Of a DNA stretch of 36,806 bases, positions 1-36,806 are shown in pieces. The stretch spans positions 1-36,806 of the forward strand of contig PMTV01000044.1 of NCBI GenBank assembly GCA_003167215.1, written 5' to 3'. Positions within the stretch are counted from its first letter, which is position 1. Every line of letters begins with the position of its first letter. The DNA comes from Acidobacteriota bacterium. Lineage in GTDB: Bacteria > Acidobacteriota > Terriglobia > Acidiferrales > UBA7541. Position numbers and translations under genes: made by a program. The notes below the pieces were generated by a model that ran no database searches, was not told where the DNA came from, and saw nothing but the letters and a program-made list of their open reading frames with translations.

Positions 1-606
1 GGAAAAGTGAATCTCGCGCTCGACGCGTTGCCGGATTTCACCTGCCTGCCCGGACCGGGACACCATCTGCGGGGAGCGATGTCCATTTCGCCTTCGATGG
101 AGTACATGGAGCGCGCGTACGACCAAGCGAAGTACGGCGAATTTTCGCGGCGGCCGTACATCGACATGGTGATTCCGACACTAACCGATCCTTCCGTCGC
201 GCCGCCGGGAAAACACATTCTTTCCTGCTTCGTTCAATACGCGCCCTACAAATTGAGCAGCGGAAATTGGGACGAACAGCGCGAAGCCTTCGGCAACACG
301 GTGATCGACACGATCGCGGAGTACGCGCCGAACATAAAAAACATCATCATCGGGAAACAATTCATCACGCCGCTGGACATCGAGCGCCAGACCGGCCTGA
401 CCGAAGGAAACATTTTCCAGGGCGAACTTTCGCTGGAACAGCTTTTCTTTTTGCGTCCTGCGGCGGGCTGGGCGCGGTATCGTACTCCCATCAAAAAATT
501 GTACATGTGCGGCTCCGCGACGCATCCTGGCGGCGGAATCATGGGCGCTCCGGGACGGCTCGCGGCGCTGGAAATCCTGAAAGACACAGGCAAGGGGAAG
601 AACTGA
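1..606 (+). CDS. FAD-dependent oxidoreductase (COG1233, phytoene desaturase/PYROXD2-like), 3' end only
   Basis: The frame is open from the first base, so the N-terminal FAD-binding half lies outside the window; about 200 C-terminal residues are visible. They align along their whole length with the C-terminal part of the next gene: shared blocks include FSRRPYIDM/FSRAPYLDI, DPS-APPGKH, APYKL, FxGELSLEQ and the closing GWARYxTP...LYxCxxxTHPGGG segment. That last segment is the usual C-terminal FAD-contact region of this flavin amine-oxidase-like fold. The product is probably a cytoplasmic FAD enzyme acting on a hydrophobic or polyene-like substrate, but the substrate cannot be read from sequence. 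The stop codon is followed after two bases by the GTG start of the paralogue, so the two are almost certainly co-transcribed. Confidence 0.85.
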   Translation, partial: GKVNLALDALPDFTCLPGPGHHLRGAMSISPSMEYMERAYDQAKYGEFSRRPYIDMVIPTLTDPSVAPPGKHILSCFVQYAPYKLSSGNWDEQREAFGNTVIDTIAEYAPNIKNIIIGKQFITPLDIERQTGLTEGNIFQGELSLEQLFFLRPAAGWARYRTPIKKLYMCGSATHPGGGIMGAPGRLAALEILKDTGKGKN

Positions 607-608
607 CC

Positions 609-2201
609 GTGGCGGCACAGCGCGAAATCGTGATTCTGGGCGGCGGGCACAACGCGCTGGTGACGGCGTTTTACCTGGCAAAAAAAGGCCTGAAGCCGCT
701 GGTGCTGGAACGCCGCGATATTGTGGGCGGTGCGGCGGTGACTGAAGAATTTCATCCTGGGTTTCGCTGCTCGACCGTGGCGCATGCGGCGGGACCGCTG
801 CTACCGGGAATAGCGAGCGACATGCACCTCGCGAAGCACGGCTTGCAAATGATCGAGCCGAGCGTGCGAATGTTCGCGCCGTCGGAGGATGGGCGGGCGC
901 TGATTTTGCGTTCAGATGCTGATGCCACGGCGCGAGAGATTGAGAAATTCTCGAAGCGCGATGCGGCGAATTATTTGGAATTGGAAAAAGGTCTGGCGCG
1001 CGCCGGCGAAATCATTGCGCAAGTGCTCGCGCTGACTCCGCCGGAGATTGATAAACCTTCCAAGGAAGATATCTGGAAGCTGCTGAAGATTGGGCGCAAA
1101 GTGCGCGGACTCGGAAAAAAAGAAATGATGCGGCTGATTCGCTGGGGCCCCATGGCCGTGGCGGATTTCGTGGCTGAATTTTTCGAGACGGATTTGCTGC
1201 GGGCCGCGATTGCTGCGCGAGGAATTTTCGGCGCGGCGATGGGGCCGTGGTCCGCGGGGTCGACGACGCTTCTGCTTCTGCGCGCGGGTGCCGATCCGCA
1301 TCCGGCGGGAAGCTCGGCCTTTCCACGCGGCGGAATGGGCGCGCTGACGGCTGCGATGGCCGCGGCGGCGAAGCATGCGGGCGCTGAAATCCGCACAGGC
1401 GCGGAAGTGAAACAAATTCTGGTGAAGAACGGGCGCGTCACGGGAGTTGCTCTGGCGAACGGCGAAGAGATCGCGGCGAAGTCGGTTGTTTCAGGAGCTG
1501 ATCCGCGGCGTACGTTTCTGGGCTTGCTCGATCCCGTGCATTTGCCGCCGAGTTTTGTAGTCAAGATGCAGAATTACCGCAGCAACGGAACGGCAGCGAA
1601 ACTGAATGTTGCGCTCGATGCCGTGCCCACCTTTACGGCGCTGAAGAATTTTCCGGATGGGAATTCTGCACTGGCGGGGAGGATTCACATCGGCCCGGGG
1701 ATTGATTATCTCGAGCACGCGTTCGACGATTCGAAATACGGCGACTTTTCGCGCGCGCCGTATCTGGACATTGCGATCCCTTCGATTTCGGATCCGTCGC
1801 TGGCGCCCGCGGGAAAGCACGTGATGTCCATCCACATGCAATTCGCGCCTTACAAATTAAAACAGGGGGATTGGGCGCAGCAGCGCGACGCGTTGCGCGA
1901 CACGGTATTGAAGACGCTCGCGGCCTACGCACCGGATCTCGCCCACAAAATTCTTGCGGTGCAGTCCATCACCCCGAAAGATTTGGAAGCCACCTACGGG
2001 CTAACGGGCGGACATCCGTTCCACGGAGAGTTGTCGCTCGATCAGATTTTCACCATGCGTCCGCTGCTCGGATGGGCGCGCTACGCTACTCCGGTCGCCG
2101 GGCTTTACCTCTGCAGCAACGGTACGCATCCGGGCAACGGCCTGACCGGCGCATCCGGCCACAACGCCGCCCGCGAAATCCTGAAATACATCCGCAAGTA
2201 A
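609..2201 (+). CDS. FAD-dependent oxidoreductase (COG1233 family), complete paralogue of the upstream gene
   Basis: A 530-residue protein beginning at GTG 609, preceded by a purine-rich AAGGGGAAG about 9 bases upstream; the frame stays open further upstream but only as overlap with the previous gene. Residues about 6-40 form a Rossmann FAD-binding fold with the GGGHNALVTA dinucleotide motif and an acidic LER at the end of the second strand, followed by the GG-A motif typical of phytoene-desaturase-like enzymes. The C-terminal 200 residues match the preceding truncated gene, so this is a tandem duplication with divergence. Length and layout fit the COG1233/PYROXD2 family (NAD(P)/FAD-dependent oxidoreductase). 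No signal peptide or membrane segment is evident. Whether it acts on carotenoid-like substrates is unknown; no carotenoid synthesis genes are adjacent. Confidence 0.9.
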   Translation: MAAQREIVILGGGHNALVTAFYLAKKGLKPLVLERRDIVGGAAVTEEFHPGFRCSTVAHAAGPLLPGIASDMHLAKHGLQMIEPSVRMFAPSEDGRALILRSDADATAREIEKFSKRDAANYLELEKGLARAGEIIAQVLALTPPEIDKPSKEDIWKLLKIGRKVRGLGKKEMMRLIRWGPMAVADFVAEFFETDLLRAAIAARGIFGAAMGPWSAGSTTLLLLRAGADPHPAGSSAFPRGGMGALTAAMAAAAKHAGAEIRTGAEVKQILVKNGRVTGVALANGEEIAAKSVVSGADPRRTFLGLLDPVHLPPSFVVKMQNYRSNGTAAKLNVALDAVPTFTALKNFPDGNSALAGRIHIGPGIDYLEHAFDDSKYGDFSRAPYLDIAIPSISDPSLAPAGKHVMSIHMQFAPYKLKQGDWAQQRDALRDTVLKTLAAYAPDLAHKILAVQSITPKDLEATYGLTGGHPFHGELSLDQIFTMRPLLGWARYATPVAGLYLCSNGTHPGNGLTGASGHNAAREILKYIRK

Positions 2202-2295
2202 GACGCAGGCTTGGGAGGCGCGTCAGTTCTGAGATACGCTCGAAAGCGCCCTGATTGTTTTCCTTCCACGGGTTTGCCGCATCTATACTATTTCG

Positions 2296-3723
2296 ATGTC
2301 TAAGTTCGCCCTGCTCTGCGCCGCGTTGGCCGTCTTTTCTTCTCAATCTATGGCGTGGCAGAGCGCGACGCCAAGCCCGGCGCCGCAGGATTTACAGACG
2401 GGCGTCGTCATTCCCAAAGTTTCTTGCGCCACGCAGCCGGGCCAAAGCTATGCGCTTTACATTCCTTACCATTACACTAGCGAAAAGCGCTGGCCGGTTG
2501 TCTATGCATTCGATCCCGGCGCCCGCGGAATCATGCCAGTGGAATTGATGAAGGACGCGGCGGAACGCTACGGCTACATCGTGGCCGGCTCAAACAATTC
2601 GCAAAATGGCCCCTGGAAAGCGTCGGCCGAAGCGGCCCAAGCGATGGTGCAAGACACGCGCGCGCGACTTTCGATTGACGGCAACCGCATCTATTTTGCG
2701 GGACTTTCCGGCGGCGCTCGGTTTGCGTCCTTGCTGGCACAAGCATGCAAGTGTTCCGCAGGTGTGCTCTTGAACAGCGCGGGCTTCTCGCCTTCGTCCC
2801 CTCCGGTGACGGGAGCGAATTTCTCCGTGTTCGGCACGGCAGGCACCTTCGATTTCAACTATGGGGAAGTCGTGGAACTCGATGCGAAGCTCGGGACGCT
2901 CCACTACTCTCATGCATTTCGCCAATTTGACGGTCTTCACGAATGGGCGCCCGCAAGAGTCATGGATGAAGCGTTAGCCTGGTTTCGTCTGATCGCGATG
3001 AAGCAAGGCCGCGACCCGCGCGACACGGCTTTCGTGAAAGAGCAAGCCGCCGAAGCGGAGAAGCGCGCGAAAGCTCTTGAAGCCGCCGGCGATTCGTACA
3101 GTAGCTGGAAGGAATATCGACAGGCTGCTGATGCGTTCGACGGCCTGGAAGACGCTGCGGCCTTTCGCGAGCGCGCCGCCAACTTGGAAAAAGAGAAGGG
3201 TGTTCGCGATGGCGCGAAACGCGAGCAGCAGGAGTTCGCGGAGCAATCGAGGCTGAGCGCGGATATTTCTTCAGGGCTGGCCGCTCTGCGTCAGGAAGGC
3301 CCGCGCTCCGACTTGCGCAGCGAAGTCGAGCGGCAAATCTCCGACCTGCGCAATCGCGCGGAACATGAGAAGAACCCGCAAGAGCTCCGAGTCGTCCGGC
3401 GTGCGTTGGGCGGCATTTTCGTCCAAGCTATGGAGACTGGGCAAGAGCGTCTTGATGCCAAGGACATTTCGCACGCGCGCGCTTATTTTGAGCTCGCGTC
3501 CGGTGCGGAACCTGACTCTGTGTGGGGGCTGTGCCAAGTAGCGGCCGTGCGCGCCTTGGATAACGACCGCAAAGGCGCCTTCGAAGCTCTTCGCCGAGCA
3601 AAAGAAAAAAGCAAAGACCCCGCAGCGCTCTCCGCGCGGCTCAAGGACGAGGCCGCCTTCGCCAGTTTCCGCGACACTCCCGAATTCCGCGCGCTTCTTG
3701 CGCCAACTCAAGACCCTCATTGA
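2296..3723 (+). CDS. Exported alpha/beta-hydrolase (esterase-like) with C-terminal helical/TPR-like region
   Basis: 475 residues starting at ATG 2296. Residues 1-20 form a signal peptide (hydrophobic core, cleavage expected after SMA), so the product is exported. Residues ~25-230 look like an alpha/beta-hydrolase of the esterase/PHB-depolymerase type: a GLSGGAR nucleophile elbow gives Ser138, and His215 in GLHEW is a good catalytic base at the end of the domain. The acid is probably one of the Asp residues near 190-200 (not assigned). Residues ~235-475 are charged, alanine-rich and helical with TPR-like character (blocks around residues 245-300 and 370-450), suggesting a protein-interaction tail. 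It stands alone between an oxidoreductase pair and a convergent lipoprotein gene. The substrate is unknown. Confidence 0.8.
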   Translation: MSKFALLCAALAVFSSQSMAWQSATPSPAPQDLQTGVVIPKVSCATQPGQSYALYIPYHYTSEKRWPVVYAFDPGARGIMPVELMKDAAERYGYIVAGSNNSQNGPWKASAEAAQAMVQDTRARLSIDGNRIYFAGLSGGARFASLLAQACKCSAGVLLNSAGFSPSSPPVTGANFSVFGTAGTFDFNYGEVVELDAKLGTLHYSHAFRQFDGLHEWAPARVMDEALAWFRLIAMKQGRDPRDTAFVKEQAAEAEKRAKALEAAGDSYSSWKEYRQAADAFDGLEDAAAFRERAANLEKEKGVRDGAKREQQEFAEQSRLSADISSGLAALRQEGPRSDLRSEVERQISDLRNRAEHEKNPQELRVVRRALGGIFVQAMETGQERLDAKDISHARAYFELASGAEPDSVWGLCQVAAVRALDNDRKGAFEALRRAKEKSKDPAALSARLKDEAAFASFRDTPEFRALLAPTQDPH

Positions 3724-3800
3724 GAAGGGTCCTCGACCGGCGCAGAAACGTCCGCCGCAGAGAGCGGGGCAAGATCCGAACACAGCACAATCCTTACTAA

Positions 3801-4391
3801 CTAATTCGCGCTCGACCCCGAATTTCGGCGGGACCTTTTTTTCGAGTGACGATGGCGGCTCGTCTTTTTTTCCGCAGGTGCCGGAGGCGCCGGCAGCGCC
3901 AGGTCGGAATTAAAAATGTCGGCCACCACCTTCCACTTGCCGTCCGCCTGTTTTTTCCAAACTTCTACGAATTTGCCATGGTCCGTCGCGGGCTTGCCTT
4001 GGGGGTCTTTCATCGCCAACTGATAGACGCCCACGATGTAAGCCAGATCGCTGGAACGCGAGACCTCGACTTTGTTTGCCTGCCAGGACAAGGAAACGTC
4101 AGGGCCGAGAAGCGAGGCCCAAGCGGCGCGAATGGCCTGCTTGCTGCCGGCAATCGGAGTGTTGGGAGCCAGCAGAGAGGCGTCATCACTGTAGTACGAA
4201 ACAGTCCCGTCCACGTCTTTGGCAGCAGCGGCCTTCTCCCACTGAGCGTCCAGAGCGCGAATAGCGCTTTCATCCGCAGCCCGGGTGTCCGGCGGCGTCT
4301 GCTGGCCGCAGCTCGATACAATTAAGGCTAGAGCAAGACAACACCAGAGAACCAACTTGGTTCTTTGTCTTTCTTGGCGACGACAAGGCAT
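3801..4391 (-). CDS. Lipoprotein with DUF4440/SnoaL-like (NTF2-fold) domain
   Basis: 196 residues. The N-terminus has a basic stretch, a hydrophobic core and a lipobox ending IVSSC (Cys at residue 28), so it is probably a membrane-anchored lipoprotein. Residues ~38-165 match the DUF4440/SnoaL-like pattern: an early helix with IRALDAQWEKAAAAKD, then D-G-SYYSDDASLLAPN, a W...L...G block, and a terminal WKKQADGKWKVVADIFNSD strand. These NTF2-like domains may bind small ligands or act as ketosteroid-isomerase-like enzymes; no catalytic assignment is possible here. The tail after residue 170 is proline-rich and then strongly basic (KKTSRHRHSKKRSRR), which is unusual and may contact envelope polymers or nucleic acid. 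It converges with the upstream hydrolase gene across a 77-base gap. Confidence 0.8.
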   Translation of the reverse strand: MPCRRQERQRTKLVLWCCLALALIVSSCGQQTPPDTRAADESAIRALDAQWEKAAAAKDVDGTVSYYSDDASLLAPNTPIAGSKQAIRAAWASLLGPDVSLSWQANKVEVSRSSDLAYIVGVYQLAMKDPQGKPATDHGKFVEVWKKQADGKWKVVADIFNSDLALPAPPAPAEKKTSRHRHSKKRSRRNSGSSAN

Positions 4392-4480
4392 TGATAAATC
4401 CTCCCACTGCCGGAATTTTTGTGCAGTTCATCTTAGGTTGCCCCAGCAGGTGAGTCAACGACGTTGCAGCCTACTCGGTA

Positions 4481-4510
4481 TTGTGGGCACAGTCGGCGGC
4501 ACGATACAAT
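4481..4510 (+). promoter_or_regulatory. Candidate sigma70-type promoter of the P5C dehydrogenase gene
   Basis: TTGTGG (4481-4486) and TACAAT (4505-4510) are separated by 18 bases, about 45 bases before the ATG of the dehydrogenase. The -10 matches the consensus at five of six positions and the -35 only at three, so this is a plausible but unproven promoter. Confidence 0.35.
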
Positions 4511-4553
4511 GAGCGGATAAATCAACACAAGATTATTTGGGGAGGAGCGAGCA

Positions 4554-6146
4554 ATGACATCGACAGCCACGCCGCAAACGACACTGGAGCGCGGGGAGTT
4601 TCGGAACGAAGCGTTCATCGATTTCACCAAGCCGGAAAACCGCAAAGCGATGGAAGACGCGCTGCGCCAGGTGAAAGGAATGTTTGGGCGCGAGTATCCG
4701 CTGGTGATCGGCGGGAAAAAGATCACCACGACGGACAAGATCAAGTCCATCAACCCGTCGCATCCGGAAGAAGTGATTGGAATCTTTCAGAAGGCCAGCG
4801 TGGAGATGGCCAAGCAAGCGGTGGAAGCGGCTGAACACGCGTTTGAGAAATGGCGGAAAGTGCCGGTGGCCGAGCGCGTGGCATGTTTGTATCGCGCGGC
4901 GGACATTCTGCACAAGCGCAGATACGAGCTGGACGCCTGGCTGTGCTACGAAGTGGGGAAGAGTTGGCCGGAAGCAGATGCCGATATTGCTGAGCTGATT
5001 GATTTCTGCGAATACTACGGGCGCGAAATGATGCGTCTGGGCGAGCCGCAAAAGCTGACCCCGATGCGCGGCGAGAAAAATTTCATGAAGTACATCCCGC
5101 TGGGCGTCGGGGTGATTATCCCGCCGTGGAATTTTGCGGCGGCGATCATGGGCGGGATGACGATAGCGGCGATCGTTACGGGAAACACGGCGATCGTGAA
5201 GCCGTCGAGCGATTCGCCGACGATTGCGGCGATCTTCATCGATATTCTGTACGAAGCGGGAGTGCCTCGCGAAGTGGTGAGCTTTTTCACCGGGCCGGGC
5301 GGAACGGCAGGCGAAGCGCTGGTGACGCATCCGAAGACGCGGTTCATCGCGTTCACGGGATCGAAGGAAGCGGGATTGCGGATCAGCGAACAAGCGTCAA
5401 AGGCGCAGCCGGGGCAGAAGTGGATTAAGCGCACGGTGCTCGAAATGGGCGGCAAAGACGCGATTGTGGTGGACGAAGAAGCGGACGTGGATGCGGCGGT
5501 GGAAGGCGTAGCCCTCTCTGCGTTTGGATTTCAGGGGCAGAAGTGCTCGGCTTGTTCGCGCGCGATTGTGTCGGAGAAAATTTACGATGAATTTCTGGAG
5601 AAGCTCGTGGAACGCGTGAAGAAAATGAAGGTAGGTCCGGTGGAGGACCCGACCAATTACATGGGGCCCGTGATCAACAAGGCGGCGATGACGTCGATTC
5701 TGGGATACATCCACCAAGGGCAGAAAGAAGGGCGTTTGATGACGGGTGGAAAACACACGGGCGGCGACGGATATTTTATCGAGCCAACGGTGATCGCTGA
5801 CGTTGACCGAAAGGCGCGAATTTTCCAGGAAGAAATTTTCGGGCCGGTGCTAGCGGTTACCAAGGCCAAGGATTTTGACGAGGCGCTATCGATGGCCAAC
5901 GACAGCGAATTTGGGCTGACTGGCGCGGTCTATTCGCAGAACCCGAAGAAAATAGAGCGCGCCGAAGAAGAATTCCACGTCGGCAACTTGTATATGAACC
6001 GGAAATGTACCGGCGCACTGGTAGGTGCGCATCCGTTCGGCGGGTTCAACATGTCCGGGACCGATTCAAAGTCTGGCGGGCAAGATTATCTGCTGCTTTT
6101 CCTTCAGGCGAAGACAGTGTCGGAAAAAGTGGGTGCCACGAAATAA
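4554..6146 (+). CDS. rocA: L-glutamate gamma-semialdehyde (1-pyrroline-5-carboxylate) dehydrogenase, RocA type
   Basis: 530 residues, ATG 4554 preceded by a strong GGGGAGGAG ribosome-binding site 7 bases away. It is a full-length aldehyde dehydrogenase: PPWNFAAAI substrate/cofactor segment, KPSSDSP, the FTGSKEAG NAD-binding loop, general-base Glu297 in LEMGGKD, and nucleophile Cys331 in GQKCSACSR. The GQKCSACSR block, the AHPFGGFNMSGTDSKSGG ending and the ~515-530-residue single-domain length point to the P5C dehydrogenase branch rather than generic aldehyde dehydrogenases. It oxidises glutamate semialdehyde from proline or arginine breakdown to glutamate with NAD in the cytoplasm. No proline dehydrogenase is adjacent; the convergent neighbour is an amino-acid/polyamine-type permease, which may be functionally linked. 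Confidence 0.92.
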   Translation: MTSTATPQTTLERGEFRNEAFIDFTKPENRKAMEDALRQVKGMFGREYPLVIGGKKITTTDKIKSINPSHPEEVIGIFQKASVEMAKQAVEAAEHAFEKWRKVPVAERVACLYRAADILHKRRYELDAWLCYEVGKSWPEADADIAELIDFCEYYGREMMRLGEPQKLTPMRGEKNFMKYIPLGVGVIIPPWNFAAAIMGGMTIAAIVTGNTAIVKPSSDSPTIAAIFIDILYEAGVPREVVSFFTGPGGTAGEALVTHPKTRFIAFTGSKEAGLRISEQASKAQPGQKWIKRTVLEMGGKDAIVVDEEADVDAAVEGVALSAFGFQGQKCSACSRAIVSEKIYDEFLEKLVERVKKMKVGPVEDPTNYMGPVINKAAMTSILGYIHQGQKEGRLMTGGKHTGGDGYFIEPTVIADVDRKARIFQEEIFGPVLAVTKAKDFDEALSMANDSEFGLTGAVYSQNPKKIERAEEEFHVGNLYMNRKCTGALVGAHPFGGFNMSGTDSKSGGQDYLLLFLQAKTVSEKVGATK

Positions 6147-6180
6147 GCCTGTATTCCTTCGCCTGAGGAAAAGAGAACGG

Positions 6181-6201
6181 ATTCCTCGCTGCGCTCGGAA
6201 T
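6181..6201. repeat. REP-like imperfect palindrome between convergent genes
   Basis: An ATTCCTCGC arm and a GCGCTCGGAAT arm with a short CT spacer form an imperfect hairpin, followed by GACA. I recall the same motif (read on the other strand as TCATTCC-GAGC...GCGAGGAATC) as a common intergenic repeat in Acidobacteria and other genomes, producing spurious HSERSEES-type peptides. It sits exactly in the 61-base gap between two convergent genes, where it could act as a transcript end. Only one copy occurs in the window, so the repeat status rests on recollection. Confidence 0.55.
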
Positions 6202-6207
6202 GACAGG

Positions 6208-7572
6208 CTACTGCAAGGCGGCGGGCTCGGCGGCAGGCTTCATGTGGAAGCCCCAGCGGAGGATGGCGTAAACGATGGGGCCGGAAGCGAGCAGGAGCGG
6301 GGCCCAATGCAGGACGAGCGGCTCGCTGTAGTAAACCTTCACAGCGCACAAAATCGCGGGAAAAATGAGGATGTAGGCGATACCAGCGGCACCGCCGGGG
6401 ATCAGGAAACTGCGCGGCGCGTTAGGCAATTTCTGGCGCATGCGCCACGCGGCGAGAAGAGTGAGCAACGTGGTGGCGATGCGCGTCCAGATGTAGATGT
6501 TCACCAGGTCTTCCACGGGATACTTCGCAAGAACGCAATACACTAAAGCGGACAGAGCGATCGCGCGCACGGGTGTGCCGAAACGCGGATGGATTTTGCC
6601 CAGCCATGCGGGCAAGTAGCCGTCCTGCGCCATGGTGGCGGGGATGCGCGTGGTGTAGAGAATGGTGCTGTTGGAAAGCGACAGCGTGCCGATCATCGCG
6701 GCTATCAACATGGCTGCGCCGAGGAGCGGACCGCCTATCAGACGCGATGCGGTGACGATATAGTCTGTTCTCCACTCCTGCCAGTTGCCGAGGACGGCGA
6801 GAGCGAGCGTGGTCGGCAAAATGTAGGTGAGGATGTTCATCGGCGTGTTCCAGGCGAGGATGCGGACGAAAGTTTTCTGCGGATTTTTCATTTCGCCGGT
6901 CATGCTGGAAAGCTGCTCGTATCCGGCGTAATTCCACATGGCGAGTGCTAAACCTCTGCCGAAGACTGCACCCAAGGGCTGGCCGGGCGGGACGAACGGA
7001 AGCAGTGGGTTGTAATGCAGATGGAATAGGGAGACGAGGCATAGCCATGCGACAGGAATAAAGACTGCGACCAGCAATGCTACGGAAAACCAACCGGCAA
7101 GCTGAATGCCGCGCGCGTTGAGATAAGCAAGAAGGCACAGCACGAGGCACGCTCCGGCCCACTTTATATTTCCAGTGATCCACGGAAGATATTCGCTGAG
7201 GTAATCCATCACCAACACGCCGTAGAGGCTGTTGAGCAGAAATGTGCCGGTCCAATTCCACCAGCCACACTGAAAGCCCCAGAAATCGCCGAATGCAGCG
7301 CGAGACCAGCGGTAGAAACCGCCTTGTACGGGAAGAATGCTGTTCAGTTCGGCGGAAGCGAGGGAAATCGGAATGCTCCAGAAGAAGGGAACAAAGGCGA
7401 GAAACACGATGGCCATGCCGGGACCGGAATCGTGGAAGATGCCTTCGTAACCGAAAGGGCCGCCGGCGGTGTAGCCGTAAAAAAGCGCGAGGAGAGGGAG
7501 GAAGCCGATCTGGCGGAGGTGCGAACCGTCAGAGGGAATGGCCGGAGCGTTTTCGCCGGATTCAGTCCGCAT
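6208..7572 (-). CDS. APC-superfamily amino acid/polyamine permease
   Basis: 454 residues from ATG 7572; an in-frame TTG lies 15 bases upstream, and neither has a clear ribosome-binding site. About 12 hydrophobic segments fill the protein. The APC signature is clear: a GGPFGYEG unwound helix-1 region near residue 40, the PVQGGFYRWSRAAFGDFWGF block after helix 2-3, a GYEQLSSMTGEMKNPQKTF block (helix 6 and its following loop, residues ~215-240), and IPATMAQDGYLPAWLGKIHPRFGTP after helix 8. The GGPFG...GYEQ...GE-KNP combination resembles the plant/bacterial polyamine-uptake (PUT/LAT) branch, but the substrate cannot be fixed. It is convergent with the P5C dehydrogenase, and transport of an amino acid or polyamine that feeds glutamate is a reasonable inference. 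Confidence 0.85.
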   Translation of the reverse strand: MRTESGENAPAIPSDGSHLRQIGFLPLLALFYGYTAGGPFGYEGIFHDSGPGMAIVFLAFVPFFWSIPISLASAELNSILPVQGGFYRWSRAAFGDFWGFQCGWWNWTGTFLLNSLYGVLVMDYLSEYLPWITGNIKWAGACLVLCLLAYLNARGIQLAGWFSVALLVAVFIPVAWLCLVSLFHLHYNPLLPFVPPGQPLGAVFGRGLALAMWNYAGYEQLSSMTGEMKNPQKTFVRILAWNTPMNILTYILPTTLALAVLGNWQEWRTDYIVTASRLIGGPLLGAAMLIAAMIGTLSLSNSTILYTTRIPATMAQDGYLPAWLGKIHPRFGTPVRAIALSALVYCVLAKYPVEDLVNIYIWTRIATTLLTLLAAWRMRQKLPNAPRSFLIPGGAAGIAYILIFPAILCAVKVYYSEPLVLHWAPLLLASGPIVYAILRWGFHMKPAAEPAALQ

Positions 7573-8004
7573 CGAGCCGGAGTGCAAGGTGCGGAATGAT
7601 ATTGAACTGGCAGGGTGTTTTCAATGGCAATTAAAACTATCGCTTGACGGGAAAGGCCGTTGGGTTAGAGAATTCGCCCTGTTTCCCCCCCAATTGAAGT
7701 TTTGTCCGAGGGCAACCCCAGACTTGCTCCCGAATCTAAGCTTGGGCGTAGAGCGGGAAAGGGTGTTTGGTTTCGGAGTTGCACCCTTCAGGGCAGGGTG
7801 CAAAGGCGCCTGAATCGGCAAGTCCTAGTTAAGTGGCTTACGAACACCACCATAGGCGGTAAGTGCATATTTTCAATATTCCTAGACGAGGTACGTCGGT
7901 ACTAATTTTGGTCAAATTTTTTCCCATTTGCCTGCACGGACAAGAGGCATAAATCCAGCTTTCGAGATAACCCGGCGGGGCGCAGACGCGTGAGAGGTAT
8001 CAAG
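7573..8004. other. 432-base intergenic region between divergent permease and giant NHL protein
   Basis: No convincing gene is visible. It contains one perfect 8-bp inverted repeat (listed separately at 7779-7803) and AT-rich tracts around 7868-7925 that may hold the promoter of the downstream gene. I could not identify a defensible -35/-10 pair or a known riboswitch. Confidence 0.5.
7779..7803. repeat. Inverted repeat TTGCACCC/GGGTGCAA
   Basis: Perfect 8-bp arms (7779-7786 and 7796-7803) flank a 9-base loop that itself contains GGGC. No T-tract follows on either strand, so a standard terminator is unlikely. It may be an intergenic repeat element or an RNA hairpin in the 5' leader of the giant gene. 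Confidence 0.45.
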
Positions 8005-11000
8005 ATGCGACGGAATTGCCTTCCAGTAGGTCCGAAATCACCCAACGTATTTGGCGCCGCAACGCGACGCCGGCGATATCTGGCTCGCGTCTTGTCGGTG
8101 TTGGTGTTGCTCCTGTTTGCAAGCATCGCGCACGCGCAAAACACGATCTCCACGGTCGCGGGGAGCGCTGCGCCTAACAATGTGTCTCCGACCGCAGCGT
8201 CAATCGAGGGTCCGGTAGGAGTTGTTCGGGATGGCTCGGGCAATCTATACGTCCTCACCGACAGTGGCGTGGTCTACAAAGTAACAATTCCACCGACTGG
8301 CGCGCCCAGCACGTTGGTGATTTTTGCCGGGAATAGTGACGCAGGACACGCGACGAGCGGTATCCAGGCGACCGCGGCAAGAACGGACGAACCGGACGGC
8401 GGGGCGTTGGACGCGAACGGTAATTTCTATTTTGCCGACGGAGGCAACTGCGTAATCCGGGAGGTTGTTGCCGCGACCGGGATCATCAATACGGTGGTTG
8501 GAAACGGGACCTGCGGTTTTTCGGGGGACAATGGCCCGGCAACGAGCGCCGAGCTCAATTTCCCCCAAGGCATTGCTTTCGATGGTTCCGGAGATCTGTT
8601 CATAGCGGACATCAACAACAATGTGATTCGCCGCGTTGACGGATCAACCAAGGTCATCACAACCTATGCCGGCACCGGCGCTCAGGGATTCAACGGAGAC
8701 AACGGCCCGGCAACCTCGGCCACGTTCAGGTTCCCGCAAGCGGTGGCCACTGATGCGAATGGAAATCTTTTCATCGCGGATACCCAGAACAATGTAATTC
8801 GTCGTGTGGATGTGGGGACCAAAGTCATCACGACTGTGGTTGGAACAGGAACCTTCGGCTACAGCGGCGACGGCGGGTTGGCGACGGCAGCGACGATGCA
8901 AGATCCCGGCGGCATAGTGGTGGATGCTTCAGAGAATCTCTATATCGCCGATAGCGGTAATGCAGTCGTTCGAAAAGTGACGGCGGCAACGAACATAATC
9001 ACGACGATCATCGGCAATCACGGATTCGGATTTGGCGGCGATGGAGGGCCGGCGTTGTCGGCCACCCTGACGAATCCTTTTTTACTGGCTGTTGATTCTG
9101 CCACTGGGAATGTCTGGATCCCTGACTATTGGAATAATCGCATTCGGCTTTATAGCCCCGGCAATAACAACGAGATTACGACTGTGGTCGGGAACGGCTT
9201 AGTGGGCGACGGGGGACCGGCGACCGAAGCCAGCTTCTACGATCCGCGAAGTCCCATACTGGATTCGCAAGGCAATCTTTACATCGTTGATGCGCAAAAC
9301 AATCGAATACGTAAAGTCGACACGAGTCAAAACATATCGACAGTTGTGGGGAACGGGATCGTGTGTCCACAACCGCAAGAGTCGTGCGGCGATGGCGGAG
9401 CACCCCTGAGTGCTTCGCTGAATATTCCGCGCACAGTCACGATAGACCCCTCCGGGAATCTAATCATCGCGGATTCAGGTGACAATCGGATTCGCGAGGT
9501 AACAGACGGGAATATCACGACGATTGCGGGAACCGGACCGGCTGGCTTTAGTGGAGACGGCGGTCCGGCAACTAGTGCGGAACTCAACAATCCTCGGGGA
9601 GTGGTTCTCGATTCCACCCAGAATATCTATTTTGTCGATGCGGTGAACAATCGTGTCCGGAGAATCGACGCGACCACTGGCGATATTTCCACGATTGCGG
9701 GAAACGGAGTTAATGGGAACGCGCCTTCGGGGTGCCAGGGACAGGGCAGTTTCTCGGGAGACGGAGGGCCTGCGATCAGCGCTACTCTAAATTGCCCGCT
9801 CGGTCTCGACATCGATTCAAAAGGGAACCTTTTCGTCTCGGACACTCAAAATAGTCGAATCCGAAGAATCGATGCCGTAACGCAGATCATTACAACTGTC
9901 GCTGGGAACGGAACTGCGGGATTCTCAGGTGATGGCGGAGCGGCTACGTCCGCAATGCTGAATAACCCCGACAGGATATCCATAAACGCAGCGGGGAATT
10001 TCTTTATCTCCGACACGAATAATCAACGGATCCGGCGAGTGGACGGAACAACCGGGATTATCACGACGTTTGCGGGAAACGGGAACTTCGGATTCGCCGG
10101 CGATGGCGGCCCGGCAGTGTCAGCCAGCTTCTCTACGCCGACCGGAGTCGTCGTAACAAGTCAAGGAAACATGTACGTGGGCGATCTGCTTAACAACCGG
10201 ATCAGGCTGGTGCTGCTTAATCCCAACGTAACTATTTCCAGTAGCAGCGCGCCATTCGGAAACCAACCAATCAGCGTTGGTGCAACTCCTCTGCCGGTGA
10301 CAGTGACCAACTCTGGGGACGCGCCTCTTACGATTTCGAGTATTGCGCTCACGGGGGCTAGTGTGTTTTCGCTCGCTACCTCAGCGACTCCCTGCCCGGT
10401 GGCTCCTGCGACGCTGGCGGTTGGGGCGAATTGCGTGATCGAGGTGGCATTTACGCCCACGCAGTTCGTTGCGTCTACCGGGACGATTACAATCACGGAC
10501 AACGCCCCTACAACCACCCAGACAATCAACGTGTCGGGAACGGGCGCAGCGGCTCTGACCGTTCAGGTGACAGCAGGGACCGGAAGCGTCAGCAGTTCGC
10601 CTGCCGGAATCACTGCCTGCGCGACAACTTGCACAGCCAACTTCACGGGCAATAGCTCAGTCATACTGACAGCAGCGCCGGGCACGAACTTTACGTTTTC
10701 TGGTTTCACGAACTGTGCGTCGACGGGTGCTCTGACTTGTTCGGTGACAATGAGCGCAGCCGAAACCGTCACGGCCGCTTTTACGAGTTCCGGCGGTGGA
10801 GGCGGAGGGTTGACGATCAGCCCGAACACCTTGCCCAACGGGGCTATCGGAGCCCCCTATGGCCAGACTCTGGCAGTAAGCGGCGGAACTGCGCCATATA
10901 ATTTCACGATCTCCGCGGGGGCGCTGCCCGCGGGATTAACGTTGGGCGCCACAAGCGGGACGATCGCGGGAGTGCCCACGGGTCCAGCCGGAGCGCCATC

Positions 11001-14000
11001 ATTCGCAGTTCACGTAACCGACTCTTCGGCGACTCCGCTGACCGGGAGCGCCAGCCTTACCATCACAATCACTGCAGCCGATGCCAGCAACAATGCTGAA
11101 CTGAACGGGAGCTATGCCCTTTTGTTCCAAGGATTCATCGACAGCGACGGGACGATGGTTGTGGCAGCGGGCAGCTTGCTCGCCGACGGACACGGCAACA
11201 TCAGTCCCGGCGGCTTCGTAGATGCCGACGGCTCAACCGGCGTGCAGCCCACGCAGGAGATTACTTCAGGTACGTATACGATTGGCGCCGACAACCGGGG
11301 AACCATGTCCCTGGCTGTTGCAGGCGGCGGTGGGATCACTTTTGCTTTTTCGGTGGGAGACATACAGTCCGGAGTCGCCACCAAGGCGCGGATTATCCGG
11401 TTTGATGACGTGAGCGGCACCAACGGAACGACTGGATCAGGTGTGCTGCTGAAGCAGGATCCTTCCATATTTGCGCTTAACGCCCTCCACGGATCGTACG
11501 CATTTGGCGAGAGCGGCACTGACTTGACCAATGGAGATCCTGAGTCGGGCGTGGGCTTCGTGAACGCCGACGGGAACGGGAATTTCACAACGGGCGGTCT
11601 TGTTGACTTGGACGACGGTGGGGCAATCGTGCCCAGTGCGGCGATATCGGGAACCTATGCGCTGACCAATGAAACAGTCTCGAGTGGGCGTCTCTCGGCC
11701 AGCATCACGATTGCGGGAGTAAACGGCACCACCTCGCAAGTTTTGTACATCGTTTCTGCAAGCCAGGTGGTGTTCATCAGCATAAACGCAACTACAAACT
11801 CGATATTCAGCGGGATGGCTCAGTTGCAGGTGCCGCCCACCGGCGGCTTCGGCTTGAGCTCGCTTATAAACAATAGCGTTGTCGCAGTGCAGGGGAGGCA
11901 GGCCGACGGATCGCCTATCGTCCTTATCGGATCTCTTGCGACGGATGGCAACGGTATTTTCGCGCTTTCTTACGTCCAAAACAATGGCGACACATCGGTT
12001 TCGGCTACGGCCGGCGGCACGTACGCCGTGGATACAAATAGCCGGGCGAAGCTGACCTACACGAGCGGCGGTTTCGCTCCAACCATCATGTATTTGGACG
12101 GACTGAATCAGGGATTTGCGGCCGCTACGGATGCAAATGCTTCTTCGGGTCCCTTGGATCCGGGGGTCTCAAGCTACAATAATGCGACTCTTTCCACATC
12201 CGACAACTTCTTCTTCGGCACGGTTGCTCCGGCGAGTAATAAGAACACTAACGAGTCCGGAGTGGCTTCATTTGGCGCGACCACGGTTCAATCCGTGGCT
12301 GATGACAGTGGTCCGGGCGGTGCTTTACTTGGCGACATAGTGGTCTCACAGTCTTACGATGTTGCGACGAATGGACAATTGTCGTTCGGCGGCCGCGCAG
12401 CTGGTTATGTGGCTTCTGGTTGCAAGATCGAGCTGGTTTCGAATGTCACTACGATTCCCGGACTCACGACGGCCGAGTGCCAGGTGTTGCAATCTACGCT
12501 CACGGTGACAGAAGCCGGGACGGGCACTGGGACGGTTTCGAGCAGTCCCGTGGGAATCACTTGTCCGGCGACGACGTGCTCAGCCAGCTTCGAGAGTGGT
12601 ACTCAAGTTGTGCTTACGGCGACGCCGACTGGCGGCTCGACGTTCGGCAGTTTCACCACGAACTGCATCCCAGCCAATCCGCAGACGAATCCGCCGAGCT
12701 GTACGATAGCGATGAGCGGATCTCCGACGGTGGCAGTGACGTTTACTGCGGGAAGCGGTATCCCGCCGGCATTGGCGATTACGAAGAGCCACACCGGAAA
12801 CTTCACACAGGGACAGCAGAATGCAACGTACACGGTTACAGTGTCGAATGGAGCGAATGCCGGGCCAACCAGCGGGACGATTACGGTGACGGACACGATT
12901 CCGGCCGGGTTGACGCTAGTGTCCATGGTGGGAACCGGCTGGGCGTGTGCAGCGAACACTTGTACGAACAGCACTGTATTAGGGGCGGGCGCGAGTTCGA
13001 CGATTACGGTAACGGTGAATGTGGCGAGCAACGCAGCAGCATCTGTGACGAATGCGGTGAGCGTGTCGGGAGGAGGATCTGCGGCAGCTAACGCCACAAA
13101 TCCGACGACGATCACGACTTCAGGCGGAGGCGGCAGCGGAATCGCGACTGTTAATCCGAACCCCTTGGCGTTCGGAGGAGTGCAGGTCAGCGTTTCGAGT
13201 GCGTTATCGTTCACGCTTCAGAACACGGGCACGGGCCCATTGGGAAGTATCGCTTTTTCGGTGACTAACCCGGATTACACGATTACGACCAACACATGCG
13301 CTACAACTCTTGCTGCCGGTTCCGCGGCTTGCACGATTACGGTGACCTTTACGCCCAGTTTCCAGGCTCCGGATACAGGGGCGGTCGTGATTACCGATGA
13401 CAGCTCAGCCGGGCCAACAACCGAGTTGCTGTCGGGCGTGGGAGTTGGACCAATCTACGTGCTGCCGTTCGAGATGTTCTACGATGGAATAACACCGGGA
13501 ACGACTAGCCCGGCACAAACGGCGACGCTGTTCAACACGACAGATACAGTACTATCCGTTACCGGAGTAACGTTCGTAGGAAATGCCGCTTCGGATTTCT
13601 CGGTGACCAGCAACGGGTGCGGCGACGGTGCCGATCCGAGCTGCCCGATCGGTGTTGCGTTCACTCCTTCGACGACTGTGCTAGGACCGCGCACCGCGGA
13701 CCTGACAATTGCAACGAACTCGGAGACCACTCCCTCGGTAGTTAGTCACTTAACGGGAAATGGCGCCATTCAGCATCTACCGGGATTCACCGCTAATTCG
13801 TTCCCGCCGAACGATGACGACTCAACGAGCGCGGTCAACCTGCCGTTCTCGATGAATTTCTTTGGCACTACTTACAATCAGTTGTATGTAAACAACAACG
13901 GGAACGTGACTTTTGGTGAGCCGTTTGGGACGTATACGCCCTTTGGTTTGACCGGAAATATCGGAGTTCCGATCATCGCACCGTTCTTCGCTGACGTGTA

Positions 14001-15894
14001 CACGCTTACGCCGGGTTCCGACGTAGTGCACTACGGAGTGGACACGGTGAACGGCCAGCAAGCATTTGGAGTCAACTGGGAAAACGTGGCTTACTATGCC
14101 GAGCCAGACGGTGAAGATTGTCCTCCGGCAATACTGCTGAACAGCTTCCAGCTCATCGTGATTGCCCGTCCGGACACCGGGGCTGGGAACTTCGACATGG
14201 AATTCAACTACGACAAGATACAGTGGGAAACCGGAACCGCCAGCGGCGGTGTATGCGGCTTGGGTGGTTCTTCGGCGGCTGTGGGCTATTCAAACGGTAC
14301 GGGAGACGCGGGAACAAACTTTCAGCTCCCGGGTTCGCTGGTAAATGGGGCATTCCTCGATGTACCCACCGCGGCCGGATTCCCCGGACTGATCCACTCG
14401 GACCTGAGCTCCACGATGCTGGGCCGATATGAATTCCAGGTGAGAAATGGAGCGGTGCAGTCGGCGGATCTCGGTCTGACAATGACTCAATCGGCGAACC
14501 CGGTTCCGGCGGGCTCGAACCAGACTTACACGCTTACGGTGACAAACGCCGGACCCAGCGACGCGACGAATACGACAGTGTCGGATACGTTGCCGACGAA
14601 TGCCACGCTAGTGTCGGCTACACCCTCGCAGGGTGCGGCTTGTGCCGGCACGGTGACTCTGACGTGCAATTTGGGCACGGTGGCGAATGCGGGCACGGCG
14701 ACGGTGACGATTGTGGTCACCGTGAATGCGGGTGCGACGGGAACAGTGGTGAACAATGCAAGCGTTACGTCGGACCTGCCGGATCCGAATCCGGGCAACA
14801 ACACAGCCAGCGCGAGCGCGACGATTGGGGCGAGTACCAACGTCCTACTCACGATAATCCCTGGAGGAAACGGAACAGGAACGGTGAGGAGCACCCCCGC
14901 CGGTATTAATTGTGGGGCGACGTGTTCAGTCAATTTCCCCAGCGGCACTACAGTCGTGTTGACAGCTACGCCTTCTGACGGGTCAACCTTCACCGGATGG
15001 GGCGCAGGGCCGTGCGAAGGGACGGGGACGTGCACGATTACGCTTACGTCGCCGCCCACCACGGTTTCAGTGGTAGCCAATTTCGCTCAGAGTACGAACA
15101 ACTTCACCTTGGCAGTGAATGAGGCGGGGACAGGAACGGGCACGGTGACGAGCAGTCCCGCGGGAATCGTCTGCCCGCCAGCGGCGACATGCTCGGCGAG
15201 TTTTACGAGCGGCCAGGTAGTCACACTGACGGCGACGCCGACGAATGGATCGACGTTTGCCGGCTGGAGCGGAGTGGCAGGATGCCCGGGAACGGGTACA
15301 TGCACTGTGACAGTGAGCGCAGCTGTAACAGTGACCGCCGCATTCAACAGCGGGACTTCTCCGGTTACGATTGGGCTTGCTCCGGGAAGTCCTTCGACCG
15401 TGAATACAACGCCCGGGAGTAGCGCGGTGTTTGGTTTGACGCTCACTTCGTTACCGGGAGTCACCGGGACGGTGACGCTCGGATGCACGGTTATTTCTCC
15501 TAACGCCGCGGACATCTCGTGCAATCTTGTGCCGAAGGCGATCGTTTTGACCGGAAAAGCGATCAACGTTGCAATTGTGGTGAATACGTTCTGCAAAGGG
15601 GCTGTTCCGCCGTTTGGACCATCGCTGCCGGGAGGCTTAGTAGGCGGCTTGGGGATGTTGTTGGCGGGCATGTCGCTGTGCGGGGCGATGTGGACACTCA
15701 AGCGGCGTCCGCGGTGGGCGCTTTCGTTTGGGGTTCTGGTTCTGATTGCAGTGGGAATGTCGGCATGCAGCAGTTTGCCAAAATCCCCGGGAGGACAGGC
15801 AACACCGCCGGGATCGTATAATTTGGTTGTGACCGCCACGGCTCCCAATGGAGCGACCTCGAGCGTGCCTCTGACGCTGGTGGTGGGGCCATAG
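8005..15894 (+). CDS. Giant exported NHL-propeller / Ig-like / DUF11 / NIDO-like multidomain protein
   Basis: 2629 residues from ATG 8005, chosen because GAGAGG lies 7 bases upstream (an in-frame GTG at 7990 overlaps that site). A long signal peptide ends AHA|Q near residue 46. Residues ~50-740 hold about a dozen NHL repeats (GFSGDGGPATSA...P...D..GN.YIADT.NNRIRRV), likely two beta-propellers. Then follow, approximately: choice-of-anchor-D/ASPM-like Ig (742-849), InlB-B-like repeat (850-927), putative Ig (936-1025), three copies of an NGSYAxxFxG domain (1029-1492), another B-like repeat, DUF11 (1591-1707), two anchor-D domains, a NIDO-like domain (1924-2150), DUF11, two B-like repeats, and a final Ig-like domain interrupted by two membrane helices (~2542-2588). 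It is probably a surface or envelope-anchored adhesion/scaffold protein; no catalytic domain is seen. It is convergent with the GH13 gene. Confidence 0.88.
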   Translation: MRRNCLPVGPKSPNVFGAATRRRRYLARVLSVLVLLLFASIAHAQNTISTVAGSAAPNNVSPTAASIEGPVGVVRDGSGNLYVLTDSGVVYKVTIPPTGAPSTLVIFAGNSDAGHATSGIQATAARTDEPDGGALDANGNFYFADGGNCVIREVVAATGIINTVVGNGTCGFSGDNGPATSAELNFPQGIAFDGSGDLFIADINNNVIRRVDGSTKVITTYAGTGAQGFNGDNGPATSATFRFPQAVATDANGNLFIADTQNNVIRRVDVGTKVITTVVGTGTFGYSGDGGLATAATMQDPGGIVVDASENLYIADSGNAVVRKVTAATNIITTIIGNHGFGFGGDGGPALSATLTNPFLLAVDSATGNVWIPDYWNNRIRLYSPGNNNEITTVVGNGLVGDGGPATEASFYDPRSPILDSQGNLYIVDAQNNRIRKVDTSQNISTVVGNGIVCPQPQESCGDGGAPLSASLNIPRTVTIDPSGNLIIADSGDNRIREVTDGNITTIAGTGPAGFSGDGGPATSAELNNPRGVVLDSTQNIYFVDAVNNRVRRIDATTGDISTIAGNGVNGNAPSGCQGQGSFSGDGGPAISATLNCPLGLDIDSKGNLFVSDTQNSRIRRIDAVTQIITTVAGNGTAGFSGDGGAATSAMLNNPDRISINAAGNFFISDTNNQRIRRVDGTTGIITTFAGNGNFGFAGDGGPAVSASFSTPTGVVVTSQGNMYVGDLLNNRIRLVLLNPNVTISSSSAPFGNQPISVGATPLPVTVTNSGDAPLTISSIALTGASVFSLATSATPCPVAPATLAVGANCVIEVAFTPTQFVASTGTITITDNAPTTTQTINVSGTGAAALTVQVTAGTGSVSSSPAGITACATTCTANFTGNSSVILTAAPGTNFTFSGFTNCASTGALTCSVTMSAAETVTAAFTSSGGGGGGLTISPNTLPNGAIGAPYGQTLAVSGGTAPYNFTISAGALPAGLTLGATSGTIAGVPTGPAGAPSFAVHVTDSSATPLTGSASLTITITAADASNNAELNGSYALLFQGFIDSDGTMVVAAGSLLADGHGNISPGGFVDADGSTGVQPTQEITSGTYTIGADNRGTMSLAVAGGGGITFAFSVGDIQSGVATKARIIRFDDVSGTNGTTGSGVLLKQDPSIFALNALHGSYAFGESGTDLTNGDPESGVGFVNADGNGNFTTGGLVDLDDGGAIVPSAAISGTYALTNETVSSGRLSASITIAGVNGTTSQVLYIVSASQVVFISINATTNSIFSGMAQLQVPPTGGFGLSSLINNSVVAVQGRQADGSPIVLIGSLATDGNGIFALSYVQNNGDTSVSATAGGTYAVDTNSRAKLTYTSGGFAPTIMYLDGLNQGFAAATDANASSGPLDPGVSSYNNATLSTSDNFFFGTVAPASNKNTNESGVASFGATTVQSVADDSGPGGALLGDIVVSQSYDVATNGQLSFGGRAAGYVASGCKIELVSNVTTIPGLTTAECQVLQSTLTVTEAGTGTGTVSSSPVGITCPATTCSASFESGTQVVLTATPTGGSTFGSFTTNCIPANPQTNPPSCTIAMSGSPTVAVTFTAGSGIPPALAITKSHTGNFTQGQQNATYTVTVSNGANAGPTSGTITVTDTIPAGLTLVSMVGTGWACAANTCTNSTVLGAGASSTITVTVNVASNAAASVTNAVSVSGGGSAAANATNPTTITTSGGGGSGIATVNPNPLAFGGVQVSVSSALSFTLQNTGTGPLGSIAFSVTNPDYTITTNTCATTLAAGSAACTITVTFTPSFQAPDTGAVVITDDSSAGPTTELLSGVGVGPIYVLPFEMFYDGITPGTTSPAQTATLFNTTDTVLSVTGVTFVGNAASDFSVTSNGCGDGADPSCPIGVAFTPSTTVLGPRTADLTIATNSETTPSVVSHLTGNGAIQHLPGFTANSFPPNDDDSTSAVNLPFSMNFFGTTYNQLYVNNNGNVTFGEPFGTYTPFGLTGNIGVPIIAPFFADVYTLTPGSDVVHYGVDTVNGQQAFGVNWENVAYYAEPDGEDCPPAILLNSFQLIVIARPDTGAGNFDMEFNYDKIQWETGTASGGVCGLGGSSAAVGYSNGTGDAGTNFQLPGSLVNGAFLDVPTAAGFPGLIHSDLSSTMLGRYEFQVRNGAVQSADLGLTMTQSANPVPAGSNQTYTLTVTNAGPSDATNTTVSDTLPTNATLVSATPSQGAACAGTVTLTCNLGTVANAGTATVTIVVTVNAGATGTVVNNASVTSDLPDPNPGNNTASASATIGASTNVLLTIIPGGNGTGTVRSTPAGINCGATCSVNFPSGTTVVLTATPSDGSTFTGWGAGPCEGTGTCTITLTSPPTTVSVVANFAQSTNNFTLAVNEAGTGTGTVTSSPAGIVCPPAATCSASFTSGQVVTLTATPTNGSTFAGWSGVAGCPGTGTCTVTVSAAVTVTAAFNSGTSPVTIGLAPGSPSTVNTTPGSSAVFGLTLTSLPGVTGTVTLGCTVISPNAADISCNLVPKAIVLTGKAINVAIVVNTFCKGAVPPFGPSLPGGLVGGLGMLLAGMSLCGAMWTLKRRPRWALSFGVLVLIAVGMSACSSLPKSPGGQATPPGSYNLVVTATAPNGATSSVPLTLVVGP

Positions 15895-15928
15895 CCGCAG
15901 GCTTTATCTGATTCTTCGGGAGCGATTG

Positions 15929-17506
15929 TTACGGCGGAGTGATGCTGAAGATGTGGGCCTGAAAGCCTTCCAGGCGTACGAACAGGCCGACGTTGTGGAG
16001 TTCGACTCCGGTGCGGTCGTAGCGGACGTTGTTTAGTTCGTCATTAAAGACATACTGCTGCGCAGGAGAGACGCGTTCTCCCAAATGGACGCGCCCTTGC
16101 GAAGCGCCTGCCGCCAGATTGACCGCGATTATTTTCCAGGCTTTCTTCGATCTCCATTCGTACACGAGAAGTCCCGCGGGTGAGGTGTAACCCTCCGCGG
16201 CGACTTCGAGTGCGCTCCAATTCCCTTGGTGATAAACATCTTCACCCGTGAGGCTGAGAATTTTCTGGAAGAACGCGAGACTGTAAGGATCGGAAGGCTC
16301 GTCCGCAGCCAGGCGCAACGTGATCGGCAGGCGAATTTTGCATCCTTCGAGTTCGCCCTGCTGATAGAAGCGCATTCCGGGTAGAGTTCCCATCAATGTT
16401 CCGACGGCGGGCAGGTGGTCGTTAGGAATTACTTCGGCCCGCCGAGGTTCGTCGTGATTCTCAAGGAAGCGCGCGTAGTGAGTTTGTTGATCGCCAATGC
16501 CGGATAATCGGGATTGGACCGCGCCTACATCTGCGTTGCGCACGGCATCGTAAAGAATTTTATCGTAGGCCAGCGAGAATCCCAGATCGATGAGCCGCGG
16601 CTCGGTGCCCCAGTATGCCTCGGCGAGCAAAATCAGATTGGGAGCCGCTTCGCGCGCTTCGGTCCAAAACTCTTTTGCCGGCTGCGGAATATTTCCCAAA
16701 AGATGAGCCCAGCCTTTTTCGAAGATATCGTTCAGCTGGAGCATGGCCATATCGCAGCGAACTCCGTCGCAATGCTTTGCGATGTTGGCCAGTTGCGCGA
16801 GCTGTGCGGCGCGCATGGCGGGCTGGAAATGATTTAGCTGCGCCACGTCTTTCCAGGGGGGGAAGTAGGGATCTTTTGCCAGCGCGATGTAGCGCGTTCC
16901 TTGTACCGTTTTCGCCTGATAGAAGAGCGAGGCGTTGTTTTCGAAATCCTCCTTCGAGCCCTGCACGTAAAATTCCGGATGTTCGCGCACCCAGGGGTTG
17001 TCGAGAGCTGTGTGGTTTCCGACGAAATCGAGGAACAGCGCCATGTTGCGCGCGTGCAATTTCTCGCGGACGCGATCGAGGGCGTCCCAGGTCCCGATGC
17101 GCGGGTCTGGAACGTATTGCATGACGGCATAAGGAGAACCGACGATGTCCGCGGGCTTCCAGCCTGGAAGAGCGCGGTCATAATCGGGGAAATTCGTGGG
17201 ATCTTCAAGGGTGATCTGGCGGGAAACCGGGCTCCGCTGCCAAACGCCCATGAGCCAGATCGCGTCGAAGCCAAGCCGCGCGAACGCATCCCATCCGGCA
17301 TCCGGCATGCTTGAGAGATTGATGGTGCGGCCAAGACGCGCGGAAATGCGTTCGAGCCAGGCCCAGGTGTTGATCTCGTAGATATGCGGATTCGGACGCA
17401 TGGAGAATGGCGGCGAAACTTTTGTAGTAGGCACGGGAGTGAGCCTAAATTGCATGCGGCCATCTGTCAATCGCCGGAGGCGGTTCAGATTCCGCGCAAA
17501 ATGCAC
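15929..17506 (-). CDS. GH13 (alpha-amylase family) glycosidase
   Basis: 525 residues from the longest start (GTG 17506); ATGs at 17455 and 17401 are alternatives, and since homology seems to begin at NPHIYEINTW (just after 17401) the shortest form is quite possible. No candidate has a good ribosome-binding site. All four GH13 regions are visible: FLDFVGNH (region I), GVRCDMA with nucleophile Asp252, LLAEAYW with acid/base Glu296, and FLENHDEPR with Asp352. A (beta/alpha)8 barrel covers ~40-440, followed by a C-terminal beta domain from ~445. There is no signal peptide, so it likely acts in the cytoplasm on alpha-glucans or small alpha-glucosides. The insertion around residues 165-235 (ENNASLFYQAK...YFPPWKDVAQLN) resembles trehalose/maltosyl-processing subfamilies, but I cannot name one. 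It is not in an operon. Confidence 0.87.
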   Translation of the reverse strand: MHFARNLNRLRRLTDGRMQFRLTPVPTTKVSPPFSMRPNPHIYEINTWAWLERISARLGRTINLSSMPDAGWDAFARLGFDAIWLMGVWQRSPVSRQITLEDPTNFPDYDRALPGWKPADIVGSPYAVMQYVPDPRIGTWDALDRVREKLHARNMALFLDFVGNHTALDNPWVREHPEFYVQGSKEDFENNASLFYQAKTVQGTRYIALAKDPYFPPWKDVAQLNHFQPAMRAAQLAQLANIAKHCDGVRCDMAMLQLNDIFEKGWAHLLGNIPQPAKEFWTEAREAAPNLILLAEAYWGTEPRLIDLGFSLAYDKILYDAVRNADVGAVQSRLSGIGDQQTHYARFLENHDEPRRAEVIPNDHLPAVGTLMGTLPGMRFYQQGELEGCKIRLPITLRLAADEPSDPYSLAFFQKILSLTGEDVYHQGNWSALEVAAEGYTSPAGLLVYEWRSKKAWKIIAVNLAAGASQGRVHLGERVSPAQQYVFNDELNNVRYDRTGVELHNVGLFVRLEGFQAHIFSITPP

Positions 17507-17521
17507 TCAGGCTGTTAAGGT

Positions 17522-17550
17522 TTGGAATGCTGGACAAAAATAAGTATAGG
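17522..17550 (+). promoter_or_regulatory. Candidate promoter for the small exported protein gene
   Basis: TTGGAA (17522-17527) and TATAGG (17545-17550) are separated by exactly 17 bases, roughly 75 bases before the gene start. Each hexamer matches consensus at four positions; suggestive only. Confidence 0.3.
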
Positions 17551-17626
17551 TGACAAAGTAGGGTCGTTCCGCCTCGATATTTGGGCAAGTCGAGCGAAAT
17601 GATTTTTTGTGAAAAGGAGTGCGATC

Positions 17627-17971
17627 ATGGTGAAACGTCTAATGCTGTGCGCGGCGGCAATACTTTTTATTGGCGGCCTTTCGATGGCCGGGCAAAGTGC
17701 GGGGACGGCCGGAACGTGGTCTGGAATCATTACGAATGACAAGTGTGGCGCCAAGGACGCAAGTGAGCAGGGCGCCGGTTGCACCAAGGGTTGCGTGGCC
17801 AGGGGCGCTAAGCTGGCTCTTTACAACACGGATGATAAGAAAGTGTATGTGCTGGAACCGCAAGACAAGGCTACCGGACACGAGGGGCACGATGTGACAG
17901 TGAAGGGAACGCTCGACGGCGACACGATTCATGTGATTTCAATCACGATGAACCCGTCAAAGGGTAGCTAG
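17627..17971 (+). CDS. Small exported cysteine-containing protein of unknown function
   Basis: 114 residues. ATG 17627 is chosen because AAAAGGAG ends 7 bases upstream; the in-frame GTG at 17609 would place that site inside the gene. A signal peptide (MVKRLMLCAAAILFIGGLSMAGQ) ends near residue 22. The mature ~90 residues start with a TWSGIITNDKCG motif and contain three cysteines (NDKCG, GCTKGC) likely to form disulfides or bind metal, then LYNTDDKKVYVLEPQDKA and a closing VTVKGTLDGDTIHVISI strand pair, suggesting a small beta-barrel like an OB fold. Similar small proteins with a WxGxIxDxxCG start are frequent in Acidobacteria (from memory); their function is unknown. It is monocistronic, with a terminator 80 bases downstream. 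Confidence 0.8.
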   Translation: MVKRLMLCAAAILFIGGLSMAGQSAGTAGTWSGIITNDKCGAKDASEQGAGCTKGCVARGAKLALYNTDDKKVYVLEPQDKATGHEGHDVTVKGTLDGDTIHVISITMNPSKGS

Positions 17972-18053
17972 CTGTTTGATGGCGATCGAAGCTTAGCCGA
18001 GTCCTGAGGAAGCGTCGAAAAAAACCCATCTCCGCAAATATGGGCTTAAAAAA

Positions 18054-18083
18054 GGCAGGGCCAATGGCCGTGCCTTTTTTTTT
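18054..18083 (+). terminator. Rho-independent terminator
   Basis: A 9-bp stem GGCAGGGCC/GGCCGTGCC (one G-G mismatch, 3-base loop) is followed by nine T residues. It ends the transcript of the small exported protein. The A-tract before the stem gives it partial activity on the opposite strand as well. Confidence 0.85.
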
Positions 18084-18158
18084 GTGAAACATTGCGAAGC
18101 GCCTTGTGTATGCTACGGGCAGAATGCACGACAAATTCGTTGAGAGGCGGGCCTAGGC

Positions 18159-20318
18159 ATGAGCTTTCGATTCGCGTCGTTGTTTACCGTTGTTTTCCTC
18201 GCATGCGCGGTTTGGGCACAGAGTCCTCCTGCGACACAAAATTCCGGCGCTGTGCCCGGCGCAGGCGCCGGAGTAGTAGAAAATTCCGCAGCGACGCGAA
18301 ACCTGGCAATAGATGACTACTTCCGAATCCTCGAAATCGAAGATGCGCAGCTGAGTCCGGAGGGAAAGTGGGTCGCTTATGTAGTGAAGACCCACGATCC
18401 AAAGGAAGACAAGAATGAATCGCGGATTTGGATGGTTCCGACTTCGGGCGGCTCCGCAATTCCACTGACGGCCGAAGGAGTCTCCTGCGATCATCCGCGC
18501 TGGAGTCCGGACGGAAAATACCTGGGGTTCCTTTCCGGGCGCGCCGGGCCCAAGGGCGAAAAGGAAGATGAGGACAGCAAGAAGGAAGAGCTCTGGATAC
18601 TGAATCGCGAAGGCGGAGAAGCGCAAAAAATAACCGATACGATCCAGAGCGTCAACAGCTTTTCATGGTCTCCGGCTGGAGACCGAATTGTTTTAATTCT
18701 GCAAGACCCGTCGATTAGCGAAATTGAGGCCGCGAAAAATAAGGACAAGAGTGACGCGAAGCCGAAGGCGCACCCGTGGGTGATCGACCGGCTGCATTTC
18801 AAAGAGGATGAAATCGGCTACCTGGACCGGCGGCGCACCCATCTTTATGTTTTTGAGCTCGCAGGCCGAAAGATGACGCAGATCACTTCCGGCGATTATG
18901 ACGACAGCGCTCCGGCGTGGTCTCCGGACGGGAGGTCGATTGCGTTTGAGAGCAACCGTTCGGATTCCGAGGACCCCGATCGCAATTACAACACGGATAT
19001 TTGGGTGGTGGCGGCGGACAATACGGATCAGGGCAAATCGCTCGTGCGGGTAACGACGAATCCGGGAACGGACGGCGCCCCCGCTTGGTCGCCGGACGGC
19101 AAATGGATCGCGTTTACGAGCCAGCTGGAACCAAAACTTTTTCAATACGCGACATTCCACATTGCAATCGCCCCGGCGGCCGGCGGCGAAGCGAAAGTAT
19201 TAACACTCAAGCTCGACCGGAACTCGAGCGAGCCGCGTTTTTCAGCGGACGGGAAATGGATTTATTTCATCGCGGATGATGATGGCACGCAGAATTTAAT
19301 GCGGGTTCCGGCGATGGGTGGCGAGATTACTCGGCCGATCGGCGGACGAAAGATGGTGGAGTCATTTACGCTGGACAAGAATGGAGCCGCGGCTGCCGTG
19401 ATCGGAGAGTTGACGCATCCGGCTGAAGTGTATTTGCTGCCTGCAGACGGTGGTGATCTGAGGCGGTTGACAACGACAAACGATGCATTGATGGCGCAAA
19501 TTCGCCTTCCCAACGTTGAGTACGTGCATTTCAAAAGCAAAGACGGGACGACGGTGGCGGGATATCTCTACGAGCCGCCGGAATACAAGCCAGGGACGCG
19601 CTATCCGGCGATACTCCGGCCGCACGGTGGGCCAGTGTGGGCGTACTACGCCGAGTTTAATTTTACTCCGCAGCTCTATGCGGCGAACGGTTACGTGGTG
19701 CTGACGCCAAATCCGCGCGGGTCGTCCGGCTACGGCCAGGATTTTTGCAAAGCAATTTACGCCGACTGGGGCCACAAGGATTTCGAAGACGATATGGCAA
19801 TGGTGGACTATGCGGTGGCGCAGGGAATTGCGGATCCTGACAAGCTTGGCGTTGGGGGATGGTCATACGGCGGCATCTCGACCAATTTTATTATTACGCA
19901 GACTACCCGGTTCAAAGCCGCGATTTCGGGCGCGGGAAATTTTCTTTACATCACAAATTGGGGACACGATTTGTATTCCAGAGACTGGGAAATCGAACTC
20001 GGGCTGCCTTGGGAGAACCGCGAACTGTGGGAGAAGCTCTCGCCCTTCAATCGAGTGACCAAAATTAAGACGCCGACGCTGATTATGGGAGGCGAGATTG
20101 ATTGGAATGTTCCAGTGATTAACGGCGAGCAGATGTACCAAAGCCTGAAACGGCTCGGCGTGCCGACTTTACTGGTAGTTTACCCGGGCGAATACCACGA
20201 ATTTTCTCGCCCATCATTCATTCAAGACCGCTACGAGCGCGACCTGCATTGGTACGATCATTACGTGAAAGGCGAAGGCCCGGCGATTCCCGCGCCTGCG
20301 GCGAAGACCGCAGACTAA
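18159..20318 (+). CDS. Exported S9-family serine peptidase (acylaminoacyl/dipeptidyl peptidase-like)
   Basis: 719 residues, ATG 18159, with GAGAGG upstream. A signal peptide (residues 1-21, VWA|Q) exports it to the periplasm. Residues ~45-420 form a WD40-like/PD40 beta-propeller with repeated AWSPDGRSIAF-type strands (W/F-SPDGK at about 110, 170, 250, 310, 365). Residues ~450-700 are the alpha/beta-hydrolase peptidase domain. The triad is complete: Ser569 in GGWSYGG, Asp648 in GGEIDWNVP, His680 in GEYHEFSRP; the RPHGGPVWAYYAEFNFTPQ oxyanion region is also intact. It would hydrolyse short peptides, removing N-terminal residues or dipeptides. It stands alone before the TonB-type receptor; a role in peptide nutrition alongside that receptor is only inference. 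Confidence 0.92.
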   Translation: MSFRFASLFTVVFLACAVWAQSPPATQNSGAVPGAGAGVVENSAATRNLAIDDYFRILEIEDAQLSPEGKWVAYVVKTHDPKEDKNESRIWMVPTSGGSAIPLTAEGVSCDHPRWSPDGKYLGFLSGRAGPKGEKEDEDSKKEELWILNREGGEAQKITDTIQSVNSFSWSPAGDRIVLILQDPSISEIEAAKNKDKSDAKPKAHPWVIDRLHFKEDEIGYLDRRRTHLYVFELAGRKMTQITSGDYDDSAPAWSPDGRSIAFESNRSDSEDPDRNYNTDIWVVAADNTDQGKSLVRVTTNPGTDGAPAWSPDGKWIAFTSQLEPKLFQYATFHIAIAPAAGGEAKVLTLKLDRNSSEPRFSADGKWIYFIADDDGTQNLMRVPAMGGEITRPIGGRKMVESFTLDKNGAAAAVIGELTHPAEVYLLPADGGDLRRLTTTNDALMAQIRLPNVEYVHFKSKDGTTVAGYLYEPPEYKPGTRYPAILRPHGGPVWAYYAEFNFTPQLYAANGYVVLTPNPRGSSGYGQDFCKAIYADWGHKDFEDDMAMVDYAVAQGIADPDKLGVGGWSYGGISTNFIITQTTRFKAAISGAGNFLYITNWGHDLYSRDWEIELGLPWENRELWEKLSPFNRVTKIKTPTLIMGGEIDWNVPVINGEQMYQSLKRLGVPTLLVVYPGEYHEFSRPSFIQDRYERDLHWYDHYVKGEGPAIPAPAAKTAD

Positions 20319-20578
20319 TGCCGCAGCATATCTAAATCTTCTAAATCACGTAGAGACGCTCTACGAACAATTCCTCCACTGCTCCAAGAACCATTTTATT
20401 TCTCGGAGAATTGTAGATCATCCCGCGTTGGAATTACTGCTCTGATGCCGTCGAATCAATTAGTTATGCGCCTCGCACCGCCCTTCTGATTGTTGGCTGT
20501 GAAACTGCATGGAGAGCCCCAGAGATTGTCTGGCGCATCGACGCCAGCCGGAAGTGACTATCGGATTGGGGGACTAAA

Positions 20579-23500
20579 ATGAAGAAGGGTCGAAGTCTGT
20601 TCACAGTTACGCGAGCAGTGTCTTTGATGTTGGGGTTGTTGTTCGTAATCTTGGCATCGCCATCGAAGGTTAGGGCACAGGTGACCAGCGGGTCCATATC
20701 GGGCACCGCGGTGGATCCCTCAGGCGCGGTTGTGCCTGGCGTGGAAGTCAGAGCTATTAATACCGGGACGGGGTCCGTTGCAACCACAATGACGGATGAT
20801 GCTGGATTGTTCCGCCTCTCGGAGTTGCTGGTTGGAACTTACACCCTGGAGTTTACGAAGCAAAGCTTTAGCAAGTATGTGGTGAACAACGTCGTGGTGT
20901 CCTCTGGGACAGACCAGGGCGTAGGATTGGTCAAATTGGCCCTTGGCGCATCCACCGTAACGGTGGAAGTCACTGAAGCTCCGCCTCTAATCGAAACGAC
21001 AGAGGCCCAGGTCTCCACCACATTCACCACGCAACAGATCACGAGCTTTGCTGGTTTGCAGGAGAACGAGGGAATGGATTTCCTGGCCCTGCAAATCCCG
21101 GGCGTCAATATGACGCGCGACAACACTTTTTCGAATTCTAACGGCGTAGGCTTTTCAGTGGACGGCATTCGCGGCCGGAATAATGACCAGCAAATTGACG
21201 GTCAGAATAACAACGACAACTCGGTTGCCGGACCCTCGCTATTCCTTTCGAATCCTGACTTCGTTCAGGAATACCAGGTTACAACCAACAACTTCGGAGC
21301 CGAGTATGGTCGCAACTCCGGTTCCGTGGTCAACCTGGTGACTCCATCGGGCACTAACAACTGGCACGGCACCATCAACGGAGCCGAAGGTAACTCAGCC
21401 TTGGACAGTTTGACCAACGTCGACAAGGAGCCATTCCAAGATCCGAGCCTCACAAAAGTTCCTTGGTTCAACAATGTGTTTGCCAGCACGACGGTGGGCG
21501 GGCCGGTGCAGAAAGACCACATCTTCGTTTTTGGCGGGTTTGACACACAGATTATCGAGTCGAATTCGGTGGATCAAACCGGCTCCTTGACTCCCACACC
21601 TACTGGACTGGCGCAGTTGGCGGCATGCTATCCAAATAGCGCCAGCGTAGCGGCGTTGCGGACCTTTGGACCTTATGGAATCGGGGCAGGGAACCCGACT
21701 CCCAGTGGAACAGTAACTCCGATCACGCTTACCGGTTCCGACACGAACCCGTCGTGCGCCGTTGACTTCGCAGGCGTCACGAGGACTTTAGGCACACCCT
21801 TTCACGAATACGATTTTATCGGTCGCTCCGATTTCCAGTACACAAACGACAGAGTGTACTTGCGTTATCTCTACAACTATTCGAATTCTATTAATGCCGA
21901 CCCATTCGTCACAGCCGCGGCAGGATATCCGGTATCAGTCCCGAGCCGGAGCCAGACTGGCCTGATTGGCTGGACCCACACGCTATCGCCGTCCATGACG
22001 AACGAGCTTCGGCTGTCTTATGGCCGGCAGAACACCGAATTTGGGGGCAATGGAATCGGGAATACGGTTCCAGTTCAGGGGAACCTCGGCAACGCCCTGG
22101 CAAACATCGGTGTAAATGCCACTGACGGTAATCCTATTCTCGCATTTGGGCCGAACGCTGACTCACCCCAAGGCCGCATTGTGAACACATATCAGGTCCA
22201 GGACAACTGGAGCTACGTTCACGGGAAGAGCCAATGGAAAGCAGGTGTGAATTTCACTTACCAGAAGTCTCCCAATGTGTTCCTCCCGAACTTCAACGGC
22301 ACGTTCAACTTCGCTGCCAATCCCGTTAGCGCCACGACCATCACTACCCCGGATTGCACGATCACGCCGGGTGAAACCTTAAGTGCGTTTTCAGCGTTTG
22401 CTTGCAACATTCCGGACTTCGTTAATATTTCGCAAGGAAATCCAAAAATCGACTTCAGCGAAAAGGACACGTTCCTTTACGTCCAGAACGATTACAAGCT
22501 CCGGCCGAATTTGACCCTGAATCTCGGCCTCACGTGGTCTTACTACGGTCAGCCGGCAAATCTTTTCCACGATGAAACGGTTAACGACCTGAAGATACCG
22601 CTGTGGAATCCAGCCTTGCCGACTTCGGTTACCACATTTCCTTCGATTCCAGCTCCCAAGAATAGCTGGGGTCCCAGCGTTGGGTTCGCCTGGAGCCCGA
22701 GCATGGATAACTTCCTGACGGGTGGGAACGGGAAGACGGTCATTCGGGGCGGGTACAGACTCTCGTACGATCCGCCGGTCTACAACATCTACCTAAACAT
22801 CTCAACTTCAGCGCCCGTCCTGCTCGCGCAATCGGTAGGACTAGCGACAGACCCAATAACCAATGCGGTTGTCAATCCGCTGCCCGCGGACCCGACCGGC
22901 GCGGCTGTGCGCACGCAGCTCGCTCCGTCTCTGGTAACCGGGGTTGCCGACCCGCGGTCCTTTAACGAAACGACCATTACTCCAAATTTTGGACCGGATC
23001 ATGTTCATAGCTGGTCTCTCGGGGTTCAGAGGCAGATTTCGAACGCGACAGCCGTGGAAGCTCGTTACGTTGGGAACCACGGGGATAATCTGTTCCAGTC
23101 CATCAACGCGAATCCTTATGTAGCTGGCCTTGCAGCAAGCTTTCCGACTTTTCTGCCTGCTGGCGTGACGCCGTGCTCTGCGGCGGATGCGGTTGTGCCG
23201 AACGCGATAGGACGCGAAAATTGCGACGAAGGCATCCTCCGCAAACGGACCAACACCGGGTATTCCAGCTACAACGGACTGCAAGTTCAGTTCCGTGCAA
23301 CGAATCTCTACAAACAGCTGACCATGACGGCCAACTATACCTGGAGCAAGACAACCGACAACGCGAGCGAAATATTCAGCACCTTTGGTGGTGGGAATTC
23401 GCTGGCATTCTCGCAAAATCCTCTCAACTTCACGTCCGCGGAGAACGGATTGTCGGGATTGAACATTCCGCAAGCTTTCACTCTGAACGTTTTTGAACAG

Positions 23501-24229
23501 CTCCCGTTCTACCGCTCGCAGCAGGGATTGATAGGCCACCTGCTCGGCGGATGGGGTGTCTCGGCCAACTACATCCTCTCCTCCGGTGAGCCGTACACTC
23601 CGATCCAGTTTGCCCTGAATGCTGAGACTAACGGAACAGGGTTCGATGTTCCGTTCAACAACGCTTTTGTCGGCACTTTCGACACCGCACGGCCATTCCT
23701 GGGGAGTTCAAGCGCGCCAGTGAACCAAGTTGGAATTTATGCCGGTGACGCTTGCTCGCTGTTTGGCCCCACGGTCGGTAGCCCGGCGATTCCGAACCCC
23801 AGTTGCGGACTGGCGCCCACGACGTTGTTGAGCTTCAACGGCGTGAATTCAACGGGTGGAACCACCGCACCGGTGACGACGACGAAAGGCGTGCGGACTA
23901 TCGTAAATGGCGGGGAAGCGCAGGAAATATTCGGCACGCCCTTTGGCAACGCGGGACGGAATATTTTTAAGGACGCCAAAACGAATATTTCGAACATCGG
24001 GATAGTCAAATCGTTCAAAATCAACGAGCGTTCCACCGTTCAGTTCCGCACGACGATGCTCAACGCTTTCAACCACTCGAATTACTCCAGCGTTGATCCT
24101 TTTCTTGACGATGCGGGATTGTCCTCCTTTGAAACGGGCTTCGGGACTCCAAGCGTGTTTCCAAGCAACGGTACCGGTAGCTCGGTGGGGAAGCGGCAAA
24201 TCCTCTTCGGCGCGAAGGTTAACTTCTAA
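20579..24229 (+). CDS. Oar-like TonB-dependent outer-membrane receptor with carboxypeptidase-regulatory domain
   Basis: 1216 residues, ATG 20579, preceded by a G-rich (TTGGGGGAC) ribosome-binding region. Signal peptide residues 1-34 (VRA|Q). Residues ~36-118 form a CarboxypepD_reg-like beta-sandwich (GSISGTAVDPSGAVVPGVEV...GLFRLSELLVGTYTLEF). Residues ~125-270 are a plug-like domain (GFSVDGIRGRNNDQQIDGQNNN, FGAEYGRNSGSVVNLVT), and the remainder is a large beta-barrel ending in KVNF, with a C-terminal Phe as expected for a BAM signal. This architecture, with alternating aromatic strands such as NELRLSYGRQNTEFG and TMTANYTWSKTTDN, is typical of the expanded acidobacterial Oar/OmpA-like receptor family. 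The substrate is unknown; such proteins are often linked to uptake of large carbohydrates or to protease and adhesion functions. A strong terminator follows. Confidence 0.92.
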   Translation: MKKGRSLFTVTRAVSLMLGLLFVILASPSKVRAQVTSGSISGTAVDPSGAVVPGVEVRAINTGTGSVATTMTDDAGLFRLSELLVGTYTLEFTKQSFSKYVVNNVVVSSGTDQGVGLVKLALGASTVTVEVTEAPPLIETTEAQVSTTFTTQQITSFAGLQENEGMDFLALQIPGVNMTRDNTFSNSNGVGFSVDGIRGRNNDQQIDGQNNNDNSVAGPSLFLSNPDFVQEYQVTTNNFGAEYGRNSGSVVNLVTPSGTNNWHGTINGAEGNSALDSLTNVDKEPFQDPSLTKVPWFNNVFASTTVGGPVQKDHIFVFGGFDTQIIESNSVDQTGSLTPTPTGLAQLAACYPNSASVAALRTFGPYGIGAGNPTPSGTVTPITLTGSDTNPSCAVDFAGVTRTLGTPFHEYDFIGRSDFQYTNDRVYLRYLYNYSNSINADPFVTAAAGYPVSVPSRSQTGLIGWTHTLSPSMTNELRLSYGRQNTEFGGNGIGNTVPVQGNLGNALANIGVNATDGNPILAFGPNADSPQGRIVNTYQVQDNWSYVHGKSQWKAGVNFTYQKSPNVFLPNFNGTFNFAANPVSATTITTPDCTITPGETLSAFSAFACNIPDFVNISQGNPKIDFSEKDTFLYVQNDYKLRPNLTLNLGLTWSYYGQPANLFHDETVNDLKIPLWNPALPTSVTTFPSIPAPKNSWGPSVGFAWSPSMDNFLTGGNGKTVIRGGYRLSYDPPVYNIYLNISTSAPVLLAQSVGLATDPITNAVVNPLPADPTGAAVRTQLAPSLVTGVADPRSFNETTITPNFGPDHVHSWSLGVQRQISNATAVEARYVGNHGDNLFQSINANPYVAGLAASFPTFLPAGVTPCSAADAVVPNAIGRENCDEGILRKRTNTGYSSYNGLQVQFRATNLYKQLTMTANYTWSKTTDNASEIFSTFGGGNSLAFSQNPLNFTSAENGLSGLNIPQAFTLNVFEQLPFYRSQQGLIGHLLGGWGVSANYILSSGEPYTPIQFALNAETNGTGFDVPFNNAFVGTFDTARPFLGSSSAPVNQVGIYAGDACSLFGPTVGSPAIPNPSCGLAPTTLLSFNGVNSTGGTTAPVTTTKGVRTIVNGGEAQEIFGTPFGNAGRNIFKDAKTNISNIGIVKSFKINERSTVQFRTTMLNAFNHSNYSSVDPFLDDAGLSSFETGFGTPSVFPSNGTGSSVGKRQILFGAKVNF

Positions 24230-24274
24230 CTTAGGATCTGCTGCTAGGGCACTGGGCAGATTCTCAAACCTCTA

Positions 24275-24317
24275 AAGCCAGAAAGCCTCGATACGGGGCT
24301 TTCTGGCTTCTTTATTT
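24275..24317 (+). terminator. Strong Rho-independent terminator of the receptor gene
   Basis: A perfect 13-bp stem (AAGCCAGAAAGCC / GGCTTTCTGGCTT) with a 9-base loop is followed by CTTTATTTT. It sits 45 bases after the receptor stop and before the convergent gene. Confidence 0.92.
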
Positions 24318-24413
24318 TCGTTTCGAGTACTTCGGGAGCCGCTCAACCGCCCGAAGCTCCAGCGCGCCCACAAGGGCATCACTGACGGCGGTCTGAGGAG
24401 ATCGAGGGGAAAC

Positions 24414-25844
24414 CTACTCCTTGTCGCATGCAGCGGAAGGGAACGTTAATGTGATTTCCGCAGTTTCGGTGTCGGCGCCGTCGACGGCGGCGGGCTCGGC
24501 TTCGATGCGCGCGGGGATGGTGCAGGTTTCCTTGGCACGGCGCAGGCTCAAACGCTGAGGATCAAGATCTTCCCAGGCGGAAATTGTGTAATGCGCGGAT
24601 TGCAGGAGCGTGAAGTCGTAAACACCTTCGCCGATTCTTTGAGCTGCCGGATTTTCTCCTTCACTGGCTTTGGCCATGATGGTGACTTCGCCGGGCGGCC
24701 GCCCGTCCTTCCATCTCAACTGTGCGCGGATTTTATGGGTTGGGTACCCGTTGTTAACTTGGATGTTTGCTTTAAGCAACTGTTCACCGTCTTTTAGAGT
24801 GATCACAGCGGTTTCGTTTTGCTCCGAGACACCGGGATAAAATGTGCGTGGAAATGGCGAGTTGGGATCCTTACGATTTGTGCGGTTGAATACTAGAATA
24901 TATTCACCCGGACCGACGTGGTCGAACTCGAATTCACCTTTCGACCCTTGAAAACCCCAAAGACCCGGCTCGGTGTCCTTGAAGCGGTCCGCGCGATATA
25001 GTTCCACGGACGCAAGATTCAGAGGCTTCTCATCCGGACCCAAAACGCTGCCGCGAATCTTGCCGAGCGGCAGAGCGTCCACGTTGTATTCAAAACAGGC
25101 GCCGTTCGGAATCTTGATCGGGGGCAAAGCGCCCGGAAGAGTCTTCTCGGTCAATTCCATCCGAGCGGGAAGGCTGGCCGAAAAATGATATTCCCCGGCA
25201 TGGACATCGTAAAAGGAATAGACACCATCCGGCCCCGTGCTGGTCGCGAAGCGATCATCCTTTGAACGAAGCTTCAGTTTTATGTGGGGGAGAGGATCGT
25301 CCGGATCGTCGGCAGGAGCCAGCAGCGGCGGATCGGAGCGGCGAAGAACACCGAATACGGAGGCGACTCGCTGATGTTTGCGCATGGCGCGCAATTGAGG
25401 CAGCAGGGCACGGCCATCGGGCGCCGGGCGGGTGCCGTTGCAGATCGTGGCGAAAAGGCGCCCTTCGATTTCCTGTTGCGTGAACACGATGTATTGATCA
25501 CCCTTCCGGAAACGGTAGCCACAATCACCGTCGTCGCCTCCTGAGAAGATATCGATTTCCGCGGCGTCCGGCCCGGCAAATTTTTCATCAATTTTGAAAC
25601 GATAACGGATCAACGGGGTGACGTCCGTTGCGGAAGCTGTGCTTCCTGCGTTTTGCGAATCGGCAGCGTCCGGGGCTGGAGACGGAACACCTTCGACGTC
25701 CATGACGGTGCCGACGAATACAACGTCATCTTGCTGCAAACCCTGGCAAGTTCCCGGAGGAGCCTTGGAACACGTGCAGGCCGATATTCCTCCAGGGACC
25801 AAAAATAATATTGGAAGCAGTGCAAGAACTGCGCGCCGAATCAT
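24414..25844 (-). CDS. Exported protein with TIMP/NTR-like N-terminal domain and carboxypeptidase-regulatory-like repeats
   Basis: 476 residues, ATG 25844. Signal peptide residues 1-22 end ISA, so the mature protein would begin C-T-C-S (Cys23, Cys25). The next ~125 residues follow the animal TIMP/netrin-like pattern: CTC..., a third Cys in GTCQGL, DVVFVGTV, a RYRFKIDEKFAG strand pair, CGYRFRKGDQYIVF, and ATICNGT. Residues ~160-460 contain several beta-sandwich repeats of the CarboxypepD_reg/Cna-B type (GVYSFYDVHAGEYHFSA, IRGSVLGPDEKPL, GEFEFDHVGPGEYILVF). The ISAC sequence also fits a lipobox, so Cys23 might instead be lipidated. It may be an envelope or secreted peptidase inhibitor or matrix-binding protein, but this is not shown. 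Monocistronic, convergent with the receptor. Confidence 0.8.
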   Translation of the reverse strand: MIRRAVLALLPILFLVPGGISACTCSKAPPGTCQGLQQDDVVFVGTVMDVEGVPSPAPDAADSQNAGSTASATDVTPLIRYRFKIDEKFAGPDAAEIDIFSGGDDGDCGYRFRKGDQYIVFTQQEIEGRLFATICNGTRPAPDGRALLPQLRAMRKHQRVASVFGVLRRSDPPLLAPADDPDDPLPHIKLKLRSKDDRFATSTGPDGVYSFYDVHAGEYHFSASLPARMELTEKTLPGALPPIKIPNGACFEYNVDALPLGKIRGSVLGPDEKPLNLASVELYRADRFKDTEPGLWGFQGSKGEFEFDHVGPGEYILVFNRTNRKDPNSPFPRTFYPGVSEQNETAVITLKDGEQLLKANIQVNNGYPTHKIRAQLRWKDGRPPGEVTIMAKASEGENPAAQRIGEGVYDFTLLQSAHYTISAWEDLDPQRLSLRRAKETCTIPARIEAEPAAVDGADTETAEITLTFPSAACDKE

Positions 25845-25978
25845 CGTCGATATCGTACATGGAGCTGCGCGTGGAATCGAGTGCGAGGGGTATGATTTTT
25901 CAGAAGAGTGTCCAGGCTAAAAGCATTCCAGTTTGGAACATGGCGGTCTTTCAAGATGGTTTGCGGACTGCATGCATT

Positions 25979-26680
25979 TTACTCTTTCGCCCATAACCGA
26001 AATCCGCCGAGGATCGCATTTTCGTTGCGTCCCATGCGCGCGCCCGGTGGCAACTTTTTGAGTTTCTTCGCATTTCCGCCGCCCAGCACTACGTAGTCGG
26101 CTTGAAGCGCGCCTATCAATTTCTCCGTAGTCTTGAAAACTTCCTTCCGCCATTTTTTCTTGCCCAGCCGCTTTAGCCCGCGCAGTCCCAGATATTCCTC
26201 GTATGTTTTTCCGTGCTTATAGGGCAGGTGAGCGAGCTCCATGGGTTCCAAAATTCCGTCCACGATCATCGCGGATCCAAGTCCGGTGCCTAATCCAAGA
26301 AACAACATTCGCCCGCCGTGATAGCTACCAAGAGCCTGCATGGCTGCGTCATTAACAATCCTGACGGGGCAGCCCAGGGCTTTCTTGTAGTTGAACCCGA
26401 CCCACCCACCGCCGAGATTGACGGGCTCTCGAACGGGATGGCCGGCGGTGACCGGACCCGGATAGCCGATGGAAACGCGATCGTATTTCCAGTCACGAGT
26501 AGCCGCTTTCACATCGCGAACCATGTCTTTGGCCGTCATGTGCGGGCCAGAAGGGATCTTGCGCGGCTGTTTTTGTCCGGTGGCCTGCGCCTTAATATTC
26601 GTGCCGCCCACATCGAGTACCAGAATTTTATGGGAAGATTTCGCCGCGGACGCCCTAGTTTGTTTCATTCTGCCTGCCAT
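25979..26680 (-). CDS. ROK-family sugar kinase, polyphosphate-glucokinase-like
   Basis: 233 residues. The phosphate-1 motif is LDVGGTNIK (Asp23), followed by IGYPGPV, the catalytic IVNDAAMQALG block with Asp111, and LGLGTGLGSAMI for nucleotide/phosphate binding. The CxCGxxGC zinc motif of classic ROK repressors and glucokinases is absent, as in the PpgK (polyphosphate/ATP glucokinase) branch, whose ~240-270-residue size it also fits. The ending GRNENAILGGFRLW is typical of that branch. It would phosphorylate glucose or a similar hexose in the cytoplasm with ATP or polyphosphate. It starts 9 bases after the stop of the XRE-S24 regulator gene, so the two form an operon; an unusual pairing that suggests control by sugar or energy status. 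Confidence 0.85.
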   Translation of the reverse strand: MAGRMKQTRASAAKSSHKILVLDVGGTNIKAQATGQKQPRKIPSGPHMTAKDMVRDVKAATRDWKYDRVSIGYPGPVTAGHPVREPVNLGGGWVGFNYKKALGCPVRIVNDAAMQALGSYHGGRMLFLGLGTGLGSAMIVDGILEPMELAHLPYKHGKTYEEYLGLRGLKRLGKKKWRKEVFKTTEKLIGALQADYVVLGGGNAKKLKKLPPGARMGRNENAILGGFRLWAKE

Positions 26681-26688
26681 TCATTCAT

Positions 26689-27474
26689 CTAGGGCGCCTT
26701 TCCAATCCACCAAAGAACCTTGGCTAGTATTGTCCATTTGTGTTTGCTATCGAGCGTGATCGATTCATATTCCCGGTTTTCGGGCTGCAGAGTGTCGGTG
26801 CGGCCATAGCGCTGCAAGCGAGATACAGTCAAGCCCATGTCTCTGTGCCAGGCGATGACAATTTTTCCGTTCAGTTTACTTCGCTCGCTCTGCGAAGAGT
26901 CCACGGCGACCACGTAGCCGTCTTGAATTAGAGGCATCATAGAATTGCCCTTCACGCGCAAGCAACTCGTAGACGTGGGATTGGGGCACCAATCCTTGGG
27001 TGCCGCAATCATGCTCTCAAACGGCGCCTGATGCAGCACTGAGGTACCGTCGCCTTTTTCGCCGTGCGACGCGGCCACGACCTTCAGCAAGGGGATGGCG
27101 ACGAGTTGGACCTTGCTGCGCAAACGCTTCTTGCCACCGCTGCCCGCAGTTACGATCTCGAAATCCGGCATGGCGGTTCTTTCAAGACGCCGCCGCATCT
27201 GCGGAACGACGCGCATCAAGTCTTCATTGCGCAGTCCCGCCCGGCCCCAAAAAAACCAGCAAGCGGGATCTCCAGCCATATTCCCAAGTTCCACGTAGGC
27301 GTGCGAGGGCGGCTCTTGCACGCCGCGCTCCCAACGCGATACGGTCATTGCCGAGCAGTGAAGCACTTCACCGAAAGCGGCTTGATCCAGATGCATATTT
27401 TGGCGTAGCCGCAAAATTGCCCGGGCGCATTCCGGCGTGGCGGGGGATTTCGATTTAGCGGGGAGTCTGGCCAT
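26689..27474 (-). CDS. XRE-type transcriptional regulator with LexA-like S24 domain lacking the catalytic lysine
   Basis: 261 residues from ATG 27474, chosen because AAGGGGA lies ~11 bases upstream; a TTG at 27519 would add 15 poorly conserved residues. Residues ~14-65 form a helix-turn-helix of the XRE/plant-type pattern (LRLRQNMHLDQAAFGEVLHCSAMTVSRWERG). Residues ~120-250 form an S24/LexA beta domain: CLRVKGNSMMPLIQDGYVVAVD carries the nucleophile position Ser178, but the strand that normally reads TVKRL reads TVSRL, so the general-base lysine is Ser218. Autocleavage is therefore unlikely, and the domain probably serves for dimerisation or ligand sensing. It is co-transcribed with the ROK kinase and is divergent from the Crp/Fnr gene across ~260 bases, which should hold both promoters. 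Confidence 0.82.
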   Translation of the reverse strand: MARLPAKSKSPATPECARAILRLRQNMHLDQAAFGEVLHCSAMTVSRWERGVQEPPSHAYVELGNMAGDPACWFFWGRAGLRNEDLMRVVPQMRRRLERTAMPDFEIVTAGSGGKKRLRSKVQLVAIPLLKVVAASHGEKGDGTSVLHQAPFESMIAAPKDWCPNPTSTSCLRVKGNSMMPLIQDGYVVAVDSSQSERSKLNGKIVIAWHRDMGLTVSRLQRYGRTDTLQPENREYESITLDSKHKWTILAKVLWWIGKAP

Positions 27475-27731
27475 AGAAACCGCTGTCCCCTTATTAGCAC
27501 TACTCGGCCAGCCGTTCAATGGTAACTACGGGAATATTCGTGCTGGCCCAGATTTTATGGCCTAGAGGAGAGCGTGAATCCAAATTGCCGGTTACTAACA
27601 TTTATAGCTAGTATCTGACGTTACGAAAGAGTATCTTAATGAAGTCTCATGAGCATTTTTCCGCCACGCCTTCCCGGTGCCCGGTTTCCTGCGAAATCAG
27701 ACAACTTTCCAATGGCGCAGGGAGCCCTCTG

Positions 27732-28502
27732 ATGTCCGAAACTACAACCCGAATGGTTGTCAAAAATGTCTCAAAGCATGCCGGGATTGACGGTAATGCT
27801 CGGGCCACGCAAAACAGGATTTTGCGCAGCCTTCCAAACAAAGAGTTCAATTCCGTGTTCCCGGCTTTGGAGTTTGTGGAACTGCCGACACATGCCACAC
27901 TGAATGAAATCTCCGAGCCGATCGAGTTTGCCTATTTCATTGAGAGTGGGCTAGCTTCCATCTTGAACGTAATGGAAGACGGAAGAAACGTGGAAGTAGG
28001 ATTGACGGGCAAAGAAGGCTTCGTCGGAATACCTCTGGTGGTCGGGTTCAGTAGCAGTCCCAGCCGTGTGGTTATGCAGATTGCGGGCAGCGGATTCAAG
28101 GTTAGCGCGACTGACTTTGCGGCTATTTTGCCTCAATGTCCGCAGCTGGAAAGATCATTGCAGCGTTTCTCGCAGGAACTGGGTGTGCAGGCCACGCAGG
28201 TGGCGGCCTGCAACCGGCTTCACGAGGTGGATGAACGACTGGCGCGCTGGCTGCTGATGAGCCAAGACCGCCTGGGCGGAGACATCGTTCCGCTGACGCA
28301 GGAATTCCTGGCGCACATGCTGGGAACCCGGCGCGCAAGCGTGACTCTGGCTGCGGGCATGCTGCAAAAGGCCGGGCTGATCATGTACTCGCGCGGGGAA
28401 GTAAAAATTGAAAACCGGAAGGAGTTGGAGGATGCCTCGTGCGAGTGTTACGCGGCGATAAACCGCCAGTCGGAGAACTGGCGCAATGAGGCTGAAAAAT
28501 AA
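27732..28502 (+). CDS. Crp/Fnr-family transcriptional regulator
   Basis: 256 residues from ATG 27732 (GGGAG 8 bases upstream); an in-frame ATG at 27639 with AAAGAG upstream would add 31 residues rich in Cys/Ser without family resemblance, so the start is uncertain. Residues ~25-145 form the cyclic-nucleotide-binding-type beta-roll (LPTHATLNEISEPIEFAYFIESGLASI...GKEGFVG), and ~165-235 the Crp-type winged helix with recognition segment LTQEFLAHMLGTRRASVTLAAGMLQ. No cysteine cluster of FNR type is visible in the N-terminus of the short form, so a [4Fe-4S] oxygen sensor is unlikely. The family binds dyads related to TGTGA-N6-TCACA; two to three such dyads occur in the island to the right, a possible but unproven link. 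The ligand is unknown. Confidence 0.85.
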   Translation: MSETTTRMVVKNVSKHAGIDGNARATQNRILRSLPNKEFNSVFPALEFVELPTHATLNEISEPIEFAYFIESGLASILNVMEDGRNVEVGLTGKEGFVGIPLVVGFSSSPSRVVMQIAGSGFKVSATDFAAILPQCPQLERSLQRFSQELGVQATQVAACNRLHEVDERLARWLLMSQDRLGGDIVPLTQEFLAHMLGTRRASVTLAAGMLQKAGLIMYSRGEVKIENRKELEDASCECYAAINRQSENWRNEAEK

Positions 28503-28780
28503 TTCGGTTGGTACGCAAGTGAGCATCGATCAGATTCCAGAAGTGGTCACAGGGGCTCCTATATGAATCACTTCGATTGGTAGAGTCTTTATACCGCCGG
28601 TCTTCCTTAACTCAATCCCACGAAACTTTGCACGCGAATCCACGAAGCGGAAACCGCCATTTTCTTACGAGAGCAGAATTGACAGCAAAGAGGGCAGCTC
28701 GCGGTTAAAGTTCTGGTTCGCAGAAGAACTACTCGGATTGCCGTTGCTGATACAATCCCTCGTCTAGAAAGGAGATTCCG

Positions 28781-29716
28781 TTGCGTGTACACAGAGCCGT
28801 CGCCGTTACCGCGATTGCGGTCCTTCTGGGTGTGGGGAGCGCACATCTATCCCTGTTGCCGCGAATCGCACCTTCTGTCGCCCACGCCGCTACGGCGGAA
28901 ACGCCGAATATCGCCGTGGCGCCGCAATACGGTACGACCCACGTCTATGTCCCGCGAGATGATTTCGACAGCTTTGTCGCCAGCCTTCTAGCCACTTTCG
29001 GCGGCACCAACTCCAAGGCGGCTGTTATCACGGTGACGCCAACTCCGAGCAGCACTCTATGGCAAGCGGTGTCAACGCCCGTGGGGATTTTTTCAGTTTT
29101 CGGTTTCCAGACGCCGGTCCCATATCCGTTCGGCGCGGAACGGGCAGGCTATCTGGTGACGGACATGGACGCGGCAGTCCGGGCTGCTCGTGCGACGGGC
29201 GCGGACGTCCTTGTCACTCCGTTTAACGACCCGATCGGGCGAGATGCCGTCATCCAATGGCCCGGCGGCCTGATTATGCAGCTCTACTGGCATACGACCC
29301 CGCCGTTTTATCCGCCGCTCCAGACCATTCCGGAAAACCGCGTCTATGTTTCCGCCGACAGGGTGGATGCGTTCATTCGCAGCTTCCTTGCCTTCTCTCA
29401 CGGCAAAGTCGTCTCCGATGACGCGCACGCACCTGGTGTCGAGATCGGGCGGCCGACTGACACCTATCGGCGAATTCGGATGCAATCGAGCTTCGGCAAG
29501 CTGACCGTTTTCGTCACAGATGGCCATCTTCCGTATCCTTACGGGCGGGAGACGGCCGGCTATGAAGTCGCGAACCTCGCGGATACTCTAGCCAAAGCCA
29601 AGGCTGCCGGAGTCACGATTTTGGTCGCTACGTATTCCGCCGATCAGCGTGATGCGGCCGTCGTGCAGTTTCCCGGGGGCTATATCGCCGAGATCCATTC
29701 GCCAGTCAGCAAATAG
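28781..29716 (+). CDS. Exported protein with two glyoxalase/VOC-like domains
   Basis: 311 residues starting at TTG 28781, supported by AAAGGAG ending 6 bases upstream. Signal peptide residues 1-36 (VAHA|A). The mature part is an internal duplication: residues ~48-170 and ~185-307 each contain a RVYVxxDxxDxFxxSxLA start, a VPYPFGAERAGY / LPYPYGRETAGYEV segment, a helix with A...A...G(A/V)xVLV, and a closing DAxVxxPGGxIxxI strand. This repeated beta-alpha-beta-beta-beta unit is the vicinal oxygen chelate (VOC) fold of glyoxalases and dioxygenases. A classic metal triad is not obvious (candidate ligands include the His at THVYV and the Glu at AEIHS). Exported VOC proteins are uncommon; the function is unknown. 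Confidence 0.8.
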   Translation: MRVHRAVAVTAIAVLLGVGSAHLSLLPRIAPSVAHAATAETPNIAVAPQYGTTHVYVPRDDFDSFVASLLATFGGTNSKAAVITVTPTPSSTLWQAVSTPVGIFSVFGFQTPVPYPFGAERAGYLVTDMDAAVRAARATGADVLVTPFNDPIGRDAVIQWPGGLIMQLYWHTTPPFYPPLQTIPENRVYVSADRVDAFIRSFLAFSHGKVVSDDAHAPGVEIGRPTDTYRRIRMQSSFGKLTVFVTDGHLPYPYGRETAGYEVANLADTLAKAKAAGVTILVATYSADQRDAAVVQFPGGYIAEIHSPVSK

Positions 29717-30053
29717 ATTGAGTCGGGAGCGGTTTTGCGGGTGCGCGCTCCTGCTCTTCGACAGCAACGAAGTTGTTGTGCGAGCTGCGCCCGGCGGAAT
29801 ACGCTTCCTAGTCCCGAACAAATCCCTTCAGTAGCCGGTCGCGTGATGGGCCGATCGTGATGAATCAGGAGCGGGTGCGCGAGCCGTTAGTCGGCGCGTC
29901 TCCCTTGCAACCAGAAGCTGTGGAAGGATTCCTCGAATTTCTCGGACTCAGATTGGGCGCAGCGGGGTACGGCGGTGTCGGAGCAGGATTTCGAGCGGGA
30001 AACGCATCGTAGGCGCGCCTAGCTTCGGAACAAGCACGGACATCGGAGGGAAT
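29717..30053. other. 337-base gap before tRNA-His without a convincing gene
   Basis: GC-rich sequence with a short GGAGCG/CGCTCC inverted repeat near 29727-29751 that might end the VOC transcript, but no T-tract. A 50-codon frame at 29860-30012 lacks a ribosome-binding site. No second tRNA or known RNA was recognised. Confidence 0.45.
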
Positions 30054-30130
30054 TGGGGTGAGCGACGGGGATTGAACCCGCGACCCTCGGTGCCACAGAC
30101 CGATGCTCTACCAGCTGAGCTACGCTCACC
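30054..30130 (-). tRNA. tRNA-His (GTG anticodon), CCA encoded
   Basis: On the minus strand the sequence starts GGTGAGCGTAGCTCAG and ends CGCTCACCCCA. The acceptor stem has the extra G-1 paired with C73, diagnostic of tRNA-His. The D arm is GCTCAGCTGGTAGAGC, the anticodon stem TCGGT/ACCGA carries the loop CTGTGGC with anticodon GTG, and the T arm is GCGGGTTCAATCCCCGT-type. CCA is genomically encoded (30056-30054). An integrase gene lies just beyond its 5' end. Confidence 0.95.
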
Positions 30131-30193
30131 GCCGCTTAAAACGTCAACGTTTATGGGATTTTTCGAGGTTATTGTCTTGCGGGTCGCTTTGTC

Positions 30194-30257
30194 GGTACAC
30201 AAGCTGGTACGCAAAGACTGGCAGGTACACTCTGATCGTCACAACTTTTGCGTACCT
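30194..30257. repeat. Cluster of short GGTAC(A/G)C repeats between tRNA-His and integrase
   Basis: Three direct copies (GGTACAC 30194, GGTACGC 30206, GGTACAC 30224) and one inverted copy (GCGTACC, 30250-30256) sit in 64 bases directly beyond the 3' end of the integrase gene. Such clusters are typical of integrase arm- or core-binding sites, although attachment-site function is inferred. The 10-mer TGGTACGCAA in this cluster (30205-30214) recurs exactly at 28509-28518. Confidence 0.5.
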
Positions 30258-30258
30258 A

Positions 30259-31353
30259 CTATTTGCGCTTCCGACTGCCACGTTTCCGCCTTTTGCGCTT
30301 CGCCGAGAGAGCTTTCTGCAGCTTGTCCATCGCCCGTTTCTTAACGTTGGGCTCGACCTTGATGTAGCTCTCTTGGGTCACTTTAACATTAGCATGACGC
30401 AGGATTCGCTGTACATCCGTATCTGCGACACCGAGCGTATGCAGGTTTGTCGCAAGCCCGCGTCGAAAGCCGTGCCATCCGCACCATGGGATTTTCTTCG
30501 CGGCGAGAGTTGGGCGAATGATTCTACTTGCCAAATTATGCAAGTCGAGCGGCCTCCCCATCTTCGCACCCGTGAAAATAAATCCGTCACTCGGAAATCC
30601 ATTTCGGTGATCTTCCAAATGTTTGGCCAATATCGGAATCACGGGTACAGCACCCTTTGACGCCTCGGTCTTAACCTCGTGAACCGCAGTGGTTCGCCAA
30701 GCCGACCGCTGCACATGCAGTTCGCCATTTTTCAAATCATCCCAGCGCAGTCCCTGAATCTCACTCTTGCGTAGCCCGGCAAAGGCAGCAACCGCGACGA
30801 CGGTAGCGGCAGTATCGGGCAACACATCAAGCATGTCGAGCACGTTGTCGAGTCCGGCGTATCGAGTGGGTTGCTTTTGCTTGGACGCCTTGGGAATGTG
30901 AACTTCCTCGAACGGATTAAGTAACGTCGGATCATAACCACCATTCATGCGGGCTACATCGAACACGGCTTTGAGAAACCATTTGATGTGCCGAAGACTC
31001 GTGCTGGCAAGCGGAGTCGCGGCGGCAATCTTTTCCAAGAGTCTCTGCGCGACGGGCAGTGTGAAATCCCGCATGGATTCACCGTTCAATCGAGGCTTAA
31101 CGTGCCGATCATAGAGATGGCGGTACCCGAATAGCGTGGAGGGCTTCAATTTTTCTTTCTGCTTTGGGAAGTAAGTTGTTTCGATAAAATTGGCCACGGA
31201 TTGAGTCACACCTTCCGTAAACTTGGAGCTGTGCGTACCGCGTAATTCCTTCAACGTGCGGTCAAAGTCTTTCTCGACCTGTGCTGCAGTTTCATATTTG
31301 TCGAGAGGAGCCAGAGCCTTGTAGGCATCTTTCCAGACCTTCTTGCCGTTCAC
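30259..31353 (-). CDS. Tyrosine recombinase / phage-type integrase
   Basis: 364 residues from GTG 31353, the first canonical start. The catalytic set is complete: Arg195 (FAGLRKSEIQGL), Lys229 (VKTEASKG), His294-x-x-Arg297 (WHGFRRG), His320 (LRHANV) and nucleophile Tyr330 (ESYIKV). Residues ~48-135 are the SAM-like core-binding domain, and the C-terminus ends in a very basic tail (KRKRRKRGSRKRK). Translation upstream of the GTG in the same frame gives 22 more residues with an integrase-like N-terminal motif (KGKIYEHHGQWTFRY), but the only possible start there is ATT 31417-31419 behind GAGAGG, right after a TAA. It faces tRNA-His and probably mobilised this segment. Full activity is uncertain because of the start problem. 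Confidence 0.85.
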   Translation of the reverse strand: MNGKKVWKDAYKALAPLDKYETAAQVEKDFDRTLKELRGTHSSKFTEGVTQSVANFIETTYFPKQKEKLKPSTLFGYRHLYDRHVKPRLNGESMRDFTLPVAQRLLEKIAAATPLASTSLRHIKWFLKAVFDVARMNGGYDPTLLNPFEEVHIPKASKQKQPTRYAGLDNVLDMLDVLPDTAATVVAVAAFAGLRKSEIQGLRWDDLKNGELHVQRSAWRTTAVHEVKTEASKGAVPVIPILAKHLEDHRNGFPSDGFIFTGAKMGRPLDLHNLASRIIRPTLAAKKIPWCGWHGFRRGLATNLHTLGVADTDVQRILRHANVKVTQESYIKVEPNVKKRAMDKLQKALSAKRKRRKRGSRKRK

Positions 31354-31520
31354 GAAGGCTGCGGTCTTGTAGCGAAACGTCCACTGTCCGTGGTGTTCGT
31401 AGATTTTGCCCTTTTGAATGGCTAGTTACCTCTCGCTTTGCGTGATTTCGACGAAGGTCTTTTCGCGGGCTTCTTGGTTGGCGTATTCCAAGACCGGGTC
31501 CGGGTGAGGCCGTTATCCGT

Positions 31521-32474
31521 GTGACGCTCACCACGATTTGCGGGACCGATCTCCACATCGTCAAAGGCGAGTATCCAGTGAAGCCGGGCCTGACAATTGG
31601 GCACGAACCGGTGGGGGTCATTCACGAACTAGGAATTGGCGTGACTGGCTACCAAATCGGTGACCGCGTGCTCGTTGGAGCCATAACACCTTGCGGCCAG
31701 TGTGCGTATTGCCTGAGCGGAAAATGGTCACAATGCGGTGGTCCTATTGGCGGATGGAAATTTGGGAACACCATCAACGGTGCGCAAGCCGAATACCTGC
31801 TTGTACCCAGTGCTCAGGCAAACTTGGCCACAATTCCTGACGGCTTGACAGATGAACAGGTAGTTCTGTTAGCGGACATTGCGTCTACGGGGATCTCGGC
31901 TGCGGAAAGCGGCGAAGTGAAAATCGGGGATACGGTTGCCGTGTTTGCTCAAGGACCGATCGGGCTGTGCGCCACAGCGGGCGCAAGACTGAAAGGTGCA
32001 AGCTTAACTATCGCTGTCGAGTCCGATCCAGTGCGCATTCAGATGTCCAAACGCATGGGCGCCGATATTGTTCTTGACCAAACCAAGATAGATGTAGTCG
32101 CAGAAATCCGGCGGTTAACACGTGGTGAAGGCGTAGATGTCGCTATCGAGGCGCTCGGAACACAAGCGACCTTTGAGAATGCGCTCCGCGTTCTTCGTGC
32201 AGGCGGCACGCTTTCGAGCTTGGGCGTATATTCGGGCAAACTCTCCGTACCAGTAGAACCGTTCGCTGCCGGCCTGGGCGATCATAAGATCGTCACCACA
32301 CTTTGTCCCGGGGGCAAAGAGCGCATGCGCCGCCTAATGGAATTAGTGCGGCATGGAAAACTAGATCTAAGGCCGCTGATAACACACACGTTTTCGCTGG
32401 ATCAGATCACCGAGGCGTACAAACTTTTTGGAGAGCGAAGAGATGGTGTGATAAAAGTTGCTATCCGACCGTAG
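31521..32474 (+). CDS. Zinc-dependent alcohol dehydrogenase, N-terminally truncated
   Basis: 317 residues from GTG 31521, which falls inside the conserved domain. The catalytic-zinc ligand motif ICGTDLH, the GHEPVG motif, the structural-zinc cluster [15 protein letters not shown] and the NAD(P) Rossmann segment [20 protein letters not shown] are intact, as is the normal C-terminus ([11 protein letters not shown]). In frame upstream the homologous [12 protein letters not shown] continues to about 31488, but no start codon exists before the stop at 31443-31445; roughly the first 18-20 codons of the family are missing. It may give a shortened protein or be a pseudogene. The family oxidises secondary or primary alcohols or reduces the aldehydes, and is often found near fermentation/phosphoketolase genes, consistent with the xfp relic right behind it. 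Confidence 0.78.
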
Positions 32475-32479
32475 CAGGT

Positions 32480-32599
32480 ACCGGGACCCGCGACATAAAC
32501 GACGTTTAGATCCTGCTTTTTGATCAAGCGATCGAAATGAAGATAAATGAAATTCAAGCCGGGCGTCGTGCCCCAATGGCCGAGCAGCCGCGGCGTTCG
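32480..32599 (-). pseudogene. xfp: Phosphoketolase (xfp) fragment
   Basis: Translating the minus strand gives 40 uninterrupted residues with the unmistakable phosphoketolase N-terminal segment: [16 protein letters not shown], then an [16 protein letters not shown] ending. In intact enzymes (~800 residues) this is near residues 50-90 and GPG is followed by HGGP; here the match stops at GPG, six bases from the stop of the opposing alcohol dehydrogenase gene. On the other side an in-frame TAA lies two codons upstream. Both ends of the gene are therefore gone. Phosphoketolase splits xylulose-5-P or fructose-6-P to acetyl phosphate, so the relic indicates that this island once carried that bypass. 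Confidence 0.85.
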
Positions 32600-32783
32600 T
32601 ACTTAATCGCGACCGAAACCTCGCATCAAACGTTGTAGCGTACCACGACAGGGTTCTGATTTTCGTCCCTGGCCGTTCGGGACCGCACACATCGCAGCCG
32701 AAGAGGATTAGGTCAGATTGTTCCGGCCCACGCGGTCCGGATCCGCCAAAACGGGTTATTGATTCCTCGGATGTTATGGAAAC
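32600..32783. other. Non-coding remainder between the xfp fragment and the BON-gene hairpins
   Basis: About 180 bases with no open frame that resembles a known family on either strand. It is probably decayed sequence left by the rearrangement that removed the rest of the phosphoketolase gene. Confidence 0.4.
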
Positions 32784-32829
32784 GCACTCCCTCGGATCGA
32801 CCGATGATCCAAGGGAGTGCCACTCCCTT
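32784..32829 (-). terminator. Overlapping alternative hairpins at the 3' end of the BON gene
   Basis: Arms GCACTCCCT-c-GGATC (32784-32798) and GATCC-a-AGGGAGTGC (32806-32820) form a 15-bp stem on the minus-strand RNA (T-G wobble in the middle) with a 7-base loop. The same AAGGGAGTG (32811-32819) can pair instead with CACTCCCTT (32821-32829), which overlaps the BON stop codon. No U-tract follows, so it is a terminator-like or RNA-stabilising structure rather than a textbook terminator. Confidence 0.6.
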
Positions 32830-33481
32830 AGGCTGCAATCTCAATCTTGTTTTCCACTTCGGACACCCCTGGAGCTGCCCATGCAGCTCGTTCTGCTTCA
32901 TCCCGTTCGACCCACGATTTCACGGCTCCGCGCAGAATCACTTTAGTGTCACGCGTTTCGACGGAGATTTTCTTGGCATCCACTTCGGCCGCTCGTTCCA
33001 TCGCTTTTATGATTTGACCTTTTACATCGACTGGAGAAATCACCGGTGTCACATTGACCCGATTGGTGACCCCTTTCACGCCTAGCAATCCACGTACCGC
33101 TCTTTCGGCTTCCACTTTTTGAAAATAATATTCCACAGTCCCGTCGAGAGTGATCCAGCCATTTTGTACGATCGCCTTGATTCGTCCATGAGGCAACGAT
33201 GCGTTCCAATCCAGCGTGTTCACCGCTGTTCTGGCAATTTCGGAATCGCCACGCTGAAAATCGCCCGGCAGTCTTACGATGATTTCATCGATTACCGCTT
33301 TGACCCCCTTCACCCGCTCCGTTGCGCGTTCGGCGGCCCACTTTTCGGGATAGCTCTGCACCGTCCCGCTCAGCATTACGACACCGGAATCTACACAAAC
33401 GCCAATCCCAGCGGCATCAATGCTTGGTTCCCATGTCAGTTCATCCATTACTTGTTTCTGTAGCTCTTTGTCGATTTTCAT
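32828..33481 (-). CDS. Triple BON-domain protein
   Basis: 217 residues, ATG 33481 with AAAGGAG five bases upstream. Three BON domains (residues ~2-68, 77-145, 148-216) each show the alpha-beta pattern with a V-L-x-G-x-V strand (VVMLSGTVQS, WITLDGTVEY, KVILRGAVKS) followed by an AERA helix and a GV-xVxNxIxV strand. No signal peptide is seen, so it is probably cytoplasmic, unlike OsmY. BON domains bind phospholipids or small molecules and are common in stress-induced proteins. A perfect TGTGA-N6-TCACA dyad lies ~86 bases before the start, overlapping the end of the preceding phosphoribosyltransferase gene, so it may have its own regulated promoter. Confidence 0.9.
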   Translation of the reverse strand: MKIDKELQKQVMDELTWEPSIDAAGIGVCVDSGVVMLSGTVQSYPEKWAAERATERVKGVKAVIDEIIVRLPGDFQRGDSEIARTAVNTLDWNASLPHGRIKAIVQNGWITLDGTVEYYFQKVEAERAVRGLLGVKGVTNRVNVTPVISPVDVKGQIIKAMERAAEVDAKKISVETRDTKVILRGAVKSWVERDEAERAAWAAPGVSEVENKIEIAA

Positions 33482-33563
33482 TTTGTCTCCTTTCGATTGT
33501 TTGCTGCTCCATAATCAAAATAGCTCCGAGACCGAGCGATCGTAAGCACCACACGTCACAGGT

Positions 33564-34316
33564 CTATGTGATATCGGTCACAACGCCAAAGCTGGCATCG
33601 GCCTGCTTTGCACGTCGCGGTCCCGCGCGATCGAGCAGCTTGCACACTTTTTCGTCGGTTACTTGTGGGAAGTCACTATAAAACTGGCCGACTGCGCGAA
33701 ATTCTCGAGGAGTTAGCAAGCACACGACTTCGTCAGCCTCTGCGCCCAATATAAGGTAAGTAGAGAGAGGCGCGACCCCTGCCGCCACGATAATGCGTTG
33801 GGGAGTTAGTTTCCTGAGGGCTGCGATTGCCACTCGAATCGTTGCACCAGTCGCAATGCCGTCGTCCACCAGGATGACGATGCGGTTCCGCACGTCCAGC
33901 GGAGGCTTGCCATGGCGGTAGACGCCTTCGCGCCGCTCCAGTTCCTTTTTCTCAACTTCGGCGACACGTCGAATCTCAATGTCGGAAAGTCTGAATTCCT
34001 CCACGATCTGGGGATCAATCATTGGTTCGCCGCCCGTTGCGATAGCGCCCATAGCGAGCTCTTCGAACCCGGGAACGCCAAGCTTGCGCACAAGGAAGAC
34101 GTCCAGCGGAGCTTGCAAAAACTCGGCAATTTCGCGTGCAACGACTACGCCGCCTCGCGGGAGCGCGAGGACGATCACATCAGGCAGGTCTTTGTACGCC
34201 ACCAATCTTTCCGCTAGCAAGCGGCCTGCTTCTTCGCGATCTGGAAATTGTTCGTCCATCTGAGCCTTTCCTCGCAACATCAATTTCGCCGCACCGTCCT
34301 TAACCTTCGTGATCAT
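33564..34316 (-). CDS. Type I phosphoribosyltransferase-domain protein
   Basis: 250 residues from ATG 34316, selected because GGAGGAAG lies 4-8 bases upstream; a longer frame reaches 34373. Residues ~25-215 are a PRTase fold: FPDREEAGRLLAERL start, VIVLALPRGGVVVAREIA, then the PRPP-binding loop VDDGIATGAT (residues 150-159). The spacing and the RGGVVVA-type PPi loop match the stand-alone PRTases found beside stress proteins, dienelactone hydrolases or erythromycin-esterase domains in many bacteria; their base acceptor is not known. The residue stretch 110-135 (SDIEIRRVAEVEKKELERRE) is a charged helix characteristic of this group. It is transcribed towards the BON gene and divergent from the HAD-ATPase gene, sharing a regulatory region with two dyads. 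Confidence 0.88.
   Translation of the reverse strand: MITKVKDGAAKLMLRGKAQMDEQFPDREEAGRLLAERLVAYKDLPDVIVLALPRGGVVVAREIAEFLQAPLDVFLVRKLGVPGFEELAMGAIATGGEPMIDPQIVEEFRLSDIEIRRVAEVEKKELERREGVYRHGKPPLDVRNRIVILVDDGIATGATIRVAIAALRKLTPQRIIVAAGVAPLSTYLILGAEADEVVCLLTPREFRAVGQFYSDFPQVTDEKVCKLLDRAGPRRAKQADASFGVVTDIT
33567..33582. promoter_or_regulatory. Perfect Crp/Fnr-type dyad TGTGA-N6-TCACA upstream of the BON gene
   Basis: TGTGATATCGGTCACA matches the CRP-type consensus in both half-sites. It overlaps the last codons and stop of the phosphoribosyltransferase gene and lies about 86-101 bases before the BON start, a normal activator distance. It shares GTGATAT-N2-GTCA with the site at 34404. Confidence 0.6.
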
Positions 34317-34381
34317 GGCGCTTCCTCCGACGGATATGTCTTTTCGTCGAACGGACATTATTTCGGCGGACATCAGAGATC

Positions 34382-34397
34382 AGTGACCGTGATCACA
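34382..34397. promoter_or_regulatory. GTGA-N6-TCAC dyad (site A) in the divergent promoter region
   Basis: AGTGACCGTGATCACA carries GTGA and TCAC half-sites with a 6-base spacer, one base from the perfect TGTGA-N6-TCACA. It lies 66 bases before the phosphoribosyltransferase start and ~99 before the HAD-ATPase start. Confidence 0.55.
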
Positions 34398-34403
34398 TAT
34401 CGA

Positions 34404-34419
34404 CGTGATATATGTCATG
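34404..34419. promoter_or_regulatory. GTGA-N6-TCA dyad (site B) in the divergent promoter region
   Basis: CGTGATATATGTCATG is a weaker copy whose centre is exactly 22 bases from that of site A, that is on the same DNA face. It shares GTGATAT and GTCA with the site before the BON gene. Confidence 0.45.
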
Positions 34420-34495
34420 CGAGGACGGAGCAGAACACTCGTACTCTGGTTCTCGTGGATGGAGAAGTCGGGATGCTCCAGCGGAGAGTGACTAG

Positions 34496-36238
34496 GTGAA
34501 ACTTCGTGCGCTTGCGCTCGATTACGACGGCACCATTGCGCAGGATGGAGTCTTGAATGTGGACGTCAAGACCGCCATCGCGGAAGCGCGCGCACACGGG
34601 CTGATCGTGGTCCTCGTAACCGGACGTGTGCTGTCGGACCTCAAATGTGTAGCTGGGGAAGACTTGAGTTTTCTGGATGCGGTAATCGCAGAAAACGGAG
34701 CGGTATTGGCGTTCCCAAATGGTTATTCGAGGCTGATCGGTCAGAGCGCACCGCAAGCCCTCCTAGAGGAATTTAGGCGCCGCGGGATTGATTTCACTAC
34801 TGGCCAGTGTGTCTTAGAAGCGGACGCCGCATTCGCGCCGAAGATTCTGGACGTAATCAGAGACATGCAGCTACCGCTGGTCTTAATGTTCAATCGCAGC
34901 CGCTTAATGGTGCTCCCGCAAGGAGTGAGCAAAAGCGTCGGATTACGGCGCGCTCTTACGGTGCTACATCTCTCCCCTCACAATGCTATCGCGGTCGGAG
35001 ATGCCGAAAACGATCACGATTTGCTGGCCGCTTGCGAATTCGGAGTGGCTGTCGCTTGGGGCAGCCCGGCACTTTGCAAAATAGCCGACCAAGTTCTAAG
35101 CGGCGCTGGGCCGGAAGCGGTCGCCCCATTCGTTCGGCAAGCAGCCGAGGAGTGGAAAATACCACCCAGCCGAATGCAACGTCATCAAATAGCGCTGGGG
35201 ACCGCGCGAGATGGCCATACCGTCGCACTCTCTGTCTCAGGCCGGAATCTTCTCGTATCCGGAGATCCACGCTCTGGAAAGTCCTGGATAACTGGGCTAA
35301 CCTGCGAAAAGCTGATCCTGCAGGGGTATTCAGTCTGCGTGATTGATCCCGAAGGGGATTACCGCACGCTCGAATCGCTTCCCGGTGTCGTCGTATTCGG
35401 CGGTAACGAACCGCAGCCCCGACTTCCAGACATTGCGCGTGTGCTTCGCCACCCGGACATGAGTGTCGTCGTTGATCTTTCCCATTTGGCCTACAAAGAT
35501 AAGATTGACTATCTTCACTCCGTTTTGCCAATGGTGGCCGCTGTCCGGAGAGCAACGGGCTTGCCTCATCGTATCGTGATTGACGAAGCTCACTATTTTC
35601 TACATGACCCAAGCGGCCGCCAGCTCTTGGACCTGAGCTTGAACGCATACACACTCGTTACCTACCGTCCGTCTGATTTGAGCCTAGACCTTCGAGCTGG
35701 CATCGAAGCTATCGTGGTGAAACGTATGACTGATCCCTCACAGGTGGCAACACTGCTTAACATGGCCTGTGAGCAAGGCTTCGACACCGATTGGAAGACT
35801 GCTCTCGAATCATTGGAGCCGAACCAAGCTGCTCTTTTGCCAGGCCCCGAAGAAGCAGAAGGAAAATTTCGGAGCTTCGAACTCTTACCTCGGCTGACTT
35901 CACATGTGCGGCACAAGACGAAGTATTTCGATTTAGAATTGATCGACGAACTTGGATTCGTGTTCACAGACAACGGCAAACCTGTCGGGCAGCCAGCATG
36001 CACACTGCAGGAGTTTGTGTTGGCGTTAAAGACTTATCCCACATCCGTGCTTGAAGGGCATGTCCATCGGGGGGACTTCTCTCAATGGATCTTAGATGTA
36101 TTTCATGACCCCATCCTGGCGACGGACATTCGAAAAATCGAGCACCGATATCGGCTTGGACACATACGAGACCTTTGCAGTTCGATCGGAGCAGCCATCG
36201 ATGGGCGGTACGAGCTTTCGCTAGAAAAGTGCGGCTAG
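34496..36238 (+). CDS. HAD-IIB phosphatase fused to a HerA/DUF87-type ATPase
   Basis: 580 residues from GTG 34496 (GGAGAG 7 bases upstream). Residues 1-215 form a complete HAD hydrolase of the Cof/sucrose-phosphatase type: DYDGT (Asp9, Asp11), VTGR (Thr42), Lys146 and GDAEND (Asp169/Asp173), with a C2-type cap between motifs II and III. Residues ~225-480 form a HerA-like ATPase: Walker A GDPRSGKS (256-263), the VIDPEGDY motif typical of HerA/DUF87, and Walker B RIVIDEAH (Asp363, Glu364). The C-terminal ~75 residues (YPTSVLEGHVHRGDFSQWIL...) resemble DUF5752, seen beside sugar enzymes. A phosphatase joined to a DNA-translocase-like ATPase is an unusual pairing; the substrate could be a sugar phosphate. 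It is divergent from the PRTase gene with shared dyads. Confidence 0.88.
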   Translation: MKLRALALDYDGTIAQDGVLNVDVKTAIAEARAHGLIVVLVTGRVLSDLKCVAGEDLSFLDAVIAENGAVLAFPNGYSRLIGQSAPQALLEEFRRRGIDFTTGQCVLEADAAFAPKILDVIRDMQLPLVLMFNRSRLMVLPQGVSKSVGLRRALTVLHLSPHNAIAVGDAENDHDLLAACEFGVAVAWGSPALCKIADQVLSGAGPEAVAPFVRQAAEEWKIPPSRMQRHQIALGTARDGHTVALSVSGRNLLVSGDPRSGKSWITGLTCEKLILQGYSVCVIDPEGDYRTLESLPGVVVFGGNEPQPRLPDIARVLRHPDMSVVVDLSHLAYKDKIDYLHSVLPMVAAVRRATGLPHRIVIDEAHYFLHDPSGRQLLDLSLNAYTLVTYRPSDLSLDLRAGIEAIVVKRMTDPSQVATLLNMACEQGFDTDWKTALESLEPNQAALLPGPEEAEGKFRSFELLPRLTSHVRHKTKYFDLELIDELGFVFTDNGKPVGQPACTLQEFVLALKTYPTSVLEGHVHRGDFSQWILDVFHDPILATDIRKIEHRYRLGHIRDLCSSIGAAIDGRYELSLEKCG

Positions 36239-36324
36239 TCACCGGCTCTGGTAATTAGGACTGTTCTCAATATTTTGTATACAGGTTCATAATTCTTCGC
36301 GCTGTTGATGTAAATTCACTGGCG

Positions 36325-36806
36325 ATGTCAGACTCTACCCGTCACGATGCACCTGCCGAGATAAGCCCGTGGCACCCTCTTCGGACCGCGATTTTTCGGA
36401 ATTTGCTGATTGCAGACTTCGTTTCGGACATAGGCACCTTTATGCAAACCGTGGGTGCTGCGTGGCTAATGACGACGCTTACCAGCAGTTCGATGTACGT
36501 TGCGTTGATTCAGACAGCTTCTGCCCTGCCATTTTTCTTACTCGCACTACCCGCTGGATCAATCGGCGACATTGTCGACCGACGCAAACTGATCTTATCG
36601 ACAGAAATCTGGATGTTCGCCATAGCCGCAGTACTGACAGTTGTTACGTTTACAGGAACGATGACGCCTTGGCTCTTGCTCCTGCTTACGCTGGCTCTAT
36701 CGCTCGGAGACGCCATCGAGGCTCCGACGTGGCGCGCGATATTTCCTGAGTTAGTCCATAAGAACGATTTGACTCCCGCTCTTGCGCTAAATGGAATTGA
36801 GTTCAA
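36325..36806 (+). CDS. MFS transporter (EntS/DUF894-like), 5' part
   Basis: The frame from ATG 36325 is open to the window edge (160 codons seen). It begins SPWHPLRTAIFRNLLIADFVSD and continues with TM segments containing GTFMQTVGAAWLMTTL, SALPFFLLALPAGSIGDIVDRRKL (the GxxxDRxxR-type loop 2-3 motif of MFS) and LGDAIEAPTWRAIFPELV, which is characteristic of the MFS_3/EntS-like exporters that follow with ALALNGIEFNL. About four of 12 helices are visible. Its substrate is unknown; relatives export siderophores, drugs or metabolites. It starts 86 bases after the HAD-ATPase stop, so it may be co-transcribed or have its own promoter. Confidence 0.82.
   Translation, partial: MSDSTRHDAPAEISPWHPLRTAIFRNLLIADFVSDIGTFMQTVGAAWLMTTLTSSSMYVALIQTASALPFFLLALPAGSIGDIVDRRKLILSTEIWMFAIAAVLTVVTFTGTMTPWLLLLLTLALSLGDAIEAPTWRAIFPELVHKNDLTPALALNGIEF

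Follow-up and report, generated by a model that had tools for sequence, protein, structure and literature searches.

The gene at positions 34496-36238 of the window, by which we mean the whole stretch of 36,806 nucleotides of Acidobacteriota DNA that was analysed, encodes one chain in which a HAD-IIB phosphatase domain, a HerA-like ATPase core and an OrfY/DUF5752-like tail follow one another, and we regard this fusion as real and conserved with hardly any room for doubt. The best explanation that we can offer for its role, held tentatively and at somewhat under even chances, is that of a stress-associated, ATP-gated sugar-phosphate phosphatase of the trehalose-6-phosphate (T6P) type with a trehalose-linked tail.

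Architecture and distribution of the fusion gene

The open reading frame comprises 580 codons for amino acids, starts with GTG, has no internal stop and corresponds to one intact gene. Its features and those of its surroundings are given below, with motif conservation scored over 27 homologue rows.

34483-34488 (+): GGAGAG, probable ribosome-binding site, 7 bases 5' of the GTG (sequence)
34496-36238 (+): whole gene, HAD-IIB, HerA-like ATPase core and OrfY/DUF5752-like tail; conserved over its full length
34496-35152 (+): HAD-IIB phosphatase domain with short C2B cap, residues 1-219; PF08282 at 1.4e-20, Z 26.7 to 1wr8 over 221 residues
34520-34528 (+): HAD motif I, D9-Y-D11; D9 and D11 invariant
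34619-34621 (+): HAD motif II, T42; conserved in 90% or more of the rows
34931-34933 (+): HAD motif III, K146; invariant
34997-35014 (+): HAD motif IV, GDAEND, residues 168-173; G168, N172 and D173 invariant, D169 nearly so
35177-35905 (+): HerA-like RecA-fold ATPase core, residues 228-470; DUF87 at 24.2 bits, Z 25.3 to 4d2i over 232 residues
35261-35284 (+): Walker A, GDPRSGKS, residues 256-263; G256, G261 and K262 invariant
35345-35359 (+): DPEGD motif, residues 284-288, counterpart of the HerA DxxGEY by profile alignment; D284, E286, G287 and D288 invariant
35570-35593 (+): Walker B, RIVIDEAH, residues 359-366; D363 and E364 invariant
35909-35926 (+): RHxxKY signature at the ATPase/tail junction, residues 472-477; R472, H473, K476 and Y477 invariant
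35906-36223 (+): OrfY/DUF5752-like tail, one repeat, residues 471-576; 4cso profile at 7.4e-12, fold Z 10.6, rmsd 2.1 over 91 residues
33564-34373 (-): phosphoribosyltransferase (PRTase)-fold protein, divergent neighbour; PF00156 at 3.5e-14, near the fusion also in L011, L020, L021 and L027
32828-33481 (-): stress-type protein with three BON domains; PF04972 at 2e-45, near the fusion also in L005, L025, L030 and L045
36325-36804 (+): MFS_3-type transporter (Pfam), 87 bases 3' of the fusion, running off the contig end
30262-31353 (-): phage-type tyrosine integrase, about 3 kb upstream of the PRTase/BON pair; PF00589 at 3.4e-12
7990-15894 (+): open frame of 2634 codons (ORF list)

The three parts proposed in the original prediction were recovered concordantly by Pfam and NCBIfam matches, by fold matches and by a profile of the tail, and are therefore real; the four HAD motifs, Walker A and B and the motif of the PEGDY region, which had been read as intact, proved invariant or nearly so over the 27 homologues. 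A model of the protein produced with AF2 from 27 family members reached a pLDDT of 87.7 and a pTM of 0.80. An assembly artefact or a chance frame was rejected, since no fewer than 25 other genomes, as well as complete plasmids, showed the same domain order. RefSeq labels the full-length homologues only as 'HAD-IIB family hydrolase', and a search limited to open-access papers yielded no description of HerA/HAD fusions, DUF5752 or 4cso, in line with the earlier statement that no described function is known for this arrangement. At the ATPase/tail junction, no HerA counterpart of RHxxKY was noted, and it is a matter of speculation that this signature could replace an arginine finger in cis.

Full-length homologues with 27-65% identity were found in Acidobacteriota, Rokubacteria, Pseudomonadota, Cyanobacteria, Actinomycetota, Bacteroidota and others. 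The contigs that carry full-length relatives are labelled Acidobacteriota, Rokubacteria, Desulfofustis, Acidimicrobiia, Deltaproteobacteria, Chitinophaga, Pseudomonas and Melainabacteria; several of these relatives are metagenome bins, so single phylum labels have to be taken with care. Complete replicons that carry the fusion were found in Aminobacter, Sinorhizobium, Agrobacterium, Paraburkholderia, Caballeronia, Synechococcus and Nonomuraea. Among 297 genomes of the phylum Acidobacteriota it was present in 19, five of them with split or contig-edge pieces. A phage origin was rejected, phage matches being weak and partial only. In L012 the open frame measures 1058 amino acids, the extra length being upstream read-through.

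The two halves had been expected to turn up always as separate genes if the join were an artefact, and this is not what we observed: the HAD half exists also as a solitary gene, and ATPase plus tail without HAD was not found as a separate gene in the genomes searched or in the plasmid collection. ATPase-tail matches outside full fusions were contig-edge or broken-frame pieces (G299, G311, G318, G342, G283) or, in G347, an 80-residue frame with a stop, and within the plasmid collection the tail was encountered only in the fusion. In L027 / L049, G311:C49 and G342:C143, HAD and ATPase-tail lie in separate frames, which may reflect a sequencing error, a pseudogene or a true split. A tree of 60 rows, rooted at the midpoint and with some weak inner forks, required five label changes between solitary and fused forms. 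A few solitary HAD lineages branch outside the fusions, and the solitary HADs of Mesorhizobium are nested among fusions, with full support for their position next to that of Aminobacter, the HAD half therefore being the part kept; from the sequences, the Mesorhizobium case reads as a loss of ATPase and tail with retention of a putative phosphatase.

The stress-type neighbours pointed out earlier (BON, PRTase) were confirmed in the window and recur at other fusion loci, together with Hsp20, Crp-type regulators and PAS/sigma-54 regulators. Of the 20 fusion genomes, 10 have a universal stress gene no more than 10 kb away from the fusion, compared with about 1.07 expected from gene density, an expectation that is an upper bound and counts relatives as independent. 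On plasmids, the fusion is accompanied by PQQ dehydrogenase, CBS, USP, phosphoketolase and Dps genes, and GT4 glycosyltransferases adjoin it in Caballeronia and Aminobacter. Recurring neighbours were tallied by probe searches, picking of the longest ORF in GC-rich DNA yielding many false frames. In L006, L007 and L008 another, different MFS gene is situated closely 3' of the fusion.

Phosphatase half, tail and trehalose context

The HAD half combines all four HAD motifs with a C2B cap, and matched the Pfam families Hydrolase_3 (1.4e-20) and S6PP (4.8e-6). Its nearest solved fold is of the small-cap PH1421/TA0175 type, model residues 1-223 matching PH1421 (1wr8) with a Z of 26.7. The best subfamily matches were archaeal-type phosphoglycolate phosphatase and Cof, all of them under their own cut-offs (79.7 bits vs 122.75 for TIGR01487, archaeal-type phosphoglycolate phosphatase), and the window protein had no match at E 0.01 to PF02358, the canonical trehalose-6-phosphate phosphatase (TPP). 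Judging from its motifs, this half is very probably an active phosphatase, and both enzyme halves look catalytically competent.

Several lines of genomic context connect this HAD clade to trehalose. In Mesorhizobium (L033, L036), genes for the HAD, a GT4 glycosyltransferase, a glucosidase (GDE/MGH1-like) and a GT20 trehalose-6-phosphate synthase (TPS) all run in one direction, and on two Aminobacter plasmids the fusion is divergent from the same GT4-glucosidase-TPS cluster. The solitary HAD adjoins TPS also in L039 and in the Terriglobia-class genomes G131 and G179. Treating the 297 genomes as independent, TPS was present in 14 of the 19 genomes with the fusion vs 91 of the 278 without it (p=7e-4); with genomes again taken as independent, the HAD clade was found in 5 of the 10 genomes that have TPS without canonical TPP vs 11 of the 95 that have both (p=0.007).

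The tail of the window protein matched DUF5752 at E 0.0027 (17.5 bits), under the cut-off of 23, and 16 of the 26 family tails matched this family. A tail sequence profile found OrfY of Thermoproteus tenax (4cso) at 7.4e-12, in both OrfY repeats, and the tail modelled alone resembled 4cso with Z 10.6 and rmsd 2.1 over 91 residues, the next-best match having a Z of 5.8. Thus, by sequence and by fold, the tail corresponds to the OrfY/DUF5752 repeat, present as a single copy instead of two in tandem. The deposition of 4cso describes it as a transcription factor, and the OrfY superfamily has been termed an uncharacterised enzymatic domain (PMC5906684).

Quite apart from the fusion, 21 of the 31 full-length DUF5752 genes in the 297 Acidobacteriota genomes are situated no more than 2 kb from TPS/TPP, which makes DUF5752 a frequent trehalose-operon protein in the phylum, and TPS is present in 29 of the 30 genomes with full-length DUF5752. 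The DUF5752 gene of L112 overlaps with the stop codon of TPP, and in L120 DUF5752, TreT, TPP and TPS stand in a row with overlapping ends. A trehalose role is therefore likely for full-length DUF5752/OrfY, and two domains of the fusion, HAD half and tail, point by separate routes to trehalose metabolism. Operons of the type DUF5752-TreT-TPP-TPS or TPS-TPP-DUF5752 were seen in Acidobacteriota in L110-L113 and L119-L122. In addition, proteins of about 1000 residues that combine a receiver-like domain, one DUF5752 repeat and a pyruvate-phosphate-dikinase ATP-binding domain were observed (L114:2709-5717, L116:2883-5864), and hits of similar length occur in many Acidobacteriota genomes.

The genome from which the window derives (95.7% complete) contains neither a PF00982 TPS nor a PF02358 TPP, and TPS was missing from at least four other fusion genomes of the genus (G004, G007, G009, G018), two or three of which are less than 90% complete. 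Among the Acidobacteriota loci read, no fusion gene was found beside TPS. Unless it is produced by a different synthase, T6P can thus not be the universal substrate, and the substrate in this genome, without a GT20 TPS, is accordingly uncertain; it could be a sugar phosphate produced by a GT4 enzyme, or some other sugar phosphate. In short, the connection with trehalose holds strongly for the clade taken as a whole, and only weakly for the gene in the window.

ATPase core and weighing of the possible roles

HerA proteins carry a HAS barrel that precedes the core, and the core holds a DNA-gripping helix bundle. The ATPase part of the fusion is a RecA-like core with Walker A and B, whose DUF87/HerA match in Pfam is barely above the cut-off (24.2 vs 23.2 bits) and whose fold matches are HerA/VirB4 motors (Z 20-25), with model residues 231-479 matching Sulfolobus HerA (4d2i) at Z 25.3. 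An N-terminal HAS barrel is absent, its place being occupied by the HAD domain (1-219), and alignments to HerA begin at model residue 228-232, directly after that domain. The helix bundle between DxxGEY and Walker B is missing as well: D284 and D363 are 79 residues apart, vs a DxxG-to-Walker B spacing of roughly 170-260 residues in the aligned HerAs. As for the trans arginine finger (the RK of 'EGRKF'), this stretch is a gap in the fusion profile alignment, and no conserved basic residue was found at the site in a wider set of 41 homologues, in which Walker B was rechecked too and D363 was replaced by N or E in two rows. Trans basic residues are needed by T. kodakarensis HerA (R466/K467; PMC12977600) and are R455/K456 in DUF4297-HerA (PMC11291478).

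Taken as predicted from sequence and model, the ATPase is a minimal HerA-fold core. Since HAS barrel, helix bundle and arginine finger are all missing, a DNA-pumping ring is unlikely, and we are confident that the ATPase is not a DNA translocase. The original prediction had called it HerA-type and had considered a hexameric ring; neither the functional sense of that name nor the hexamer was borne out; no ring was shown, and the anatomy gives no grounds for expecting one. The predicted lack of these parts argues against a HerA-type ring and would be compatible with some other oligomer.

In the mechanism that we propose, the HAD-IIB domain would hydrolyse a small sugar phosphate, with T6P or a closely related compound as the likeliest substrate, and the HerA-fold core would be a switch that binds ATP, working in cis or within a dimer, and no DNA motor. 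The core would report its nucleotide state to the HAD domain, so that phosphatase output would track the energy state of the cell, and the OrfY/DUF5752 tail would sense or dock a partner from trehalose or alpha-glucan metabolism, a role that we infer. ATP gating of the phosphatase, suggested only by the fusion and the loss of motor parts, has in our judgement an even chance of being correct; a T6P-type substrate, suggested by genomic context, falls somewhat short of that. The complete combination, a motor-type ATPase which without ring and DNA parts acts as a cis energy sensor gating the phosphatase while an OrfY-type domain ties the protein to trehalose, is doubtful when taken as one claim.

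A protein of the same architecture might instead be a broad or house-cleaning phosphatase, acting on phosphoglycolate or damaged sugar phosphates, with the trehalose links reflecting a shared stress setting only. This alternative deserves serious consideration, at a probability of roughly a third, being consistent with the sub-threshold phosphoglycolate phosphatase and Cof matches, with the missing TPS in this genome and several relatives and with neighbours that are general stress genes; against it, the solitary HAD repeatedly adjoins TPS and DUF5752 repeatedly adjoins trehalose operons. A single chain with opposed activities is a well-known arrangement in the control of sugar phosphates, and the P-loop half could accordingly be a kinase that phosphorylates the very metabolite dephosphorylated by the HAD half, with the tail binding that metabolite; the protein did give marginal profile matches to APS-kinase P-loops, yet its fold match to HerA/VirB4 motors and its DEAH Walker B, which is of the motor type, make such a bifunctional kinase/phosphatase improbable. 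About equally improbable is a HAD half serving the product of a non-trehalose glycosyltransferase (of the sucrose-, glucosylglycerate- or mannosylfructose-phosphate type), which would fit the GT4 genes adjoining the fusion in Caballeronia and Aminobacter, the S6PP match and the lack of TPS in this genome, but no partner synthase was found near the gene in the window or in most of the Acidobacteriota loci read. Finally, a hexameric HerA-like DNA or polymer translocase bearing six phosphatase sites, perhaps in defence, is very improbable despite the HerA fold, the intact Walker A and B and a PADLOC mad8 match limited to the P-loop (7.8e-8), because the HAS barrel, helix bundle and arginine finger are absent from all homologues compared, the PADLOC HerA model matched only at E 0.0044 and no NurA, Sir2 or nuclease partner was found among the neighbours read. 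A defence system was rejected as such, no effector being present among the flanking genes scanned.

Implications and comparison with known systems

The ATP-gated phosphatase reading offers a testable role for a widespread unnamed three-domain family and for DUF5752. If the ATPase does gate the phosphatase, a DNA-motor fold would have been turned into a metabolic regulator, and this would hint at the way in which some bacteria that lack a canonical T6P phosphatase finish or regulate their trehalose synthesis when stressed. The synthesis of a compatible solute would then be coupled to the ATP level in a new manner, across many bacterial phyla.

With PH1421 (1wr8) and TA0175 (1kyt) the fusion shares the fold, the short C2B cap and the four HAD motifs; these are stand-alone proteins of about 230 amino acids, whereas the fusion, 24% identical, carries the added ATPase and tail. 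OtsB (PF02358) belongs to the same HAD superfamily, has a C2B cap and plays beside TPS the role proposed here for the HAD half, but the window protein has no PF02358 match and contains extra domains. A precedent comes from S. acidocaldarius, whose HAD protein Saci_0016 is not one of the canonical TPPs, shows TPP activity and forms trehalose from T6P (PMC7688234). The likeness lies in its being a HAD protein unlike canonical TPPs and is drawn from its description; it differs in being archaeal, a monomer of 27 kDa and devoid of ATPase and tail (PMC7688234). SsoHerA (4d2i), DUF4297-HerA and SIR2-HerA have in common with the fusion the RecA-like core, Walker A/B and DxxG(E/D)Y, and differ from it in possessing the HAS barrel, the helix bundle, the trans arginine finger and a nuclease or NADase partner. 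As to OrfY of T. tenax (4cso) and DUF5752, the fusion tail equals one of their repeats: OrfY and full-length DUF5752 are stand-alone proteins of two repeats, often encoded in trehalose operons, while in the fusion a single repeat forms the end of an enzyme.
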